In this document: one piece after another, positions 1 through 64,000 of the stretch | Layout of the letters: every line of letters starts with the position of its first letter | Position numbering within the stretch: the stretch's first letter is position 1 | Assembly: GCF_011398925.1 (NCBI RefSeq) | Contig: NZ_AP022842.1 | Location: 3,212,001 to 3,276,000, forward strand | From: Bacillus sp. KH172YL63 | Lineage (GTDB): Bacteria; Bacillota; Bacilli; Bacillales; Bacillaceae_B | DNA length: 64,000 nucleotides | Direction: 5' to 3' | Notes under the pieces: model-generated | What the model saw: the letters and a program-made list of their open reading frames with translations, nothing else | What the model was told of the DNA's origin: nothing | The model's database searches: none | Position numbers and translations under genes: made by a program

Positions 1-2
1 AG

Positions 3-650
3 CTTTCAATCATTTCTGCAAACATTGATGAAAAAATCAAGGAACTCACCCTTCCGAAAGGGGTATCCATCGATACAGGCGGAGCAGCCGCACAGCAGGC
101 TGACGACTTCAAAGATCTTGGAATGACGATGCTTGCGTCGATTCTGATCGTCTACCTGATCATGGTGCTCACATTCAAGACGTTGAAAGCGCCGCTTGCG
201 ATTCTGATCACGCTGCCGCTTGCCTCGATCGGAGCCGTCCTCGGTCTCCTCATCGCGAGGGTTCCGGCAGATGCGACCGCTCTGATTGGTGCATTGATGC
301 TGATCGGGATCGTCGTCACGAACGCGATCGTCCTGATCGACCGGGTCAAGCAGAATGAAGAAACGATGATCATCCGGGATTCCATCCTGGAAGCGTGCGG
401 CACCCGCCTCCGCCCTGTCGTCATGACCGCGATTGCGACCATCTGTGCCATGCTTCCCCTTCTCTTCGGCCACACCGAAGACGGAAGCCTCGTATCCAAA
501 TCGCTCGCAGTCGTCGTCATCGGCGGGCTTGCAGGGGCCACCGTGCTGACGCTCGTCGTCGTGCCTGTGTTCTATGAATTGCTTTATTACAGAAAATCAA
601 GAAAACAGCGTGCTGAAAGATTGAGTACGGATGAAAGAGCAGCACAATAA
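3..650 (+). CDS. swrC: RND efflux pump, C-terminal fragment (SwrC/YerP-like), cut by window edge
   Basis: Only the last 215 codons are inside the window; the frame is already open at base 3, so the start lies upstream. This is the C-terminal transmembrane bundle of an AcrB-type proton-driven exporter: five hydrophobic segments (codons about 42-62, 65-87, 94-115, 137-153, 167-190) with the highly conserved GIVVTNAIVLIDR signature of the family. In Bacillus the single such pump is SwrC/YerP (surfactin self-resistance, swarming); assignment to that member is inference. A bidirectional terminator follows immediately. Two decayed copies of a related 3' end lie at 21.6 and 24 kb. Confidence 0.85.
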   Translation, partial: LSIISANIDEKIKELTLPKGVSIDTGGAAAQQADDFKDLGMTMLASILIVYLIMVLTFKTLKAPLAILITLPLASIGAVLGLLIARVPADATALIGALMLIGIVVTNAIVLIDRVKQNEETMIIRDSILEACGTRLRPVVMTAIATICAMLPLLFGHTEDGSLVSKSLAVVVIGGLAGATVLTLVVVPVFYELLYYRKSRKQRAERLSTDERAAQ

Positions 651-658
651 CATCATAT

Positions 659-695
659 AAAAAATCCAGGCCGTCAAGTGAAGGCCTGGATTTTT
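659..695. terminator. Bidirectional rho-independent terminator
   Basis: AAAAATCCAGGCC and GGCCTGGATTTTT form a 13-bp stem around a 10-base loop, with A/T runs on both sides. It lies between the convergent RND pump gene and the lipoprotein gene and can serve both. Confidence 0.85.
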
Positions 696-699
696 GTAT

Positions 700-1125
700 T
701 TATTGGCCCAATGTGTCCAGTGCATCCAGCACTTCATTCTGGGCTTTTTCATTTTCAGTTACATAGAACACCAATACATTTTGTTTGCTATAAGCTCTAT
801 AATTCACCAAATCATGATTAGCTGTCATTTCTTCAAATTGTTTCATGCCCTCTTCCCTGTCAGAAGCCGAGGAAAACACATACACCGATACGAGATCCCC
901 GTCCAGTTCATACAACTCTGGCGTCACTCCGTTCAAGTCTTGAATAAAGACATTGTCCTCCTCCACATCCGAAGTTTCCTCAATATGAAGCCCATCTTCT
1001 GTCAGGGCGTCTGTCACCTGTTCCACCGTGATCTCGTCAGAATCCGGTGTATCTTTCACTTCCTCAGAGCTGCATGCACTAAGAAAAAAGACCACGAACC
1101 CCGTCAACAACAGCCTTCCTATCAT
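700..1125 (-). CDS. Small lipoprotein, unknown function
   Basis: Encodes about 141 residues with a type II signal peptide: hydrophobic MIGRLLLTGFVVFFLSAC with lipobox LSAC (lipidated Cys18), then an acidic linker (SSEEVKDTPDSDEIT). It should be membrane-anchored on the outer face. I chose ATG 1125, preceded by AGAGGAAG at a normal distance; an in-frame GTG at 1149 behind GAGGAA is a real alternative. It starts only 9-34 bases after the DUF4181 gene on the same strand and probably shares its transcript. I do not recognise the mature domain. Confidence 0.75.
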   Translation of the reverse strand: MIGRLLLTGFVVFFLSACSSEEVKDTPDSDEITVEQVTDALTEDGLHIEETSDVEEDNVFIQDLNGVTPELYELDGDLVSVYVFSSASDREEGMKQFEEMTANHDLVNYRAYSKQNVLVFYVTENEKAQNEVLDALDTLGQ

Positions 1126-1155
1126 CGTTCCGCTTCCTCTCTCTTTCACTGGATT

Positions 1156-1290
1156 TCCTCACACATACCAATAGTGGTAGCCGATAAAAACAGCCGCCAG
1201 CATGACCACCATCTCCATCAACGTCAACAGCGCTTCCTTTGGGTAGTCGCTCTGCTTCCATTCAAAAAATACCCTTACAACGTAGTCCGC
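1156..1290. repeat. Near-identical 3' gene ends (unit 1 of 2; unit 2 at about 1634-1768)
   Basis: The 3' ends of the two tandem DUF4181 genes, including the bases around the stop codon, match over roughly 130 bases with few differences. Sequence further into the genes is far less similar. The second unit sits about 478 bases downstream on the plus strand. Confidence 0.75.
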
Positions 1291-1554
1291 TGACAATAAA
1301 GTGATAAATCCAGTCCAGTATATAAAAAACATCTCTTTACTATAAATGACAGTAACCGCCAACGTCATAATCGTCATGCCATTCACTCGTCTCAACCACT
1401 TGTCAACATTCCTATGTGATTGATTAACATACGAATCTCTAAAGAAGTTCCACTTCTCATTTTTTAATCCTAACCACTTCCTTAATACAGGCTTTACGGC
1501 TCTCATCACAGCCAATACCAATAGAAGCGTCATCATATATTTCAACCAATACAT
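1159..1554 (-). CDS. DUF4181-type small membrane protein (copy 1)
   Basis: 131 residues. An N-terminal helix (MYWLKYMMTLLLVLAVMRAV), a basic stretch, two central hydrophobic segments and a C-terminal helix ending in FIGYHYWYV give a probable four-helix membrane protein. The layout resembles the Bacillus DUF4181 family, whose function is unknown. It is a paralogue of the next gene upstream (1638-2036): the last about 45 residues are nearly identical (EWKQSDYPKEALLTLMEMVV in both), while the N-terminal two thirds are clearly diverged. Co-directional with the lipoprotein gene. Confidence 0.75.
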   Translation of the reverse strand: MYWLKYMMTLLLVLAVMRAVKPVLRKWLGLKNEKWNFFRDSYVNQSHRNVDKWLRRVNGMTIMTLAVTVIYSKEMFFIYWTGFITLLSADYVVRVFFEWKQSDYPKEALLTLMEMVVMLAAVFIGYHYWYV

Positions 1555-1637
1555 CCATCCCTCTCCATCCTTAAAAAATCATAGACACCTCTGAAAAGAA
1601 GGATCTTTGCCCATCGGCATCAAATTTCAGCGTTCCC

Positions 1638-2036
1638 TCACACATACCAATAGGAATAACCGATAAAAACAGCCGCCAGCAGGACTACCATCTCCATCAA
1701 CGTCAACAGCGCTTCCTTTGGGTAGTCGCTCTGCTTCCATTCGAAAAACGCCCTTACAACGTAGTCCACTGCCAATAATGGGAGAAATACAATCAAAAAT
1801 AGATGGATCGTATCTCCCTTATCTATCGTAATGAACGTAAAAGTGATGAGCGTGATGCCATTCAGTCGCATCATCCACTTCTCAACTTTATGTTGGGATT
1901 CATTTAGGAGAGAATGAGAAACAATATTCTCCTTCTTCTTTTTAATCCCTAAAAATTTCCTTAGCATAATCTTTACGACTGACATAAAAGCCAATACCAA
2001 TAGAAGCATCACAGTAAATTTCAACCAGGTCATCAA
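1638..2036 (-). CDS. DUF4181-type small membrane protein (copy 2)
   Basis: 132 residues, same topology as the neighbouring paralogue: N-terminal helix, basic loop, two middle hydrophobic segments, C-terminal helix. It has about 50 percent identity in the N-terminal part, but the last about 45 residues are almost identical at both protein and DNA level. That pattern fits tandem duplication followed by gene conversion or selection on the C-terminus. The 83-base spacer to copy 1 holds no clear terminator, so the two and the lipoprotein may form one transcript. Confidence 0.75.
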   Translation of the reverse strand: MMTWLKFTVMLLLVLAFMSVVKIMLRKFLGIKKKKENIVSHSLLNESQHKVEKWMMRLNGITLITFTFITIDKGDTIHLFLIVFLPLLAVDYVVRAFFEWKQSDYPKEALLTLMEMVVLLAAVFIGYSYWYV

Positions 2037-2057
2037 TACACCACCATCCCTTAAAAA

Positions 2058-2090
2058 TCAAAGGAACCTCCTTACTAGAGGTTCCTTTTC
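2058..2090 (-). terminator. Terminator of the alpha/beta hydrolase gene
   Basis: An AAAGGAACCTC / GAGGTTCCTTTT stem of about 11 bp with a 7-base loop lies directly after the stop at 2094 on the minus strand. Confidence 0.7.
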
Positions 2091-2093
2091 CCA

Positions 2094-2936
2094 TCACACC
2101 ATATAAATCGATTCCCTCACCATCCCGCAGAACTTCTCTCTTTCCTCGATGTGCGGTGCATGGCTGCTGTTTTCAAAGATGTACAATGTGGAATTCGGTA
2201 CGAGGTGGAAGATTTCTTCGGAAAAGACAAATGGGCACTGAGAATCGTATTTGCCGCAGAATATCATGGTCGGTGTTTTGATTCTGGTCAGTTCTCTTCT
2301 AATATCATAAGTCGGCAGTTCAGAATATGAATAGTAATCCAATCGCTTCTGTACCACCTTGCCGCTGCTCGGTTTGGAAAAGTATTCATCGAATCTGTCC
2401 GGATGATTCAGAGATAGCTCGGTCCATTCCCGGGCAGCCTGCTGTCGTTCTATTTTCGGTGAATGTGGTGAAGATAAGATTGAGAAAATCTCTTTCATTC
2501 TTTTGTTAGCCGGATTTTTTTCACTATAAATACTGTTGCAGTCTTCCATATACCCCTTCGTCGCAGAAGCCCCGCCAACAATCAGCCGCTTCAACGAATC
2601 CGGATGATTCGCGGCATACACGAGTCCCAGCATCCCGCCTGTAGAGTGGCCGGCATAGTTCCAGTCAGCGAAACCGAGTGCCGTCCGGATTGCTTCAAGG
2701 TCATTGCTCGTTTCGCTCATGCTCATTTCATAGGCGTCTTTCACGCCGGTTGACTTTCCCGCTTCTTTTAAGTTGATGAGGTGAACGGTGAAGTCTTCCA
2801 CAAATCTGTCGGCAAAATAATAACCCCGTTCGTCAAACTCGCTATATAGATGGGTGACGCACAGCGGCTCCCCGCTGCCGGCTGTGAATATTTCAAAGTC
2901 TCCCCGTTCAGTGCTGATCAGTTTTTGTTTCCACAT
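2094..2936 (-). CDS. Alpha/beta hydrolase (S33-like)
   Basis: 280 residues from ATG 2936, chosen because GGGGGAAATTTC directly precedes it; the frame stays open upstream but without a ribosome site. The nucleophile elbow is GHSTGG with Ser98 in GHS, and the likely catalytic His is in NSSHAPHIEE near the C-terminus. Oxyanion-region and cap layout resemble proline iminopeptidase-like or other small-ester hydrolases. The substrate cannot be read from sequence. It is a single gene with its own terminator. Confidence 0.85.
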   Translation of the reverse strand: MWKQKLISTERGDFEIFTAGSGEPLCVTHLYSEFDERGYYFADRFVEDFTVHLINLKEAGKSTGVKDAYEMSMSETSNDLEAIRTALGFADWNYAGHSTGGMLGLVYAANHPDSLKRLIVGGASATKGYMEDCNSIYSEKNPANKRMKEIFSILSSPHSPKIERQQAAREWTELSLNHPDRFDEYFSKPSSGKVVQKRLDYYSYSELPTYDIRRELTRIKTPTMIFCGKYDSQCPFVFSEEIFHLVPNSTLYIFENSSHAPHIEEREKFCGMVRESIYMV

Positions 2937-3047
2937 GAAATTTCCCCCATTCTCTTTTTCTAAATAATAGATGATATAGTTGGATAAACCGTTAGCATTA
3001 TATAGACGGATACGGAAGTGTGAAAGTTTCGATTTTTTAATAATTAT

Positions 3048-3084
3048 TTTAAAAAAGAAAAGAACATCAGCTAATCTGATGTCC
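3048..3084 (-). terminator. Terminator of the 25-residue peptide gene
   Basis: On the minus strand ACATCAG-ATTAG-CTGATGT is followed by a TTCTTTTCTTTTTT tract. It begins about 10 bases after the stop codon of the small ORF at 3094-3171, which makes that ORF a complete transcription unit. Confidence 0.75.
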
Positions 3085-3093
3085 TTCAAGCAT

Positions 3094-3171
3094 TCACTTA
3101 CCCTTTTCACCAAGCAATGAAGTCACGACTGCACTCAATATCTCGCCTATGATTGAAAATATTGCTTCCAT
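3094..3171 (-). CDS. 25-residue amphipathic/hydrophobic peptide (PSM- or bacteriocin-like), newly called
   Basis: ATG at 3171 is preceded by GGAAGGAT at 5-6 bases; the stop is at 3094-3096 and a terminator follows. The product begins MEAIFSIIGEIL and ends VTSLLGEKGK: a hydrophobic helix with one Glu every turn or so and a short basic tail. Length, N-terminal Met-acid-hydrophobic pattern and Lys-containing end resemble phenol-soluble modulins, delta-haemolysin-type peptides and leaderless bacteriocins. No modification, transport or immunity gene is adjacent. Function is inferred only from composition; it could also be a type I toxin. Confidence 0.6.
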   Translation of the reverse strand: MEAIFSIIGEILSAVVTSLLGEKGK

Positions 3172-3188
3172 CGTGATCCTTCCTTCTG

Positions 3189-3515
3189 TTAGATTTCAAA
3201 AAAAGCATCTCTTTCCACTTTACATACTCTCAGTGCAAAGCGTTTATACCATTCTTTCTTCCCTCGCTGCTGTGCGACTTGATGGGCGGCGTGGTCTTTC
3301 CATTGCTGGATGGCCTCGGGGGATGTCCAGTAGGAAACGGTGATGCCGACTCCTTCGTCCCGGGCGCTTTCGATTCCGAGGAAGCCGTCCTGCAGGGATG
3401 CGAGTTCTACCATTTTGTCGGCCATTTTGCCGTAGTCTGTGTCGTCTTCGGTGCGCTCAGAGACAAAGATGACGGCGTAGTAGGGTGGTTGTGGGGTTTG
3501 GGCGATTGGGTTCAT
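3189..3515 (-). CDS. Antibiotic-biosynthesis-monooxygenase (ABM) fold protein
   Basis: 108 residues from ATG 3515, chosen for AAAGGAG eight bases upstream. It has the dimeric alpha/beta-barrel pattern: YYAVIFVSERTEDD, then MADKMVELASLQDGFLGIES (strand-helix-strand with the FLG turn) and VSYWTSPEAIQQWKDHAAH near the C-terminus. Bacillus members of this family are small haem- or quinone-related or uncharacterised monooxygenase-like proteins. No other domain is present. It is a monocistronic gene read towards the 25-residue peptide gene. Confidence 0.8.
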   Translation of the reverse strand: MNPIAQTPQPPYYAVIFVSERTEDDTDYGKMADKMVELASLQDGFLGIESARDEGVGITVSYWTSPEAIQQWKDHAAHQVAQQRGKKEWYKRFALRVCKVERDAFFEI

Positions 3516-3549
3516 GGTTTGGTGCTCCTTTTGTTTGAAGAACAAAGAT

Positions 3550-4053
3550 TTAATCTTTTACAATCGATGCGCCTTTATAACAGGTATATCCTCTAAATTG
3601 TTGAAGGAAAACCCTGAGGTTATCAAGTACTTCCTGTTCTTCTCCATAAATATTTTGATGTGCTAAATAATAGCCATCCGATAAAAAATGTATTTCCGAC
3701 TCGATTTCATCATCATTCGATGGCAGATACTTCAGTAACTGTTCCAGGCTTTTTATCACTCTGCCTGTATTTTCTTTGTCATGTAAATAGTCGTTCATTA
3801 ATCCCATTATGATTTTAGGAAGCAGTTCAGTATCGTATTCCCCTTTTATCTCGGACAATTTTCTCTCCACTGTACATATGTCGTCTTTTGAAGATAGTGA
3901 TAACATTATGATTTCATATGGCGGCTTATCCAATTGTTCGATTAAGGTGTCGGCCCAGATGATCACTTCCTGTATCGAAAAGAATCCGATCAACAACCCG
4001 AGTCTGTAGACTTCAGCATTTAATTTCATTCGGCTTTCAGTTTGGCTACTCAC
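3550..4053 (-). CDS. Hypothetical protein, helical
   Basis: 167 residues, GTG start overlapping the preceding stop as GTGA, so probably translationally coupled to the membrane protein gene upstream. Predicted mostly helical and acidic, with no signal peptide. A segment IGFFSIQEVIIWADTLIEQL is followed by charged helices. I do not recognise the family; the general look resembles small cytosolic immunity or DUF proteins found in Bacillus. A Met at residue 9 is an alternative start. Confidence 0.65.
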   Translation of the reverse strand: MSSQTESRMKLNAEVYRLGLLIGFFSIQEVIIWADTLIEQLDKPPYEIIMLSLSSKDDICTVERKLSEIKGEYDTELLPKIIMGLMNDYLHDKENTGRVIKSLEQLLKYLPSNDDEIESEIHFLSDGYYLAHQNIYGEEQEVLDNLRVFLQQFRGYTCYKGASIVKD

Positions 4054-4373
4054 GGCCCGGTCCCACAGCTAACCTCATACCCTTCATCATCCCCACCATT
4101 CGCATAGCATAAGGTCGCCGTGTCTCCGGTCGGGCTGTTGAAGTTGTACCAGTAGACGTTGTAGAGCTGGCCGTATGTTTCGTCTATGTAGTCGCTTTTT
4201 TGGATGAAGGCGGTGAAGCTTTGGTAGGGGTGGCCGTTTTTGTAGAGGGCTTCCCTTAGTGCGGACCTGGGTGAGTCGTGGTCGTGGATGACCGGTGCGA
4301 GCAGCGGCGGCAGTACGAGCAGGGCTGCTACTGTGATCAGGCTGGTGATGAGGACCTTTTTTCTTCTGGTCAT
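4050..4373 (-). CDS. Small membrane-anchored or secreted protein
   Basis: 107 residues from ATG 4373, selected because GAGGAGACAC precedes it. MTRRKKVLITSLITVAALLVLPPLLAP is a basic-hydrophobic N-terminus that acts as signal or anchor. The remaining 75 residues are extracytoplasmic and contain YNVYWYNFNSPTG and a Cys pair (residues near 92 and 103, ending CGTGP). It overlaps the next gene by 4 bases. Function unknown. Confidence 0.65.
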   Translation of the reverse strand: MTRRKKVLITSLITVAALLVLPPLLAPVIHDHDSPRSALREALYKNGHPYQSFTAFIQKSDYIDETYGQLYNVYWYNFNSPTGDTATLCYANGGDDEGYEVSCGTGP

Positions 4374-4521
4374 GTGTCTCCTCTTTTCCTTTTGCTCTTT
4401 CTTTATACCAATTATTCCAAAAATTGTTTGTTCCGGCAATGTTAATTTTTTATGCCGCATATTTATTGGAAAATAGAAGAGGATAGAGGGTAAGAGTAAT
4501 CAGGAAAGGCAGGATTGTGCA

Positions 4522-5523
4522 ATGAATAAGAATCCCCTCAGTTCGTCCGAAATTGGGTCGCTTTGGCTGACGTATCAGGAGAAAACACTCATTTTAAGGA
4601 TGTTGGAGTATTTCATCGAGAAGTCGGATGATCAGGAAGCGCGGAATATCCTCGGTGGGCTCTGGCAGGAGCTCGACAATTATGTGCTGTTGCTGGAGAA
4701 GATTTTTGAAAATGAAGGGGTTCCGATCCCTGTGGGCTTCAAGGAGGATGATGTGTTCCTTGATGCGCCTAAGTTGTATGATCATGGGTTTGATATTATG
4801 TTTGTCCGGGTGCTGAAAGAAGTGAGCATGGGCATGTACACGATGAGCATCAATATGGCTTACCGGTCAGATGTGATGACGCTGTTTGAAGGGCTCACGT
4901 CGGTTACGCAGAAGATCTATAAGTTAGCGACCCTCTATCTGTTGAAAAGGGGGATCCTGACGCTGCCGCCGAACGTGACGAGAGCGAAAGCGAATCAGTT
5001 CGTGAAGGAAAAGGATTATTTGAGCGGATTCCATCTTTTCAGTGAAGAAAGGCCGTTGAATGATATCGAGTTAGGGTATTTGCATCACGCGATTGAGGCG
5101 AATAATATCGGGTTCCAATTGATCACCGGGTTCGCTCAATGTGCAACCAATAAGGACGTCCAGAAATATTTTGTTAAAGGCCAGGAGCTTGCCAAGAAGC
5201 AAATCAAGCTGTTCGAATCGATCCTGCTTGAAAGTGATATTCAGTTTTCCGCTACGTCAGGGAGCACGGTGACGAATTCGCAAGTGCCGCCATTCAGTGA
5301 CAAGCTCATGATGTATTGCGTGTATCTACTGAACGGGTTCGGGATTGTCGGGAACAGCTTCGGCTCGATTTTCAGCTTACGGAACGATATTTCCATGAAA
5401 ACGGCGATGGTCACCTCGGATATCTTCACTTACGGCAAGGAAGGGGTCAAGCTGATGGTGAAGAACGGCTGGCTTGAGCAGCCTCCGCAGATGGTGGATA
5501 AGAATAAGTTGATTGGAAAATAA
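4522..5523 (+). CDS. DUF3231 protein (two ferritin-like four-helix repeats)
   Basis: 333 residues. Two homologous halves (about residues 1-165 and 170-330) each contain long helices rich in Gln, Leu and Lys typical of the DUF3231 family of Bacilli, related in fold to the ferritin-like spore coat CotF group. Motifs such as LTYQEKTLILRMLEYF and ELGYLHHAIEANN mark the starts of the repeats. The role is unknown; a spore-coat or stress connection is only suggested by family distribution. Monocistronic, with a strong terminator after it. Confidence 0.8.
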   Translation: MNKNPLSSSEIGSLWLTYQEKTLILRMLEYFIEKSDDQEARNILGGLWQELDNYVLLLEKIFENEGVPIPVGFKEDDVFLDAPKLYDHGFDIMFVRVLKEVSMGMYTMSINMAYRSDVMTLFEGLTSVTQKIYKLATLYLLKRGILTLPPNVTRAKANQFVKEKDYLSGFHLFSEERPLNDIELGYLHHAIEANNIGFQLITGFAQCATNKDVQKYFVKGQELAKKQIKLFESILLESDIQFSATSGSTVTNSQVPPFSDKLMMYCVYLLNGFGIVGNSFGSIFSLRNDISMKTAMVTSDIFTYGKEGVKLMVKNGWLEQPPQMVDKNKLIGK

Positions 5524-5524
5524 T

Positions 5525-5558
5525 GAAAAAAACACCTTCAAATCGAAGGTGTTTTTTT
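5525..5558. terminator. Bidirectional terminator
   Basis: AAAAAACACCTT, seven-base loop, AAGGTGTTTTTTT. It separates the convergent DUF3231 gene and the 210-residue hypothetical gene. Confidence 0.85.
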
Positions 5559-5567
5559 CTCCAATTC

Positions 5568-6200
5568 CTACGCTTCCCCAGCCCGAACAATCCCGATCCT
5601 GTCATTCGTAGTAGCAACCATTGCCGCTGTGTTAGTTAGAATAGGCGATCTGACAACTTGTTTTTCAGACGTACCATCCATCAACACATCATTATCAATC
5701 CTGATCGAGAATGCGGCGTCTGCATCTAATGTCTTCATCTCAAATCCTGGAATAATCATTAATTGAGGTCCAGGGATTGACCCCTCCAGGAATCGGGTAG
5801 CCCCACCGACGATCGTCCATTTACTGGTGACCCCTAAATCTGCAAAGACGCCCGTTCCACTTAGTGTATAGATCATTCCTCTTTCGGTTGGTTGGACAAT
5901 GGCGGTGTTAACCTCTCTTACTTCCAACGTGGCCACTCCACTATTTTTTAAAAGGTGAATTTTAAAATCTTCAAATTCAATAGAGGATGCTGATAGACAT
6001 CCACCTCTTTTTTTACAATCCATTGGATATCCAACAAAGTCATCCATCCCGACACGTACGATCCCCTGTACAGACTTCTTGTCAATCACGGAAAAGTAGT
6101 TTTCTTGATCGCTTATATTAAATTGATGATAGCCGGTAAAATCATTATTGTTAAATTCAAAATTAAAGTTAAGTTTAGGGTTGCATTTCTTTTTTCCCAT
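5568..6200 (-). CDS. Hypothetical protein, beta-rich
   Basis: 210 residues. ATG 6200 is preceded by AAAGGAGAGACAAGAG. The N-terminus is Asn- and Phe-rich (KLNFNFEFNNNDFTGYHQF), followed by a CKKRGGC pair and then an alternating hydrophobic, beta-sandwich-like C-terminal half (GVATLEVREVNTAIVQPTER). No signal peptide. I do not recognise the family; composition is compatible with a structural or spore-surface protein but nothing proves it. Confidence 0.6.
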   Translation of the reverse strand: MGKKKCNPKLNFNFEFNNNDFTGYHQFNISDQENYFSVIDKKSVQGIVRVGMDDFVGYPMDCKKRGGCLSASSIEFEDFKIHLLKNSGVATLEVREVNTAIVQPTERGMIYTLSGTGVFADLGVTSKWTIVGGATRFLEGSIPGPQLMIIPGFEMKTLDADAAFSIRIDNDVLMDGTSEKQVVRSPILTNTAAMVATTNDRIGIVRAGEA

Positions 6201-6383
6201 CTCTTGTCTCTCCTTTAGTCATAGAATGAGAAAGGTCCATGAAACAAAACCTTTCAACATATACTATGCAGATTGATAGAATCCGGATACTATCAATTCT
6301 GTTGGAGTAAATGAATAGACGCAATAGCGTGCCTTGCCGGAGTCACTGTTAGCGGGATTGGGCACCACTGTTGATGGTATAAA
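6201..6383. other. Intergenic stretch, no gene seen
   Basis: Promoter region of the 210-residue gene and 3' side of nrnA. No coding signal with a ribosome site is visible on either strand. Confidence 0.5.
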
Positions 6384-6406
6384 AAAAGCCGGCATCCGCC
6401 GGCTCT
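6384..6406 (-). terminator. nrnA terminator
   Basis: On the minus strand AGCCGGC-GGAT-GCCGGCT is followed by TTTTTT. Confidence 0.85.
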
Positions 6407-6411
6407 TTCAC

Positions 6412-7353
6412 TTATTGATGGTTTCTGCACACTTCCCGTAAATCTTTCATCACTTCTTCTTTTTCTTCCCAAGAATAGATCGACGCACCTGCTGCGAGCG
6501 GGTGGCCGCCGCCGTTGTATTTCTTGGCGATGGTGTTGATGACCGGGCCTTTCGAGCGGAGGCGGACCCTGATCTGGTCGTCTTCTTCGATGAAGAACAC
6601 CCACGCCTTCATGCCTTTGACGTCGCCGAGTGTGCTGACGAGGAGGGATGCTTCTGAAGGGACGACGCCGAACTGATCCAGTATGTCCTTCGTCATGACC
6701 ATCATGCCGCAGCCGTCGCTGTCGATTTCGAAGTTTTGCAGGACGTAGCCGTGAAGCTTCGTGACGGTGGCGTCGACTTCGTACATGCGGTTGAACAGCT
6801 CGTTCCGGTCGAAGTCGAAGCGGATCAGTTCGCCTGCGATATCAAAGGTTTTCTGGGTTGTGCTCGGATACAGGAATCTGCCTGTGTCTCCGACGATGCC
6901 TGCGAACAGGAGACGTGCCCCGCTGTCCGGAAGCGTCAAGCCTTTATCTTTTCCAAACTGATAGAATTCATAGATCATTTCACTGACGGAGCTTGCCGAC
7001 GTATCGATCCACAGATGATCGCCGTATGCATCCTCATTCGGGTGGTGGTCGATTTTCACGAGCTTGTCCCCGAGCTTGTAGCGGCTGTCGCAGATACGCT
7101 CTTCGTTCGCCGTATCGCAGACGATGATCAGTGCCCCTTCGAATACGTGATCTTCAATGTCATCCAGGCGGTTCAGGTAATGAAGCGTCTCTTCTTCTTT
7201 CCCGACGGCGTAAATATTCTTCTCAGGGAAGGAAGCTTTCAGCATTTCAACAAGTCCCCCCTGGGAGCCGTATGCGTCCGGATCCGGGCGGACGTGGCGG
7301 TGGACGATGATTGTTTCATATTGTTTGATAAGGTTCAGGATTTGTTCTTTCAT
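6412..7353 (-). CDS. nrnA: Bifunctional oligoribonuclease / pAp phosphatase NrnA
   Basis: 313 residues, the normal size. ATG 7353 has AAAGGAGATTCTT upstream; the longer frame has no ribosome site. DHH phosphoesterase: motif I HVRPDPDAYGS at residues 20-30, a CDTAN motif, the DHHP signature (KIDHHPNED) near residue 100, and the DHHA1 substrate-binding end GGGHPLAAGAS. It degrades 2-5 nt RNAs and 3'-phosphoadenosine 5'-phosphate with Mn2+. It is divergent from ytpI, the same neighbour as in Bacillus subtilis. Confidence 0.95.
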   Translation of the reverse strand: MKEQILNLIKQYETIIVHRHVRPDPDAYGSQGGLVEMLKASFPEKNIYAVGKEEETLHYLNRLDDIEDHVFEGALIIVCDTANEERICDSRYKLGDKLVKIDHHPNEDAYGDHLWIDTSASSVSEMIYEFYQFGKDKGLTLPDSGARLLFAGIVGDTGRFLYPSTTQKTFDIAGELIRFDFDRNELFNRMYEVDATVTKLHGYVLQNFEIDSDGCGMMVMTKDILDQFGVVPSEASLLVSTLGDVKGMKAWVFFIEEDDQIRVRLRSKGPVINTIAKKYNGGGHPLAAGASIYSWEEKEEVMKDLREVCRNHQ

Positions 7354-7446
7354 AAGAATCTCCTTTGTAATGGATTTATATTTGGCAATTTGGCCTGATA
7401 TCTGTAAAATAGTAGCGAGAGATGTCAACGATGGAGGACTAATATT

Positions 7447-7755
7447 ATGTATTTTCTCGCATTACTGATTGTCGTCACATTCACTTTTTATGTCTTTTAT
7501 AAAATCAGACAGGTAAGAACAAGGCGACCGATGGAAAAGAAATGGCTGTCAGCTAAAGCAAGCATCGCCCTTGGATTGTTCGTGGCGCTGTTTGGGATCA
7601 ACCAGCTGTTCTTATTCCCATCCAACCTGACTTACTTTATCGGCGGACTGTTCATCCTGATCGGACTCGGCAGCTGCTGGGCCGGATTTAAAATGTACAA
7701 GCATGTGCTTCCATTCGCCGAACGTGAAGCGAAGGAACTTGACGGCCAAAAATAA
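7447..7755 (+). CDS. ytpI: YtpI-like small membrane protein
   Basis: 102 residues, ATG preceded by GGAGG. Three hydrophobic helices: MYFLALLIVVTFTFYVFY, then ASIALGLFVALFGINQLFLF, then FIGGLFILIGLGSCWAGF, with a basic loop (RQVRTRRPMEKK) and a charged C-terminal tail. Size, topology and position between nrnA and ytoI match YtpI of Bacillus. Function unknown. Confidence 0.9.
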   Translation: MYFLALLIVVTFTFYVFYKIRQVRTRRPMEKKWLSAKASIALGLFVALFGINQLFLFPSNLTYFIGGLFILIGLGSCWAGFKMYKHVLPFAEREAKELDGQK

Positions 7756-7763
7756 GCTTTTTT

Positions 7764-7795
7764 GAAAGACCGGATGCCGATCCGGTCTTTTTTTA
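7764..7795 (+). terminator. ytpI terminator
   Basis: AAGACCGGAT-GCCG-ATCCGGTCTT followed by TTTTT: a perfect 10-bp stem. Confidence 0.9.
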
Positions 7796-7830
7796 TGGAT
7801 TTTGCTTCTCGGGAAGCACTCTCCGTCCGA

Positions 7831-8000
7831 TATAAGAGCGGGTCTGGTGCCGCTTACCGGATTTATGAGCGGGTCTGGTGATATATGAGCCGGTTTCACG
7901 ATTTATGAGCTGGATTCGAGATTTATGAGCCCGTATCAGAAATTATGAGCCGGATTTTTAAAATATGAGCCGCTGCCCCCAATATATGATCTTCTTGTCG
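7831..8000. repeat. Array of 20-nt direct repeats with conserved TATGAGC core
   Basis: From 7861 to 8000 seven consecutive units begin exactly every 20 bases with A(T/A)(T/A)TATGAGC and continue with about ten variable bases, often CGG-rich. A degenerate first unit (TATAAGAGCGGG) begins near 7831 and the last unit reads ATATATGATC. It lies between the ytpI terminator and the 3' end of ytoI. There is no open frame with a ribosome site. The conserved half and variable half alternate with no spacer, unlike CRISPR. Confidence 0.8.
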
Positions 8001-8023
8001 AATTCAAGCGGCCCCAATCCAGC

Positions 8024-9343
8024 TTAATGCCTGTCGATCAACTGGCAAATCATCAGGGATTTCCCCATCAGGACGCCTTCGCTGTAAACCTCTACGTCCA
8101 CTTTACCAAATTTCCGGCCGACGTCGAGCACTTTCGGGTGAATTTCGAGCATGCTTTCCATCTGGACGGGCTTGATGAAGTAGATGGTCATGTTTTCGAT
8201 GACGAGGTCACCTTTTTTGTACGGCTTGAGGGCCCGGTTGGCGGCTTCGGTCATGAGTGTGGTGAAGACGCCGTATGAGATCGTCCCGATGCCGGTTGTC
8301 ATCTGCGGCGTGACGGCGAAAAGGTAGACTTCTTTGTCGCCCTTTTTCTCGGCTGACACTTCGACGCCGTTACTGATGAGGTCATCGATCGTCTCGCCGA
8401 CCTGTGGCTGGCGCTGGATCATTTGCAGCGCCTTCAGGACGTCCTGGCGGCTGATAATCCCCTGCAGACGGTGCTGCTCATTGACGACCGGGAGCAGCTC
8501 TATCCCTTCCCAGATCATGATATGGGCGGCTGATGCGACGCTCGTATTCGGGCTGACCGTGATCGGCTGCTTCGTCATGACCTTGTCGATGCCGATTCCC
8601 TTGTCCTGCCCCATGATATCCTTCGACGTCACCATGCCGAGCACCTTCAGATTATGATCGACAACCGGGAAACGGCTGTGGAACGTGTACTGATTCTTTT
8701 CGTACCATTCCTCAAGGGTGTCATTGATATGAAGATAAGCCGTATCATCGGCTTTCGTTAAAATGTCTTCCACCAATACAATCTCTTTCTTGATCAGCTG
8801 ATCATAAATCGCACGGTTGATCATCGTCGCAACGGTGAACGTATCGTAAGAAGTCGAAATGATCGGAAGCTCCAGCTCGTCTGCAAGCTTCTTCACGTGA
8901 TCATCGGCATCGAATCCACCGGTGATCAGGACCGCTGCCCCCGCCCGCAGTGCATGCTCCTGGGCCTGGGTCCGGTTCCCGATGATCAGCAGGTTCCCTG
9001 CTTCCGTATACCTCATCATCGCTTCAAGCTTCATGGCCCCAATGACAAACTTATTGAGCATCTTATGTAAGCCCGACCGGCCTCCCAATACTTGTCCGTC
9101 GACGATATTGACGACCTCGGCGTAAGTGAGCTTCTCGATGTTCTCTTTCTTCTTCTGTTCGATCCGGATCGTCCCGACGCGCTCGATCGTGCTGACGTAC
9201 CCTTTCGTTTCGGCGTCCTTGATCGCTCTGTACGCGGTCCCTTCACTCACGGTCAACGCCTTCGCAATTTGACGGACGGAGATCTTCTCACCGACAGGTA
9301 ACGTATCTATGTACTCCAGTATTTGTTCATGTTTAGTAGCCAA
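8024..9343 (-). CDS. ytoI: YtoI: HTH-DRTGG-CBS-hotdog regulatory protein
   Basis: 439 residues from TTG 9343 (product MATKHEQIL), eight bases after AAGAAGG; a GTG three codons upstream sits too close to that site. Order of domains: winged helix (about 1-65, ISVRQIAKALTVSEGTAYRAI), DRTGG domain (about 70-185), two CBS motifs (about 190-310, nucleotide-sensing), and a hotdog thioesterase-like domain (about 330-435). This is the architecture of Bacillus YtoI, thought to be a ligand-sensing regulator; its ligand is unknown. Location next to ytpI and nrnA supports the name. Confidence 0.92.
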   Translation of the reverse strand: MATKHEQILEYIDTLPVGEKISVRQIAKALTVSEGTAYRAIKDAETKGYVSTIERVGTIRIEQKKKENIEKLTYAEVVNIVDGQVLGGRSGLHKMLNKFVIGAMKLEAMMRYTEAGNLLIIGNRTQAQEHALRAGAAVLITGGFDADDHVKKLADELELPIISTSYDTFTVATMINRAIYDQLIKKEIVLVEDILTKADDTAYLHINDTLEEWYEKNQYTFHSRFPVVDHNLKVLGMVTSKDIMGQDKGIGIDKVMTKQPITVSPNTSVASAAHIMIWEGIELLPVVNEQHRLQGIISRQDVLKALQMIQRQPQVGETIDDLISNGVEVSAEKKGDKEVYLFAVTPQMTTGIGTISYGVFTTLMTEAANRALKPYKKGDLVIENMTIYFIKPVQMESMLEIHPKVLDVGRKFGKVDVEVYSEGVLMGKSLMICQLIDRH

Positions 9344-9419
9344 GCTTTTCACCCTTCTTTGTAACGTCCTACTTTATAAGTTCATTATAATGGGAAAAGG
9401 CTGGTGATTCAATTTAATC

Positions 9420-9443
9420 GGGGCTTTCAGTGATGAAAGCCCC
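9420..9443. repeat. Perfect 10-bp inverted repeat upstream of ytoI
   Basis: GGGGCTTTCA-GTGA-TGAAAGCCCC, a GNRA-type tetraloop hairpin on the plus strand. No T-run follows. It could be a weak terminator or a structure in a divergent leader. Confidence 0.5.
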
Positions 9444-9487
9444 GGGGGTTGAGTGCATATTGCTGCTTTTTGAGAAGCGACTGCTGG

Positions 9488-9608
9488 TTGATTTTCGCTG
9501 CAGGGGCTCGCTTTCCGCGGGGTGGGCGGTGAGCCTCCTCAGCTGCGCTTCCGGGGTCTCACCTGTCCCACTATCCCGCAGGAGTCGAGCCCCTTCCGCT
9601 TCAATCAA
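9488..9608. repeat. ~120-bp palindromic repeat, copy 1 (full length)
   Basis: Begins TTGATTTTCGCTGCAGGGG and ends CCCCTTCCGCTTCAATCAA, so the outer ends are near-inverted. The core has GGTGAGCCTCCTC and GGGGTCTCACCTGTCC. Other copies are at 10662, 13687 and (inverted) 33968. Non-coding. Together with 9353-9487 and 9609-9796 it fills the gap between ytoI and the SDR gene. Confidence 0.85.
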
Positions 9609-9796
9609 CATTGGCGGTTCGTTCCTTAAAAATCTTGCAGAAAGTTTGGTCGTTTCTATCAAAAGGTACAACTCACCATTTTCTGACATGAAGGTGGCCC
9701 TTTTTTCGCAATCGACGCCTCATTCTTGATACACTATTAAAAAGATCCTTTTTAAGGAAGATGTGGATCAATTTTTTGGGAGAAGGAGAGATACAT

Positions 9797-10558
9797 ATGA
9801 CGAAGCATTTATTTGATTTAGCGGGAAAGGTAGCCGCCATCAGCGGGGGAACCCGTGGCATCGGACGGTCGATGGCATTGGCTCTGGCAGAAGCAGGAGC
9901 GGATATTGCCTTGCTACAACGGAATGTGGAACATACTGAAGTGAAGGATGAGATTGAACAACTCTGCAGAAAGTGCTCCATTATCCAATGCGACCTTGAA
10001 AAAGAAGAAGAAGTGAAATCGGCCATCCCCAGTGTGGTTTCGACGTTTGGGAAGGTTGATATTTTAGTAAACAATGCAGGGATTCAACGCCGGTCGCCTT
10101 CCGTTGACTTTCCTGAATCGGATTGGGATGATGTGTTGAACATTAATTTAAAAGTGGTCTGGTTGTTGTGTCAGGAAGCTGGCCGTCATATGGTGGCAAG
10201 AGGCGGAGGCAAAATCATCAACACCGCTTCCCTCCTTTCTTTCCAAGGAGGAGTGACCGTCCCCGCTTATGCAGCAGCAAAAGGCGGGGTGGCACAGCTC
10301 ACGAAAGCGCTCTCCAATGAATGGGCAAAAGAAGGCGTTAATGTGAATGCGATCGTCCCAGGGTATATTGCTACAGACATGAATACCGCCCTCATGGATG
10401 ACCCAATCAGAAATAAACAAATTCTTGATAGAATTCCAGCGGGGCGCTGGGGAGAACCGGATGACTTCAAGGGGACCGTCGTCTATTTAGCTTCAGGCGC
10501 TTCCAATTATGTTCATGGTCATTTATTAGCTGTTGATGGGGGATGGCTCGGAAGATAG
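9797..10558 (+). CDS. Short-chain dehydrogenase/reductase, KduD-like
   Basis: 253 residues. ATG 9797 is preceded by AAGGAGAGATACAT. NAD(P)-binding GGTRGIG at 17-23, NNAG near 87, catalytic Ser in NTASLLS and YAAAK (Tyr/Lys), with C-terminal VDGGWLGR. The overall pattern is closest to 2-deoxy-D-gluconate 3-dehydrogenase (KduD) and related gluconate-type SDRs; the substrate is inferred. It stands alone between two copies of the palindromic repeat and 42 kb from the sugar-acid operon. Confidence 0.85.
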   Translation: MTKHLFDLAGKVAAISGGTRGIGRSMALALAEAGADIALLQRNVEHTEVKDEIEQLCRKCSIIQCDLEKEEEVKSAIPSVVSTFGKVDILVNNAGIQRRSPSVDFPESDWDDVLNINLKVVWLLCQEAGRHMVARGGGKIINTASLLSFQGGVTVPAYAAAKGGVAQLTKALSNEWAKEGVNVNAIVPGYIATDMNTALMDDPIRNKQILDRIPAGRWGEPDDFKGTVVYLASGASNYVHGHLLAVDGGWLGR

Positions 10559-10566
10559 AATGAAAC

Positions 10567-10614
10567 AAATCCGATAGAAAGGTCACTGAATAAGTGAGCT
10601 TTCTATCGGATTCT
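10567..10614 (+). terminator. SDR terminator
   Basis: AATCCGATAGAAAG and CTTTCTATCGGATT pair around an inner hairpin; TCTTTT follows. Confidence 0.75.
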
Positions 10615-10661
10615 TTTGTGAATGGGAGATGATATCCCCACTTTAAATTAGAGACTGCTGG

Positions 10662-10726
10662 TTGATTTTCGCTGCAGGGGCTCGCTTTCCGCGGGGCGTG
10701 AGTCGAGCCCCTTCCGCTTCAATCAA
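10662..10726. repeat. Palindromic repeat, copy 2 (65-bp internally deleted form)
   Basis: It has the same ends as copy 1, but the middle about 55 bases are missing: GCTTTCCGCGGGG is joined straight to GAGTCGAGCCCC. Both halves then form one continuous imperfect hairpin. Confidence 0.85.
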
Positions 10727-10775
10727 CAATGGGTTGGGATCCTATCACAAATGAAATCCCACTTCCATAAGTCGT

Positions 10776-11018
10776 TCATCCAAACGACCTTGATTTCACT
10801 TTCCGCACGTGTTTCGATTTCAGCTTTTTGCCTTTGCCTGTTCCCTTCGGTGTGTACAGGAGGGCTGCAAGGTTGCCGGCTATGACGCATGTAGCGAGGA
10901 TGAGCCAGCTGATGGCGAAGGTGCCTTCTGGGCCAGGTGCAAAGATGGACATGCGGGGAGCTCCGTAGTAAATGAGGGCTCCGGTTATGAGTAAGCATAG
11001 AATGTATCGTTGTTTCAA
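10776..11018 (-). CDS. Small two-helix membrane protein
   Basis: 80 residues, TTG start at 11018 with GAGGAGGAAG five bases upstream. Two membrane segments (YILCLLITGALIYYGA and TFAISWLILATCVIAGNLAALL) are followed by a very basic tail (KGKKLKSKHVRKVKSRSFG), so the C-terminus should be cytoplasmic. Unknown function. The short membrane protein with a Lys-rich tail is typical of small Bacillus envelope proteins. Confidence 0.65.
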   Translation of the reverse strand: MKQRYILCLLITGALIYYGAPRMSIFAPGPEGTFAISWLILATCVIAGNLAALLYTPKGTGKGKKLKSKHVRKVKSRSFG

Positions 11019-11049
11019 GCGTTCTTCCTCCTCTCTGGGCTTGTATCAT

Positions 11050-11342
11050 GTATATGCGGGTGGTGGGAGGATGTTGTGTAAAGGTGAGAAAAAGGTGGGG
11101 GAATTGGAGTTGGGTCGGTCGTTTTTTTGGAGAATCATGTATAGGGCATGTGAAAAGCTTACTTAATAGCTCATTAAATTAAAGTGGTTTGTTGATCAAG
11201 GATTCATTACATTATGTGGTAAAATTAGCGTTAGAATGATAATTGTTTAGATGTTCAATTAGCAGGTCAGCTAAATTGAAAAAGGAACTATTGGTTTGTA
11301 TTCTTCAGGATTATTGAGACACTTTTGTAGAGAGGAATTTTT
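11050..11342. other. Intergenic stretch, no gene seen
   Basis: G-rich then AT-rich sequence with no frame having a ribosome site. It probably includes promoters for the divergent genes on either side. Confidence 0.4.
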
Positions 11343-12017
11343 ATGAATAGAAAACCTTATGGAGAACAGTGGAATGGAGAAAAAGGTTACAGAGTTATTG
11401 AGGGTAACGATAATTATAATCACTTTTTTGGTACTCTTGAATGTGAAGTTCCGATTTGTAAGTTATGTAGAAAAGAAATGCACCTAATCTTTACTTTTGA
11501 CTTAAACGATGAGAGACTCTCCGATTTAAAAACTAAAGATATCGACATATTACCTCTAGCTTCGTGCTTAAACTGTTCGATGGTGTGGCAGCCACAGTAT
11601 TTTAAAATATGTAATAGGGGGAAGACTTTAAAAATCATTAAGCAGGAAAATCTTGAGGAATGGATTTCAGATGATGAAGACAAGCTACCTGTCCCACTTC
11701 CCAAAACCAATATTAAACTTCTTTCTATGAAGTTAGAAGATATTCCTACTACTGAAGACAATTATAATCTTGCTTTTGACTCTTTTGGTTCAGAGTATCT
11801 ATGCAGGATTTTAGGTGCTCCGTTATACGATGATTTCCCTGAAGACTCTTCTTGTCCCTTTTGTAAGAGTAAAATGAAATACATCGCTACAATAACCCAG
11901 GACTACGGAGAACAAGAACTCATCTCTGTGGTGGATTTTCAGTTAGGAGAGTTTAATATCCTCTACTATTTATGTAAGAGTTGCCTTATTTTAAAAACTG
12001 AAGCGCAAGTATCATAA
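11343..12017 (+). CDS. Hypothetical protein with two paired zinc-ribbon-like CxxC sets
   Basis: 224 residues. ATG follows GAGAGGAATTTTT. Four CxxC pairs are visible: CKLC near residue 39, CLNC near 75, CPFC near 171 and CKSC near 213, suggesting two metal-binding modules, one in each half. The linker is acidic (ISDDEDKLPVPLP). No catalytic motif is recognised. AT-rich relative to the ytoI/ald genes. It precedes the DUF5694-like gene by 62 bases on the same strand and may be co-transcribed. Confidence 0.7.
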   Translation: MNRKPYGEQWNGEKGYRVIEGNDNYNHFFGTLECEVPICKLCRKEMHLIFTFDLNDERLSDLKTKDIDILPLASCLNCSMVWQPQYFKICNRGKTLKIIKQENLEEWISDDEDKLPVPLPKTNIKLLSMKLEDIPTTEDNYNLAFDSFGSEYLCRILGAPLYDDFPEDSSCPFCKSKMKYIATITQDYGEQELISVVDFQLGEFNILYYLCKSCLILKTEAQVS

Positions 12018-12079
12018 CCCTCTTTATTCAAGTAAAGAACAGGTTTATGGAACAAACAAAGTAACAGGGGGAGAGATAG

Positions 12080-12763
12080 TTGAAAAAAGAAATAATACTT
12101 GTAGGAACTTATCATTTTGTACAGGACGAGGAACTAATAGAAAAAAAAGAAAAGGAAGTAATAGAGTTAGTTGATTATTTAGCTCATTACAAGCCAACCA
12201 AAGTCGCTGTGGAATGGGAAAAGTCAAAAGATAAAGAACTAAATATAGAGTACAAAAAATCAAAGGGAGATTATTCAATCGATGAAATTCAACAAATTGG
12301 ATTTAGGTTAGCCCAAAAGTTAAATCACGAAAAAGTATATGCAGTGAATTGGTCAGGGGGCATAACTGAAGAAGATATGACGGAACTTAATGGCTCAATT
12401 CAAAGTTCATATCCTGAATTACTAAATACAATGAAGGTTATTAGTGAAAATGCTCCTAATATTAGTCTTAACACGCCATTGGTTGACTCCTTTAGAAAAT
12501 TAAATGACAAGGAAGCTACTAAAGAACTGGAGGAAATGTACTTATCTTTTGTTACTGTAACTGATAACAAAGAAAAAATGATTGGTTTTGATTTTTTAAA
12601 TAAATGGTTGGAAAGAGAATTGATGATTTTTAAAACTGTTATTGATACGAGTAATTCTAATGATAGCATTCTGCTCATAATTGGAAGTGACCATCTTTGG
12701 ATGCTAAGAAAATTATTTGAAGGAAATGGGTGGAAGGTAATCAATCCTTTTGCAAGTAAATAA
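12080..12763 (+). CDS. DUF5694-like (TraB/ChaN-fold) protein
   Basis: 227 residues, TTG start with GGGGGAG upstream. N-terminal ILVGTYHF resembles the GTxH motif of the TraB/Tiki/ChaN superfamily; a central KVAVEWEKSK supplies the Glu, and the C-terminal LLIIGSDHLWMLRKLF supplies the second His-containing motif. Members are putative metal-dependent proteases or haem/iron-binding proteins; the activity of this branch is unknown. A distant relative with the same motif order occurs at 62994-63629. Confidence 0.7.
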   Translation: MKKEIILVGTYHFVQDEELIEKKEKEVIELVDYLAHYKPTKVAVEWEKSKDKELNIEYKKSKGDYSIDEIQQIGFRLAQKLNHEKVYAVNWSGGITEEDMTELNGSIQSSYPELLNTMKVISENAPNISLNTPLVDSFRKLNDKEATKELEEMYLSFVTVTDNKEKMIGFDFLNKWLERELMIFKTVIDTSNSNDSILLIIGSDHLWMLRKLFEGNGWKVINPFASK

Positions 12764-12815
12764 CTTTTTTTCATATTCAACAAACGGAGGCTTTAAAAGA
12801 ATAACAACATAAACA

Positions 12816-12846
12816 AAAAGCTCGGGATTATATCCCAAGCTTTTTG
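12816..12846. terminator. Terminator, convergent
   Basis: AAAAAGCTCGGGA-TTATA-TCCCAAGCTTTTTG, one mismatch, usable in both directions between the DUF5694-like gene and ytkL. Confidence 0.7.
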
Positions 12847-12912
12847 TCATGTTAACAGGTAATAGAAAACGCACACTATCTCAACGATTCAATCTACAAC
12901 ATCATCAAGCTA

Positions 12913-13593
12913 TTAATATTCAATCACATCCCCAGCCTTCATAACCTCTCCTTCAGAATCCTCAAGCATCTCAACAAACTTATGCGGATCCTGCTTGATC
13001 GGCGGGAATGTATCATAGTGAATCGGCACGACTTTCTTCGCTTTTAAGAAGCTTGCTGCGGTTGCCGCATCCTCAGGTCCCATCGTGAAGTTATCTCCGA
13101 TTGGCAGGAAGGCGAGGTCGATTGGATGACGTTCCCCGATCAGCTTCATGTCGGAGAATAATCCCGTATCCCCTGCATGGAAGATCGTCTTCCCTTCGAT
13201 CATTAACAGGATTCCGGCCGGCATACCCATGTAGATGATTTCGTTGCCGTCTGTAATGAGGCCCGATCCGTGGAATGCCTGGGTGAACTTGACTTTACCG
13301 AAGTCGAATTCATAGGCACCGCCGATGTGCATCGGGTGAGTATTGACGAGCTGCCAGCTTAGGTAGGTGGCGAGTTCGTGATTGGCGATGACGAGTGAGT
13401 CGTTTTTCTTGGCGAGTTCGATTGTGTCGCCGACGTGGTCGTTATGTCCGTGGGTGAGGATGATGACGTCGGGTTTTTCTTCTTCTACTTTAAGATCTGT
13501 CAGTTCGTTCCCGTTGATGAATGGGTCGATCAGGATTGTTTTTCCGTTCGTTTCAATTTTGACTACTGAATGGCCATGGTAAGAAATCTTCAT
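12913..13593 (-). CDS. ytkL: Metal-dependent hydrolase, UPF0173 family (YtkL)
   Basis: 226 residues, ATG preceded by GGAGGAGATACAAA. Metallo-beta-lactamase fold: THGHNDH at 47-53, then [11 protein letters not shown] and C-terminal [10 protein letters not shown] supply the other metal ligands. Substrate unknown. Adjacency to ald matches the Bacillus neighbourhood. Confidence 0.93.
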
Positions 13594-13686
13594 TTTGTAT
13601 CTCCTCCAAATAAACTTATCTTAGGGTTCTCTACTTTTATGGTATACCCGATTTTCATAAATTTAAGCGAGTTGGGTGACTGCTGG

Positions 13687-13811
13687 TTGATTTTCGCTGC
13701 AGGGGCTCGCTTTCCGCGGGGCTGGCGGTGAGCCTCCTCGGGCTGCGCCCTGTGGGGTCTCACCAGCACAGCTTTTTTCCGTCGGAGTCGAGCCCCTTCC
13801 GCTACAATCAA
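13687..13811. repeat. Palindromic repeat, copy 3 (full length)
   Basis: TTGATTTTCGCTGCAGGGG to CGCTACAATCAA, same orientation as copies 1 and 2. It sits between ytkL and ald. Confidence 0.85.
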
Positions 13812-13909
13812 CTAAAGGCGTATCCTTCCGTACTTCAGGATCACGACGCTTTTTGTGCAATACAAAAATCAACCAATCCCATCCTATTTCAATGCCTTTT
13901 AAACAAACA

Positions 13910-13944
13910 AAAAGCCAACTGAACATTCCCATCCAGTCGGCTTC
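13910..13944 (-). terminator. ald terminator
   Basis: On the minus strand AAGCCGACTG, a 12-base loop, CAGTTGGCTT and TTTG, directly after the ald stop codon. Confidence 0.8.
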
Positions 13945-13953
13945 TTGTTGTTG

Positions 13954-15072
13954 TTATTGTTGCTCTAATTGAGTTCTTGTGTCTGAGTAGTCTACAGCGT
14001 GAGCTTCGGCTACTGCTTGGTATGTTACGTATCCGTTCAGTGTGTTGATACCTTTTAATAGTGCTTCGTTGTCCAGGCATGCTTTTTTGTAGCCTTTGTT
14101 TGCGATTTGCACTGCATAAGGTACTGTCACGTTTGTGAGTGCAATGGTGGACGTACGTGGTACGGCACCAGGCATGTTGGCAACGGCGTAGTGTACGACG
14201 CCGTGCTTGACGTATGTTGGGTCGTCATGTGTTGTGATGCGGTCTGTTGTTTCGAAGATTCCACCTTGGTCGATGGCGATATCGACAACAACTGAACCAG
14301 GTGTCATCGCTTTGATCATGTCTTCTGTTACTAATTTAGGTGCTTTCGCTCCTGGAATCAGTACAGCTCCGATGACTAGGTCTGCTTCTTTGACAGCTTG
14401 TTCGATATTTAGCGGGTTGGACATAAGCGTTGTTACGTCGCTGCCGAAGATATCATCAAGCTGACGAAGGCGATCCGGGTTAAGGTCAAGGATCGTTACG
14501 TTGGCACCAAGTCCGACAGCCATTTTCGCGGCATTCGTACCGGCAACTCCTCCACCGATGATCGTTACTTTACTGCGGCGAACACCAGGGACACCTGAAA
14601 GCAGGACACCTTTACCACCGTGGATCTTCTCTAGGAACTGGGCACCGATTTGAGTCGCCATACGTCCGGCTACTTCACTCATCGGCGTCAGCAATGGAAG
14701 GGCACGATTCAGTTCAACCGTTTCGTACGCGATTCCGATCACTTTGTTGTCGATCAACGCTTTCGTTAATTCAGGCTCTGGAGCAAGATGTAAATATGTA
14801 AATAAGATAAGCCCCTCGCGGAAATAAGAGTACTCACTTGGAAGTGGCTCTTTTACCTTCATGACCATGTCCATGGACCATGCTTCCGCTGCAGAATCGA
14901 CGATGTGTCCGCCTGCTGCTTTGTAATCTTCGTCTGTGAAACCTGAACCCATTCCTGCTCCTGCCTCAATGTAAACCTCATGTCCGAATTGAACAAGATT
15001 CACAACACCAGCCGGGGTCATAGCCACACGATTTTCGTTGTTTTTAATTTCCGTTGGTACACCAATACGCAT
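13954..15072 (-). CDS. ald: Alanine dehydrogenase
   Basis: 372 residues, usual length. ATG 15072 is preceded by TTAGGAGG; the upstream extension has no site. It catalyses NAD-dependent reversible deamination of L-alanine to pyruvate and ammonia. N-terminal [20 protein letters not shown] carries the conserved Arg15; KVKEP and [10 protein letters not shown] carry the catalytic Lys and His; [20 protein letters not shown] is the NAD fold; and IAIDQGG supplies the C-terminal Asp. It is used for alanine catabolism, including during sporulation and anaerobic growth. Confidence 0.96.
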
Positions 15073-15314
15073 ACTAAGCCAACCTCCTAATTGCTCTATT
15101 GCTCCTTGGAGCATTTACTTCATAAATATACCATTATTCATATATAATAGCGAAGGGCAAATACTCACCCTGTAAGCACTTACATTCTAACAAATTCATA
15201 AGGAAATATCTCTACTTTTCTACAAAAAATAAAATGATTATTTCTTCGCTTTTTTGCAAAAATTCTATAAAATAGAAACCGTGCATCAAAGTAGGAACAA
15301 AGGAGAATCATCCC

Positions 15315-16616
15315 ATGAAACAGCCAGCCATCGAACGACTCGGATTAGAGAAAGTCCCGTCACAATTAAAGACCACCACCTGGATCGAATACTTCATCAT
15401 CCAGCTCGCCTTCTCCGTCAACGCAGGCAACTTCCTCATCCCGGCACTCGCCGTCCTAGAAGGAGGACTATCCTTCCAGGCAGCCTTCACAGCCACCGTA
15501 CTCGGAGCAAGCATCGCCTTCCTCTTCGTCTCATTCCTCTCACTCCCGGGCTCCCGCTACGGCCTGCCCGCCCAATACGTCCTCAGGACCATCATCGGAA
15601 CCCGGCTCTCGATGCTCATCGCATCCCCCATCCGGTCGCTGACGTCCCTCTACTGGTTCAGTGTGCAGACCATCGGAGGAACCTTCGTCATCATCTCCAT
15701 GGTGGAAAAAGTAACACCGTACACCATACCATTCATACCGGTCGCCATCGGACTCGCCATCATCATGACCCTCCTGGCCCTCATCGGCTTCGAAGCCGTC
15801 AAAAAAGCGACCAAACTATTCATCCCGATCCTCGTGATCGGCCAGGGAATCATTCTGTACCTGTTCCTGACTGAAGGAGCCGGTGCGCTTGCGACGCTAA
15901 ACCAAGGGCAGGAACCCTTCTCGATTGGAACGTTCCTATTCTACTCAAGCCTTGTATTCGTCCAATACATCTCCGGCGTGAGCGCTTCATCTGACATCAC
16001 ACGGTACAGTAAGAGTGACCGCCATGGATTCTGGGGGTTATATGCAGGGAACGTTGTCGGATTCATGATGACCGCGCTCCTTGGAGGATTGAGTGCAAGT
16101 TTGTTCAAGGATCTGAACCCATTCGTGGCAGCGGGGCAATTGACCGACTCCAGCCTGCTTCTGTTGGTGATCACGGCTTGTGCAATGGTGTCGATGATTT
16201 CTATTAATTTGAGTAATGCTTATACAGGGGGATATAGTTTGCTGAATGCATTGCCTTCCCTATCGCGGATTCAGAGTGCCCTGTTGTTTAGTGCTGCCGG
16301 GATTGTTTTAAGTTCGTTTCCGCAGCTGGTTTATAATGCGCAGGCGTATGTTTCTTATTTGGGGATCTTGATTATACCGATATCGGCGATTGTGGTGGCG
16401 GATTATTTGGTTGTTAGGAGGGGGAGGATTTCTGAGGGTGCGCTTGTGGGGCTGGCTTGTGGGGAGTCGAATTTTAATCGAGAGGCTTTGGTTGTTTTGG
16501 TGATTGGGATGGTGGTTTATTTGGGAATTCCTGATTCGGTTTCGCCGGGGTTTAGTTGTTTTATTGTTACTTGTGTTGTTTATGTGTTTAGTAAAACACG
16601 AGGGGGAATGGAATGA
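15315..16616 (+). CDS. NCS1-family permease (cytosine/purine/allantoin type)
   Basis: 433 residues, about 12 membrane helices, ATG preceded by AAAGGAGAATCATCCC. N-terminal RLGLEKVPSQLKTTTW and the helix-1 region (FFIIQLAF...NAGNFLIPA) are typical for NCS1/CodB-like nucleobase transporters; SASSDITRYSK is the conserved loop after helix 6. The substrate (cytosine, purine, hydantoin or thiamine precursor) cannot be read out. Codon use changes strikingly along the gene: the first about 600 bases are C-ending (ATC, CTC, TTC), the last 400 T/G-ending (TTG, GTT, TAT). Confidence 0.85.
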   Translation: MKQPAIERLGLEKVPSQLKTTTWIEYFIIQLAFSVNAGNFLIPALAVLEGGLSFQAAFTATVLGASIAFLFVSFLSLPGSRYGLPAQYVLRTIIGTRLSMLIASPIRSLTSLYWFSVQTIGGTFVIISMVEKVTPYTIPFIPVAIGLAIIMTLLALIGFEAVKKATKLFIPILVIGQGIILYLFLTEGAGALATLNQGQEPFSIGTFLFYSSLVFVQYISGVSASSDITRYSKSDRHGFWGLYAGNVVGFMMTALLGGLSASLFKDLNPFVAAGQLTDSSLLLLVITACAMVSMISINLSNAYTGGYSLLNALPSLSRIQSALLFSAAGIVLSSFPQLVYNAQAYVSYLGILIIPISAIVVADYLVVRRGRISEGALVGLACGESNFNREALVVLVIGMVVYLGIPDSVSPGFSCFIVTCVVYVFSKTRGGME

Positions 16617-16646
16617 CAAGATTCTGTTAAGATATTTGGATAAAAA

Positions 16647-16681
16647 TAGAGAGTGAACCAGTATAGTAGGTTCGCTCTCTA
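16647..16681. terminator. Inverted repeat after the NCS1 permease
   Basis: TAGAGAGTGAACC and GGTTCGCTCTCTA with a 9-base loop. There is no T-run on the plus side, so termination is likely but not certain. Confidence 0.5.
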
Positions 16682-16785
16682 CTAGTAAGAAACGCTTCAA
16701 TTTGTGCAAAGTTTAACTTAGCAACCTCTATAGAAAAAATTAGAATTTAGAAGTCTCTTTATTATAAAAAAAATCGTTCAATTAT

Positions 16786-18555
16786 TTAAATCACTCTAAA
16801 ATTTTCTATTGATTTTAGGAGATCAACAAGATCTTTTGGTAGTTCCTCTCTTTTGAATTCATCAATTATTCTAAAATCAGTAAGGCTTACTCTATAAATC
16901 TTTTGTACCTCTTCCCTTATTAATTTGAGTAACTCTTTTCCTGGTACAATTTCCATTCTTGAATTAAGATCTGACCACTTATTATTGAAATTATTAATTG
17001 TTTCAGTGGTAATTGTTGCAGGGTCTTTATTTGTTTTTTTAGTTAGATATTGATTTCTTTTTGCAATATATTGTGCCTGGGTGGAGCTAGAAAGTTTAGA
17101 TGACATACGGTCCAATATATGATAAATTGACTCTTGCTCTTCAATAACAATTCCTGTTCTAATTTCCCTATCTTTAATTGCCTTTTTCAATGCCCTATCC
17201 AATACTATTGGATTAAGTAAATAGTTTTCAATTTCTTTTCTCTTATGAATATGTGTAAATACTAATGCAGTATCAAGTTCGGATTTTATTTCTGATAGTT
17301 CCTCTTGACAATAATAATCTCTATCAAATATTGCACCAACGTTAATATGACTATTTAATGTAGTTTTAAATCCCCAAGAAAATTCTTTTATTTTCTTCCA
17401 CGATGAGAATCCTTCAGATTCAAGGGGAGTGATATCATTTCCAGAGGCCAATTCAATTAAACCTAACCTTCTTGCAAATCTTCTAATTAATTTAAAATCA
17501 TGGTTTCCTTCAACAAAAATAATTCTTCCGTTTCTAGCAAGTTGGGTTAAAGTAATATTTTGGATCGAACCAACCTCATTTAATGCATTCTGTACTCCCT
17601 CTATATCTTTTAATCTTTCGGCGGATTTTTTTTGTTTATTAATTAATAATATTTCAGCCGGGTCAGCTTCACCCATAATTTCTGTCGAGTGGGTCGCAAT
17701 TAGGATGTCGGGACCAGCATCTCGAAGTATACTTAAAAGTTGTCTTTGAACATCGGGATGCAAATAAACTTCAGGTTCATCTACTATTAGTAATGTGGAT
17801 TCTTTACATCTATAGATATGTGATAATAATTGACACCATATCTGGAATCCAAAACCTGCCCAAAATATTTCTCTTGTTATTCTATTCTCCCTACAGAACA
17901 TTGTAATCTCTTGGGACAACATATCACTTCTTCTTGGTAACTCAATCTCCATCCCCGGCCACGTATCTGCTACTAAATTTGAAAATTCTTCAAAACCATC
18001 TGGATTTTTCAACCAGTAATTTCTGAAATGGCGTGAAGCCCTATGAGTGGCAAGACCATGTTTAATAGTTTCCTCAGTTAATATCTTTTCATGTTGTTCT
18101 AATGGCCCTAATACAGGGATTATTTCTAATCTGATTGGAAAATGTTTTTTAAATATTGTTGGTGAACCAACTTTTACACCAGCATCGGGAATGAAGTTAC
18201 ACCCACCTTTACTAGGAAAAAATAAGATTAACTTATTTCCATTTGACAATCTAAATGTAATAATTGAATCTACTTCTTCATAATCGGTGTGTACATTATC
18301 TATAGATACAGGAATTGATTCAACAGTTAGTGCATGTCCTAGCTGATTGCCGTTTGGCCCTTCTACTAAATAGGCTTTTTTATGTAGAGCTTGTTTAATT
18401 CCTATTCCTAAAATCCTAAAGGCACTCAATATAGTAGATTTCCCACAATTATTTGGCCCCACGAGGATGTTCATGTTATTCGTTTTTATTGAATATTCTC
18501 TTAATGCTTTATAATTTTTGAATTTTATTGATGTAATAGTTACTTTTTCCTCCAT
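16786..18555 (-). CDS. OLD-family nuclease (SMC/ABC-type ATPase plus TOPRIM)
   Basis: 589 residues, ATG after GGGAGTGCTAAATT. Walker A GPNNCGKST at 33-41; Walker B LLIVDEPEVYLHP at 255-267, followed by ATHSTE. The TOPRIM domain starts at IIFVEGNHD (Glu349) with the metal motif AIFDRDY at 409-415 and KEIENYLL near 440. These define ATP-dependent OLD endonucleases, many of which act in phage defence (OLD of P2, GajA of Gabija). No UvrD-like GajB partner is adjacent, so this is not Gabija as seen here. AT-rich compared with the flanking core genes, suggesting acquisition. Confidence 0.88.
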   Translation of the reverse strand: MEEKVTITSIKFKNYKALREYSIKTNNMNILVGPNNCGKSTILSAFRILGIGIKQALHKKAYLVEGPNGNQLGHALTVESIPVSIDNVHTDYEEVDSIITFRLSNGNKLILFFPSKGGCNFIPDAGVKVGSPTIFKKHFPIRLEIIPVLGPLEQHEKILTEETIKHGLATHRASRHFRNYWLKNPDGFEEFSNLVADTWPGMEIELPRRSDMLSQEITMFCRENRITREIFWAGFGFQIWCQLLSHIYRCKESTLLIVDEPEVYLHPDVQRQLLSILRDAGPDILIATHSTEIMGEADPAEILLINKQKKSAERLKDIEGVQNALNEVGSIQNITLTQLARNGRIIFVEGNHDFKLIRRFARRLGLIELASGNDITPLESEGFSSWKKIKEFSWGFKTTLNSHINVGAIFDRDYYCQEELSEIKSELDTALVFTHIHKRKEIENYLLNPIVLDRALKKAIKDREIRTGIVIEEQESIYHILDRMSSKLSSSTQAQYIAKRNQYLTKKTNKDPATITTETINNFNNKWSDLNSRMEIVPGKELLKLIREEVQKIYRVSLTDFRIIDEFKREELPKDLVDLLKSIENFRVI

Positions 18556-18883
18556 AATTTAGCACTCCCTGTTTATAAAGAGACTTTTGATTACTCAGTC
18601 TAAGTATCTGCTCCAAGTTTCAAATGAATTATGTTCATACCTAATACATTTCCCTAATGCATTACCCCTATTGTACCTTTCATACAATTACATTCATCAT
18701 CCTATTACTTTATCCTTTAAACCCCAAAAATTTTCATGCAAGTTTTCACAAAATATGTATATCAAGGACATTAATTCTGATCTCTCTCACCAAACCGGCA
18801 CTAGAAACTACAATTTATATATAGAATTATGTAGTAATAGAAAAGTCAACATACTGTACGGACTTTGACCCTATAACGAATAA
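18556..18883. other. Intergenic stretch, probable promoter region of the OLD gene
   Basis: 328 AT-rich bases. No gene with a ribosome site on either strand. Confidence 0.4.
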
Positions 18884-19696
18884 TTACAAAACACCTAATC
18901 GTTTTTCTATTAATTCTAGCAACATATTCTCATTAATATCATTAAGATTAATGAACTGATTTAGTTCACTAGAAAATTTTTCTTCCCCAACTGACTTTTC
19001 TATTATTTTCGCACCAAAATGATCTACAATATAATAATTTTCATGTTTTTGATTATATATATCCTTGTAGGAAACAAAAAAATAAGTTTTAAATATAGGA
19101 GCACTTATACTAAAAGCTCTATTTGAATCGTTTCTCCTTAGTTCAGAGTAAGTTTCTGCTTTTTCTAAAAAGTTATTAATAACTTCAAACCGTCTTTTAT
19201 TGTTCCCATTCTCAGATGTAAGATTATCATATGTAATTATCTTCTTTTGTAAAGAGCCCGTAGCAAATGCTGAGTCATAATAGTCATTCACTGGGATTTC
19301 AATGATTATTTGTTCCTTATTTTTACTATAATCTAATACTTGTATTTCTATAGATGTAATTTCTTCTGAAAAAAAATCTTTTAAAATACCACCCTCATTG
19401 TGAATGGTTATTATTTCTCCATATGCAAAACCACTTCGATCCTCCTTGTAAGATCCCTCAAAATTAATAATTGGTAGCTTGTCTGCTTTTTCTACTTCAA
19501 TTTGTGTTTCCATAATTTTATTTGTAGTAACCATTATTTCATTAGTTGATTTCATAATAAAAATTGTTACTATACTTAATGTCAGTGAAGTGAGTGATAC
19601 CATTAAATCTTTATTTGACTTAATCCAAATTAATATTAACTTTAATTTTATAAGAATCCATTTAAATATTTTTAAAAGGTGTTTTTGAATACTCAT
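18884..19696 (-). CDS. Single-pass membrane protein, unknown
   Basis: 270 residues. N-terminal MSIQKHLLKIFKWILIKLKL is a basic amphipathic stretch; a clear transmembrane helix follows (LMVSLTSLTLSIVTIFIM, about 31-48), then a short coiled-coil-like segment and a beta-rich soluble domain (PIINFEGSYKEDRSG onwards). Such N-terminal-anchor proteins are common next to defence genes, but here function is unknown. Same strand and same AT-rich composition as the OLD gene, 328 bases upstream of it. Confidence 0.65.
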   Translation of the reverse strand: MSIQKHLLKIFKWILIKLKLILIWIKSNKDLMVSLTSLTLSIVTIFIMKSTNEIMVTTNKIMETQIEVEKADKLPIINFEGSYKEDRSGFAYGEIITIHNEGGILKDFFSEEITSIEIQVLDYSKNKEQIIIEIPVNDYYDSAFATGSLQKKIITYDNLTSENGNNKRRFEVINNFLEKAETYSELRRNDSNRAFSISAPIFKTYFFVSYKDIYNQKHENYYIVDHFGAKIIEKSVGEEKFSSELNQFINLNDINENMLLELIEKRLGVL

Positions 19697-20045
19697 ATAT
19701 TCTCCCCAATAAGCTAAAACTAATAATTAGCATTTCCGTCTCATTTAGAACACTTAATGCCTATATTCCTTCGAATGCCACTTCATCGTTTCTTGTAAAT
19801 ATAGCTTGACTCTCTGAATATTTTAATACAAATTCTATCGTATTTAGACCTTATGTAAGGACATTATTGAAGGCAGTTCCTATTCTCTTCGGCCTTATAC
19901 GTTCCAAGCCTTTATCCTTCTCCTTAGAAAGGTCAAAAAAGTCTACTATGTACTAAAACCCAGTTTCTTGGTATTCACCTTAACCATTAAATAATCTCCT
20001 TACATCAGGAGTATTAAATTTTGTCATTCTAAGACAAAAGTAAAA
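19697..20045. other. No gene seen
   Basis: AT-rich sequence with stops in all frames and no repeat match noticed inside the window. It could hold decayed coding sequence. Confidence 0.4.
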
Positions 20046-20068
20046 AAGATCGTTCCTATACGATCCTT
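20046..20068 (-). terminator. Terminator of the 40-residue peptide gene
   Basis: Minus strand GATCGT-ATAGGA-ACGATC followed by TTTTTT, six bases after the stop codon. Confidence 0.85.
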
Positions 20069-20073
20069 TTTAC

Positions 20074-20196
20074 TTATTCATTCTTTTTAACAGACCCCTC
20101 AACGATGTCATTACTAAAGATTAGAAAACTCGCACAAAAAGTAATTGCTTGCAAAACGACTTGAAGTCCTCTAAGGCTTGTAAACAGTTGTTTCAT
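20074..20196 (-). CDS. 40-residue hydrophobic peptide, type I toxin-like, newly called
   Basis: ATG 20196 has AAGGGGTGG five bases upstream; stop at 20074-20076; terminator directly behind. The product begins MKQLFTSLRGLQVVLQ, continues with a hydrophobic stretch (AITFCASFLIFS) and ends with a charged tail (VEGSVKKNE). A short N-terminus, one membrane helix and a charged C-terminus is the layout of Fst/Ldr/TxpA-type toxins. The leader is about 100 bases and contains the palindrome TGCTCAACTGAGCA, and the opposite strand carries a CAGGC/GCCTG hairpin that might belong to an antisense RNA. Toxicity is inferred, not shown. Confidence 0.55.
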   Translation of the reverse strand: MKQLFTSLRGLQVVLQAITFCASFLIFSNDIVEGSVKKNE

Positions 20197-20301
20197 AACG
20201 ACCACCCCTTTATCTTTTATTGTTGAGGGATGCTCAGTTGAGCACAAATCATGTGCCGTCTGTTCAGGCGGCGGAGCCTGTTAAAAAGAATGATTAATAT
20301 C

Positions 20302-20332
20302 ATTATACCATTTTTTCCTATTTTTATGTAAA
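20302..20332 (-). promoter_or_regulatory. Candidate promoter of the 40-residue peptide gene
   Basis: On the minus strand a perfect TATAAT lies about 105 bases upstream of the start codon, with TTTACA 19 bases before it (spacer slightly long). Confidence 0.4.
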
Positions 20333-20439
20333 TCATATTAATTTATCATTCAAATTGATAAAGTTCCAGACCTTTCCCGCGCCACCACACGAAAGAGCAC
20401 CCATCACAATTAACCTGAAAATTCTCCAATATTATCCTC

Positions 20440-21010
20440 CACCATCAACATCAACGTCACCGGAATTTTCTTCACAACTTTTCCCTGACAACACATAATG
20501 AACCAAACTCCAAATCGCCTGCAGTGCTTTCAACACCATTTCATCCTTAACAGCAAACAAAGCTTCTACCTTAAACCATGTTCTTAATTGGATTCAATCC
20601 TCCAACACTGTCGAAATTCGCACGCTGCTATGCCACGACATTAAGCTTTTCATCTACTATATTGTGGGACCAGATGCTCTCTCATGATTGGCGAATGCTT
20701 CAGTGACACCTTCAAGTATTTCTCCTTCACCACACTTCTCCACGAGGTATTCGCCGCCTTTTTCTCTGTCAGGGCTGCCGAGTGTGGCGAGGTCACCTTT
20801 TGCCGCTGAGCGATTAAGAGGGACGACTGGCACCCAAACGCCCAAGCTGATGACTGATTGAACGGCTTTAGAGATGGCCACTGGGTCTGCCACGTTGATC
20901 AACAGGCCGTCTCACCCTTCTGGATGAGGTCTTCAACGTCAGTGATATGTTAGGTGGCGTTCCGGCCATCGAAGACGACTTACATGCCTGTCTTTCCGTC
21001 TTCGTCAACA
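20440..21010 (-). pseudogene. Decayed rbsB copy
   Basis: Several blocks align in order with the intact rbsB at 28025-28963: CACCGGAAT...CCCTGACAACACAT, AATCGCCTGCAGTGC, CCATTTCATC, GCCACGACAT, and at protein level AISKAVQSVISLGV, RSAAKGDLATL and EKGGEYLVEKCGEGE. It carries deletions (about 35-40 percent of the gene missing), frameshifts and stops. It is on the same strand as the real operon 8 kb away. It represents a lost second ribose-type binding protein or a failed duplication. Confidence 0.8.
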
Positions 21011-21227
21011 ACTAAGTTAAAGTTGCTTTCTTATGAGTATAACAATATTATTTCAAATACTAATATCAAATTTTGGAGTAGATTTAAGAAATAATAATTA
21101 GAACGAATATGGAAAAAATAGTAATTTATCCAAAAATATATTCAGACCAAAATTAAATAATCATCAATAGGAAACAGGGTCAATCTCAAATATTATTTCT
21201 TTACTCCACAAAGGGTTTGACCCCTCA

Positions 21228-21521
21228 CTACCCAACCGGCACAAAAACCCCCAACACCCCTACAAACCTCATATCCCTCCCCATAAACTCCGTCCTATGA
21301 ACACTAAAAAACACATAATCCCGATACTCTGAATGACTTTTAATCATCCTCTCCCCTAATCCCTTCAACGTTTTATTCTCTAAAGGCTGATTGATTCCCA
21401 TCCTTTCACCCATCACACCTAACAGCCACTCAGCATACATATCCTCTGTAGGCTTTGTCATGTACATGCTACTCAATAAAGCCACCGTGACGGCAGCGCT
21501 GACGATCCACTTTTTCAACAC
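21228..21521 (-). CDS. DUF4359-like small secreted protein, copy 1
   Basis: 97 residues. N-terminal MLKKWIVSAAVTVALLSSMY is a signal or anchor, followed by a small soluble domain (KPTEDMYAEWLLGVMGERMG, then SEYRDYVFFSVHRTEFMG and RFVGVLGVFVPV). It matches the general form of DUF4359. It is about 90 percent identical to the gene at 23408-23704; the flanking DNA is duplicated too. Function unknown. Confidence 0.75.
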   Translation of the reverse strand: MLKKWIVSAAVTVALLSSMYMTKPTEDMYAEWLLGVMGERMGINQPLENKTLKGLGERMIKSHSEYRDYVFFSVHRTEFMGRDMRFVGVLGVFVPVG

Positions 21522-21643
21522 AATCCCTCCCCTATAGAAACAGGCAGAATGCTTATCCTGCCTGTTCGTTAATACATATATGATGAAAGAAATCGGGAGA
21601 TGTATTTATCTTGCCAACATCCCCATTTAATTTAGCTTTGTAT

Positions 21644-21803
21644 CTAATTCATGTTTATGACAACCTTCTCCATTTCCCTACTGCACTGTACAGAACGGGT
21701 ATGAAGACAAGGGTGAGCAGGGTGCTGGTGGCAAGTCCGCCAATGACTGTGATGGCGAGCCCTTTTGATATCACACCTGATGAGGATGTGGATAAAGCGG
21801 GGG
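21644..21803 (-). pseudogene. RND pump 3' remnant, copy 1
   Basis: Encodes only STSSSGVISKGLAITVIGG to VLYSAVGKWRRLS, the last two helices of an SwrC-like pump. The upstream side is replaced by unrelated sequence at about 21803. It cannot make a functional transporter. Confidence 0.8.
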
Positions 21804-22000
21804 TTAATGAGGACGGATTCAATTTGACTTTATGCATTACTCTGGAAAAACCCACTTTCAAACTAAAGATAACTGACCGTTATCTGTTTCTGTTTTTCTA
21901 TTCACTTTTGCAATTACAAAGAATGGGTCCATCCCCCAGCTCATTAACGCTTCACCGTACCTAGGGTCTGATACCAATATCAAGGTGCCCAAAAACCACT

Positions 22001-22034
22001 AAAAAGGACAAGGCCGCCGCCTTGTCCCTTTTTA
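22001..22034. terminator. Strong terminator
   Basis: AAAAAGGACAAGGC and GCCTTGTCCCTTTTT around a CGCC-type loop, downstream of the 284-residue gene on the minus strand. Confidence 0.8.
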
Positions 22035-22101
22035 ACACTATTCGCAGTGAACCTAACACACTCTCTCACCTTATATGTGCCAGTTCCCCCGCTTTTCTTA
22101 T

Positions 22102-22956
22102 CTATGCACGCAATAACGCTCCATTTGGCTCTTTTAACTCCTGCTCTACTATTTGATTCATCTTAGAGAAGTGGTCCAGAAATTGTTGTGCCAACTCTTG
22201 TTCTTCCGTGTCACTTTTCAATGAAACGATGTCGCGCAGAATCTGAGCCATCCAGGAATTATCAAAATAACGATACTTACCTGTATTCCAAGTGGTTTGC
22301 TGAGGGGATTTCTCATTGACATAGTACTTCCAGAAAGGCATCTGTTTCGATTCCTCGTCTGTCAGTTGGAGTCTGTAATGGGAATGGGCCGGAATATTTC
22401 CATCTTCACAAAGTTTACCGATGAAATGATCCTTCACCATATAGACACCTAAAATACGTCTGTCTTTTTCAGGACTGCCGGGATCGAGTGCTGTCAGCAG
22501 GACCGCACTGTTTTGGTGTAAGCGACTGGGCTTGTTTGGTTTACCCTTATTTTTACCACTTTTTATTTCACCAGAGGAAACCGTCCAATCTGAAAAGGAG
22601 CTGCTCTGTTCTTCTGGATCGCACTTGTAAACCATCTGCGATTCGGGATGTAGTTTATGATTTTTCATAAGTTTTTCATGACCCACTCGAAGCTCCTGGT
22701 TTTTTCTTTGGCGTGCCTTTTCCTCTTCCTTCTGCATTTCTTCCTCTTTGCGTTCCATTTCCTGCTCGTGTAAAATTTTTTCAAGTGAATTGGCAGCATT
22801 TTTATCATGTAGTTTCAAGTGCTGTCCAAATACATCCGGGTAAACAAATTTTTTATTTTCCGAGGCGAAATGTATTTCAACTACCGTATCATTATGTTTA
22901 ACGATACTTCCCATACCAAACCGCTCATGTGTAACTTTCTTATTGATTAAATTCAA
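22102..22956 (-). CDS. Hypothetical protein with SH3-like N-terminus and coiled coil
   Basis: 284 residues, TTG start 22956 preceded by AAGGAGGACTAATATA. Residues 1-50 (INKKVTHERFGMGSIVKHND then VEIHFASENKKFVYPDVFG) form a small beta-barrel motif found at the N-terminus of several Bacillus proteins of unknown role. Residues about 55-100 are a Glu/Lys-rich coiled coil. The C-terminal 150 residues contain LLTALDPGSPEKDRRILGVY and FWKYYVNEKSPQQTTWNTG. I do not recognise a catalytic site. Confidence 0.75.
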   Translation of the reverse strand: MNLINKKVTHERFGMGSIVKHNDTVVEIHFASENKKFVYPDVFGQHLKLHDKNAANSLEKILHEQEMERKEEEMQKEEEKARQRKNQELRVGHEKLMKNHKLHPESQMVYKCDPEEQSSSFSDWTVSSGEIKSGKNKGKPNKPSRLHQNSAVLLTALDPGSPEKDRRILGVYMVKDHFIGKLCEDGNIPAHSHYRLQLTDEESKQMPFWKYYVNEKSPQQTTWNTGKYRYFDNSWMAQILRDIVSLKSDTEEQELAQQFLDHFSKMNQIVEQELKEPNGALLRA

Positions 22957-23400
22957 TATATTAGTCCTCCTTGTATAATCACTCGGGTACTATTGCCTGA
23001 AAAGCTCACAAAACTGTTTGAATTTCCCTTCGGAATAAATAAGATATATAACTAAACGTTCTATATAAAAAATCACCAGGAAATAATTATAACATTTTTT
23101 TGATAAAAATACAACTTTAGTGTTGACAACCTATTTTATTGCAAGGTAAAATGAAATTTTGTTCAAATCTTGATGATTGGTACAGCTCATAGTTTTTTCG
23201 TTTTTCTCGTCAAAATCCCCGATTAAATGTGGACGGATCCAATTTGACTCTTTTTGAATTAATCTGGAAAACCGCACATTCCAAGCGAATGATAGGTGAT
23301 CCTTAACAGCCATTGATTTTAGTAGTAACTATGCTGCTACGTTGCTTTCTTTCGGTCGATGCGTCAAGGAATTGGGACTGAACGCTATAACTTTCATTCT
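22957..23400. other. Degenerate intergenic region with repeat and rbs remnant
   Basis: No intact gene. Bases about 23220-23300 resemble 21808-21880 (shared GGACGGAT(T/C)CAATTTGACT and CTGGAAAA blocks), which reads as the same decayed protein fragment (RFSRLIQK versus GFSRVMHK). A ribose-operon remnant follows at 23335. Confidence 0.55.
23335..23361 (-). pseudogene. Remnant of an rbsC/rbsB junction
   Basis: CTACGTTGCTTTCTTTCGGTCGATG matches the intact rbsC 3' end and upstream leader of rbsB at 28974-28998 with one or two differences (it encodes the LIDRKKAA end). It is too short to be more than a scar. Confidence 0.6.
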
Positions 23401-23407
23401 TACCCCT

Positions 23408-23704
23408 CTACCTCTCCAAAACCGGCACAAAAACCCCCAACACCCCAACAAACCTCATATCCCTCCCCATAAACTCCGTCCTATGAACACTAAAAAACAC
23501 ATAATCCCGATACTCTGAATGACTTTTAATCATCTTCTTCCCTAACCCCTTCAACATTCTATTCTCTAAAGGCTGGTTAACCCCCATCCTTTCACTCATC
23601 ACCTCTAACAGCCACTCAGCATACATATCCTCTGTAGGCTTTGTCATATACATGCTACTCAATAAAGCCACCATGACGGCAGCGCTGACGATCCACTTTT
23701 TCAA
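23408..23704 (-). CDS. DUF4359-like small secreted protein, copy 2
   Basis: 98 residues, MKKWIVSAAVMVALLSSMYM signal/anchor, then the same domain as copy 1 with about ten substitutions and a slightly different C-terminus (FVPVLER). Upstream GGGAGGGATTG supplies the ribosome site in both copies. Both copies remain open, so both may be expressed. Confidence 0.75.
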   Translation of the reverse strand: MKKWIVSAAVMVALLSSMYMTKPTEDMYAEWLLEVMSERMGVNQPLENRMLKGLGKKMIKSHSEYRDYVFFSVHRTEFMGRDMRFVGVLGVFVPVLER

Positions 23705-23841
23705 TACAATCCCTCCCCTATAGAAACAGGCAGAATGCTTATCCTGCCTGTTCGTTAATACATATATGATGAAAGAAATCGGGAGATGTATTTAATTTTG
23801 CCAACATCTCCACTTTATTTAGCTTTGTATCTACCTCATGT

Positions 23842-24340
23842 TTATGACAACCTTCTCCATTTTCCCACTGCACTGTACAGAACGGGTATGAAGACAAGGG
23901 TGAGCAGTGTGCTGGTGGTCAGTCCGCCAATGACGGTGATGGCGAGCCCTTTCGATATCACACCTGACGAGGATGTGGACAACGCCAGTGGGACGAGTGC
24001 CAGGATGGTAGCGAGTGCCGTCATGAGGATGGGACGGCAGCGTGTGGTACAGGCTTCGACCACTGCAGGCTCTAAGGTCATTCCGCTGATGAGATTGGCT
24101 TCTACCCGGTCCACCATGACTACTGCATTGGTGACGACGATTCCGATGAGCATCAGCATCCCGATCATGCCGCTCATGGATAGGGTTTCTCCTGTGATCA
24201 GGAGCGCGCCCAGAGAGCCGATTGGGACAAAGATCAATGATGACAGGATCACAGATGGGGTAATGATTCCTCCGTATGTGATGGTGAGCGTTAAGAACAC
24301 GAGTCCTACGGCAATCATCATGGCCTGCCGAGATGATTAG
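23842..24340 (-). pseudogene. RND pump 3' remnant, copy 2
   Basis: About 160 codons of an SwrC-like pump C-terminus: FVPIGSLGALLI, GMLMLIGIVVTNAVVMVDRV and the last two helices are intact, but the protein lacks the first about 850 residues. The frame is closed just upstream by TAG near 24340. It is homologous to, but clearly diverged from, the pump fragment at bases 3-650. Confidence 0.8.
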
Positions 24341-24380
24341 ACTATAAATTTGCCCTTCAGATATTCATGTGTAAAATAAA

Positions 24381-24412
24381 AAAACAACCATTCCAACTGG
24401 GAACGGCTGCTC
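24381..24412 (-). terminator. Terminator of the alpha/beta hydrolase at 24423
   Basis: Minus strand CCGTTCC-CAGTT-GGAATGG then TTGTTTTTTT. Confidence 0.75.
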
Positions 24413-24422
24413 TTGGATTTCG

Positions 24423-25148
24423 TTATATTTTCGTCGTTTCAAGATTTTTCAATATAAACTGTTCTAGTATTTTTGTATAAATCTCTGGCTGTTCAGCATG
24501 TACCAGGTGAGAAGCGAACGGAATAACCGAGACGTGTACCCGTTTATTCATTTTAGGATAAATTTGAGCGCCGGCTGTTTCATATTCATTTCCTTCTCCG
24601 ACCATTAAAAGTGTAGGGGCGGATAGATCCCTTATATCCGTCGTTTCATGAAATGGATACCAATCTGCGTCCTCACCCATAGAGATAAACTGCCTCCAAT
24701 CAGATGAATGCAAATGATCAAAATATTGTACTGCTTGTTCATCTTTCAGGAACGCTCTGAGTTGTTCTGCCTGTAAGTTATTCATTTCATCCCAATTACC
24801 AGGCTTTTCGGAAATAACACCAGATAACGTGAGCGTTAAAGTCTTCTCCGGGAACATCTTAGCAAATTTCAAACCAACCAAAGCCCCTAATGAACAACCA
24901 ACAATGTGTACCTTTTTAAGGTCAAAATCATTTAAGGTCTCGGCTAAATCAGAAGCACAATCCTCAAAGTAATTAGAAAAATCGTTCTCACTGGATTTCC
25001 CGTGACCTCTTAGATCTGGAACAAGTACTTTAAAATCCTTCTTGAAATGATCTCTCTGGTATTCAAAATCCGTTAAACCACTTTGTAAACCGGTATGAAG
25101 AAATACAATGGGTTCTCCTTCGCCAAATGTTTCTGTATGTAAAATCAA
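24423..25148 (-). CDS. Alpha/beta hydrolase
   Basis: 241 residues, TTG start 25148 with AAAGGAGAG upstream. Motifs: HTGLQSG oxyanion loop, DLRGHGKS, nucleophile GCSLGA (Ser in GCSLG), acid in LMVGEGNE and His in FASHLVHAEQP. It is like small esterases or MhpC/BioH-type enzymes; the substrate is not predictable. Single gene with its own terminator. Confidence 0.85.
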   Translation of the reverse strand: MILHTETFGEGEPIVFLHTGLQSGLTDFEYQRDHFKKDFKVLVPDLRGHGKSSENDFSNYFEDCASDLAETLNDFDLKKVHIVGCSLGALVGLKFAKMFPEKTLTLTLSGVISEKPGNWDEMNNLQAEQLRAFLKDEQAVQYFDHLHSSDWRQFISMGEDADWYPFHETTDIRDLSAPTLLMVGEGNEYETAGAQIYPKMNKRVHVSVIPFASHLVHAEQPEIYTKILEQFILKNLETTKI

Positions 25149-25439
25149 TTCATACTCTCCTTTGTTGGAATATTTATAATTTTACAATACCATAAAAAGT
25201 AAGTGATAACTTGGCTTTTTTGAAAGTAATAAGCTTTCATTAAAGTTGTCTGTTATGAACTAACCAATGACTTAGTCCTTAATAAATCCACATTCATTTC
25301 CCTCATAAGTAAAATATTTTGAGTTTGAATTTGTTATTCTTCCAATTCATTGGGTTCTCAAAAAACGGATATTCCATCGTTTCATTCGAATGAATTGATA
25401 TTAATGTTAATATTGGCGTGGAAGATGGCCATTCCCCCC
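25149..25439. other. Intergenic stretch, no gene seen
   Basis: AT-rich, with stops in all frames. It presumably holds the promoter of the hydrolase gene and the 3' end of the methyltransferase unit. Confidence 0.4.
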
Positions 25440-26219
25440 TTAGACAACTAAGAAAAAGTGACCACAATTATATTTATCTAAATCTAAAATATGATTATAT
25501 TTTTCATTCCAATTTCCATTCTCTAAATCAAAACTTAATCTTTCAAGGCATTCAATCACTTCCTTGTTATTCTCTTTAGCGAGTGGAGAAGTACCTTTTT
25601 GAAATTCACTATTTAGATAGATTTCAGGTTTTCTCCATCCAGCGAAAAAAAATTGATCCATCAAATTATGGGGTAATGGATATGGAATGATTTTTGGAGT
25701 TCGTCCTACCTGTTCCTCAAGTAATTGTGAAAGATTTTTTAGAGGTGGATGAATATTATACGCATCTTCTAATATTGATCCGAAATAATCCAATAGCCAA
25801 CAATTCGCGTCACATAACCTGGGATCAAGAGTGAAAAGTGTGATTTTCCCATTTTCTTTTAATACTCTTTTCATCTCTCTAAAACAAAGTGCCAAGTCAC
25901 GAAAATGATGTGAGGCTAGGGTGCAAATAACCCCATCCACCGAGTTGTCTTCTAATGGTATTTGCTCTGCAATACCTTCTTTCCATAGAATATTCCTATG
26001 GTGTTTAGCTTGAGCTCTCATTACTTTAGAAGGCTCCAAAGCAATGACGTGGTACCCCATTTCAGCTAATTCGTAGCTATAGTTTCCTGTTCCTGCACCT
26101 ATATCTAATATAGTTGCAGAAGGTTTTATTTTAAGCTCTCTAACCAATATATTTGTAATTCGATGATCAGCCTTTCTAGTAGTGTTATATGTCTTCCCGA
26201 TACTATTATAAACTGGCAT
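25440..26219 (-). CDS. Class I SAM-dependent methyltransferase
   Basis: 259 residues starting MPVYNSIGKTYN, a typical family start; GGGAGTGA precedes this ATG at 26219, while the longer frame has no site. SAM-binding motif I ILDIGAGTGNYSYELAEMG, motif II ALEPSKVMRAQAK, post-motif IEDNSVDGVICTLASHHF-type acidic loop. UbiE/COQ5-like fold. Small-molecule substrate unknown. Confidence 0.82.
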   Translation of the reverse strand: MPVYNSIGKTYNTTRKADHRITNILVRELKIKPSATILDIGAGTGNYSYELAEMGYHVIALEPSKVMRAQAKHHRNILWKEGIAEQIPLEDNSVDGVICTLASHHFRDLALCFREMKRVLKENGKITLFTLDPRLCDANCWLLDYFGSILEDAYNIHPPLKNLSQLLEEQVGRTPKIIPYPLPHNLMDQFFFAGWRKPEIYLNSEFQKGTSPLAKENNKEVIECLERLSFDLENGNWNEKYNHILDLDKYNCGHFFLVV

Positions 26220-26369
26220 GTCTCTACTCACTCCCATCTCCAATAAATATCCATTAAAAAAAGCTTCTGAATTAACCATACCATAATTACATTTAATTCC
26301 ATATTATACAATAATAAAGGTCTTTTCTTATTCTGTTAAAATCCCTTAAACGGAACAAAGAAAAAACGC

Positions 26370-26400
26370 TGAAGATCATCTACCCGATCGATCTTCAGCA
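26370..26400. terminator. Inverted repeat/terminator
   Basis: GCTGAAGATC and GATCTTCAGC around a 12-base loop between the methyltransferase and the DUF4304-like gene. The run of T is weak. Confidence 0.55.
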
Positions 26401-26451
26401 AAAGCATTAATCCCTCTTTAAGCACCGCCCCCGTTTATTGAATAAGAGATG

Positions 26452-26940
26452 CTAATCTTTAATCCCTAAAAGTTTTTTACTCAGAGTCTCTGAATCTTCT
26501 TTGTTTAATCCATCTTTGGATAACCTAAATGGGCTATCTTGTCGATTGTAAAACTCATCACCTTCACGCCAGTTTTCTAACCAAGGAAGAGACTCATTCT
26601 CTACAAATAACAAGATTTGATTTGCACATCTATTAATCGAAGCATCATCCTTGTGGTAACTGAAGTCATAATTTATCGGATATTCATTTTTATGACCACT
26701 TGCTTCGATTCCATTTAATTCTATAAATTCTTGATTATCTTTTAGAAAGCGTATCCCAGTATGAACTCTAAATGCAGGACCATATGAGAATTTATGTAAA
26801 TGTATAAATTCAATTCTATCTTCAAACAGTCTGGTAAAAAAAGTAGGCTTAGTTTTAATAAATCCATATACCGATAATAATTCACTTAATTTCTTTTTCA
26901 CTAACTCAGCGTTCTTCTTTTCTAACCTTTTATCTTTCAA
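26452..26940 (-). CDS. DUF4304-like protein
   Basis: 162 residues, ATG with GAAGGGACGG upstream. A charged N-terminal helix (KDKRLEKKNAELVKKKLSEL), then VYGFIKTKPTFFTRL and FIHLHKFSYGPAFRVHTGIRF, a strand-rich core resembling DUF4304 proteins found in toxin-immunity neighbourhoods of Firmicutes. No toxin partner is adjacent. Function unknown. Confidence 0.7.
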   Translation of the reverse strand: MKDKRLEKKNAELVKKKLSELLSVYGFIKTKPTFFTRLFEDRIEFIHLHKFSYGPAFRVHTGIRFLKDNQEFIELNGIEASGHKNEYPINYDFSYHKDDASINRCANQILLFVENESLPWLENWREGDEFYNRQDSPFRLSKDGLNKEDSETLSKKLLGIKD

Positions 26941-27388
26941 AACATTTACACCGTCCCTTCTTCTAAGAGGTTGAATGTAGGCAACATTGTTTTAATACGT
27001 ATTGTTCTTCTTCAATTAACCTGTCCGTTAGTTGGAGAACAAAATTTCATAATCTTCAAGTTTACTTTACCACATAATGTAATAAATCCTTGGGGGGCTG
27101 TCCCCTCGTGCATTCATTATCGCCTCTCCGTTCCAAGGCTAAGACACCAGGATTCAGTGCCAGCAAAATGTCCACTCACCATCTCCACCCTATCTACATC
27201 CTTAGCGTCGCTATGTTGGTGGTGTTCTCTAATATCTATTCTTTCTCTAAGTTCTTAAGTCTGTTTGCAGGTTATTTCTACACCCGATTCACATGCTTTT
27301 CGCCGCACGAAGATAATCCGGAATCAGCTTTATTATCAAACTGATCAATCCCAGAATCATCATAACTCTTTTTTACAGACATACCGAT
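26941..27388. other. Intergenic stretch, no gene seen
   Basis: About 450 bases. Plus-strand frames here lack ribosome sites and typical codon use. A short GGGGCTGTCCCC palindrome-like tract occurs near 27094. Confidence 0.4.
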
Positions 27389-27697
27389 TCAATAGAAATT
27401 ATCCCCACAAGCTAAATCATTCATCGGCTTTAACGTATAGACTCCCCCATACTCATACTTCTCCGACTCCCACCTCTTACAAAAAGGCCTCATTCTCACT
27501 TTAAAAAACAGGTCCTCTCGAATCTTCCCAACCGACTGAATATACTGCCTTTCACCGAACAACACCACACACCCTAACTGAACTCCGCCCTTATACATGA
27601 CATTCAACAGAATCCACACATACAGGTGAAGGCCCTCCAGGTGATAAAATGTATCCAAGTCGAACACCCATTGGTTTAAATTTCTCCATCTTTCCAT
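27389..27697 (-). CDS. Hypothetical protein
   Basis: 102 residues, ATG preceded by CAGGAGTGATCAA. It begins MERWRNLNQWVFDLDTFYHL; aromatic-rich, one weakly hydrophobic stretch (LYVWILLNVMY), then a basic, Tyr-rich end. No recognised family. The ribosome site and length make it likely real, but composition is unusual. Confidence 0.5.
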   Translation of the reverse strand: MERWRNLNQWVFDLDTFYHLEGLHLYVWILLNVMYKGGVQLGCVVLFGERQYIQSVGKIREDLFFKVRMRPFCKRWESEKYEYGGVYTLKPMNDLACGDNFY

Positions 27698-27976
27698 TTG
27701 ATCACTCCTGATTCAATATGTATTCAACCCTTATATAGTGAGATTGGCTGGGAAAGGATACCCATTAGATTAATTTTTTTTAAAAATATGTTGTTATAAA
27801 GTAGAGGAAGGCTAAATGCTAGAAGTGGAGGAGAAAATGAAGAGCAGGTTTGTTATCTTAAAGATAATTATTACTTTTGTATGAATCATTTGTTAAACAG
27901 GTTCATACCCGCAACTCATTTAGGGCAAACACATGAAAAGCTCAATTCTTTTCTCCACTACTTTTATCACCAATTA
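27698..27976. other. Intergenic stretch with a truncated reading frame
   Basis: A GGAGGAGAAA site precedes ATG 27837, which opens only 15 codons (MKSRFVILKIIITFV) before TGA. This looks like the start of a broken membrane protein. Downstream plus-strand frames run into the rbs terminator. Confidence 0.4.
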
Positions 27977-28014
27977 AAAAAACCTCATCCGTACAATTGC
28001 ACGAATGAGGTTTC
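27977..28014 (-). terminator. Terminator of the rbs operon
   Basis: Minus strand AACCTCATTCGT, an 8-base loop, ACGGATGAGGTT and TTTTTT. Confidence 0.85.
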
Positions 28015-28024
28015 CCACCACAAT

Positions 28025-28963
28025 TTATTCTTCAGAGTCTTCTATATTTTCCTCAGTTACGAGCTTCAACGGCACCGGAATATTCTCCTCCACCTTCTTA
28101 CCCGACAACACATCAGCCCCAGCCTGCACGGCCAACGAACCGATCTTCTCAGGCTGCTGCGCAACAGTCGCAGACAGATTGCCATTCCGGATGCTGGTCA
28201 TCGCATCTTCATTTCCATCAAATCCAACGACTAACACGTCACGACCGGAGCTCTGAATCGCCTGCAGTGCGCCGAGTGCCATTTCATCGTTATGGGCGAA
28301 TACTGCTTTGATATCTGGATTCCCCTGAATCAGGTTTTCCATCGTATTTAATCCTTCAGTACGATCAAAGTTAGCAGTCTGCTTGGCCACGACATCCAGC
28401 TTTTCGTCCGCGATGTTGTGGAATCCGGCTCCACGCTCACGGGTGGCGGATGCTCCTGGAACACCTTCAAGTTCTGCAACTTTGGCTCCTTCACCAAGCT
28501 GTTCGACGAGGTACTCCCCTGCCATTTCTCCGCCCTTTTCGTTATCGGAGCTGACGAGTGTGGCGACATCTCCTTTTTCCGCTGAGCGGTCAAGGGTGAC
28601 GACCGGGATGCCCAGGCTGTTGGCGGATTGAACGGCTGTTGAGATAGCCGCTGAGTCCGTCGGGTTGATGAGTAAGACGTTGACACCCTGTTGGATGAGG
28701 TCTTCTACGTCATTGATCTGCTTGGCTGCGTCGTTCTGGGCATCGACGACGACGACTTCCATGCCTTGTTTTTTGGCTTCGTCTTTTACGCCGTTTTTCA
28801 TGGAGACGAAGAAGGGGTTATTTAGGGTTGAAACGGATAGTCCGATTTTGATGTCTTCAGGGTTGGTGCTTGTGTTTGGCTTTGCCCATTCCGGCGGCTG
28901 CAGGGAGCAGGCGCCCAGGAATAGGATTGAGAAACTGATCAGTAGTAGCCATGCTTTTTTCAT
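28025..28963 (-). CDS. rbsB: Ribose ABC transporter, substrate-binding lipoprotein RbsB
   Basis: 312 residues from ATG 28963 (GTAGGAGGGATACG upstream). Signal peptide MKKAWLLLISFSILFLGAC with lipobox LGAC (Cys19). Type I periplasmic-binding fold: IGLSVSTLNNPFF, VVDAQNDAAKQ, LLINPTDSAA and VVGFDGNEDA are hallmark RbsB motifs. It captures ribose outside the membrane for RbsC/RbsA. Last gene of the operon. A decayed copy lies at 20.4-21 kb. Confidence 0.95.
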   Translation of the reverse strand: MKKAWLLLISFSILFLGACSLQPPEWAKPNTSTNPEDIKIGLSVSTLNNPFFVSMKNGVKDEAKKQGMEVVVVDAQNDAAKQINDVEDLIQQGVNVLLINPTDSAAISTAVQSANSLGIPVVTLDRSAEKGDVATLVSSDNEKGGEMAGEYLVEQLGEGAKVAELEGVPGASATRERGAGFHNIADEKLDVVAKQTANFDRTEGLNTMENLIQGNPDIKAVFAHNDEMALGALQAIQSSGRDVLVVGFDGNEDAMTSIRNGNLSATVAQQPEKIGSLAVQAGADVLSGKKVEENIPVPLKLVTEENIEDSEE

Positions 28964-28973
28964 CGTATCCCTC

Positions 28974-29927
28974 CTACGCTGCTTTCTTTCGGTCGATGAG
29001 CACTGCGATGATGATGACGACACCCTTGACGACCATTTGGAAGAAGGATGAGACGCCGAGCAGGTTCAGACCGTTGTTTAGTGTTCCGATGATCAGTGCG
29101 CCGATCAATGTGCCGACGATCAGTCCACGTCCGCCTGACAGGCTTGTCCCGCCGAGGACGACGGCTGCGATGGCATCGAGTTCATAGGATGTACCGGCTG
29201 TCGGCTGGGCTGAATTCAGGCGTGATGTGAGGATCGCGCCTGCGAGTGCTGCGAGTAGACCTGCCAGTGAGTAGATCATCACTTTGATGCGCGGTACTTT
29301 GATCCCTGAGATCAGGGCTGCTTTTTCATTTCCCCCGATGGCATACGTTTTGCGGCCGAACGGCGTTTTGTGCAGGATTACCCACAGGATCGCGAACGTC
29401 AGGATCATCGTGACGGCGGGAACAGGGATGCCAAGGAAGTATCCTCTTCCGAACAGTTGGAATGCATAGCTGTCGCCGAGTCCTGTGATCGGGTTACCGT
29501 CTGTGTAGACGAGCGTCAAGCCACGGAACATGGTCATCGTTGCGAGTGTCGCGATAAATGGTGCCATTTTTCCTTTTGTGATCAGTAGTCCGTTGACCAT
29601 TCCCATCACGGCACCGAGGATACAGCCGATCAGGATGGCAAGAATCGGGTCGATGCCTGATACCATCATCCCTGCCATGAGGGCACTGGATAGGGCGAGG
29701 ATCGAGCCGACGGATAAGTCGATTCCACCTGTCAGAATGACGAAGGTCATCCCGTAGGCAATCAGGGCGTTGATCGCGACCTGTCGTAGTAGATTCAATA
29801 AGTTCAAGGGTTCTAGAAAACTAGGGTTGATGATGGATACGGTCGCAACCAGTACAAACAGTCCGAGTAGCGGACCGAGCTTTTGCATCAGATTGCCGAC
29901 GTGATTCGTTTTGAGTGCGTTATTCAT
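28974..29927 (-). CDS. rbsC: Ribose ABC transporter permease RbsC
   Basis: 317 residues, 8-10 membrane helices. [19 protein letters not shown] and [10 protein letters not shown] are the permease signatures of the ribose/galactose class. It overlaps the 3' end of rbsA by 8 bases (coupled translation) and is followed by rbsB after 10 bases. Confidence 0.95.
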
Positions 29928-31410
29928 GTGCGAGACCTCCTGTCGCCAATGTCATGATTTTTTCCTGTGTGGCTTCTTCCTTCGTAAGCTCTCCTGCGAT
30001 GGTCCCTTCATGGACGACGAGGATGCGGTCGCTCATCCCGAGCACTTCCGGCAGCTCGGACGATACCATCACGATCGCGACGCCCCGGTCGGTGAGCTCG
30101 TTCATCAGCTGATAGATTTCCCGTTTCGCTCCGACATCGACTCCCCGGGTTGGTTCATCGAGGATGAGCACTTTCGGTCCGATGCCGATCCATTTGGCGA
30201 TGACGACTTTCTGCTGATTCCCACCTGACAGATTCCGTGCGTGGGTCCTGGCTGATTCAGTCTTGATCGTCAGCCGCTTGATGAGCATCTCCACAAAGTC
30301 CACTTCGCTTTTATCGTTGATCAAGCCTTTCTTTGTGAAGCTGTACAGGCTTGGCAGGGCGATATTGTCCTTCAGGGAAAAGTCGAGGACGAGTCCTTCG
30401 TCTTTCCGGTCCTCAGTGATGAAACCGAGACCGAGCTTCACTGCCTGATCAGGTGTTTTGATGGTGACCGGATTCCCGTTCACGAGGATCTCCCCTTCAT
30501 ACCGGCCGTCGAGTCCGAAGATAGTGCGCATGATTTCCGTTCGGCCTGCCCCCATCAATCCTGACATGCCGACGATTTCTCCTGAACGGACTTCGAAGCT
30601 TACGTTTTCAAAGAGTCCCTTTTTCGTCAGGTTCCGTACTTCGAGCATCGTTTCGCCTGGCTTCGGGTTTCGTGCCGGGAAGCGGTCGGTTAATTCACGT
30701 CCGACCATTTTCTTCACGACGTCATCGAAGTTCGTCTCGGGGATCGGCGTCGTATCCACTGTGCGCCCGTCCCGCATGACCGTGATCGTGTCACAAATCG
30801 TGAAGATCTCTTCCATCCGGTGGGAGATGTAGACGATCGACACGCCGGCTTTCTTCAGGGAACGGATGACGGTGAAGAGCGTCTGAATTTCCCGGTCCGT
30901 CAATGCCGCCGTCGGCTCGTCCATGATGATGACTTTTGCATCCGTCATGAGGGCTTTGGCGATTTCGATCATCTGCTGCTGGCCGACTGAGCACTGTCCC
31001 GCTTCTTTGGTGAGAGGGATGGAAATGTTCAGCTTTTGGAACTGCTCATTCGCAACCGCTTTCATTTTTCTCGTATTGATGAGACCGAATTGTGTAACCG
31101 GTTCCTTATTGATGAAAAGATTCTCAAGGACCGTCATCTCCGGCCAGACGTTCAGCTCCTGATGGATGAAGGCAACGCCGTATTCCTCGGCCTGTTTCGG
31201 ATTATCGAACGTCATGTCCTTCCCGTCGATGGTGATCGTTCCTTGATCCTTCTTGTGAAGGCCGGTCAGGATGTTCATCAGCGTCGACTTTCCGGCGCCG
31301 TTTTCCCCCATCAGGGCATGGACTTCACCTTCCCCGATCTCGATGTCCACGCCTTCGAGGACAGAATTCGTTCCAAATGCTTTATGGATATTCTTCATGC
31401 TGATCTGCAT
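29920..31410 (-). CDS. rbsA: Ribose ABC transporter ATPase RbsA
   Basis: 496 residues from ATG 31410 (AAAAAGGGG upstream). Two fused ABC domains: Walker [10 protein letters not shown] and Walker [12 protein letters not shown] in the first half; the signature LSGGNQQK and [18 protein letters not shown] in the second, whose P-loop (GLMGAGRTE) is degenerate as usual in RbsA. It energises ribose import. Confidence 0.95.
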
Positions 31411-31428
31411 GCAACTCACCCCTTTTTG

Positions 31429-31815
31429 TTAAAAAATAACACCCGCGTGAAGGATACAGTTCGCATACGGTGTCACTTCACCGGTGCGGATCACGGCCTT
31501 CGCTTTATGGGTTTCTTTCTTGAAATCTTCATGGGATACATATTGGATTCGGTCAAACCATGATGTCATCTGTTCATGAACCCCTGCATTGGTTTCTGCT
31601 TCATGTGCAAGCGTCACACTTTCGACGACCATTTCTTCTTTTAACAGTTTAACCACGTCCAGGAAAGACGGGTCACCCTGCTTCAATGCCAGGTCGATTT
31701 TCACGGCGTCTGACGGAATCGGGAGACCGGCATCGGCCACGACGATTGTATCTGTGTGTCCGAGATCGGCTAGTATTTTTGCAATGTGACTGTTCAAGAT
31801 GCCATGTCGTTTCAT
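31429..31815 (-). CDS. rbsD: D-ribose pyranase RbsD
   Basis: 128 residues. It interconverts beta-pyranose and beta-furanose ribose. Catalytic His20 is in LGHTDTIVVADAGLPIP. C-terminal GEVTPYANCILHAGVIF is family-typical. The 4-base ATGA overlap with rbsK indicates coupled translation. Confidence 0.95.
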   Translation of the reverse strand: MKRHGILNSHIAKILADLGHTDTIVVADAGLPIPSDAVKIDLALKQGDPSFLDVVKLLKEEMVVESVTLAHEAETNAGVHEQMTSWFDRIQYVSHEDFKKETHKAKAVIRTGEVTPYANCILHAGVIF

Positions 31816-32702
31816 TCTGCCAGCTTCCTTTCCACTTCGTCTCTTGTCGGCATGCCGCCCTGTGCCCCGAATCCTGTCACGGAAAGGGATGCGGCCCGGT
31901 TTGCGAACTTGAGGCTTTCTTCTATCGTTTGACCTTCGGCGATAGCCGTTCCGAATGCGGCATTGAACGTGTCCCCGGCCCCAGTCGTGTCGACGACTTC
32001 TACCTTGAAGGAAGGAACGAGGATTTCCTCTGTCCCGCTATGGTAGCGGACGCCCGCGGCACCTTCTGTGATGATGACTTTTTCAGGGTATTTCTCCAGC
32101 GCTTCTGACGGCTTCGCTCCGTTGAAAAGCACATCCGCTTCATGTTCATTCGGTGTCAGGTAGCTCGCACCATCGATGACTGCCTGTGAAATCTTTCGGG
32201 CTGGAGCCGGGTTCAGCAGCAATGGCACTTCGATGTCGAGACACAGATTTGCTACGTACTCAACCGTTTCCTCCGGGATTTCCTGCTGAATCATGATCAG
32301 GTCGCATGTTTTAAGGAAGTCGGCTGTTTTCTCTACGTATTCAGGTGTCACCAGATCATTCGCCCCTTTTACGACGACGATGCTGTTGTCCCCTTCAGCG
32401 AGGATGATATGGGCCGTGCCCGATTTTTGACCTGTAACCGGTTCCACATACGTTGTATGTACACCGTTCCTTTTAAAATTTTCTAGAATCTCCACGCCGT
32501 ACGGGTCGTCCCCGACACAGCCGATCATGTACACGTCAGCCCCAAGCCGCGCTGCTGCAACGGCCTGGTTGGCCCCTTTCCCGCCTGGGACCGTGTCAAA
32601 GCTGTCGCCGAGTACGGTTTCTCCTGCGCCGGGACGTTTTGCTGATGTGACCACGAGATCCATCGATGAACTGCCAATCACGGCAATCTTCGCTTTCTTC
32701 AT
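31812..32702 (-). CDS. rbsK: Ribokinase RbsK
   Basis: 296 residues, PfkB family. GGKGANQAVAAARLG near the N-terminus and DTTGAGDTFNAAF (catalytic Asp) near the C-terminus. It phosphorylates ribose to ribose 5-phosphate. Second gene of the operon, 6 bases after rbsR. Confidence 0.95.
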   Translation of the reverse strand: MKKAKIAVIGSSSMDLVVTSAKRPGAGETVLGDSFDTVPGGKGANQAVAAARLGADVYMIGCVGDDPYGVEILENFKRNGVHTTYVEPVTGQKSGTAHIILAEGDNSIVVVKGANDLVTPEYVEKTADFLKTCDLIMIQQEIPEETVEYVANLCLDIEVPLLLNPAPARKISQAVIDGASYLTPNEHEADVLFNGAKPSEALEKYPEKVIITEGAAGVRYHSGTEEILVPSFKVEVVDTTGAGDTFNAAFGTAIAEGQTIEESLKFANRAASLSVTGFGAQGGMPTRDEVERKLAE

Positions 32703-32708
32703 TGTTCC

Positions 32709-33698
32709 TCATCCCTTTCTTGTTGTGTTCCGCTCGATCAGTTCCACTGGAAGCTGAACGGATGAATCGATATCTTTTTCTTTTTTTATCAGTTTAATCA
32801 GAAGTGCCGCGGCCTGCCTGCCCATTTCGTATGCGGGCTGGCGGATCGTTGAGAGCGCCGGATACGACAGGCTGCTCTGTGGGATGTCATCGTAGCCGAT
32901 GATCTGCACGTCTTCAGGGATTCTCTTCCCAAGGCGGAGCGCCTCATGGAGAATCGCAATCCCGACGATGTCATTGCTCGCGATGATCCCGTCCGTATCT
33001 GGATAAGTGGCAAACAGCTCCTCCGCCCATCCCTTCGCGTCTTCAAAGGAGAAGGACGTCGTCGACATCACCGTGAAATCCACATCGGCCCCGCTTAAAT
33101 ACTCGACGGCGCCACGGAACCGATCCTGTGCAGGCTTGATGTGAGCCGGCCCCTTCATGACCGTGATCCGCTTCGACCCTTTACCTACGAGCGTCTCGGC
33201 AGCAAGCCGCCCCCCTTTGCGCCCGTCGGCATAGACAGCCGGATAGTTGTCCGTCGTCCGGTCAAGGAGCACGAGCGGGAGATTCAGCTCGCTGTATAGC
33301 TGATCATGTGCCACATGATTCGTCGCAGAGATCATGCCCACCACATTGTTCTGAACGAAGGTCTGGATATAATCCAGCTCCTTCTGAATGTTCTCGTCGC
33401 TGTTTCCAAGAAGAAGCCTGAACCCTGCCTCACTCACTTCATCCTCCACCCCTCTCGCCAGCTGCGGGAAGTAAGGATTCGTGATATCGGGAAGCAGCAG
33501 TCCGATCAGTCTCGACTCCCGTTTAAAGAGAGAGCGTGCCACCTCATTCGGGCTGTAATTCAGCTTCTCGATCGCCGTCATCACTTTCTTTCTCGTCTCG
33601 GCCCCTACATAGCCGTTATCATTCAGCACCCGGGAGACCGTCGCCACCGACACCCCCGCTTCACTCGCCACATCCTTTATCGTTACCACATGTGTCAC
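32709..33698 (-). CDS. rbsR: LacI-family ribose operon regulator RbsR
   Basis: Up to 329 residues. Helix-turn-helix TIKDVASEAGVSVATVSRVLN, then a periplasmic-binding-type effector domain (LIGLLLPDITNPYFPQLARG). GTG 33698 lies too close to AGGAAG, so the GTG three codons later (33689) may be the true start. It likely represses its own operon through the palindrome at 33723-33736. Confidence 0.93.
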   Translation of the reverse strand: MTHVVTIKDVASEAGVSVATVSRVLNDNGYVGAETRKKVMTAIEKLNYSPNEVARSLFKRESRLIGLLLPDITNPYFPQLARGVEDEVSEAGFRLLLGNSDENIQKELDYIQTFVQNNVVGMISATNHVAHDQLYSELNLPLVLLDRTTDNYPAVYADGRKGGRLAAETLVGKGSKRITVMKGPAHIKPAQDRFRGAVEYLSGADVDFTVMSTTSFSFEDAKGWAEELFATYPDTDGIIASNDIVGIAILHEALRLGKRIPEDVQIIGYDDIPQSSLSYPALSTIRQPAYEMGRQAAALLIKLIKKEKDIDSSVQLPVELIERNTTRKG

Positions 33699-33722
33699 TT
33701 CCTGTTCGTTTGTTGGTTATTG

Positions 33723-33736
33723 TGTAACCGGTTACA
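33723..33736. promoter_or_regulatory. Palindromic LacI-type operator of the rbs operon
   Basis: TGTAACCGGTTACA is a perfect 14-bp palindrome with the CG centre required by LacI-family proteins, about 25 bases upstream of rbsR. It is probably bound by RbsR. Confidence 0.75.
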
Positions 33737-33754
33737 GATAAGGTAACATATTGT

Positions 33755-33768
33755 TGTAATCGTTTGCA
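33755..33768. promoter_or_regulatory. CcpA cre site
   Basis: TGTAATCGTTTGCA fits the cre consensus (TGWNANCGNTNWCA) with one mismatch and lies 19 bases upstream of the RbsR palindrome, consistent with glucose repression of ribose use. Confidence 0.6.
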
Positions 33769-33967
33769 ATAGTTTACTTCTAAAAGTTAGGCTGTTTTCG
33801 CTTAGATTGTTGCTAAAAGTGAGCATCTTCGGTAATTTGAGACTGTAGAATAAAAAAATTGCCATAGTAATGAATCAACTGCAATGTACTTGAATAACGT
33901 TAATCACTATTATTCAGAAGATGAATAAGTAGTTAATTCAGTGACTTTTGGTTTTTACCTTCGATGG

Positions 33968-34091
33968 TTGATTGGAGCGGAAGATGCTCGACTCCTGCGG
34001 GAACTGATGGACAGGTGAGACCCCGCAGGACAAAGTCCGAGGAGGCTCACCGCCATCCCCGCGGAAAGCGAGCATCTGGAGCGGAAATCAA
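33968..34091. repeat. Palindromic repeat, copy 4 (inverted orientation)
   Basis: TTGATTGGAGCGGAAGATGCTCG to AGCGGAAATCAA. It is the reverse complement of copies 1 and 3, with GGTGAGACCCCGCAGG and GGAGGCTCACCGCC in the core. It fills most of the 33.8-34.2 kb gap. Confidence 0.85.
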
Positions 34092-34248
34092 CCGCACCTC
34101 GCTTATTTAAAAGCCACAATGTTTACGAAAACAGCCTAAATTTAAGAGACTCTTTATTTCCAGAAGCAAGGTAAATGTACAAGCAAATTCTATCAACTCA
34201 AATATATTAATAGAGACCGTTTAATATTTTTGAAAAGGAGTGTTGTAT

Positions 34249-34458
34249 ATGCATCATTGTGGTGATGGACTCGCCAAAATTTTAAAATGTCAAATCAACC
34301 AAGCAGTCGCACTGCTTCTTGGAAGTGGAGACATTCAAAACCTTGTTGTGAAAAAAGTTGAGAATGGCGTCGTTTCAGGTATTGATTTGAACAATCCCCA
34401 GGCTGTTTATTCCGTGGCAATTGATAAGATTGAACGTATTATCACATATTCAAATTAA
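34249..34458 (+). CDS. Small hypothetical protein
   Basis: 69 residues from ATG 34249 with AAAAGGAGTGTTGTAT upstream. Starts MHHCGDGLAKILKCQINQAV; the C-terminal half alternates hydrophobic residues (VVKKVENGVVSGID and VYSVAIDKIERIITYSN), an LSm/SH3-like beta pattern similar to short Bacillus DUF2642-type proteins. Its function is unknown. Confidence 0.65.
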   Translation: MHHCGDGLAKILKCQINQAVALLLGSGDIQNLVVKKVENGVVSGIDLNNPQAVYSVAIDKIERIITYSN

Positions 34459-34479
34459 GGTGCTGTCCGGCATGATAGA

Positions 34480-34516
34480 AAAGAGATCACTTCATGATGA
34501 TAAGTGATCTCTTTTT
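34480..34516 (+). terminator. Terminator
   Basis: AAAAGAGATCACTT, a 9-base loop, AAGTGATCTCTTTTTC. Confidence 0.85.
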
Positions 34517-34559
34517 CTGTTCTAGCGGTTATTTTTCCCCTCTACCATGCCTATCAGAA

Positions 34560-34585
34560 AGCCACGGGGACTGTCCCCATGGCTT
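34560..34585. repeat. Short GC palindrome family, copy 1
   Basis: AGCCACGGGGACTGTCCCCATGGCT, near-perfect dyad. Related elements are at 47011, 50573, 50652 and 50687. Confidence 0.75.
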
Positions 34586-34598
34586 CTCTCGTTTCTCC

Positions 34599-35804
34599 TT
34601 AAGATGTTTCGCGCTCTAACCCACGTAACCAAGCTGTTAATAATACTGCTCCGAGTACCATAAAGGCGCCAATCCAAGGCGTATGAATGATACCAATTCC
34701 ATCTACGATCATTCCTCCTAAAAAGGAACCGATCGCAATCCCTACATTAAATGCAGCAATGTTCAGTGCTGATGCAACATTTACTGCCGAGGGTACATAT
34801 TTTTCAGCTAAGTTCACAACTAAAATTTGTAATCCCGGCACATTCATGAAGGCGAATAATCCCATTAAGAAAATGGCGATCACCCCTGCAACCTTGAATG
34901 GTGCCGCGAATGTCAAAGCAACCAAAATGATGGATTGAAGCAGGAACATCCAGAATAAAGCCTTTAGAGGATTCTTATCCGACGCTTTCCCTCCAATTAC
35001 ATTTCCGATCGCTACCGCAATCCCATAGACAAGAAGAATGATACTGACCCATTTTGAACTAAAGCCCGTGACATCTTCCAGCAGTGGTGTTAAATAGGTG
35101 AACGCAACAAATGTTCCACCGTACCCAAGTGCTGTGATCGCAAAGGCCAATAATAATTTGCCGTTTCTTAAGATCTTAAGTTGTTCACTAAATTTCGCTG
35201 GCGGTGCTTCTTTCAGGTTTTTTGGAACAAGAATGGCACTGGCGATAATGCCAATAACCCCCAGTAATGCCACTCCCCAGAATGTCGCTCTCCATCCAAA
35301 TGCTTGTCCTATAAATGTTCCTAGTGGGACTCCAGTTACGGTGGCTACAGTTAAACCAGTGAACATAAATGCAATGGCACTGGCCCGTTTATGAACAGGT
35401 ACTAAATCCGCCGCGATCGTTGACCCGATGGAAAAGAAAATACCATGTGAAAAGGCTGTAATAAAGCGTGCTGCCAGTAATAAACCAAAACTGGATGAGA
35501 GGGCTGCAACCGAGTTACCGACGATAAAAATGATCATTAAAGACATAAGCAAAGATTTCCTGCTCATCTTACTCGTTAGTGCTGTTAATACCGGTGCACC
35601 AATGGCAACCCCGATGGCGTATCCGGATATTAATAAACCGGCAAGTGTAATTGAAATCGATAGATCATCTGCAATCGACGATAATAATCCGACTGGAACA
35701 AACTCTGTCGTCCCAATTCCAAAAGCACTGATTGCAAGTGCCAATAAGGCCGGCGTGCCTCCTTTTGATGTTGAGTGATCTATGGTTGTTGCATGGGAAC
35801 TCAT
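34599..35804 (-). CDS. MFS drug/sugar efflux transporter (DHA1, AraJ/YdhP-like)
   Basis: 401 residues, 12 helices, ATG with AAGGAGGATTTTCTAA. FGIGTTEFVPVGLLSSIADD is the conserved helix-1 motif of the AraJ/YdhP/CmlA group, with loop RFITAFSHGIFFSIGS. Substrate unknown. It is divergent from an HxlR regulator and preceded by an operator-like TAGGCAC-N6-GTACCTA. Confidence 0.88.
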   Translation of the reverse strand: MSSHATTIDHSTSKGGTPALLALAISAFGIGTTEFVPVGLLSSIADDLSISITLAGLLISGYAIGVAIGAPVLTALTSKMSRKSLLMSLMIIFIVGNSVAALSSSFGLLLAARFITAFSHGIFFSIGSTIAADLVPVHKRASAIAFMFTGLTVATVTGVPLGTFIGQAFGWRATFWGVALLGVIGIIASAILVPKNLKEAPPAKFSEQLKILRNGKLLLAFAITALGYGGTFVAFTYLTPLLEDVTGFSSKWVSIILLVYGIAVAIGNVIGGKASDKNPLKALFWMFLLQSIILVALTFAAPFKVAGVIAIFLMGLFAFMNVPGLQILVVNLAEKYVPSAVNVASALNIAAFNVGIAIGSFLGGMIVDGIGIIHTPWIGAFMVLGAVLLTAWLRGLERETS

Positions 35805-35949
35805 TTAGAAAATCCTCCTTAGATGAAAATAGGTTTAGTTTCAGGTACAGTTGGCGCCAACCGCAATCCCTTGTACAGATCATTATGAAATGTATATTGA
35901 ATAAATGGAATAACGCACTTTAAAGTATCGTAGTTACTTCAAAGTCCTA

Positions 35950-35969
35950 TAGGCACCTTAAAGTACCTA
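35950..35969. promoter_or_regulatory. Candidate HxlR operator, site A (MFS gene)
   Basis: TAGGCAC-CTTAAA-GTACCTA, inverted repeat with one mismatch, about 150 bases upstream of the MFS start. A nearby ACTTTAAAGT palindrome and GTTACTTCAAAGTCC are also part of the conserved block. Confidence 0.55.
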
Positions 35970-36077
35970 TTACATTCTTTCATTGCAAGACACGTTTTCG
36001 TCTGTACAATGAAACGGGAATACGCTTGATTATGAGCCTATTAATCATCTTTGAAAAGTACGCACTTTCAAGTGGTA

Positions 36078-36098
36078 TAGGCACTCTAAAGTACCCTA
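36078..36098. promoter_or_regulatory. Candidate HxlR operator, site B (regulator gene)
   Basis: TAGGCAC-TCTAAA-GTACCCTA, preceded by ACTTTCAAGTGGTA exactly as ACTTCAAAGTCCTA precedes site A. Confidence 0.55.
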
Positions 36099-36250
36099 AG
36101 CTTCGATTTTTTTTAGTCATTGCTTTCTGACATTGAAAAATCTGTATTTTAGGAATGGCGAGAGAGATATGTTATATTCAAAAATATACTTTGAGTAGAT
36201 CGCTGCCGTATTGTAGCTTAATAAAATACAGGATTCTGGAGGTTAAAGGA

Positions 36251-36592
36251 ATGAAAAAATATAATATTCCAGTAGAAGCAGCTTTGGAAGTGATAGGAGG
36301 CAAATGGAAGGTTGTCATACTATGCCACTTAATCAAGAGCAAGTATCGCACGAGTGAATTAAAACGCTTAATGCCCAATATTACACAGAAAATGTTAACC
36401 CAACAACTAAGGGAGCTGGAGCAAGACGGCGTTGTAAATAGAGTCATCTATAACCAGGTTCCGCCGAAAGTAGAATATGAACTGACCGAATATGGCTGGT
36501 CCCTGAAGCCTGCTCTTGATATGTTATGTGCTTGGGGAGAAAAACATATAGAAAATATTGATAAAGACGAAGGTTCCTTAATGGACGTTTAG
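36251..36592 (+). CDS. HxlR-family winged-helix regulator
   Basis: 113 residues from ATG 36251 (GGAGGTTAAAGGA). Family pattern: EVIGGKWKVVILCHLIKSKYRTSELKRLMPNI (signature; Cys25 in this motif), QKMLTQQLRELEQDGVV recognition helix, YELTEYGWSLKPALDMLCAWGE dimer helix with a second Cys. HxlR members such as HypR and YodB sense electrophiles via Cys, so a redox or quinone signal is plausible but inferred. It likely controls the MFS and reductase genes on both sides. Confidence 0.88.
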   Translation: MKKYNIPVEAALEVIGGKWKVVILCHLIKSKYRTSELKRLMPNITQKMLTQQLRELEQDGVVNRVIYNQVPPKVEYELTEYGWSLKPALDMLCAWGEKHIENIDKDEGSLMDV

Positions 36593-36631
36593 AATAAACG
36601 AGGCTGGGACAAAACCCTCCTTTGATATGAA

Positions 36632-36671
36632 AAAGCCGGTGAAATTTTAGTCGTAAAATTTCACCGGCTTT
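36632..36671. terminator. Long perfect hairpin terminator
   Basis: An 18-bp perfect stem AAAGCCGGTGAAATTTTA with loop GTCG. The following sequence is only moderately T-rich (GTTTATG). Confidence 0.8.
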
Positions 36672-36762
36672 GTTTATGTGTAAATGAATATATGGACCTC
36701 TTCTTAGAGTTACCACACAAAATTTCATATATAGATTCTTTCAAGCTAAACGTTACTTTTAA

Positions 36763-36788
36763 GTGCCTATAGAACAATAAAGTACCTA
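36763..36788. promoter_or_regulatory. Candidate HxlR operator, site C (reductase gene)
   Basis: GTGCCTA and AGTACCTA with ACTTTTAAGT just upstream reproduce the elements of sites A and B, 100 bases before the reductase start, but one half-site is turned round. Confidence 0.45.
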
Positions 36789-36887
36789 CTATTCTTTTTT
36801 TTACGTTTGATTTACTATAGTTCAACAAGACATAGTGTGGCCATCTATTCTTGATCAACTAAAATGTTTGCAAAGGAGTTTTCACAT

Positions 36888-37721
36888 ATGGGAGTTCATA
36901 ATATTCGTTTAAATAATGGAATTGAAATGCCTCAAATTGGTTATGGGGTCTTTAGGGTAGAAGAAGGGAAAGATTTAGAAGAAGCTGTTGTGACGGCAAT
37001 TCGCTCCGGTTATCGCAGCATTGATACTGCAGCAATCTACGGAAACGAGCAGAGCGTAGGAAATGGGATCCGTCAAGCGATTGAGAAAGGAATTGTAACG
37101 AGGAAGGAACTGTTTATCACATCAAAACTGTGGAATAACCATGGTTCATATGATGAAACAATTACGGCATACGAAGAGTCTCTTGAGAGAATGGGCCTTG
37201 AATATCTTGACCTTTACCTCATTCACTGGCCAGGGAATGATAAATATATAGAACCTTGGAAAGCACTGGAACACCTTTATAAAGAAGATAAAGTGAAGTC
37301 TATCGGGGTAAGTAATTTTCAAGTCTATCATCTCGATAATCTCTTAAAACATGCCAAGGTTACACCTGTCATCAATCAAATTGAATTTCATCCAAAATTA
37401 ACTCAAACAGAGGTTAGAGAATATTGCCTTCGTCACAACATTCAGGTGGAGGCTTGGTCTCCTCTTATGAATGCGGAATTATTGAACCATGACTTAGTAA
37501 TAGAAATCGCTGAGAAATATAATAAATCAGCTGCACAAGTGATTCTTCGTTGGGATATCCAGCACGGAATCATCACTATTCCTAAATCTATGACCCCTTC
37601 ACGCATGAAAGAAAATATCAACCTTGATGATTTTTCATTAAGTGAAAAAGAAATGAAGCAACTGGACGCTCTAAATGAAAATCTTCGCAGTGGACCTCAT
37701 CCTGACGAATTTGATTTCTAA
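36888..37721 (+). CDS. Aldo/keto reductase
   Basis: 277 residues from ATG 36888 (AAAGGAGTTTTCACAT). Catalytic tetrad Asp46, Tyr51, Lys80 and His113 (SIDTAAIYGNE, FITSKLW, LIHWPG). NADPH site IPKSMTPSRMKEN. It reduces aldehydes such as methylglyoxal or glyoxal in Bacillus relatives (YvgN/YtbE type). Pairing with an HxlR regulator suggests induction by reactive electrophiles. Confidence 0.92.
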   Translation: MGVHNIRLNNGIEMPQIGYGVFRVEEGKDLEEAVVTAIRSGYRSIDTAAIYGNEQSVGNGIRQAIEKGIVTRKELFITSKLWNNHGSYDETITAYEESLERMGLEYLDLYLIHWPGNDKYIEPWKALEHLYKEDKVKSIGVSNFQVYHLDNLLKHAKVTPVINQIEFHPKLTQTEVREYCLRHNIQVEAWSPLMNAELLNHDLVIEIAEKYNKSAAQVILRWDIQHGIITIPKSMTPSRMKENINLDDFSLSEKEMKQLDALNENLRSGPHPDEFDF

Positions 37722-37732
37722 TAAGGCTGAAG

Positions 37733-37760
37733 AAAAAGGCACGTTAAAACGTGTCTTTTT
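37733..37760 (+). terminator. Reductase terminator
   Basis: GGCACGTT-AA-AACGTGTC followed by TTTTTTTC. Confidence 0.75.
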
Positions 37761-38343
37761 TTCTTTGGGACAAATCTGAGTAACGGGAGCAGACAGTGAA
37801 TTACACACAACGAGCCGTACATTTTAAAGTGGAAGTTCAGGAACACCCTTTCTTGCCAACGATACAAAAAGACAGCCCTGATCCTAACGGGTTAGGTTTT
37901 GGAGTGCAAAATGTCAAATAACAGCACTATTCGCTACACGATTAGCTATAAAATTCCCACTAAATTCACACTTATAAACGCACAGTGATTGGTTATCTGT
38001 GCGTTTTTTATTCATAATAGAGGATTTTTCAAAGGTTTTATGGGATTTTATGTTAATATATTGATAAAGGGATTGTTCAATTAAAGGAGCAGTTTAATAG
38101 AATAAATCAAAACTTAACTAATATGTATTTCGTCTAAATACTAAGGTGTTGTCAATAGAAAGTATAGTAAGTTAAAAATTAAAAGGCTATCTGGAAAAAG
38201 AGTTAAAGAACTTGAAAATAAATAAACAATTTAATATTTGTACATATAAGTAACAGAGGTGTTTGTTGAACAAGCAGCCGCCAACTGTTCAAGTAAAAGT
38301 GCAGGATAATGCAATAAGTTGATATGTTAAAAATAATTAAAAT
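37761..38343. other. Gene-free stretch
   Basis: Contains a GCACAG-type palindrome near 37980-38006 (ACGCACAGTGATTGGTTATCTGTGCGTTTTT, likely terminator) and fragments such as KLKIKRLSGKRVKELENK at about 38172-38225 that look like the tail of a decayed gene. Probably the promoter of the leader-methyltransferase unit is at its right end. Confidence 0.4.
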
Positions 38344-38457
38344 AAGGAGGTAGTTTGTATGAACCTATCTGAACATAATATATAAAAACTTTTTAATTAC
38401 TGCCGGGGTCCTCCCTAATTGTTTGAATATCAAAAAATTAAATCTCGGGAGGAAATT
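38344..38457 (+). promoter_or_regulatory. Translational-attenuator-like leader of the methyltransferase gene
   Basis: Order: strong site AAGGAGG (38344-38350), a short leader frame, TCCTCCC (38409-38415), then GGGAGGA (38447-38453), which is the ribosome site of the methyltransferase. TCCTCCC is an exact anti-Shine-Dalgarno complement of GGGAGGA and can also pair with the leader site, so two mutually exclusive hairpins are possible, as in erm and cat leaders. Confidence 0.6.
38359..38385 (+). CDS. 8-residue leader peptide
   Basis: ATG 38359 behind AAGGAGGTAGTTTGT encodes MNLSEHNI and stops at TAA 38383-38385. It is too short to be a stand-alone protein. A near-perfect ribosome site in front of such a short frame, 73 bases before the next gene, is the hallmark of regulatory leader peptides. 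The inducer is unknown (ribosome-targeting antibiotic is the usual one). Confidence 0.55.
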   Translation: MNLSEHNI

Positions 38458-39219
38458 ATGATTAAAGATAGCCAATTTTTAAATTTAATTAAAGATGTAG
38501 ATAGAAGTTTTAAAGGGTGGGATTTTTCATTTATATCAGGCACCGGACGTATGAGTAGTGGCCTACTTTCTTGGTCATATGGTAGCCAAGCAATTCCGTT
38601 AATCCAAAGCACAAATACTATGCTGGACATGGGCACTGGTGGGGGAGAGTTTTTATCGATGCTTAGACCCTTTCCTCAAAATGTTTTTGCAACTGAAGGA
38701 TACAAACCGAATATATTAATTGCAAAGGAACGACTTGAACCAATGGGTGTGACTGTTGTTCCTATTGATGAGGATACCAAACTTCCCTTTAAAAACGAAC
38801 AATTTGACTTAATCTTAAACCAACACGAGTCTTATTCCCCTAAAGAATTAAGAAGAATAATAAAAGAAAATGGTTTATTTTTAACACAGCAGGTAGGTGG
38901 CTTAGATTGTGTTGGAATTAATGAAGCCCTTGGTGTTTCATTGAATAATGAATTTATAAATTGGAACCTAAAATCTGCTAAAAATGAACTTGAAAAAAAT
39001 TCTTTTCAGGTTCTGCAATGCCAAGAGGAATTCCCTTTTCAACGTTTTTATGATGTGGGAGCATTAGTTTATTATCTAAAAGCCATACCTTGGCAAGTAC
39101 CCGATTTTAGTGTAAAAAGATTTGAAAATAAATTGTATGATATTCATAAAACTATTCAAGAAAATGGATTTTTTGAAGTGAAACAGCATCGCTTTATGAT
39201 TAAGGCTAAGGCAATATAA
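38458..39219 (+). CDS. Class I SAM-dependent methyltransferase
   Basis: 253 residues from ATG 38458 (CGGGAGGAAATT). Motif I TMLDMGTGGGEFLSML; motif II FATEGYKPNIL; acidic loop VVPIDEDTKLPF; then FDLILNQHESY. C-terminal half is unlike UbiE. General resemblance to 23S rRNA or antibiotic-modifying methyltransferases is suggestive only through the leader architecture; the substrate is not evident. Clearly AT-rich. Confidence 0.8.
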   Translation: MIKDSQFLNLIKDVDRSFKGWDFSFISGTGRMSSGLLSWSYGSQAIPLIQSTNTMLDMGTGGGEFLSMLRPFPQNVFATEGYKPNILIAKERLEPMGVTVVPIDEDTKLPFKNEQFDLILNQHESYSPKELRRIIKENGLFLTQQVGGLDCVGINEALGVSLNNEFINWNLKSAKNELEKNSFQVLQCQEEFPFQRFYDVGALVYYLKAIPWQVPDFSVKRFENKLYDIHKTIQENGFFEVKQHRFMIKAKAI

Positions 39220-39255
39220 TTTAACTGAGGTCTTTTATTAGACCTCAGTAACTGT

Positions 39256-39335
39256 TAACGGGGGCAATAACCGAAGATCAGCTAGATGATCCGGCTATTG
39301 CCCTTATTCAATTATTGGGCAGGTTAATTGAAGAA
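39256..39335. repeat. Dispersed intergenic repeat, unit 1 (unit 2 at about 39945-40022)
   Basis: Both units contain CAAT-rich sequence, GAAGATCAGCT, TATTGCCC, TCAATTAT(T/C)GGGCAG and TTAATTGAAGAA in the same order, flanking the VanZ-like gene. No open frame. Confidence 0.7.
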
Positions 39336-39486
39336 GGATTCCATACTCTAACTAATGCAATCCTTCAAAATGAATCCCAAATATAGGATTTTATTTTCGA
39401 TCGGAATAAGATTTAGTTTGCTTAAACGCAAAGTGAATATTTATTTAAGGACAATCATAAACCTCTTATGATAAGAGGTGATTAGA

Positions 39487-39933
39487 ATGCAAAAGCAACA
39501 TACGATATTTATTATTTTATTTTTGTTTTATCTATTTGTATTGTTGGTAGTGAGCTTTGTAGGATTGGGATTTGGAATGAACCACTTGAGGACGATTAAT
39601 TACGAAGAAGTAAATAATAATTTTGTTCCCTTGAAAACTATGATTGGATACGTTTTTAATATTGACCATTATAACTTTGATACTTGGTTCTACAATACTT
39701 TTGGAATAGTTATCTTATTTATGCCATTAGGTTTCCTACTTCCAAAAGTTTTCTCTAACTTAAATACATTAAAAAATGTTTTATTTTTTACACTAGTGCT
39801 GAGTTTGTGTATTGAAGTTTTTCAGTATCTAACTAAATTAGGAGTATTAGATGTAGATGATGTTATATTAAACCTAATTGGAGCTGCCTTAGGATACCTG
39901 ATCTTCAAGATTCAGATAAAAAGTAAAATTTAG
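39487..39933 (+). CDS. VanZ-like membrane protein
   Basis: 148 residues from ATG 39487 (AGAGGTG upstream). Four helices: an N-terminal helix (FIILFLFYLFVLLVVSFVG), then NTFGIVILFMPLGFLLP, VLFFTLVLSLCIEVFQYL and DVILNLIGAALGYLIF. GIVILFMPLGF, EVFQYL and D(V)DDVILN(L)IG are VanZ signatures. VanZ raises teicoplanin tolerance in enterococci; Bacillus homologues have no firm role. Confidence 0.85.
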   Translation: MQKQHTIFIILFLFYLFVLLVVSFVGLGFGMNHLRTINYEEVNNNFVPLKTMIGYVFNIDHYNFDTWFYNTFGIVILFMPLGFLLPKVFSNLNTLKNVLFFTLVLSLCIEVFQYLTKLGVLDVDDVILNLIGAALGYLIFKIQIKSKI

Positions 39934-40125
39934 GTTATTGAATATTAGGGACAATATCAGAAGATCAGCTGCTGAGATCAAGTTTATTGCCCGTAATCAA
40001 TTATCGGGCAGATTAATTGAAGAATTGAACTTGAATAATGTAGTTCAAGACAACTAAAGCAGTTATGCTTTAAGGAATGAGCCGCACTGTTAATAAGAAA
40101 TTGCATTGGAAGGAGGATAATTGGT

Positions 40126-40548
40126 ATGAAGAAAATATTATTATCTTTATTGTTTATTACTTGTTGTTTTGCTTTAATTGCTTGTCAAACCCAAGTTAAA
40201 GAAATGAAACCAAAAGATAATATAACTGATATATCAATATCTATATCTAATGGATATGGGGGTTTGAACGAGGATTATATACTCTTAATGGACCAAGAGA
40301 ATTCTATCTCAGGCTTTGAAAATGTTTTGCAAAATGCTAAAAAACGATCTAGAGATATGGATGTAGCTAATGAAAAACCTGACTACGACTTGTTAATACG
40401 CTATGACAACGGGGAGACGCAAGGTCTACATCTCCTGCTTGGAAATACGGGGGAAGAAAGCGTAATTATGTACATAGGACACGAAAGACAAGGTTATATA
40501 GTTTCTCCCAATGAGACGAAAGAAATAAGAAAGTTATTAGATGTGTAG
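40126..40548 (+). CDS. Small lipoprotein
   Basis: 140 residues, ATG with GAAGGAGGATAATTGGT. Signal peptide MKKILLSLLFITCCFALIAC with lipobox LIAC (Cys20), then a globular domain containing DISISISNGYGGLNED and YDLLIRYDNGETQGLHLLLG. Function unknown; the domain resembles small Bacillus YhfM-type extracellular domains. Confidence 0.75.
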   Translation: MKKILLSLLFITCCFALIACQTQVKEMKPKDNITDISISISNGYGGLNEDYILLMDQENSISGFENVLQNAKKRSRDMDVANEKPDYDLLIRYDNGETQGLHLLLGNTGEESVIMYIGHERQGYIVSPNETKEIRKLLDV

Positions 40549-40686
40549 TTCCACATCAAGTTGATTTTTATAAAGAAGTTATAAAAAAAATACAAGCACA
40601 GGTTGTGTAAATAAAATTGTTGCTACATTTTATGATTAGTAAATGGTGTTAAAGTGCTTTTTTTGAATGAGTATGTTAGATAGGAA

Positions 40687-41052
40687 GTGGAATTTATAGG
40701 GTTATCAATAATTATTTTACTTGTATTAATTACAACTGTCACTATAATTGCTAAGCCCGTGATGTCTATAAAAAGAAGTGAAAAAGGGAGCTCACCTAGA
40801 AAAGTCGCTTATGTAGTTATAGGGATTTTGGTTGTGCATTGGATATTTTTTTTAGGAGGCGGTTATGCTTCATTGCCAAGGAATATTGCAGATGCAATAT
40901 TTATGCCTATGTGGTTGGTGTTATGCCTTGCGGGGTTAGGTATAGTTATTTTTGAATTCAAAAACAGCCAAGTTTTTTCCATTTTAGTTGCAGGCTTCGT
41001 AACCATTAGTTTGTTATTCAGTGTTTTTATTAATGGAATATCTAATATGTAA
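40687..41052 (+). CDS. Membrane protein, 3-4 helices
   Basis: Up to 121 residues. GTG 40687 is the first possible start, but its upstream AGGAA is too close; Met26 is the alternative. Segments IGLSIIILLVLITTVTIIA, VAYVVIGILVVHWIFFLGG and FMPMWLVLCLAGLGIVIF. Unknown function. Confidence 0.55.
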   Translation: MEFIGLSIIILLVLITTVTIIAKPVMSIKRSEKGSSPRKVAYVVIGILVVHWIFFLGGGYASLPRNIADAIFMPMWLVLCLAGLGIVIFEFKNSQVFSILVAGFVTISLLFSVFINGISNM

Positions 41053-41113
41053 AGGTCGCTTTTCTTATTCCATTATAGGGGGCTTTAATGGAATAAGGCA
41101 GTATAGAAATGAA

Positions 41114-41141
41114 CAGACCGATTAAGCAATCGGTCTTTTTC
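41114..41141 (+). terminator. Terminator
   Basis: GACCGATT-AAGC-AATCGGTC followed by TTTTTC. Confidence 0.85.
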
Positions 41142-41421
41142 TTCGTTCTACTACTTATAAATCATTCAGTTCATAGCATATAGCTATTTAGTAATACCGA
41201 GAAGCTGAGAAGGCGTTTTTGAATCCTTTCTCACACAAGTATTGGTATATGTTTTAACACACCAATTCGCAGGAGTATGTTAGCCATCAAACTGCTGTAA
41301 ATTAGGGTACGAAATTACCATAAACCCTTTAATAACAACAAAAACAAGAGATCCAATTCATATGGAATTGGACCTCCATTTATATTACTTTTTTAATGTT
41401 TGTACTCCAAAACCGAATCCG
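41142..41421. other. Intergenic stretch, no gene seen
   Basis: A weak hairpin near 41348-41376 (CCAATTCATATGGAATTGG) precedes the 3' end of the M20 gene and is probably its terminator. Confidence 0.45.
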
Positions 41422-42636
41422 TTACCCTGATCCGGCTGTCTCTTCGTCTTTACCAAACTCTTCCCAAATCACCGCCAAAAGCTGCTTATCCGTCAGCAGT
41501 TCATACCCCGTCAGGGCAAGGGCCTTGGCCCCGGTCACAAGGGCACGGTCACCTTCGGGGGATTTCGCTGCTTCCCTGAATTCGTTCGTGTGGACGACGA
41601 GGGATTCGGGGCCGATCTTGATGTAGGGGTGGATCGTCGGGACGACCCGGCTGACGTTTCCGGCGTCGGATGAGCCGAGGCCTTTACGTTCTGTTTGGTC
41701 AAAGGGCTCGCCGAGTGACTCGATGGCACGCTGGAATACTTGATCGAAACGGCGGTTGAGCTGAAAGTGATCCACTTCATTCTGGATTTTGATCACATTC
41801 AGTTCCGTTCCGGTGGCAAGTGCCGCCCCTTCCGCGATCGCTTTCACTTTCTTCGTGACTTCATTGCACGCTTCCCTGGTGGCAGCCCGGATATAGAAGC
41901 GGGCTTTCGCATAGTCAGGGACGATGTTGGGGGCGTCCCCGCCGTGGGTGATGATGCCGTGAATCCGCACGTCTTCTGTGACGTGCTGCCGAAGGGCGTT
42001 GATGCCGTTGAACAGCTGGATCACGCCGTCGAGGGCATTGATGCCGTCTTCAGGGGAAGCCGCCGCATGGGCAGACCTTCCTTTGAATGCGAAATCAAGC
42101 GGGTCGACGGCAAGGGTTTTCCCTGTCTGGGTCGTCCTGTTGAACGGATGGACCATCATGCAGGCATCCACGCCTTCGAACAAGCCGGCCTTGACGAAGC
42201 TGCCCTTCGCACTTCCGTTGGGGCCGCCTTCTTCGGCAGGCGTACCGAACACCACCACTTCCCCTCCTGTTTCATTCAGTACGGAAGAGAGGGCGATCGC
42301 CGCCCCGCAGCTTGCCGTTCCGATGATATTGTGACCGCAGGCGTGGCCGAGTCCGGGCAGGGCGTCATATTCAGCCAGATAGCCGATGACCGGCCCTTCT
42401 TTCCCGGAGGATTTCCGTGCCACAAAGGAAGTCTCATGACCGGCCACTCCCCTTTCCACTGAGAACCCGTGGGCTTCGAGGAGGGTGGTCAAAGTTTCTG
42501 AAGCAAAGAATTCTTCGTTCCCGATTTCAGGTTTGTCGTGGATCTGATGGCTGATCGACACGAGTTTTACGCCCAATTGATCAACTGCTGAGACGAGGTT
42601 GTGTGTACGGTCGGCAAGCGCTGTTCGTTGACTCAT
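41422..42636 (-). CDS. M20-family amidohydrolase (AbgB/HipO-like)
   Basis: 404 residues. Metal-binding motifs HDKPEIGNEE, LPGLGHACGHN (H at centre), EEGGPNGSAKG, HAAASPEDG and HTNEF. The AbgB-like subgroup cleaves N-acyl or aminoacyl amide bonds. It is the last gene of the SAM-riboswitch-controlled metNIQ operon, suggesting release of methionine or another S-amino acid from an imported conjugate (inference). Confidence 0.88.
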   Translation of the reverse strand: MSQRTALADRTHNLVSAVDQLGVKLVSISHQIHDKPEIGNEEFFASETLTTLLEAHGFSVERGVAGHETSFVARKSSGKEGPVIGYLAEYDALPGLGHACGHNIIGTASCGAAIALSSVLNETGGEVVVFGTPAEEGGPNGSAKGSFVKAGLFEGVDACMMVHPFNRTTQTGKTLAVDPLDFAFKGRSAHAAASPEDGINALDGVIQLFNGINALRQHVTEDVRIHGIITHGGDAPNIVPDYAKARFYIRAATREACNEVTKKVKAIAEGAALATGTELNVIKIQNEVDHFQLNRRFDQVFQRAIESLGEPFDQTERKGLGSSDAGNVSRVVPTIHPYIKIGPESLVVHTNEFREAAKSPEGDRALVTGAKALALTGYELLTDKQLLAVIWEEFGKDEETAGSG

Positions 42637-42648
42637 TTCTTTTCCCTC

Positions 42649-43485
42649 CTAATGCAATTCACTGACTGGCACGAATGTCGGGATCAGCGAATCTTTGTAT
42701 GTTTTCTTGATATGTTCCGCTACGTCATCTTGCTGATAGATCTCCACGATTTTTTTGTAAGTTTGATTGTCTTTGTCTTTTTCCTGTGCCGCGATGATAT
42801 TGATGAATGGCTTCGATTCTGCCCCTTCGATATAGATGCTGTCATCAACCGGGACGAACCCTGCTTCAACCGCGACACCATTATTGATGATTGATGCAGC
42901 CACATCCGGCAGGACCCTCGGTGTTTGGGCAGCGACAACGGTTGTGAATTCAAGGTTTTTCGGATTTTCTTTGATCGCTTCAAGACCTTGTGACTGATCA
43001 AATCCTTCTTTCAGCTCGATCAATCCTGCTTCCTCCAGTAAGAGAAGGGCACGGCCAAGGTTCGTCGCCTCTTGAGGCAGGGCGACTGTACTTCCTTTCG
43101 GCAAATCTTCTACCGATTCGTATTGTTCCGAATAGATGCCCATTGGCGCGATAAGCGTCGAGCCGATCGGTACTAAATCCAGATTATGTTCTTCCACGAA
43201 AGAATCGAAATACGAGATTGTCTGGAAGGCGTTCAGGTCGATATCCCCATCGGCGAGCGCCTGGTTCGGTCTCACGTAATCGGCGAACTCGACGATCTCG
43301 ATGTCAATCCCTTCCTTTGCTGCTTTCTCTTTTATATACTCCCAGATCGGTGCCCCTGAGCCGTTCACGCCGACTTTCACGACTTCTTTTTCACCTGATC
43401 CCGATGCACTGTTTCCCGAGCACCCGCTCAATAGCAGGGTAAATAATAGAATGGCGATGCTTGCTAGACTGATTGATTTTTTCAT
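42649..43485 (-). CDS. metQ: Methionine ABC transporter binding lipoprotein MetQ
   Basis: 278 residues, signal peptide with lipobox LSGC (Cys22), NlpA family: VKVGVNGSGAPIWEYIK, VEFADYVRPNQALADGDIDLNAFQ and YKKIVEIYQQDDVAEHIK. Binds D/L-methionine outside the cell for MetNI. Confidence 0.94.
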   Translation of the reverse strand: MKKSISLASIAILLFTLLLSGCSGNSASGSGEKEVVKVGVNGSGAPIWEYIKEKAAKEGIDIEIVEFADYVRPNQALADGDIDLNAFQTISYFDSFVEEHNLDLVPIGSTLIAPMGIYSEQYESVEDLPKGSTVALPQEATNLGRALLLLEEAGLIELKEGFDQSQGLEAIKENPKNLEFTTVVAAQTPRVLPDVAASIINNGVAVEAGFVPVDDSIYIEGAESKPFINIIAAQEKDKDNQTYKKIVEIYQQDDVAEHIKKTYKDSLIPTFVPVSELH

Positions 43486-43496
43486 GATTCCCTCTC

Positions 43497-44159
43497 CTAT
43501 CGTCTTCTGATGATTTTTGATAATGTATTTCCTGCTGTCTGCAGTCCCTGTACCATCACGATTAAAATGATGACCGTCACGATCATGACGGATGTTTCAA
43601 ATCGCTGATATCCGTACGCAATGGCGAGATCCCCGAGGCCTCCGCCTCCGACTGCCCCGGCCATGGCCGATGCCCCGACAAGGCCGATTGTTGCGATTGT
43701 GATATTCAGGACCAGCGTACTCAATGCTTCCGGAATGAGGATCCCGAAGATGATCTGCCACGGCCCGGCCCCCATGGACTCGGCCGCTTCGATGACACCC
43801 GGTTCCACTTCAAGGAGCGAACTTTCTACGAGTCTTGCAATATACGGCGCCGCAAACACGACAAGCGGCACTACGGCGGCTGCCGTTCCGATCGATGTGC
43901 CGACGACCAACCGGGTAAACGGGATGATCGCGACCATCAGGATGATGAACGGGATTGACCGGAACACGTTGATGATGCTGCTCAATACGGAAAAGACGGC
44001 TTTGTTTTCAAGCAAGTGTCCCTTTCTCGTCACCACGACGATGATGCCGAGGGGAAGGCCGATGAGTGTGGCGAACAGAAGGGAAAATGACACCATCGCC
44101 ACCGTATCCCATGTCGCTTCAATAATCTTTGGCCAAAACAATTCCCAATTAACTTGCAC
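43497..44159 (-). CDS. metI: Methionine ABC transporter permease MetI
   Basis: 220 residues, five helices; GTG start overlapping the end of metN by 11 bases. ESSLLEVEPGVIEAAESMGAGP is the EAA loop that contacts MetN. N-terminal helix TVAMVSFSLLFATLIGLPLG. Confidence 0.94.
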   Translation of the reverse strand: MQVNWELFWPKIIEATWDTVAMVSFSLLFATLIGLPLGIIVVVTRKGHLLENKAVFSVLSSIINVFRSIPFIILMVAIIPFTRLVVGTSIGTAAAVVPLVVFAAPYIARLVESSLLEVEPGVIEAAESMGAGPWQIIFGILIPEALSTLVLNITIATIGLVGASAMAGAVGGGGLGDLAIAYGYQRFETSVMIVTVIILIVMVQGLQTAGNTLSKIIRRR

Positions 44160-45174
44160 GCTTCTCCACCTCGCTTACGAATAATCTGTTTCTCCAATAA
44201 TCCAGGATTTCTTCCGTTTCGCTCCTGCTGCCGATGATCTGGACGATGAGATTCCCGAACGGCTGACCCTGGAGTTCTGTGATCTGCCCGAATAATACAT
44301 TGATGTGGGCGTTGAATGCTTTTGCCGTCTCAGAAAGGATCGGCAGGCCCGTTGAATCTCCTTTGAAAATGAGGCGGCAGATGCGCCCTTCCTTGCTGTC
44401 ATTCAATTTGTCGAGAACCGATGCCGGCAGCTGATCATTCATGACACTTTTCACAAAGTTTTTCGTCGTCGAGGTCTGCGGGTTGGAAAAGATATCGAAC
44501 ACGCTTCCCTCTTCCACGATTTCTCCATTTTCCATCACCGCGACCTTATCACAGATTTCCCGGATGACCCCCATTTCGTGGGTGATCATCACGATTGTAA
44601 TCCCATACTCCCCGTTGATTCTTTTTAATAGATTCAAAATTGATTCGGTCGTCTGGGGATCCAGTGCGGATGTGGCTTCATCGCAGAGGAGAATCGATGG
44701 CGAGGTCGCGAGGGCCCTTGCAATCCCCACCCTCTGCTTCTGACCGCCTGACAGCTCGTCGGGATAATGCTTCGCTTTATCTTCAAGTCCGACAAACGCG
44801 AGCAGCTCCTTGACCCTTTCACTGATTCTTTCTTTCGGCCACTTTGCAAGTTTCAGAGGATAGGCGATATTCCCTGCCACCGTCCGGGACTGAAACAGAT
44901 TGAAATGCTGAAAAATCATCCCGATCCGGTGCCGCTCCTTCCTCAGATCAATCGCCGACTGATCCTTCAGGCTGCGCCCCTCTATGAAAATATCACCCGA
45001 TGAAGGTTTCTCTAAAAAATTGAGACAGCGGACAAGCGTGCTCTTACCCGCCCCGCTGAACCCGATCACGCCATAAATCTCTCCCTTTTTCACCTCGAAG
45101 GAAACATTCTTCAAAGCATTGAACGGGCCATCCTTCGTCTCGAATACTTTCGTAACATTCTGAACTCTGATCAT
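44149..45174 (-). CDS. metN: Methionine ABC transporter ATPase MetN
   Basis: 341 residues. Walker A GFSGAGKST, signature LSGGQKQRV, Walker B LLCDEATSALD, H-loop ITHEMG. The C-terminal about 75 residues (GRICRLIFKGDS onwards) form the NIL/ACT-like domain that binds methionine and inhibits transport. First gene after the SAM riboswitch. Confidence 0.95.
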   Translation of the reverse strand: MIRVQNVTKVFETKDGPFNALKNVSFEVKKGEIYGVIGFSGAGKSTLVRCLNFLEKPSSGDIFIEGRSLKDQSAIDLRKERHRIGMIFQHFNLFQSRTVAGNIAYPLKLAKWPKERISERVKELLAFVGLEDKAKHYPDELSGGQKQRVGIARALATSPSILLCDEATSALDPQTTESILNLLKRINGEYGITIVMITHEMGVIREICDKVAVMENGEIVEEGSVFDIFSNPQTSTTKNFVKSVMNDQLPASVLDKLNDSKEGRICRLIFKGDSTGLPILSETAKAFNAHINVLFGQITELQGQPFGNLIVQIIGSRSETEEILDYWRNRLFVSEVEKRAS

Positions 45175-45227
45175 ACAGGACCTTCTCCTTTCGCTATGTA
45201 TCCCTCTTACTTGTGCTTCCGGCCAAA

Positions 45228-45392
45228 TAAAAAGTGCCCCCCTTCATAAGAAGAGAGGCACAAATATGTAGATGTCCCGCTCTTCTCATCTTTCAAGTCA
45301 CATGACTTGATGGAATTGGCACGGTATTCATAAGAACCCGTTGCCGAGGTATCACAGGGCCAGTCCCTCCACCTCTCTGGATAAGAAGATAT
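45228..45392 (-). promoter_or_regulatory. SAM-I (S-box) riboswitch with terminator
   Basis: On the minus strand: CTTATCCAGAGAGGTGGAGG (P1/P2 conserved), GGACTGGCCC, TGATACCTCGGCAACGGG (core), then terminator GTGCCTCTCTTC-TTAT-GAAGGGGGGCAC followed by TTTTTATTT, ending about 55 bases before metN. SAM binding should stop transcription, turning off methionine uptake. Confidence 0.93.
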
Positions 45393-45494
45393 CGCTTTAT
45401 TTAATTAATGTTATGATGCGTTTAAGCATTAGGGTAATGGTATAGAATTTCCATTGTTTTGTCAACAATGTTTTTTGAATATTTCATAAAAAAC

Positions 45495-45527
45495 TAAAAA
45501 AACTGACCTCAGTCCCAGGTCAGTTTT
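45495..45527 (-). terminator. Terminator of the MgtC-like gene
   Basis: Minus strand AAAACTGACCT, a 7-base loop, AGGTCAGTTTTTTT, after the MgtC-like stop codon. Confidence 0.85.
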
Positions 45528-45562
45528 GCCGCAATACAGAGTGGAGAGAACAGGCCTCGAGC

Positions 45563-46084
45563 CTACTCCTCATCCTTCTCTTCCTCTTTTTTCTTCCCCA
45601 TCTTCGGCAGCCGCACGGTCGTCATTTCCCGGCCTTCGAAAATGTTCCCGATCCTCGTTGTGATGAACGTGATCAGGGTCGCGAAGATGACGATCCCGTA
45701 AAAGCCTGCCCCAATCCCGATGCCGACTCCACCTACGTAGAAAATCATCGCAGCGGAAGTGAGTCCTTTTACCCGCAGGCCGTCTTTCAGGATCACACCT
45801 GCACCTAAGAAACCGAGCCCTGAAACAATTTGAGCCGCAAGCCGGAAAGGATCCATCATCTTCCCGCTGTCCGGCTGACTGAGCATTTCCGCCCCTTCAA
45901 TCGAAACGATCGTGATCAACGTACAGGCCACCGCCACATACGTATACGTCTTTAACCCGGCAGGCTTATTTTTCGACGTCCGGTCCCATCCGATCACGAA
46001 CCCCAGGACCGCACTCACCACAATCCGGAAATAAATATCATGCTGCCAGAAGAAATCCGCTGCTGCATTGATGATATGTGACAT
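45563..46084 (-). CDS. MgtC/SapB-family membrane protein
   Basis: 173 residues, CAGGAGGAGG before ATG. Helices VSAVLGFVIGWDRTSKNKPAGLKTY (conserved GxxxGxxRexxxkpAGlrT motif), RLAAQIVSGLGFLGAGVILKDG and VRGLTSAA-type loop (VKGLTSAAMIFYVGGVG). Linked with Mg2+ limitation or membrane homeostasis in relatives; transport is unproven. Lys/Glu-rich C-terminal tail. Confidence 0.9.
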   Translation of the reverse strand: MSHIINAAADFFWQHDIYFRIVVSAVLGFVIGWDRTSKNKPAGLKTYTYVAVACTLITIVSIEGAEMLSQPDSGKMMDPFRLAAQIVSGLGFLGAGVILKDGLRVKGLTSAAMIFYVGGVGIGIGAGFYGIVIFATLITFITTRIGNIFEGREMTTVRLPKMGKKKEEEKDEE

Positions 46085-46174
46085 GGTGAAATCCTCCTCC
46101 TGTGCAAGATTGCTATTTGTAGAATATTTTTTTATCGTACACTAAATTATTTGGTATAGAAAGGGTATGTCCAA

Positions 46175-46384
46175 TCAAAGTTTCCCTTCTCTCATCCACT
46201 TGGCAATCCTTATACTGCCAAATACCGCTACTGCAAATATCAATATAGTAAGAACGACATATATGTTCAATGCGTTGATTTCTTTCAAACCATTATCATT
46301 TCCGGTTATAAAAAATAGTAAAAAGATAAAAGCAATGTAAAGCAGCACATTGGGTATAATCCAGGCTATTCTCAATTTATTCAT
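46175..46384 (-). CDS. Small two-helix membrane protein
   Basis: 69 residues from ATG 46384 (AAAGGTGTTGTGT). Two helices (IAWIIPNVLLYIAFIFLLFF and NIYVVLTILIFAVAVFGS) and a basic end (RIAKWMREGKL). Function unknown. Confidence 0.65.
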   Translation of the reverse strand: MNKLRIAWIIPNVLLYIAFIFLLFFITGNDNGLKEINALNIYVVLTILIFAVAVFGSIRIAKWMREGKL

Positions 46385-46405
46385 ACACAACACCTTTATT
46401 ATAAG

Positions 46406-46885
46406 TTATTCCCCATGTATCGGCAGCACCGTCGAATCCTTGATCTCCCGGAGCGCCAGGCTCGTCTGGATCTTCGTGATCCCCATTTCATTCAGCCGCC
46501 TGATAAAGAGCTCGAGCCCCTTCCGATCCTTGCAGGCAACCTTCAGGAGATAATCGTATTCGCCGGTCAGACAGTGACATTCCAGCACCTCTTTCATCGC
46601 TTCCAATGTCTCCTCCAACGCTTCCAGCTTCTCCGTCCGGTGCTCATTCGTACTCATGAACACAAAGCACAACAAATCAAATCCAAGCTTCTCATGATTC
46701 AGTATCGCTACCTGCTTCTTGATATACCCTTCCGTCTCCAGCCGCTTGATCCGAGCATGCACGGCCGGTGCGGACAAATTGACCCGCTTCGATAATTGGA
46801 GATTGCTCAAATTCCCGTCCTTTTGCAGCAAATCCAACAGCTGCAGATCCATCTGATCAAGGACCCTGCTTACGATTGATTCCAT
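46406..46885 (-). CDS. Lrp/AsnC-family transcriptional regulator
   Basis: 159 residues, AAAGGAGACACCAACC before ATG. N-terminal winged helix (LDLLQKDGNLSNLQLSKRVNLSAPAVHARIKRL) and C-terminal RAM domain (HCLTGEYDYLLKVACKDRKGLELFI). Effector probably an amino acid; targets unknown. Adjacent small membrane gene might be co-transcribed. Confidence 0.9.
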   Translation of the reverse strand: MESIVSRVLDQMDLQLLDLLQKDGNLSNLQLSKRVNLSAPAVHARIKRLETEGYIKKQVAILNHEKLGFDLLCFVFMSTNEHRTEKLEALEETLEAMKEVLECHCLTGEYDYLLKVACKDRKGLELFIRRLNEMGITKIQTSLALREIKDSTVLPIHGE

Positions 46886-47010
46886 GGTTGGTGTCTCCTT
46901 TGTGAATTGATGGTTAGTGGGGGGATGTGGTGAAGATTTGTAAGCTATTACTCTTAGATACTTTTATTTGTTTTGGTTTTTCTTATTATACTATACAACA
47001 AAGAAGCACA

Positions 47011-47034
47011 AGCACGGGGACGGTTCCCGTGCTT
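47011..47034. repeat. Short GC palindrome family, copy 2
   Basis: AGCACGGGGACGGTTCCCGTGCT, near-perfect dyad. It lies between the Lrp gene and the MNIO cluster. Confidence 0.75.
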
Positions 47035-47134
47035 CCATACACTTTGACGTAATGCAGGCGTGCAAAATCATGGTTCATCCATTTTTGCGTGTTTACCTGC
47101 TTCATTTTACGAAAGGTTCAACTACTTACCATAC

Positions 47135-47172
47135 AAAAAAGACGCCTGTCCTCATAAGGATCAGGCACACAT
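47135..47172 (-). terminator. Terminator of the MNIO cluster
   Basis: Minus strand GCCTGATCCTTATGAGGACAGGC followed by GTCTTTTTT, just beyond the MNIO stop codon. Confidence 0.8.
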
Positions 47173-47175
47173 AAA

Positions 47176-47991
47176 CTATAGAATATAATTGGCTTGAAAC
47201 ATTTGTTTTAATCTTTTTAAATCTTCTTTTACATCTTTGGTTCCTTCAAGATTCATATCTCTTTCAAGGTTAATCGTATGTACAGGGGCATTCTCCAGAA
47301 TATATTCCAGTAATCTCCAGACTTCTTCATGAACAGGCTCAGCATGTGAATCGATGAGAATACCATCCATTTCTGTGAAACCGGCAATATGCAAGTGGTT
47401 AATCTTTTCCTTTGGTAGAGCATCAAAGAATTGATAAGGATCATAATCGTGATTGACTGAATTTACATAGAGATTAGAAACATCCAACAACATACCTATC
47501 TCTGTTTCGTTTAATAATCTGACCCAGAACTCACATTCACTATAAACATTATTGGGCCAGTTGAATTGGTATGTGATATTTTCCAGATAAAGTTGCCTGC
47601 CAACATGGTGGTGAAAGTGACGCGCTTTGTCTTTAAGTAAATGGATGGATTCGTCTATAAAGAAGGATGGAATAAAGTCAGTCAAAGAATATTCCCCCAC
47701 ACTGCTAACGGCAAGGTGATCCGTAATAAAGGGGGCATTGATCTCGTTACTCAGCTCTATCAGCCTATCCAATTTCCTTTCATTGATATCTTCGAATGTA
47801 GCCATAGATAAAGACAAACTATGAGCCACCAGGGTAAAGTCCCTTTTCAGCCTGGAAAGTTCTTCATTCGTACTTGGATGATAAAACAATTCAGGTGATA
47901 TTTCTAAGAAATCCACCATTTCCTTTAAATCGTCCAGTTGATCTGCAAATTCATTTCGGTAGCTTATTCCTACCCCCCTTAAACTATGCAA
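47176..47991 (-). CDS. DUF692 multinuclear non-haem iron oxidase (MNIO), RiPP-modifying
   Basis: 271-282 residues. TTG 47991 (AAGAAGGTG upstream) fits best; ATG 48024 without a site is the alternative. TIM-barrel DUF692 pattern: GVGISYRNE, DFLEISPE, LVAHSLSLS (His), ITDHLAVS (His), LENI (Glu), LLDVSNLYVN (Asp, Asn), HLHIAG (His), DSHAEPVHEEVW (Asp, His) and INLERD (Glu). All expected iron ligands are present. MNIOs such as MbnB, TglH and BufB oxidise Cys or Asp in short peptides. Last gene of the four-gene cluster; overlaps the MFS gene. Confidence 0.9.
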   Translation of the reverse strand: MHSLRGVGISYRNEFADQLDDLKEMVDFLEISPELFYHPSTNEELSRLKRDFTLVAHSLSLSMATFEDINERKLDRLIELSNEINAPFITDHLAVSSVGEYSLTDFIPSFFIDESIHLLKDKARHFHHHVGRQLYLENITYQFNWPNNVYSECEFWVRLLNETEIGMLLDVSNLYVNSVNHDYDPYQFFDALPKEKINHLHIAGFTEMDGILIDSHAEPVHEEVWRLLEYILENAPVHTINLERDMNLEGTKDVKEDLKRLKQMFQANYIL

Positions 47992-49213
47992 TGGAGTCAC
48001 CTTCTTCACGAATCGTTTTCTCATTTGATAAGAGAATTTTAAATGAATAGTTCACCCGGAAAAGGGAGAGTATGGTAAAGATGATCAAGAAAGATACAAC
48101 TCCGAATTCATCTATGATCAAGTAAGAAATCGGTATAAAGATTAGTTTACTAAGGTCGCTTAGAGCAATGGTAATGGATTTGTATTTGGCTTTCATATGG
48201 TTAGGGGCTTTAATGAATATTTCAGCCCGTAACAGATTATTGATGATCGGGGTCCCGAATGTAAATAATGAAAAGCCGATCAAATAAAAGATTGGAACGG
48301 GCGATGCAGTCATCATGATTAATCCCCCGACAATGAGGGCGTTTGAAGTGATGAGGAGCTGTAACTTTGACCACTTGTAAACATCCACTTTTGATAAAAG
48401 CATGTTGGCAAGGATCGATCCGATGCCTCCAATGATCCAGAACCCTGAGAATACGGCTGTACTTGCATCGTACCTTAAATCTAACACGAATACAGAAACG
48501 CTTATAATAATCGGGGTAATCATACCATTGATCGTCTCTAATATACTTAACTCGGATAATGTTTTACTCTTCCAGACACTGATAAAAGATTCCTTCAGAT
48601 TATGCAATATTTTAGTTGGATTTCTATCGCTCACTGTATCGATCGTTTCATCTTTCACGTAAGATTTCTGAATAAAAAGGACGATTCCCAAACTAATAAC
48701 ATATGTAGCTAAATCGAAAAGCAATGCATTGGCCGCAAAGAGTTTGAAAAATACCGGCCCAAGACCAAACCCAAGTGTTTTTGCAGACAAGAACCAAGAA
48801 TTTCTGGCACTAATGTGCTTGACTAAGTTATCCCCTTCAATTAACTTATTCATCCAGATGTTCTGTGCTAAAGCATTGGCTGAGCCAAATAACCCATTGA
48901 GTACCATAAGGGGAACAAGTAGATAGAACAGTTCTTGCTGAATGGCCAGGAAAAGGAAGGAAAAGGTAAAGATTGATCCAATGATGCACAGGATCATAAT
49001 CGTGATTTTCTTGTATTTGTCTACGTAATATCCACCAAAGAAGGTTGTGACGATCCTTGCTATGGAGCTGGTGATAAATAAGAAACTGGTAAATAAAGGG
49101 GAACCTGTCAGGTAAAAGGCCAGGATCGGAAGGCCGGTCCATGTCAATGCGGATCCAAAGCTATTAATCGTACTTAGCGCAACGAGGAGATTCACAATTT
49201 TAGTGTGTTTCAT
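47984..49213 (-). CDS. MFS transporter, probable exporter of the modified peptide
   Basis: 409 residues, 12 helices (SALTWTGLPILAFYLTGSPLF at the N-terminus; FFGGYYVDKYKKITIM is the loop 2-3 MFS motif). It overlaps the partner gene upstream by 14 bases (AGAAAGG inside that gene is the ribosome site) and the MNIO downstream by 8-41 bases. Exporter role is inferred from location. It resembles the MdfA/LmrP-like or YfiS-type MFS families. Confidence 0.85.
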   Translation of the reverse strand: MKHTKIVNLLVALSTINSFGSALTWTGLPILAFYLTGSPLFTSFLFITSSIARIVTTFFGGYYVDKYKKITIMILCIIGSIFTFSFLFLAIQQELFYLLVPLMVLNGLFGSANALAQNIWMNKLIEGDNLVKHISARNSWFLSAKTLGFGLGPVFFKLFAANALLFDLATYVISLGIVLFIQKSYVKDETIDTVSDRNPTKILHNLKESFISVWKSKTLSELSILETINGMITPIIISVSVFVLDLRYDASTAVFSGFWIIGGIGSILANMLLSKVDVYKWSKLQLLITSNALIVGGLIMMTASPVPIFYLIGFSLFTFGTPIINNLLRAEIFIKAPNHMKAKYKSITIALSDLSKLIFIPISYLIIDEFGVVSFLIIFTILSLFRVNYSFKILLSNEKTIREEGDSIA

Positions 49214-49904
49214 ATGATTCTGCCTTTCTAATAAGAAGATTAGGTATGTTCATCTGGATGATAAGTTCAGCGTTCTCTATATATTCAATCTTTCTGGACT
49301 CTTCTTTCGGAGAATAAATCAAATAGTCTACGGAAGGGTCATTTGTATCTGCAATCTCTTTTAGCCATTGGTAAATGTCACTTGTGATTTCATATATTTT
49401 TGTACTCTCTAAATAATGAGGCTGTACAAATAAAAAGTAAGTAGAATCAAACTCATCCTGAAACATTTCTGCTTCATACGGAAAAGAATAATCCATTTTA
49501 AGAACACTGGAAGATTTTGGGGTACTGGCTACTTTGTATTTTTCAATTTCATAATGGGTATATTGAATTAATTTCTCATCTAGTTGAGAAGATGTAAGAT
49601 ATGTATAAAATGCGCTCAGATCAGCTTCTACAGATTGCCCTTTAAATTCGTTTGCTGAAAAATAACCGGTCATGAGTTCTGTGAATCTTGAAGCCCCTAA
49701 ATATTCTAGCGTTTTAGGCAGTACAGTTACAAATCTTCTTGTCCTGCTGTTTATGGTAAAGGATCTGAACCTATTAAACCCCTCAATATGTAAACCATAG
49801 AACAGGGAACGATGATCTGCTTCTCGAACTTCCTTAAAATCTCTTTCATTCACTGTTGCCTTCATAAGCTTTAACTGTGCTTCACGTAAATCCGTTCTAT
49901 TCAT
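49200..49904 (-). CDS. Unrecognised protein, probable MNIO partner
   Basis: 234 residues, ATG with AAGGGGGATAAG. Begins MNRTDLREAQLKLMKATVNE, a helical start reminiscent of DUF2063/HvfC-like MNIO partners, followed by HIEGFNRFRSFTINSRTRRF, then a helix-rich middle with FTELMTGYFSANEF and a C-terminal part with YLIYSPKEESRKIEY. MNIO enzymes normally need a peptide-binding partner (MbnC, TglI, BufC); the position between precursor and oxidase suggests this role, but the sequence is too divergent for me to assign by motif. Confidence 0.75.
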   Translation of the reverse strand: MNRTDLREAQLKLMKATVNERDFKEVREADHRSLFYGLHIEGFNRFRSFTINSRTRRFVTVLPKTLEYLGASRFTELMTGYFSANEFKGQSVEADLSAFYTYLTSSQLDEKLIQYTHYEIEKYKVASTPKSSSVLKMDYSFPYEAEMFQDEFDSTYFLFVQPHYLESTKIYEITSDIYQWLKEIADTNDPSVDYLIYSPKEESRKIEYIENAELIIQMNIPNLLIRKAESYETH

Positions 49905-49923
49905 CTTATCCCCCTTAACAAAC

Positions 49924-49949
49924 GAAAGAGGCAGGAATCTGCCTCTTTA
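49924..49949 (-). terminator. Partial terminator after the precursor gene
   Basis: AAAGAGGCAG-ATTC-CTGCCTCTTT, a perfect 10-bp stem followed by CGTTTGTT. A leaky terminator here would give excess precursor transcript over enzyme transcript, as is usual for RiPP clusters. Confidence 0.75.
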
Positions 49950-49973
49950 GCCTTTTTGCTAGTATGCATGTCA

Positions 49974-50054
49974 TTATTTAATTGGAGCAGCTCCATCGTC
50001 CATGCAGATCTCTTGAATCTTTTTCACTTGCTCTTCTTTAACTAATTTCATCAT
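49974..50054 (-). CDS. 26-residue RiPP precursor-like peptide, newly called
   Basis: ATG ATG at 50054 and 50051 behind AAGGGAGGTC at six bases. Leader-like part MMKLVKEEQVKKIQE is a charged helix; the end is ICMDDGAAPIK with one Cys (Cys17 of 26) directly followed by Met-Asp-Asp. It is co-directional with, and 70 bases before, the partner gene, separated by a partial terminator. Length is like methanobactin precursors. Modification at Cys or Asp by the MNIO is inferred from family chemistry. Confidence 0.7.
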   Translation of the reverse strand: MMKLVKEEQVKKIQEICMDDGAAPIK

Positions 50055-50075
50055 GAATGACCTCCCTTATGTAAA

Positions 50076-50381
50076 ATATTAGACTAATTACCGCGGATAA
50101 AAGTCCTATACAATGTAACATTATGTAAATCTATGAACAATTTGGATTTTTATGTATGTACACTTGTCAGGGCGGACTATTAAGCAGGATACTCCAATAT
50201 ATTTGTATATTCGACATTTTTTATAACTCTAGTTATATTTTATAGATGTTACCAGATTTTACAAAGTGGATTAGCCGGAATAATATGTTCAAAAATGTGG
50301 CTTAAACTATCATGTAAGATAGTTTGGACAGATTGTAAAAGCATCCTTAACCCTCCTGTACTTTACTTCAAAATCAACCCT
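50076..50381. other. Promoter region and gene-free stretch upstream of the cluster
   Basis: AT-rich, with an inverted repeat AAACTATC-ATGTAA-GATAGTTT near 50305-50326. A TTGTTC/TACATT pair 17 bases apart is a weak promoter candidate about 65 bases before the precursor. No other gene seen. Confidence 0.4.
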
Positions 50382-50572
50382 CTAATATATATAATAAGCA
50401 GTAAACGTTAATCCGTTTTGAACTATGAGAATCAGGATCTGGTCGATTATTTGAAAAAAATCCTCCTGTCTCACGTTAAATATAGCCAACATAAAAATAA
50501 AGAGTATGATGATGGAAGAATAATATATTCTTTTATATGTAAAGCCCTTTTTTGAAAAATAGCCAAAAAGGT
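50382..50572 (-). pseudogene. Two-helix membrane fragment, probably broken
   Basis: Encodes FGYFSKKGFTYKRIYYSS followed by two helices (IIILFIFMLAIF and IIDQILILIVQNGLTFTAYYIY). The N-terminal extension passes through GC-palindrome repeats and has no ribosome site, so I think the original start was lost to repeat insertion. Could be a small gene with a missed start. Confidence 0.35.
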
Positions 50573-50597
50573 GAGCACGGGGACGGTTCTTGTGCTT
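50573..50597. repeat. Short GC palindrome family, copy 3
   Basis: GAGCACGGGGACGGTTCTTGTGCTT. Confidence 0.7.
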
Positions 50598-50651
50598 CTT
50601 GTCATTCAACAGAATGAACCAATGTGAACAAGGGGGAACACCTTTCATAGA

Positions 50652-50713
50652 GAAGCAACAGAACCGTCCCCATGCTCTCAAAAACCAAGCCACGGTACCT
50701 GTCCCCGTGGCTT
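50652..50713. repeat. Short GC palindrome family, copies 4 and 5
   Basis: A half-like GAAGCAACAGAACCGTCCCC element at 50652 is followed by AGCCACGGTACCTGTCCCCG-type palindrome at 50687-50713. The latter ends next to the ElaA stop codon and may serve as its terminator. Confidence 0.65.
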
Positions 50714-51159
50714 CAATAATTCTTCAACACCATATCAATATGCGGAATCCCATCATCCAGATAGGTTTCCGTTACCGCCCTGAATCCAAACGATTCATAG
50801 AACGCCCGCAAATATTCCTGCGCCTGGATCTTCACCGTTTGTTCCCCCCACTCATCATGGATGAAAGCCAATCCTCTTGTCATTAACTCGCTTGCGAAAC
50901 CTTTTCCACGATAGGCTTCCTTCACGAGGACTCTTCCTATGGACGGTTCTGTGTATGAAACGCCTGCAGGTAGAAGCCGGGCATATGCAACCACCTCACC
51001 GTTCTCTTCTTTATAAAGGTGATGGGCGTGCAGATCTTTTCCGTCGACTTCAAGGTAGGGACAATTTTGTTCCACTACAAAGACCTGGGTTCTTACTTGT
51101 AGCATTTCGTATAGTTCGTAATTTGATAGCTCATTAAAGCTCTTCACCTTCCAGCTCAT
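50713..51159 (-). CDS. ElaA-like GNAT acetyltransferase
   Basis: 148 residues. VRTQVFVVEQNCPYLEVDGKD is the ElaA family signature; acetyl-CoA site GRVLVKEAYRGKGFASELM; FYESFGF. Substrate unknown. ATG preceded by GTAGGGGTG. Confidence 0.88.
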   Translation of the reverse strand: MSWKVKSFNELSNYELYEMLQVRTQVFVVEQNCPYLEVDGKDLHAHHLYKEENGEVVAYARLLPAGVSYTEPSIGRVLVKEAYRGKGFASELMTRGLAFIHDEWGEQTVKIQAQEYLRAFYESFGFRAVTETYLDDGIPHIDMVLKNY

Positions 51160-51335
51160 ATATAGAACACCCCTACTATATTATTTTTTGAGTAACAACC
51201 GGACACCTTGATCTGTTTACCTCAGCTTCCTGGAACGATGATATTCATCAATGGAGTTATTATAGCAGTTTCTTTAGGACAATGGAGACCGTGTATCCTG
51301 GCTACTTTGATTGGAAAGTCGCGCTTCTCCCCCAC

Positions 51336-51372
51336 TAAAAAAAGCCTCACTCCATATAATGAAGTGAAGCTC
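51336..51372 (-). terminator. Terminator of the sugar-acid operon
   Basis: Minus strand AGCTTCACT, an 11-base loop, AGTGAGGCT, TTTTTTTAG, after the cupin gene. Confidence 0.8.
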
Positions 51373-51380
51373 TGTCTACT

Positions 51381-51662
51381 CTATCCCTGCAGCAGATCCT
51401 TTCGAATCGGGGAAAACATATCCAATATCACACATTCTTCTAGTACTTTCACTCTGTGCTTAATGCTCGATGGGATATATTGCGTATCCCCTTGCTTCAG
51501 GACTCTCTTGTTTCCATTCACTTCAAATTCAACCTGTCCTTTTTCTATGAAACTTAATTGTTCTTCCGGATGCTGATCTATCTCACCGACAAATCCCTCT
51601 GCCAGTTCAACTTTTACTAGCATCATCGAGCCTTCACTGCTCAATACTTTTCTTTTTACCAT
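51381..51662 (-). CDS. Small cupin protein, KdgF-like
   Basis: 93 residues, a single cupin barrel: QHPEEQLSFIEKGQVEF (motif 1), LKQGDTQYIPSSIKHRV (motif 2). KdgF catalyses linearisation of 4,5-unsaturated uronates to 2-keto-3-deoxy sugars. Final gene of the operon; the function fits the uronate theme but is inferred. Confidence 0.75.
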   Translation of the reverse strand: MVKRKVLSSEGSMMLVKVELAEGFVGEIDQHPEEQLSFIEKGQVEFEVNGNKRVLKQGDTQYIPSSIKHRVKVLEECVILDMFSPIRKDLLQG

Positions 51663-51707
51663 TGCTGCCCACTCTCCTTTTTATTTCTGTTACCCAAGAA
51701 AAAACGA

Positions 51708-52997
51708 TCAGAATAAGCTTGGGTTTATTAATTTAGGAAGATAGAATGCGACTTCCGGTAAGAATGCGACAAATAATAAAACGACGAGAACAATCAATAT
51801 ATACGGCATGACTGCAGAGAGCGACTTCTCGATGCTGAGTTTTCCTATTTTAGCTGCCAACAGGAGGCATAACCCATATGGAGGTGTGACGAGTCCAATA
51901 GCGAGCGTCATCACCACAATTAGACCAAGATGCACTGGCTCCATTCCGAATAGGTTTGCTGTTGGCAAGATGACCGGAACGAATAAGATCATAGCTGGAA
52001 TCGCGTCCATGAACGTACCGACGAAAAGGAAGAATGCAATAATGATCAGGATGAATACCCATTCTGCCCCGACATTGTTCACGAAGAAATCTTGTGCCTT
52101 AACTGCTAATTGATAATAGCTCATCAGTTCACCCAGCGCGCTTGCAGCTGCAAGGGCAAACAATGAAAGCGAACTCAATGCCAGTGTGTCTTTGATGATC
52201 TTTGGAAGATCCGATAGTTTCAATGTTTTATAGAAAAACATACAAATCAGTAACGTATACAGGCAAGCAACGGCTGCAGCTTCCGTTGGGGTGAAGAATC
52301 CTGAAATGATCCCCCCAATAATGATGATCGGTGTGATCAAAGCAGGCACTGTTTCGTACACCAGCTTAAAGAATTGACCGAATGTAGCCCTTTTCGACCT
52401 CGGATAGCCCTTTTTTAACGCCATGATATAAATGAAGAGCATCATGCCTAGACCGATCAGTACGCCGGGAACGATTCCCCCGAGGAATAGTGCACCCACC
52501 GATGCATTAGTCAAACCGGCGAAGATGATCATCGGGATACTAGGCGGGATGATGACGCCGATCGTTGAAGAAGCTGCCGTCACGCCGACAGCGGTTTCCG
52601 TATCATACCCCTGCTTCTTCATGTTCGGTATCAGGATTTTCCCGACTCCGGCTGTATCAGCCTGGGCAGCACCTGATACCCCTGCAAAAATCATGGAAAC
52701 CAAGATGTTTGCGTGGGCGAGGCCCCCTCTGATATGACCGACCATCGTCAATGAAAGGTCAATTAGCTTTTGAGAAATCTTCCCGTGGTTCATTAAGTTG
52801 GCGGCCAGGATAAATAGAGGCACGGCAAGCAAGACAAACGAATCTATTCCATTCAGCATTTTCATCGGGACCGTCACCTCAGGAATATATGGAACGGTAA
52901 ATATACCAAGAAGGGCAATGATGCCGATGACAAAGGCAATTGGTACGCCGATCAGCATCAGAATAAGGAATAATACAACCAAGCCTATACCAATCAT
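51708..52997 (-). CDS. TRAP transporter large permease (DctM/SiaM-like)
   Basis: 429 residues, about 12 helices. FAGVSGAAQADTAGVGKILIP and SIPMIIFAGLTNASVGALF are family motifs. Forms the Na+-coupled sugar-acid importer with the two following gene products (upstream on the map). Confidence 0.93.
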   Translation of the reverse strand: MIGIGLVVLFLILMLIGVPIAFVIGIIALLGIFTVPYIPEVTVPMKMLNGIDSFVLLAVPLFILAANLMNHGKISQKLIDLSLTMVGHIRGGLAHANILVSMIFAGVSGAAQADTAGVGKILIPNMKKQGYDTETAVGVTAASSTIGVIIPPSIPMIIFAGLTNASVGALFLGGIVPGVLIGLGMMLFIYIMALKKGYPRSKRATFGQFFKLVYETVPALITPIIIIGGIISGFFTPTEAAAVACLYTLLICMFFYKTLKLSDLPKIIKDTLALSSLSLFALAAASALGELMSYYQLAVKAQDFFVNNVGAEWVFILIIIAFFLFVGTFMDAIPAMILFVPVILPTANLFGMEPVHLGLIVVMTLAIGLVTPPYGLCLLLAAKIGKLSIEKSLSAVMPYILIVLVVLLFVAFLPEVAFYLPKLINPSLF

Positions 52998-53470
52998 GCC
53001 TGTGCCCCCCTTCCCTTAAGTGATTTAATAGTAGCCCACAATTGACTAGCCGAGTAAATCATCATGGTCGCCCCCATGATTGGGATGGAAATCCATACAT
53101 ACCCCATTTTCATTTCCGGGATGGACGTCCAGTTATAATGCCAGAAATTCTGCACTGTCTCGATTCCGTAGTAGAACAGCGCAAATGAAAATAAGAATAT
53201 GACAGCATCAATGACAATCAGCAACAATTGTTTGGACATCCCTTCCAGTTTCCCTAGAAGGAAATCAAAACTGAAATGTTCCCTTTTGCTCACCATGACG
53301 GAAGCCCCCATAAAGACTGACCAAATGAATGAGTAATTGGCAACTTCTTCTGTCCATATGACCGATATGCCAAGATGTCTTGTAGTGATTTGAACGATGA
53401 TGGCAATAAAAAATATCACTAAGAAAATAGCACCGATGGTCATCTGAATTTTTTCAAGAGCTTTAATCAT
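52994..53470 (-). CDS. TRAP transporter small permease (DctQ-like)
   Basis: 158 residues, four helices; LGISVIWTEEVANYSFIWSVFMGAS is the DctQ signature. Overlaps the large permease gene by 4 bases. Confidence 0.92.
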   Translation of the reverse strand: MIKALEKIQMTIGAIFLVIFFIAIIVQITTRHLGISVIWTEEVANYSFIWSVFMGASVMVSKREHFSFDFLLGKLEGMSKQLLLIVIDAVIFLFSFALFYYGIETVQNFWHYNWTSIPEMKMGYVWISIPIMGATMMIYSASQLWATIKSLKGRGAQA

Positions 53471-53494
53471 GATTGTCTTCCCCCTTTCAATATT

Positions 53495-53525
53495 AAAGGG
53501 AAGAACAAATCAACTCTTCCCTTTA
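53495..53525 (-). terminator. Partial terminator between dctP and dctQ
   Basis: AAAGGGAAGA-N10-TCTTCCCTTT. A leaky stop here is usual after a binding-protein gene, because more DctP than permease is needed. Confidence 0.6.
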
Positions 53526-53535
53526 ACCATCCTCT

Positions 53536-54561
53536 TTACTTAAGCTCCCTTACCCTCTCCAGCAGATCTTCTGCTCCCATGTCCTTCGCTGCTTTCTCTT
53601 GAAGAGGTTCAGCCAATTCAATAAATGGATTTCGGTCGATTTCGTTTACTTCCGCTCCTTCATCAATTGCTTTTTGTTTGAACTCTTCTTCCTGTGCATA
53701 CACTGCTTCTCTTTCTGCTTCAACAGAAGCCTTGGCTGCCTCGAGGATTGTTTCCTGTTGCTCTTTTGAGTATGAATCAAATTTCTTACCGTTCACCAAA
53801 AGGAAACGTGTAGTGTAATCATGCGCTGTTTCAGTGATATATTTTCCGTTTTTCGTTTTATGGTGATTTTGCTGAACGAAGTAAGGATACGAGTTTTCAG
53901 CTGAATCAACGACATTTTGTTGAAGTGCCTGATAAAGCTCTCCCCATGCAATCGATGTTGGGATTGCTCCGACTTTCTTCCAATAATCCGCCAAGACACC
54001 TGAAGTCTGTGTTCTAAACGTCATTCCCTTTAAATCTTCCATTTTGTTAATCGGCTCTTTCCCGTAATAGTGCCTGACTCCCGCCGACCAATAACCAATC
54101 AATTTAAAATCATTATTAGATTTTTCGTTTATTAATTTTGCCATTTCTTCTCCGACTTCGCCGTCAACCGTCTTTTCCCAGTGATCATAACTGTCAAAAA
54201 GATAAGGCAGAGCCAGCAGGTCTATTTCCTTGATTCCCGTCTGAGTCATGAAACCCGGTGAAACAAGAACCACATCTGCTGCGCCAAGCTTCAGCTTCTC
54301 AACAAGTTCAGATTCTTCCGTTCCGATCGTCCCTGCATGTACTTCTACTTCAATATCACCGTCAGACTTGCTTTCAGCTACTTCCTTGAATTTCAAAAGA
54401 CCCGTTTGATATGGATTATCCGGAGATGTTTGATTGTGCGCTGCCACGATCTTGATTTTCTTACCAGCTTCTCCCCCTGCTGCTTCGTCACTTCCACACC
54501 CGGCTAAAATACCTGAAAGACCCAACAATAAAACCAGTGAAATTGATAAAAATTTCTTCAT
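53536..54561 (-). CDS. TRAP transporter substrate-binding lipoprotein (DctP-like)
   Basis: 341 residues, lipobox LAGC (Cys22). GVRHYYGKEPINKMEDLKGMTFR with a conserved Arg that binds the substrate carboxylate; VDSAENSYPYFV. Carries a sugar acid, likely a uronate or 2-keto-3-deoxygluconate (inference from operon). Confidence 0.92.
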   Translation of the reverse strand: MKKFLSISLVLLLGLSGILAGCGSDEAAGGEAGKKIKIVAAHNQTSPDNPYQTGLLKFKEVAESKSDGDIEVEVHAGTIGTEESELVEKLKLGAADVVLVSPGFMTQTGIKEIDLLALPYLFDSYDHWEKTVDGEVGEEMAKLINEKSNNDFKLIGYWSAGVRHYYGKEPINKMEDLKGMTFRTQTSGVLADYWKKVGAIPTSIAWGELYQALQQNVVDSAENSYPYFVQQNHHKTKNGKYITETAHDYTTRFLLVNGKKFDSYSKEQQETILEAAKASVEAEREAVYAQEEEFKQKAIDEGAEVNEIDRNPFIELAEPLQEKAAKDMGAEDLLERVRELK

Positions 54562-54583
54562 CCCTATTTCCCCCTTATTTGAA

Positions 54584-55234
54584 TTATGTTGCTTGAACAG
54601 CCTTTACCTTCTGAACGATTCGCGCGTATTCACGTGCTTTCTGCGTCAAGCGCTGATAATCTTCAGCGTGTTGCAATTGCTTCGAATTGACCAGATTTCC
54701 CCCTAGCCCCACTGCCAGTGCGCCTGCCTCTAGATATTCAGCAAGATTATCCATATTAATTCCCCCTGTCACCATTAATGGGATCGATGGGAAAGGACCG
54801 TGAATACTTTTCACAAATCCCGGTCCAAAAGTATTTGCCGGGAATACTTTGATCATATCTGCCCCGTGCTCAAACGCAGTTAGAATTTCTGTCGGTGTCA
54901 AGGCCCCCGGTATACTTGGGATCCCGTAACGCTTAGTCATCTTCACTGTGTCCAGGTTGAGTGAGGGTGAAACGATGAATTCACTTCCTGCCATGATGGC
55001 AGCCCTTGCCGTTTCCGGATCCAGGACCGTCCCTGCACCGGTCAGGACTCTTCCATCCATTTCATCTCTTACAATTTCTATCAACCTTGTAAACTTAGGT
55101 GTTTCGGCCGTGATTTCAAGCACCTTAACCCCACCTTCATACAATGCTTCTGCTATCGGCAGAATGGTGTGAGGATTAGCTTCACGAATGACGGCGACAA
55201 GTATTTCATCTTTTATAAACTCTACTAGATTCAT
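54584..55234 (-). CDS. kdgA: KDPG aldolase (2-dehydro-3-deoxy-6-phosphogluconate aldolase)
   Basis: 216 residues. LEITAETP (Glu), GAGTVLDP, FIVSPSLN and IKVFPAN with the Schiff-base Lys. Cleaves KDPG to pyruvate and glyceraldehyde 3-phosphate. Confidence 0.93.
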   Translation of the reverse strand: MNLVEFIKDEILVAVIREANPHTILPIAEALYEGGVKVLEITAETPKFTRLIEIVRDEMDGRVLTGAGTVLDPETARAAIMAGSEFIVSPSLNLDTVKMTKRYGIPSIPGALTPTEILTAFEHGADMIKVFPANTFGPGFVKSIHGPFPSIPLMVTGGINMDNLAEYLEAGALAVGLGGNLVNSKQLQHAEDYQRLTQKAREYARIVQKVKAVQAT

Positions 55235-55250
55235 GTTTCTACCGCTCCCT

Positions 55251-55799
55251 TCACTCTATATTTGCATGGCGTTCAGCCATGACTTCGTTCGTTTCTCCCT
55301 GCTCCAAGGTCCCAATGATGATTGCATCAAGCAGAAGGTGAACTGATTGATCGAACTGGTTTCCGAGAGGCTGTATCGACGCAGGTTCATGAGCTCTCCT
55401 GTACTTCGTCGCCGCCGGAATACAAATGACCCCATCGCTTATGCCCGCAAGCTTTGATTCGATATTTGTAGTCACGAGGAATACTTTTGCGCCTATTTCT
55501 TTCGCCTTTGAGGCAAATTGGACAATCGAACCGGTTGACCCCGATCCTGAAATAGCGGCAAGTAAATCCCCTTCTGCCATGCTCGGCGTGATGGTTTCCC
55601 CGATGACGTAAACCGGGAAGCCTCCATGCATTAAACGCATCGCAAATGCTTTCCCCATCAAACCTGAACGTCCTTCACCATAAACGAAGATTCGCTTGGC
55701 TCTTTTCAGCTGTTCTGAAAGGTGGATGGCCTCTTCTGCTTTCACCTTCGATAAAACCTCGGATATTTCATCGGCTACTGTCGTAATGATTGATTTCAT
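55251..55799 (-). CDS. hxlB: SIS-domain 6-phospho-3-hexuloisomerase-like protein
   Basis: 182 residues. Single SIS domain: GEGRSGLMGKAFAMRLMHGGF, AISGSGSTGSIVQFA. Converts D-arabino-hexulose 6-phosphate to fructose 6-phosphate in the RuMP pathway. Overlaps hxlA by 4 bases. Confidence 0.85.
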   Translation of the reverse strand: MKSIITTVADEISEVLSKVKAEEAIHLSEQLKRAKRIFVYGEGRSGLMGKAFAMRLMHGGFPVYVIGETITPSMAEGDLLAAISGSGSTGSIVQFASKAKEIGAKVFLVTTNIESKLAGISDGVICIPAATKYRRAHEPASIQPLGNQFDQSVHLLLDAIIIGTLEQGETNEVMAERHANIE

Positions 55800-56419
55800 T
55801 CCCTGATCAGTCCTTTCATCGCCCTAACCGCTTCTTCCGGATCGGCCGCTTTCGTGATAGCGCTGCCAACAATGACCGTATGAGGTCTTTTTTCAATAAT
55901 GGCTGGCAGTGTCTCTAAGGTGATGCCGCCGGCAACGGCCGTCTCAAGTCCACTGATTCCTTGTGAAAGATCGAATAGATTGCCGATGTTTTCACCTGCT
56001 TCCTGCATGTCCTTCCCAATATGCAGGCTGACAAGGGTAACACCAAGTTTTTGTAACTCTTTTACTCTCTTACTCTCTGAGACTCCTAATAAATCAACCA
56101 TGACTCTCTTGCCACGCGTCTCCGCCACTTCGAGAGTATCAGTGATCGTTTTGTCCGCAGAAAACGCCATGACGGTCGTGATATCAGCCCCAGCATCAAA
56201 TGCCTGGATAGCCTCGTGTTTACCGGCATCACATGTCTTCATGTCAGCAACGAGGGTTTGATTTGGATACTTTTCACGGATTTCACGGATAATCGTCATC
56301 CCGTATTCCTTAATGACCCCGGTTCCTACCTCGATCCAGTCCACATAAGGACCGGTCTTCTCCAAAATATGAAAGCATTCTTCCCTGGTCAGGCGGTCAA
56401 GCGCCACTTGTATATTCAT
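55796..56419 (-). CDS. hxlA: 3-hexulose-6-phosphate synthase-like protein (OMPDC fold)
   Basis: 207 residues. VADMKTCDAGKHEA is the KxD active-site motif of the HPS/KGPDC group; VDLLGVSE and VVGSAITKAADP bind phosphate. HPS condenses formaldehyde and ribulose 5-phosphate; the related KGPDC decarboxylates 3-keto-L-gulonate 6-phosphate. Linkage with a PHI-like gene favours HPS. Confidence 0.82.
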   Translation of the reverse strand: MNIQVALDRLTREECFHILEKTGPYVDWIEVGTGVIKEYGMTIIREIREKYPNQTLVADMKTCDAGKHEAIQAFDAGADITTVMAFSADKTITDTLEVAETRGKRVMVDLLGVSESKRVKELQKLGVTLVSLHIGKDMQEAGENIGNLFDLSQGISGLETAVAGGITLETLPAIIEKRPHTVIVGSAITKAADPEEAVRAMKGLIRE

Positions 56420-56428
56420 CCCATCCCC

Positions 56429-57382
56429 CTATCTTTCCACTCGTTCTTTTTCGCCCATATGGACAAGGACATCTTCTAAGTAAGGCAGTCCTTCATTATC
56501 ACCCGTCACACTGACGACCATCGATCCGATGATATTTGCGAAGTGAAGAGTTTTCTCAAGTGGCCACTTCTGCAGAACCCCGTAGATGAACCCTGCATCG
56601 AATCCGTCGCCTGCGCCTACCGTATCCACCACTTTCTTCGCCTTTACGGCAGGGGCTTCCACATACTCACCTTCTACATATCCCACCGAGCCTTCCTCGC
56701 CTTTCTTGATCGCAAGATGCGTGATGCCGAATTGCTTGCAATGCTCGATAATTTCATGGGTGTCTGTTGTTCCAAACAACAGCTCCGCTTCCTCGACTCC
56801 CGTCAGAAGGATATCGACATACGGGAGGAAACTCCTCAATACATCCCTTGCTTCATCCTCATTCCACAGTTTCAAGCGGATATTCGGATCACATGAAACC
56901 ATGACTCCATGCTTTTTAGCTTCGGCGATTGCATGTCGGACAAGCTCGATGTTTTTCTTTTTATCGACGGCTGGGAATACCCCTGTAATATGTAGAACCT
57001 TTGTGTTGTTCAGATAGCTGATATTCAAGCTTTCCTTTGTTAATACCGTTGTTGGAGAACGGTCTCTGTAATAAAAGGTACGGACACTGCCATCCCCGGC
57101 GATTTCCTTAAAGTTCAATGAAGTTGGATATCCTGCCGCAAATTCTACTTCGGAAACATCCACCCCTTCACCACGAACCGTATTAAAGATGTGCCTGCCA
57201 AATTCATCATGTCCTAGCCGGCTGATCCAACCAGTCTTTAACCCCAGCCTTGCACAGCCAATCGCAAAGTTCAGCTCTGCTCCGCCTATCTTCCTGTCGA
57301 AAGAAGAAACAAACCGCATCGGGCCTGTTGAAGAAGGATCAAGAGTAATCATCGCATCTCCAATCGTCACTACATCATTCAT
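56429..57382 (-). CDS. kdgK: PfkB-family sugar kinase, 2-keto-3-deoxygluconate kinase-like
   Basis: 317 residues from ATG 57382 (GAAAGGATG upstream). GGAELNFAIGCARLGLKTGW and VDTVGAGDGFDAGF (catalytic Asp). KDG kinase is suggested by the KDPG aldolase in the same operon. Confidence 0.85.
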   Translation of the reverse strand: MNDVVTIGDAMITLDPSSTGPMRFVSSFDRKIGGAELNFAIGCARLGLKTGWISRLGHDEFGRHIFNTVRGEGVDVSEVEFAAGYPTSLNFKEIAGDGSVRTFYYRDRSPTTVLTKESLNISYLNNTKVLHITGVFPAVDKKKNIELVRHAIAEAKKHGVMVSCDPNIRLKLWNEDEARDVLRSFLPYVDILLTGVEEAELLFGTTDTHEIIEHCKQFGITHLAIKKGEEGSVGYVEGEYVEAPAVKAKKVVDTVGAGDGFDAGFIYGVLQKWPLEKTLHFANIIGSMVVSVTGDNEGLPYLEDVLVHMGEKERVER

Positions 57383-58400
57383 GAATAACATCCTTTCTCT
57401 TACATGATTCCCGTATGATTAACTTCGGATCAAAACGGACTACCAAGCCCTTTTCCTGATCCTCTTTCTTCTGGATTGTATTTAATAAAAATTCCGCCGC
57501 TTTCTTCCCAATCTCAAAAGTCGGTTGAGCAACAATCGTTAAGCCCGGTTCATAAAAACTGGCAAAGGACACATCGTCGATCCCGATGATCGCTATGTCT
57601 TCAGGAATTTTCATATGGTTTTCTTTTACATATTTCAAAATCTCAATGAGCGTCAAATCATTGCCTGCGAGGATGGCTTCCGGAGGATCATTCAAGGATA
57701 ATAGCTCATGAACCCCTTCTTTGATCCTGTTTACTTCCCGGCTCTTAATATAGTCATCCCGGACATCAAGTCCATTGGCAGTCATCGTGTTCTTATAACC
57801 GTTGATTCTCTCCATCCGCGGTGTAACATTCCGAATCACATTCGTGATGATACCGATCTTCTTGTACCCCATGTCAATGAGATGCTGCACGCCGATCCCA
57901 GATGCCTTCTCGTTATCAAGGAGCATCGATGGAATCTCTACGTCCGGCACAGTTCGGTCAACAAACACAATTGGGTAGCCCTCCTTTAGCATCTCATTGT
58001 ATAAGTTGACGTTATCGCCGGTGGGTAGCAGGATGATGCCATCCACCTGTTTTGCACGGAGCATTTCAATATACTTCCGTTCTTTCTCTGGATTATCATC
58101 CGCGTTACAGACAATCGTATGAAAATCAGCATCCTGACAGGTGTCCTCAATCGCCCGGATTACTTGCGTCGAAAACGTGTGAAGAATATTGGCCACAATC
58201 ACCCCGATCGTCGTTGTCGACTTCTGCTTGAGGCTCCTCGCGACAATATTTGGTCTGTACTCTAACGTCTTAATGGATTCTTCAATCCTGTTTTTCGTTT
58301 CTTCCCTCATATATTCGTAACGATGATTCAAATATTGTGAAACAGTACTTTTAGATACACCTGCATGCTGAGCAACATCAGCAATCGTTACCTTTTTCAT
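57375..58400 (-). CDS. LacI-family regulator (KdgR-like)
   Basis: 341 residues. TIADVAQHAGVSKSTVSQYLNHR helix-turn-helix; effector domain IGVIVANILHTFSTQVIRAI. Product shares 8 bases with the kdgK gene. Likely represses this operon through the palindrome at 58438. Confidence 0.9.
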   Translation of the reverse strand: MKKVTIADVAQHAGVSKSTVSQYLNHRYEYMREETKNRIEESIKTLEYRPNIVARSLKQKSTTTIGVIVANILHTFSTQVIRAIEDTCQDADFHTIVCNADDNPEKERKYIEMLRAKQVDGIILLPTGDNVNLYNEMLKEGYPIVFVDRTVPDVEIPSMLLDNEKASGIGVQHLIDMGYKKIGIITNVIRNVTPRMERINGYKNTMTANGLDVRDDYIKSREVNRIKEGVHELLSLNDPPEAILAGNDLTLIEILKYVKENHMKIPEDIAIIGIDDVSFASFYEPGLTIVAQPTFEIGKKAAEFLLNTIQKKEDQEKGLVVRFDPKLIIRESCKRKDVIHE

Positions 58401-58437
58401 GTATACTCTCCAACTTTCATTATCTAAACCGTTTTAC

Positions 58438-58449
58438 TAAACCGGTTTA
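58438..58449. promoter_or_regulatory. LacI-type operator TAAACCGGTTTA
   Basis: Perfect 12-bp palindrome, with half-matching TAAACCG copies on either side (58425 and 58451). Located downstream of the -10 element, fitting a block to transcription. Confidence 0.7.
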
Positions 58450-58467
58450 TTAAACCGATTTATTGAA

Positions 58468-58496
58468 ATTATATGATAATTGAAAGCGCTTTACAA
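58468..58496 (-). promoter_or_regulatory. Promoter of the sugar-acid operon with overlapping cre-like element
   Basis: Minus strand TTGTAA (58491-58496), 17-base spacer, TATAAT (58468-58473). The spacer start contains AAAGCGCTTT, the core of a CcpA cre (58481-58495, one base longer than consensus), so catabolite repression would act at the -35 region. Confidence 0.7.
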
Positions 58497-58537
58497 TAAG
58501 TTTTTGGAAAATTGGTGAATTTAATTTTTAGGTATCA

Positions 58538-58566
58538 TAAAAAAACGCGGAGGGACGCGTTTTTTG
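58538..58566. terminator. Bidirectional hairpin
   Basis: AAAAAACGCG-GAGGGA-CGCGTTTTTT. Confidence 0.7.
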
Positions 58567-58854
58567 GTTACGATTTGACCAATGGGGACTCTGTTCGAAA
58601 AAGCTTGATTGTAAAATGGATCAAGGTTCCTAAATAATGGATGCTTATCCTATGTTTCTAGGTCTGCTGGTTCTCTGGGGTTCATTTGATAGAAGAAGAA
58701 ATCACTATCAACGTTTGTTGGGGTTATTTGATAGGATGTGCACTCATATTAACAATGGAGATTCACGGCTTACCCACGCAGGAAAAAAAGGATAAGACGA
58801 CGACTACACCGAATATATCCTTTAATCGATTGCCACATCATTTAATATAGAAGG
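58567..58854. other. Gene-free stretch with one long open frame
   Basis: The frame 58662-58850 is open for 62 codons (ending KTTTTPNISFNRLPHHLI) and could encode a small one-helix membrane segment, but I see no start codon with a ribosome site. Possibly a decayed gene. Confidence 0.35.
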
Positions 58855-58863
58855 GTGTCCCGA

Positions 58864-59196
58864 ATGAAAATTAAATATAGTAAGTTCATTATCATTGCCG
58901 TCTTATTCATAAGCACGGCTTTCATCTATCTCTTCTCATTCAAAGAATCCAAAGAATTCACCGGGTTCCCTGTTCCGAAGGGCGCTGAACTGACGGAGAA
59001 AGAGAGCAAGTTAGAGAAATACAACTGGGCATCCGCCTCTGAAGAATACGGCTTTCCATTGCGATATCAACTGATCATCAAACTGTGGGGATGGGACAAA
59101 AGAGAGCAAATGGGTGCCCTGACCATTTACGAAAAGAATGGGGAACAGGTTGGGGTTGTATCATTGGAGGAGTATTTTTCTGTTGGTGTGGATTGA
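58864..59196 (+). CDS. Hypothetical membrane-anchored protein
   Basis: 110 residues from ATG 58864 (GAAGGGTG). N-terminal anchor IIIAVLFISTAFIYLFSF, then an extracellular domain with FPVPKGAELTEKE and YQLIIKLWGWDKREQMG. A similar domain occurs in unknown small Bacillus secreted proteins. Confidence 0.65.
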   Translation: MKIKYSKFIIIAVLFISTAFIYLFSFKESKEFTGFPVPKGAELTEKESKLEKYNWASASEEYGFPLRYQLIIKLWGWDKREQMGALTIYEKNGEQVGVVSLEEYFSVGVD

Positions 59197-59222
59197 ATTT
59201 GGGTGGAGGGTTAATTGAAGGA

Positions 59223-59254
59223 GTAAAGAACACTGCGATGGCAGTGTTCTTTAC
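59223..59254 (+). terminator. Terminator-like hairpin
   Basis: GTAAAGAACACTG, a 6-base loop, CAGTGTTCTTTAC: perfect 13-bp stem. Confidence 0.75.
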
Positions 59255-59423
59255 TAGGTGATTCTAAATAGCCGGTTAAGATTTTGATGTCTTATCGTAT
59301 TTATGTCTAAAATGAATACCTTCTTTCATTTTTCTCATATACTTGTCCAATCCAACCCTCTTTTCATTCATATAATAGAATAGTAAATTTTTTATCATTC
59401 TATTATGTTAGGAGGGATTCAAA

Positions 59424-59966
59424 GTGCCAAACGCACCTGAACTTTCACCACCATGGGTGATTTATTTTAATCAATTGAAATACTCAATTGGGGCTGATCC
59501 CCTCGTGGAGGTGGGACCATTGATCCCGGTTCAAGACCAGTACCTTGCATTGGTGATAGTGAACGATTATGACAAAGCACAGGCTCTGGCTACGCTTCTT
59601 ACCCCATCACAAAATTTTGGAAATGTTACTTTATCTGTTGTCGTTATTTATAATCAAGACATTGTGACTCCTACACCTTGCCCATTGGATGCTTTTGAAG
59701 TCGCACACCTTGTAAAAGCTGCCTTGGAAGGAAACACCTATTTTCAAAATATAGTCGTGCAGCCGCAATTTCCTGGGAGTATGGATGCTGTATATCCTAT
59801 TTTTGCAGCGGAGGTTATACAATTCTATGCTGATGACATCTCCAATTACTGTAATACATTCGCTGGAGTTGCATCCCAAGTATTCCAAGAGGTCATGATC
59901 GACGCGCTATGCAGAGTACAAATATTATATTCAACGAGTTGCAGTGAAGAAAATAGCGATCAATGA
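59424..59966 (+). CDS. Hypothetical protein
   Basis: 180 residues, GTG start behind TAGGAGGGATTCAAA. No signal peptide. N-terminal MPNAPELSPPWVIYFNQLKY, a strand-rich core (YLALVIVNDYDKAQALATLL, NVTLSVVVIYNQDIV) and a helical C-terminus with three Cys. I do not recognise the family. Confidence 0.65.
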   Translation: MPNAPELSPPWVIYFNQLKYSIGADPLVEVGPLIPVQDQYLALVIVNDYDKAQALATLLTPSQNFGNVTLSVVVIYNQDIVTPTPCPLDAFEVAHLVKAALEGNTYFQNIVVQPQFPGSMDAVYPIFAAEVIQFYADDISNYCNTFAGVASQVFQEVMIDALCRVQILYSTSCSEENSDQ

Positions 59967-60029
59967 CGCGAAGTACCGTTCGATTTTGTGAGATTCTTGT
60001 TTTTGTATAGATATAGGAGACAACTTTTT

Positions 60030-60061
60030 GAAGAACACTCTTATGATGAGGAGTGTTCTTC
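60030..60061 (+). terminator. Terminator
   Basis: GAAGAACACTC, 10-base loop, GAGTGTTCTTC, TGTTTT. Confidence 0.75.
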
Positions 60062-60099
60062 TGTTTTCGTGACGAGCATAATCTACTTCACCTTATTGT

Positions 60100-61515
60100 T
60101 TATTCATCCCCCTCCGGAATCTCAACCGTAAACGGTTTTAAATCCTCAGAAGAGACAAACGATGAGAATTTAAACTGTAAAATCGTATCTTCCAGTTTAA
60201 AGTCCTCTATTTTTTCTTCCCCGTTTAAATCGAATGTTGATTGGTAATGTGCAGTTGCTTTATCAATCATTTTCACTTTATTGAGTGTAATACCATGATT
60301 TTTAGGAGGAAATGGATTGTCCGGGTCAATTTCGGATACATAATTCTTATCGATCAGCCAGAATGCATATCCCAGGTTATGATTGATGATTTCCTGTTTA
60401 TGTTCACTACTATTCTCCGGTAGTCCTGTAAGGTTATAATCCAAGATTAATTGATCGCCTTCTTGCTTTACATCATTCATCTTTAGCCCTAAACCAAGAC
60501 GCTCGCTCTCTAGCGTAAACCTCTTCTTATTGAGCAATCTCATTTCCTTTGGAGCTGACACACTGATCTGTGGATTAAAAGTAAGAGAAGTGACGCCGGC
60601 CTTCAACTTGGTCATTTCCGACCGCACAATACTGTGATAGCCATCTTCCTGTTTCGACTCCTTCAGTATCGTCCGGTTTCCTAGCCGATATATATTCCCT
60701 TTCTCATCGATAATTTTTGAAATTCGCAAGTCATCATTCTTGTATTTCTGAGAGACTTCATACACAAGAGAAGATGATTCTTTTGCGGTAATAATTTCTT
60801 TAATACGAATGCTGCCATTCTTGTCCGGGTATTCCTTCCCTTGATCAATCACAATGGTCCGATTCGTATCCTGCTCTATCGGTATATTAAAGTTCCATTC
60901 TCCTTGAATGCCGTTAATGTTATGAATCGTTATTGGAAGTGTGAAATTTTCATTGAAGTCTTCATAGGGATAGTACATTTTCCATTGAAAGTTATAGCCA
61001 TTGTCTACTTTTCTTAGGTCAGTAGATTTTCCGTCCAACCATGGATCATGATCTCCCTTATTGTTTTCAAAGTTCACATCAAAGCTAACTTCGCCTTCTT
61101 CATTCCTTCCATTTTCTACACCATCATCTACAAACCCTGTAATGGACACGACGCTTCCATCAAAGTAGGCGCTTGTCAGTTTGACGGTTACCCCATTTTT
61201 CGTAACCGATTCATTTAATTGGGTTACGGCATTCTGACTGGCAAGATTCAACCCTCTTTGATCGTTAAATTCCTGAAAGATCCCTCCGATTAATGGCGCG
61301 TTTGCCAAGACATTATTCATCACTGGACTGACAAACCCAGAGGCAATGGTAAGGACAATCACGGCTGCTGCAGATGCTGCACCTGCAAATATTTTCTTTT
61401 TCTTTCCACGACCACTATTTTCGTTCCTATCTATCCCCTTGGAAATCGCGTTCAACACTTTTTCTTTCGGCACCGGTATTTGTTCAAATGCGTCATGAAT
61501 TTTCTTATTATCCAT
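60100..61515 (-). CDS. DUF4179/DUF5643-type anti-sigma factor
   Basis: 471 residues from ATG 61515 (GAGGAGGCAAGATCCC). Cytosolic N-terminus ([20 protein letters not shown]), transmembrane helix [20 protein letters not shown], then a large extracellular domain (DUF4179 at about 70-160, C-terminal DUF5643-like from about 340). Paired with and overlapping the sigma gene, so it likely holds the sigma factor at the membrane until a stress signal. Confidence 0.85.
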
Positions 61516-62047
61516 GGGATCTTGCCTCCTCTGTTTCATAAACCTTCTTTAACTCAGCTTTCCCTCTGCTTAAGTATGTCTTGACGGTATTCTCCGGTAT
61601 ATCCATCACGCGGCTGATCGTCTTGATTGAATAATCGTGATAGTAGAATAGAATAATGGCGGTACGATGAGTCACTTTCAGCTGCTGAATAGCATGCAAA
61701 AGCTGTGAAGACCCTTCTATCTCTAAAGTTGTTTCATCTGGCACATTGGACAAATATTCATCGTTCATCGGAACCACTTTGCCCCGTTTCCTGATGACAT
61801 CCACCGAACAGTGAATTACAATCCTTGTCAGCCAGGTCAAAAAATATTTCGGATTTTTTAACGAATGGATTGATTTATACGCCTGATAGGCAGCTTCCTG
61901 AACGACATCCAATGCATCTTCCTCATTGTGCACATACATATAAGCTGTCCTAAAGATTCTTTCATAATGACTTTCAAGTAATTTTTCAAAAGAGTTCTTA
62001 CTTCCTTTTATCGCTTGTTTCACTAGTCGTTGACTTTCATTTTGCAA
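61508..62047 (-). CDS. ECF-type RNA polymerase sigma factor
   Basis: 179 residues, TTG start with AAGGGGGG upstream. Region 2: [36 protein letters not shown]; region 4: [44 protein letters not shown]. Similar to SigV/SigM-like Bacillus ECF factors acting in envelope stress. The partner anti-sigma is downstream, overlapping by 8 bases. Confidence 0.92.
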
Positions 62048-62398
62048 CTGTTTTGCCCCCCTTCATGTATTAGTGGGATTTAGCATTAAGAAAAGTTTCA
62101 ATTTATTGGATTCTTTTTATAAATTTACATGAACAGAAATTAGTTTAAGTTCCTATTACGTTTCAATATTACACATATTGTAACGCTGTTAAATCCTTCA
62201 ATAACAGGTCTCTTGTATGTAAGAATATTAAATTCCACTCCCACTGTCTTATGTTAGTCTTCTAATTTTTAAAAATTGACAACGATATGAAGAAAGAAAC
62301 ATTTATTGAAATACAAAAGAGAACCCTGTAAAGAAGGTTCCCTTTTAAAATCCCCTTACATTTAGATAGAGGTTCGGAGTAGTCAACTAAAAGGAAGT
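62048..62398. other. Intergenic stretch
   Basis: Includes TGAAAC (minus strand, 62096-62101), which could be an ECF -35 element, but I see no matching CGTC -10. A hairpin GGAACC...GGGTTC at 62319-62350 followed by T's is the terminator of the P-loop gene. No other gene. Confidence 0.45.
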
Positions 62399-62920
62399 TC
62401 ACTCTTTTATATACTCCATAACCTTATCAACGTAGCTTTCTAGAGGTTTACTTGTATCTACTAACAAGCATTTTATATTAGTCGGTTTTTTACTATTTCT
62501 AATTGTATGCCTAAATGCATCTTCTGAAGTGATTTCCTTTATTTGACTCGCCATCCTTTTTCTATTTTTCAACCGGAAATTAATCTCCTTAGGATCTTCG
62601 AGATAACATTCAACATATTTGTACTTAGCATTAAATTTATTACACAAGTCCGTGCCCTTAAGAACTAATTCCTCATATAAGCAAGGACTATCAAAAATAA
62701 CATTGTGGCCTTGGGATAAGTGAAATTCAATTAAAGACCAATCAATATTGTAAGAAATTTTCCCAGCTAATCTGTTATCGATATCGTCTTCAATAGATTC
62801 TAATAAAGCTGATTTAACAATATCGTGATCAATGAGCACAGCTCCCGTTTGCTTTGCTATTTGTCTAGATAGCGTAGACTTTCCTGAGCCTGGGAAACCG
62901 GACATCTGAATAAAAAACAT
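62399..62920 (-). CDS. P-loop nucleoside/sugar kinase-like protein
   Basis: 173 residues. Walker A GFPGSGKST at 8-16; LIDHDIVKSALLE; NVIFDSPCLYEE; ECYLEDPKEINFRLKNR lid region. AAA_33-type small-molecule kinases and chloramphenicol phosphotransferase-like enzymes share this pattern; the substrate is unknown. Confidence 0.82.
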   Translation of the reverse strand: MFFIQMSGFPGSGKSTLSRQIAKQTGAVLIDHDIVKSALLESIEDDIDNRLAGKISYNIDWSLIEFHLSQGHNVIFDSPCLYEELVLKGTDLCNKFNAKYKYVECYLEDPKEINFRLKNRKRMASQIKEITSEDAFRHTIRNSKKPTNIKCLLVDTSKPLESYVDKVMEYIKE

Positions 62921-62993
62921 ACATGAATACCTCGCTGAAGTTTTGATTTTTATTGGATCTTCCCCAGTGCAATGCCCTTTTTAATAAATAGGA

Positions 62994-63629
62994 CTACCTT
63001 ATTGGATACACCAACTCAATATCTTTTTCCGCCTTTAGCGATTGATAATACCAGTAATTATGGTCAGCTCCGTGGATGCAAAGAATCCTTTTATCCGGGT
63101 ACTTTTTAGCAGCGTTTTTCACCCGCGCAGCCATTATGTAATGTCGGGCATTCCATACAATATTTTGAACGTCAGGATTCATTGAATACAGCCAGCTATA
63201 CATTTCATTTGTAATAGCATCATATTCAAATGAGTTAAATGGGATATTTCCTTTATTCCATGCGGATAGTTTTTTCACATTCCAACTCTCTAACTCTTTC
63301 TCTAACTTACTCTTCGTTTCTGCATCATACTGATCAAAAGGACCTTCTTCAAATACATCCTCTTCAAACCAATTCACCGGTACAAACTCAATCCCCTTTT
63401 CCTGACATATGGGGAATATCAAGTGAGGATACTCATTCTGTGTCTCTCCCAGTATCCCGGATGGTTCACCTGTATTTAAATAAAGATCCCAGCTTGAAGG
63501 GTGAACTTCACCGCAAATGACATCAGGGTTAAATTCTTCTATTAACTCTTCCAATAGAGACAACGGAAAATGATACTTTCTTTGCATTTCTTCATCATGG
63601 GTCATTCCTAAAATGCCTACAACTGCCAT
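62994..63629 (-). CDS. TraB/ChaN-fold (GTxH-like) protein
   Basis: 211 residues from ATG 63629 (AGAGGATGTG); longer frame has no site. VVGILGMTHDEEM is the N-terminal His motif; ICGEVHPSSW contains Glu and His; LCIHGADHNYWYY is the C-terminal motif. It has the same motif order as the gene at 12080. Activity unknown. Confidence 0.7.
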   Translation of the reverse strand: MAVVGILGMTHDEEMQRKYHFPLSLLEELIEEFNPDVICGEVHPSSWDLYLNTGEPSGILGETQNEYPHLIFPICQEKGIEFVPVNWFEEDVFEEGPFDQYDAETKSKLEKELESWNVKKLSAWNKGNIPFNSFEYDAITNEMYSWLYSMNPDVQNIVWNARHYIMAARVKNAAKKYPDKRILCIHGADHNYWYYQSLKAEKDIELVYPIR

Positions 63630-63736
63630 GTTTACACATCCTCTATAATAGTAGTGCTTGGTTGGTTTCGGGATCCTGCCAATAGTGAATGAAGCAAGTG
63701 CAATTCTTATGCTATTCCCCCGATACATTAAGAACA

Positions 63737-64000
63737 TCACGACAAAATGTTTCGATTTTTCCTTTTAAACACTTTATTTCGTTCTATCACCTTACATCCG
63801 TTATGTCTGAATGTTTTAAGCATCGGTAAGTTTTTGTGACCAGTAGAGCCTATGTAATAAGAAGCTTTAAAATCTTTTTTTAGTATCTCCAGAGCTTGTT
63901 GGTGGAGAAGTTTACTTTTTCCTTTCCCTCTCTCACTTGGAATGATCCCAAAATAAAAGATCCTTCCCTCATCTGAAGTCCCTGGTTCAATATGAGGCAT
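63737..64000 (-). CDS. GNAT acetyltransferase, C-terminal fragment cut by window edge
   Basis: FGIIPSERGKGKSKLLHQQALEILKK is the acetyl-CoA binding signature (RGKGKS), followed by YIGSTGHKNLPMLKTFRHNGC. The start is outside the window; the Met at 64000 need not be the true start. Confidence 0.75.
   Translation of the reverse strand: MPHIEPGTSDEGRIFYFGIIPSERGKGKSKLLHQQALEILKKDFKASYYIGSTGHKNLPMLKTFRHNGCKVIERNKVFKRKNRNILS

Follow-up and report, generated by a model that had tools for sequence, protein, structure and literature searches.

The 64,000-nucleotide stretch of Bacillus sp. KH172YL63 DNA analysed here (the window) carries a compact four-gene cluster in the order 26-aa peptide, hairpin, 234-aa protein, MFS transporter and MNIO (DUF692). 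All four frames are intact and have good ribosome-binding sites. Only the genes for the 234-aa protein, the transporter and the MNIO overlap, whereas the peptide gene stands apart, 69 nt from the next gene. The preliminary description of four co-directional, overlapping genes was therefore right on orientation but holds for only the last three on overlap. The MNIO is indeed the last gene and overlaps the transporter gene, as described there, and this MNIO-last order recurs at other loci. Neither a protease nor a second tailoring enzyme was seen in the window cluster; the missing protease had been remarked on before, and it is a real property of this gene set that recurs elsewhere.

Table 1 Features of the cluster and its flanks in the window
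Feature	Position	Strand	Basis or note
Cluster genes (peptide, 234-aa partner, MFS, MNIO)		-	sequence and ORF list
REP-like palindrome, AAGCACGGG..CCCGTGCTT	47010..47034	.	just downstream of cluster
Bulged hairpin and T-run after MNIO stop	47135..47166	-	sequence, RNA fold
MNIO (DUF692), 282 aa from ATG / 271 aa from TTG 47991	47176..48024	-	PF05114
MFS transporter, 409 aa	47984..49213	-	PF07690; overlaps partner gene by 14 bp
Putative MNIO partner protein, 234 aa, PME-type 2-like	49200..49904	-	profile alignment, structure model
Hairpin with weak T-tail between peptide and partner genes	49925..49948	-	terminator scan, RNA fold
Predicted precursor peptide gene, 26 aa	49974..50054	-	sequence; same place and C-x-D motif in other loci
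REP-like palindromes, GGGGACGGTTC at 50579 and inverted at 50661	50573..50712	.	upstream of cluster

The MNIO matches PF05114 with 232.7 bits (cut-off 25). The TTG is its likelier start codon, because AAGGTGA precedes it and the database copies P0002 and P0003 start there. Residues H68, H103, E148, D181, N184, H212, D225, H227 and E254 are identical counterparts of the nine ligands of TglH, using the ligand list in the accessible part of PMC10880893 and an alignment to TglH mapped by hand. The expectation that all iron ligands are present is thus borne out. All nine also occur in the MNIOs of two related loci, L022 and L023, and that of L060 has Tyr in place of one His. The enzyme is predicted to oxidise a peptide with Fe and O2. 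Its scores lie below the cut-offs of the equivalog models for HvfB (186.8 bits, cut-off 360), BufB (179.6, 310), ApyH (98.2, 400), MbnB (61.2, 325) and ChrH (46.6, 600), and the MNIOs of L022, L023 and L060 likewise remain under the NCBIfam equivalog cut-offs.

The MFS protein contains 11 hydrophobic segments and scores 73.6 bits against PF07690 (gathering score 33.4) and 73.7 bits against TIGR00900, the latter below the model cut-off; it is probably an exporter. The 234-aa protein is predicted to have a helical DUF2063-like N-terminal domain followed by a C-terminal region, and on profile and model it looks like one of the MNIO partners (NGO1945, TglI, MbnC). Its structure model is of moderate confidence (mean pLDDT 57), with Foldseek matches that are not significant by E-value. 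Model and profile match are not independent lines of evidence, because the alignment behind the model included putative partner proteins. A single-sequence model was uninformative (pLDDT 38.8). Searches with this protein in Pfam, NCBIfam and PDB sequences returned nothing, PF09836 included, and no homologue was found among 148 candidates from the protein collection or on plasmids. The DUF2063 profile gave one sub-threshold match in the window's own genome, located elsewhere. The protein originally listed as unknown thus still has no sequence-database match, but can now be assigned as a putative MNIO partner by profile and model. According to the accessible text of PMC12452194, PME-type 2 partners carry no DUF2063 Pfam signature yet adopt the NGO1945 (3dee) fold, and are associated with precursors without a signal peptide. 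The 234-aa protein agrees with this type in its predicted DUF2063/RRE-like fold, its missing Pfam signature and its place in an MNIO cluster, and differs in that no relative could be detected by sequence in the protein collection. In that collection, P0049 is 95% identical to the window MFS protein and lies on a contig of 739,787 bases, the same length as the contig of P0003, which is 86% identical to the window MNIO. Such a strain exists, and yet no partner homologue was found; its partner must be absent, overlooked by gene prediction or strongly diverged.

The peptide, MMKLVKEEQVKKIQEICMDDGAAPIK, would have 25 instead of 26 residues if the second ATG is used; a strong Shine-Dalgarno sequence, AAGGGAGGT, lies 5 nt before the first ATG and 8 nt before the second. 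Its N-terminal part, MKLVKEEQVKK, is basic, and by eye it has no hydrophobic signal stretch. Near the C-terminus the residues are Cys-Met-Asp-Asp (...ICMDD...), not Cys-Asp-Asp as first read. The peptide contains a single Cys, and seven residues remain after its first Asp.

Downstream of the peptide gene lies the hairpin AAAGAGGCAG-ATTC-CTGCCTCTTT, which is terminator-like in the terminator scan. The RNA fold of 49905-49976 has a z of -2.8, and 0 of 200 shuffles were as stable. This element is probably a partial terminator or the mRNA 3' end for the peptide, in keeping with the preliminary description. At the other end of the cluster, a bulged hairpin and then TCTTTTTT directly follow the MNIO stop. 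The evidence for a terminator here is weak, because the fold is unremarkable (-13.2 kcal/mol, z -1.4, matched or bettered by 19 of 200 shuffles) and the hairpin is missing from the output of the terminator scan. The terminator claimed for the end of the cluster thus stands as a hairpin with a T-run, possibly the operon terminator.

Four other loci in Bacilli (L022, L023, L030 and L031) share the order peptide(s), hairpin, small protein, multi-spanning membrane protein and MNIO, and the MNIOs of the related loci are homologous to that of the window. Their peptides have 20-21 residues and end in ...TCYD(W). Including the window, peptide and hairpin are present at all five loci with readable upstream DNA. 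DUF692 genes lacking the peptide frame would have spoken against the initial proposal; instead, all five loci of this kind with readable upstream DNA have a tiny Cys peptide ahead of the set. The hairpins of the four other loci fold with z of -3.8 to -6.5, and between L022 and L030 the stem is kept although its sequence has changed. In the same pair TCYDW is unchanged, with the amino acid altered at 4 of 21 codons (alignment counted by eye). L023 carries the peptide gene twice in tandem, with a separate ribosome-binding site for each copy. The site at L022 is imperfect, and the small-frame filter missed the peptide there. The Asp at Cys+2 equals the Cys in conservation among the peptides found. 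In the frame lists of the related loci we noticed no further small frame that these loci share.

The likeness of the window peptide to these CYD peptides is modest. An ungapped alignment to the 20-21-aa peptides scores 33, and 103 of 5000 shuffles (about 2%) did as well, which points to a weak to moderate resemblance. Peptide conservation, proposed as a check, is thus found within L022, L023, L030 and L031, but extends only moderately to the window. Neither the window partner nor the partner profile resembles the small protein of L022, L023 and L030. Pfam returned nothing for the membrane protein of L022 and L023, which is also not clearly similar to the window MFS protein. With these comparisons negative, shared ancestry of the whole operon between the window and L022, L023 and L030 cannot be demonstrated. 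In an MNIO tree that took in 7 of the 14 loci from a broader genome-contig scan, the window group and the CYD group are not firmly joined (90/87). The shared layout suggests a small family of peptide natural products that apparently has not been described before.

Of 36 genomes in the genus, that of the window alone has the cluster; the 35 others searched gave nothing at E 1e-10. The L030 peptide, searched against 348 genomes of the order, matched in nine genomes, those of L022, L030 and L031 not among them. Two places fell below E 0.1 (8.3e-5 and 2.3e-4), both in genome G247 beside its MNIO, and the next match had E 0.199. A genome-contig scan with the four closest MNIOs gave no relative (126 pattern-matched stretches, none confirmed), and the 14 loci of the broader scan have MNIOs of 28-37% identity. 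Weaker MNIO-profile matches among 12/398 and 18/397 genomes were left out of membership; 8 of 11 such regions were examined, leaving out L068-L070. Nothing was found on viral contigs with the MNIO alignments A3, A6 and A2 or two peptide patterns, and the phage collection gave no match. Plasmid MNIOs reach at most 35.3% identity to the window MNIO among the best 20 of 352 matches and 26.2% to the L023 MNIO among the best 20 of 235, and plasmids gave no match for the L022 cluster DNA. The cluster has a GC content of 37% compared with 42.7% for the window, and GC3 is 0.29-0.46 in its three larger genes versus 0.49-0.70 in five neighbours. The operon was probably acquired horizontally. Two genomes, G025 and G019, lack the cluster but retain the DctM-cupin-GNAT side. 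The AsnC-type regulator was not detected next to that side in these genomes, and a clean insertion point was therefore not demonstrated.

The window cluster is an MNIO RiPP-type cluster, as first proposed: the ligands are kept, the 234-aa protein is partner-like and a tiny Cys peptide recurs at other loci; modification of the peptide itself is predicted. Like the methanobactin (MbnABC), pearlin (TglHI), aminopyruvatide (ApyHI), biphenomycin-like (PbsCD) and bufferin (BufABC) clusters, it combines a PF05114 MNIO, a partner and an adjacent precursor, and the pbs cluster also has an MFS transporter, as described in the accessible part of PMC12257519. Its precursor type sets it apart from these known clusters, being a peptide of just 20-26 aa whose only Cys lies in C-x-D. 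Its gene order also departs from the precursor-MNIO-partner order given for bufABC (PMC12452194, accessible part), and with no signal stretch by eye, the MNIO last and a partner without PF09836 it falls outside the bufferins/oxazolins. The nitrilobacillin (pes) cluster of Peribacillus simplex is likewise a Bacillus-group system with an MNIO and partner, a short precursor and a transporter. As far as PMC13060819 is accessible, however, pes has an asparagine-synthetase-like enzyme, an HExxH enzyme, the MNIO-like PesX, two M16 peptidases and a C-terminal R(V/T)DN. That motif is absent from the window peptide, and pes-type genes were not recognised by eye among the frames at 44,000-53,500.

A further parallel is the microcin C (mcc) operon, which, in the accessible text of PMC6495379, also has a tiny precursor, a terminator hairpin before the enzyme genes that keeps precursor above enzymes, and a dedicated pump for the modified peptide. 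The chemistry in the window would instead be iron-dependent oxidation, and the precursor is longer, with a leader-like basic N-terminus. No MccB-like adenylating enzyme was recognised by eye at 44,000-53,500, and Pfam assigns no such domain to any of the four cluster proteins; the likeness is limited to operon logic. In the literature covered, largely outside subscription journals and mostly at the level of listings, we recognised no description of a CYD/CMDD tiny-peptide MNIO cluster. As far as the evidence carries, the cluster is apparently a new family or variant of MNIO RiPP cluster.

We consider a minimal RiPP operon, in which the MNIO and its partner oxidise the C-x-D region of the tiny peptide and the transporter exports the product, the best explanation (probability roughly 0.78). 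The hairpin would end most transcripts after the peptide gene, so that more peptide than enzyme would be produced. The gene overlaps would couple translation of partner, MFS protein and MNIO. The MKLVKEEQVKK part may act as a leader bound by the 234-aa partner, which would form a complex with the MNIO, and the enzyme would then oxidise the conserved C-x-D region using its iron cluster and O2. The MFS protein would export the product, either whole or trimmed by a housekeeping protease, a role assigned to such a protease because none was seen in the set. The product might serve to bind copper or another metal, to inhibit other bacteria or to signal, and one may guess at a small secreted antimicrobial or metallophore. 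Against this minimal-operon reading stands the peptide of the window itself, which has no close relative among the readable loci.

Within such an operon, the single Cys is somewhat favoured as the target, Cys being the modified residue in most known MNIO substrates according to the accessible part of PMC12452194. The Asp two residues further on is a distinctly less probable site. The MNIO might act there by PesHI-like beta-hydroxylation or ApyHI-like C-terminal Asp conversion, while the Cys would bind metal, form a disulfide or take part in a later step. The conservation of this Asp would fit, as would the Asp hydroxylation by PesH, a characterised Bacillus-group MNIO (PMC13060819, accessible part), and the ApyHI substrate position, a C-terminal Asp (PMC12452194, as above), with which the L023 peptide exactly ends. 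A strictly C-terminal reaction would nevertheless not suit all peptides, because the Asp is followed by seven residues in the window and by Trp in L022.

Two other readings would remove the peptide as substrate. The tiny frame may be an attenuator leader peptide, with the MNIO acting on another peptide; an attenuator leader would present the same picture of a small frame, a strong ribosome-binding site and a hairpin after it. We regard this as improbable, since no single-amino-acid run was seen in the frame, L023 has two complete copies each with a ribosome-binding site, TCYD(W) is conserved at the amino-acid level across L022, L030, L031 and L023, and no alternative small frame common to the loci was seen. 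Still more improbable is a decaying or chance assembly, with a solitary MNIO picked up together with a transporter and a peptide frame arising by chance. The rare, patchy occurrence in the genus would agree with it, as would decay elsewhere: the L031 MNIO is interrupted, beside a transposase-like frame, and that of G047 matches residues 1-134 only, with a stop. The intact window frames with their good ribosome-binding sites, the retention of every MNIO ligand and the recurrence of layout and C-x-D peptide at four other loci all argue against it.

MNIO enzymes carry out unusually varied oxidations on peptides. Many minor MNIO precursor types are still to be identified, and their identification is not straightforward (PMC12452194, accessible part). 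Tentatively, and with rather less confidence than an even chance, the cluster may represent a new minimal MNIO RiPP class in Bacilli, in which a 20-26-aa C-x-D peptide is oxidised by one MNIO with a fast-evolving partner and leaves through a dedicated transporter. Such a class would do without a protease or a further tailoring enzyme, would fix the ratio of precursor to enzymes by a terminator as in microcin C, and would perform C-x-D chemistry new for MNIOs. The family forms a very small defined system of one peptide with one Cys, one MNIO, a partner and an exporter, which makes the assignment of peptide to enzyme directly testable. The family may provide one of the shortest MNIO substrates, and our analysis suggests that partner proteins may diverge so fast that sequence searches overlook them.

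The compact MNIO RiPP-type cluster described earlier proves real. It contains a PF05114 MNIO, an MFS protein and a tiny peptide, and its layout recurs elsewhere. The four frames lie on the minus strand, and their order is that described earlier: peptide, 234-aa protein, MFS protein and MNIO. The peptide gene is preceded by a near-perfect ribosome-binding site (AAGGGAGGT), and its product contains Cys-Met-Asp-Asp instead of the Cys-Asp-Asp motif read earlier. In the NCBIfam search, the MNIO falls far under the cut-off of all five MNIO equivalog models that it matched. Its residues H68, H103, E148, D181, N184, H212, D225, H227 and E254 align with the nine iron ligands listed for TglH (PMC10880893), as mapped by hand from the alignment, in agreement with the full ligand set claimed for the DUF692 protein. 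Upstream lies a 31-aa frame (MLLQSVQTILHDSLSHIFEHIIPANPLCKIW), the DNA of which includes the palindrome AAACTATC-TTACAT-GATAGTTT; this stretch may represent an additional small gene, or else an operator.

Features of the window cluster, its surroundings and other loci
Feature	Position	Strand	Basis or remark
26-aa peptide frame	window 50054-49974	minus	reading of sequence
10-bp hairpin, 3' of peptide gene	window 49948-49925	minus	terminator scan and RNA folding
234-aa frame	window 49904-49200	minus	reading of sequence
MFS protein, 409 aa	window 49213-47984	minus	PF07690 match
MNIO, 282 aa	window 48024-47176	minus	PF05114, 232.7 bits
31-aa frame	window 50344-50249	minus	AGGAGG upstream
REP-like palindromes GGGGACGGTTC	window 47016, 50579, 50661		both sides of cluster
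Frame resembling a transposase	L106 4318-5100		by eye
Broken MNIO	L031 6482-5310		
CYD-group MNIO	L060 6554-7363	minus	
25-aa peptide	L061 5736-5813		
Tandem 34-aa peptides	L062 5326-5574		
Asparagine-synthetase-like frame, MNIO, partner-like protein	L065 3216-7072		synthetase by look
MNIO, partner-like protein, MFS-like membrane protein	L066 6831-9655		membrane protein by look

The window cluster belongs to a small set with a recurring minimal layout. Three loci of family f13 (L022, L030, L031) and one of family f46 (L023), here called the CYD loci, share the order of peptide(s), hairpin, small protein, membrane protein and MNIO. Their peptides are 20-21 aa long, with MRVKVIKKSRKKPAKATCYDW in both L022 and L031, MQVKVIKKSGKKLAKETCYDW in L030 and the tandem pair MRVKTIKKSNKKFANETCYD and MRVRTIKKSNKKFANETCYD in L023. 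The small protein has 138-140 aa and the membrane protein 10-12 hydrophobic stretches (both determined in L022, L023 and L030). The MNIO overlaps the membrane-protein gene in L022, L023 and L031, while in L030 it begins at the end of that gene or at most some 90 bases further, its start being unsure. Good ribosome-binding sites precede the peptides of L023, L030 and L031; that of L022 is imperfect though purine-rich (GAAAGGGGGG), and the ribosome-binding-site filter missed this peptide. Reading these four loci and the window shows peptide and hairpin in five of five loci with readable upstream DNA, in line with the earlier expectation that the peptide frame accompanies the DUF692 gene. Each hairpin region folds better than all 200 of its shuffles, and the stem is preserved between L022 and L030 despite altered sequence. 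In genomes G047, whose MNIO match is limited to residues 1-134, and G505 (locus L060), a contig end lies directly upstream of the locus and leaves no more than the tail of the preceding frame in view. The L060 MNIO, from another family of the class, carries Tyr at an expected iron-ligand His. In L031, the MNIO is broken after residue 47 next to a transposase-like frame, and the locus retains the other four elements despite this.

Such MNIOs are sparsely distributed. Searches with the window MNIO, alone or heading an alignment, match one of 36 genus genomes at E 1e-10 (its own genome) and 3 of 397 order genomes at E 1e-20 (its own, G393 and G247). Queries taken instead from MNIOs of the order or class search match in 4/41 genomes of f13, 1/34 of f46 and 1/245 of f72. 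The L030 peptide, searched against 348 genomes, gives two clear matches, both adjoining the MNIO in G247; other places listed were no better than E 0.199. The window peptide was not recovered in this search, as expected from its divergence.

The layout is common to the window and CYD loci, whereas common descent of the whole operon is only plausible. The MNIOs are about 28% identical. Ungapped alignment of MKLVKEEQVKKIQEICMD with VKVIKKSGKKLAKETCYD scores 33, which is equalled by 103 of 5000 shuffles, suggestive of a relationship between the peptides but short of proof. No homology is demonstrable between the small proteins (sequence and profile comparison) or between the membrane proteins on comparison; in L022 and L023, the membrane protein matches no Pfam family. 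The MNIO tree has 34 rows: the window, 17 of 47 database proteins, 7 of 14 broader-scan loci, and L022, L023, L030, L060, L061, L062, L063, L065 and L066; database proteins P0004 and P0005 and locus L022 have unusual composition. The window and CYD groups (four rows each) are both solid, and they join with L061-L063 at 90/87, under the level counted firm. In the strain nearest the window, the MFS protein is 95% and the MNIO 86% identical; we infer that they sit on one contig, because both records have 739,787 bases. Its partner protein was not found by a homologue search with that of the window. The B. licheniformis DUF692 family protein P0009 has segments permuted relative to P0005, and is probably a rearranged gene or an assembly error.

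The origin of the cluster is compatible with horizontal gain. Its GC content is 37% vs 42.7% for the window, and GC3 is 0.29-0.46 in the three larger cluster genes vs 0.49-0.70 in five neighbours. Moreover, the DctM-cupin-GNAT side is present without the cluster in two genus genomes (G025 and G019), and the cluster is bracketed by palindromes (GGGGACGGTTC), three in the window against 0.02 expected. A longer form, GCACGGGGACGGTTC, occurs 14 times in the genome with at most one mismatch, in three areas (L104-L106). Within one area lies a frame that by eye resembles a RAYT-type transposase, and the palindromes look like a REP/REPIN system.

MNIOs act with a partner protein and perform two- or four-electron oxidations of a precursor peptide (PMC12452194; PMC12257519). 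By analogy, the window peptide would most naturally have its leader in the basic N-terminal half and its target in the C-x-D region. MNIOs usually act on Cys (PMC12452194), and this residue has slightly better than even odds of being the modified one here; yet the Asp shows the same degree of conservation, and hydroxylation of Asp is the reaction of PesH, an enzyme from the Bacillus group (PMC13060819), which leaves Asp a tentative, less probable candidate. The hairpin may keep the enzyme level under that of the precursor, similar to the terminator between mccA and mccB of microcin C, a system with a seven-residue precursor and the MccC pump (PMC6495379). No protease is seen in the window gene set, so the product would leave the cell whole or after trimming by a housekeeping enzyme.

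Other MNIO clusters were also met. In L061 and L062, from other Bacilli, peptides starting MIKKVA with several Cys (and CGxDxC motifs in L062) stand before partner-like and MNIO genes, followed in L062 by an ABC-transporter-like frame; these peptides likely represent another MNIO RiPP family. L065 recalls nitrilobacillin clusters, and L066, from an order genome, has the same components as the window in a different order.

Among the papers listed in literature searches, we recognised no description of clusters with this recurring minimal layout. The kind of cluster is already known, and its minimal recurring layout would represent a new variant among MNIO RiPP clusters.
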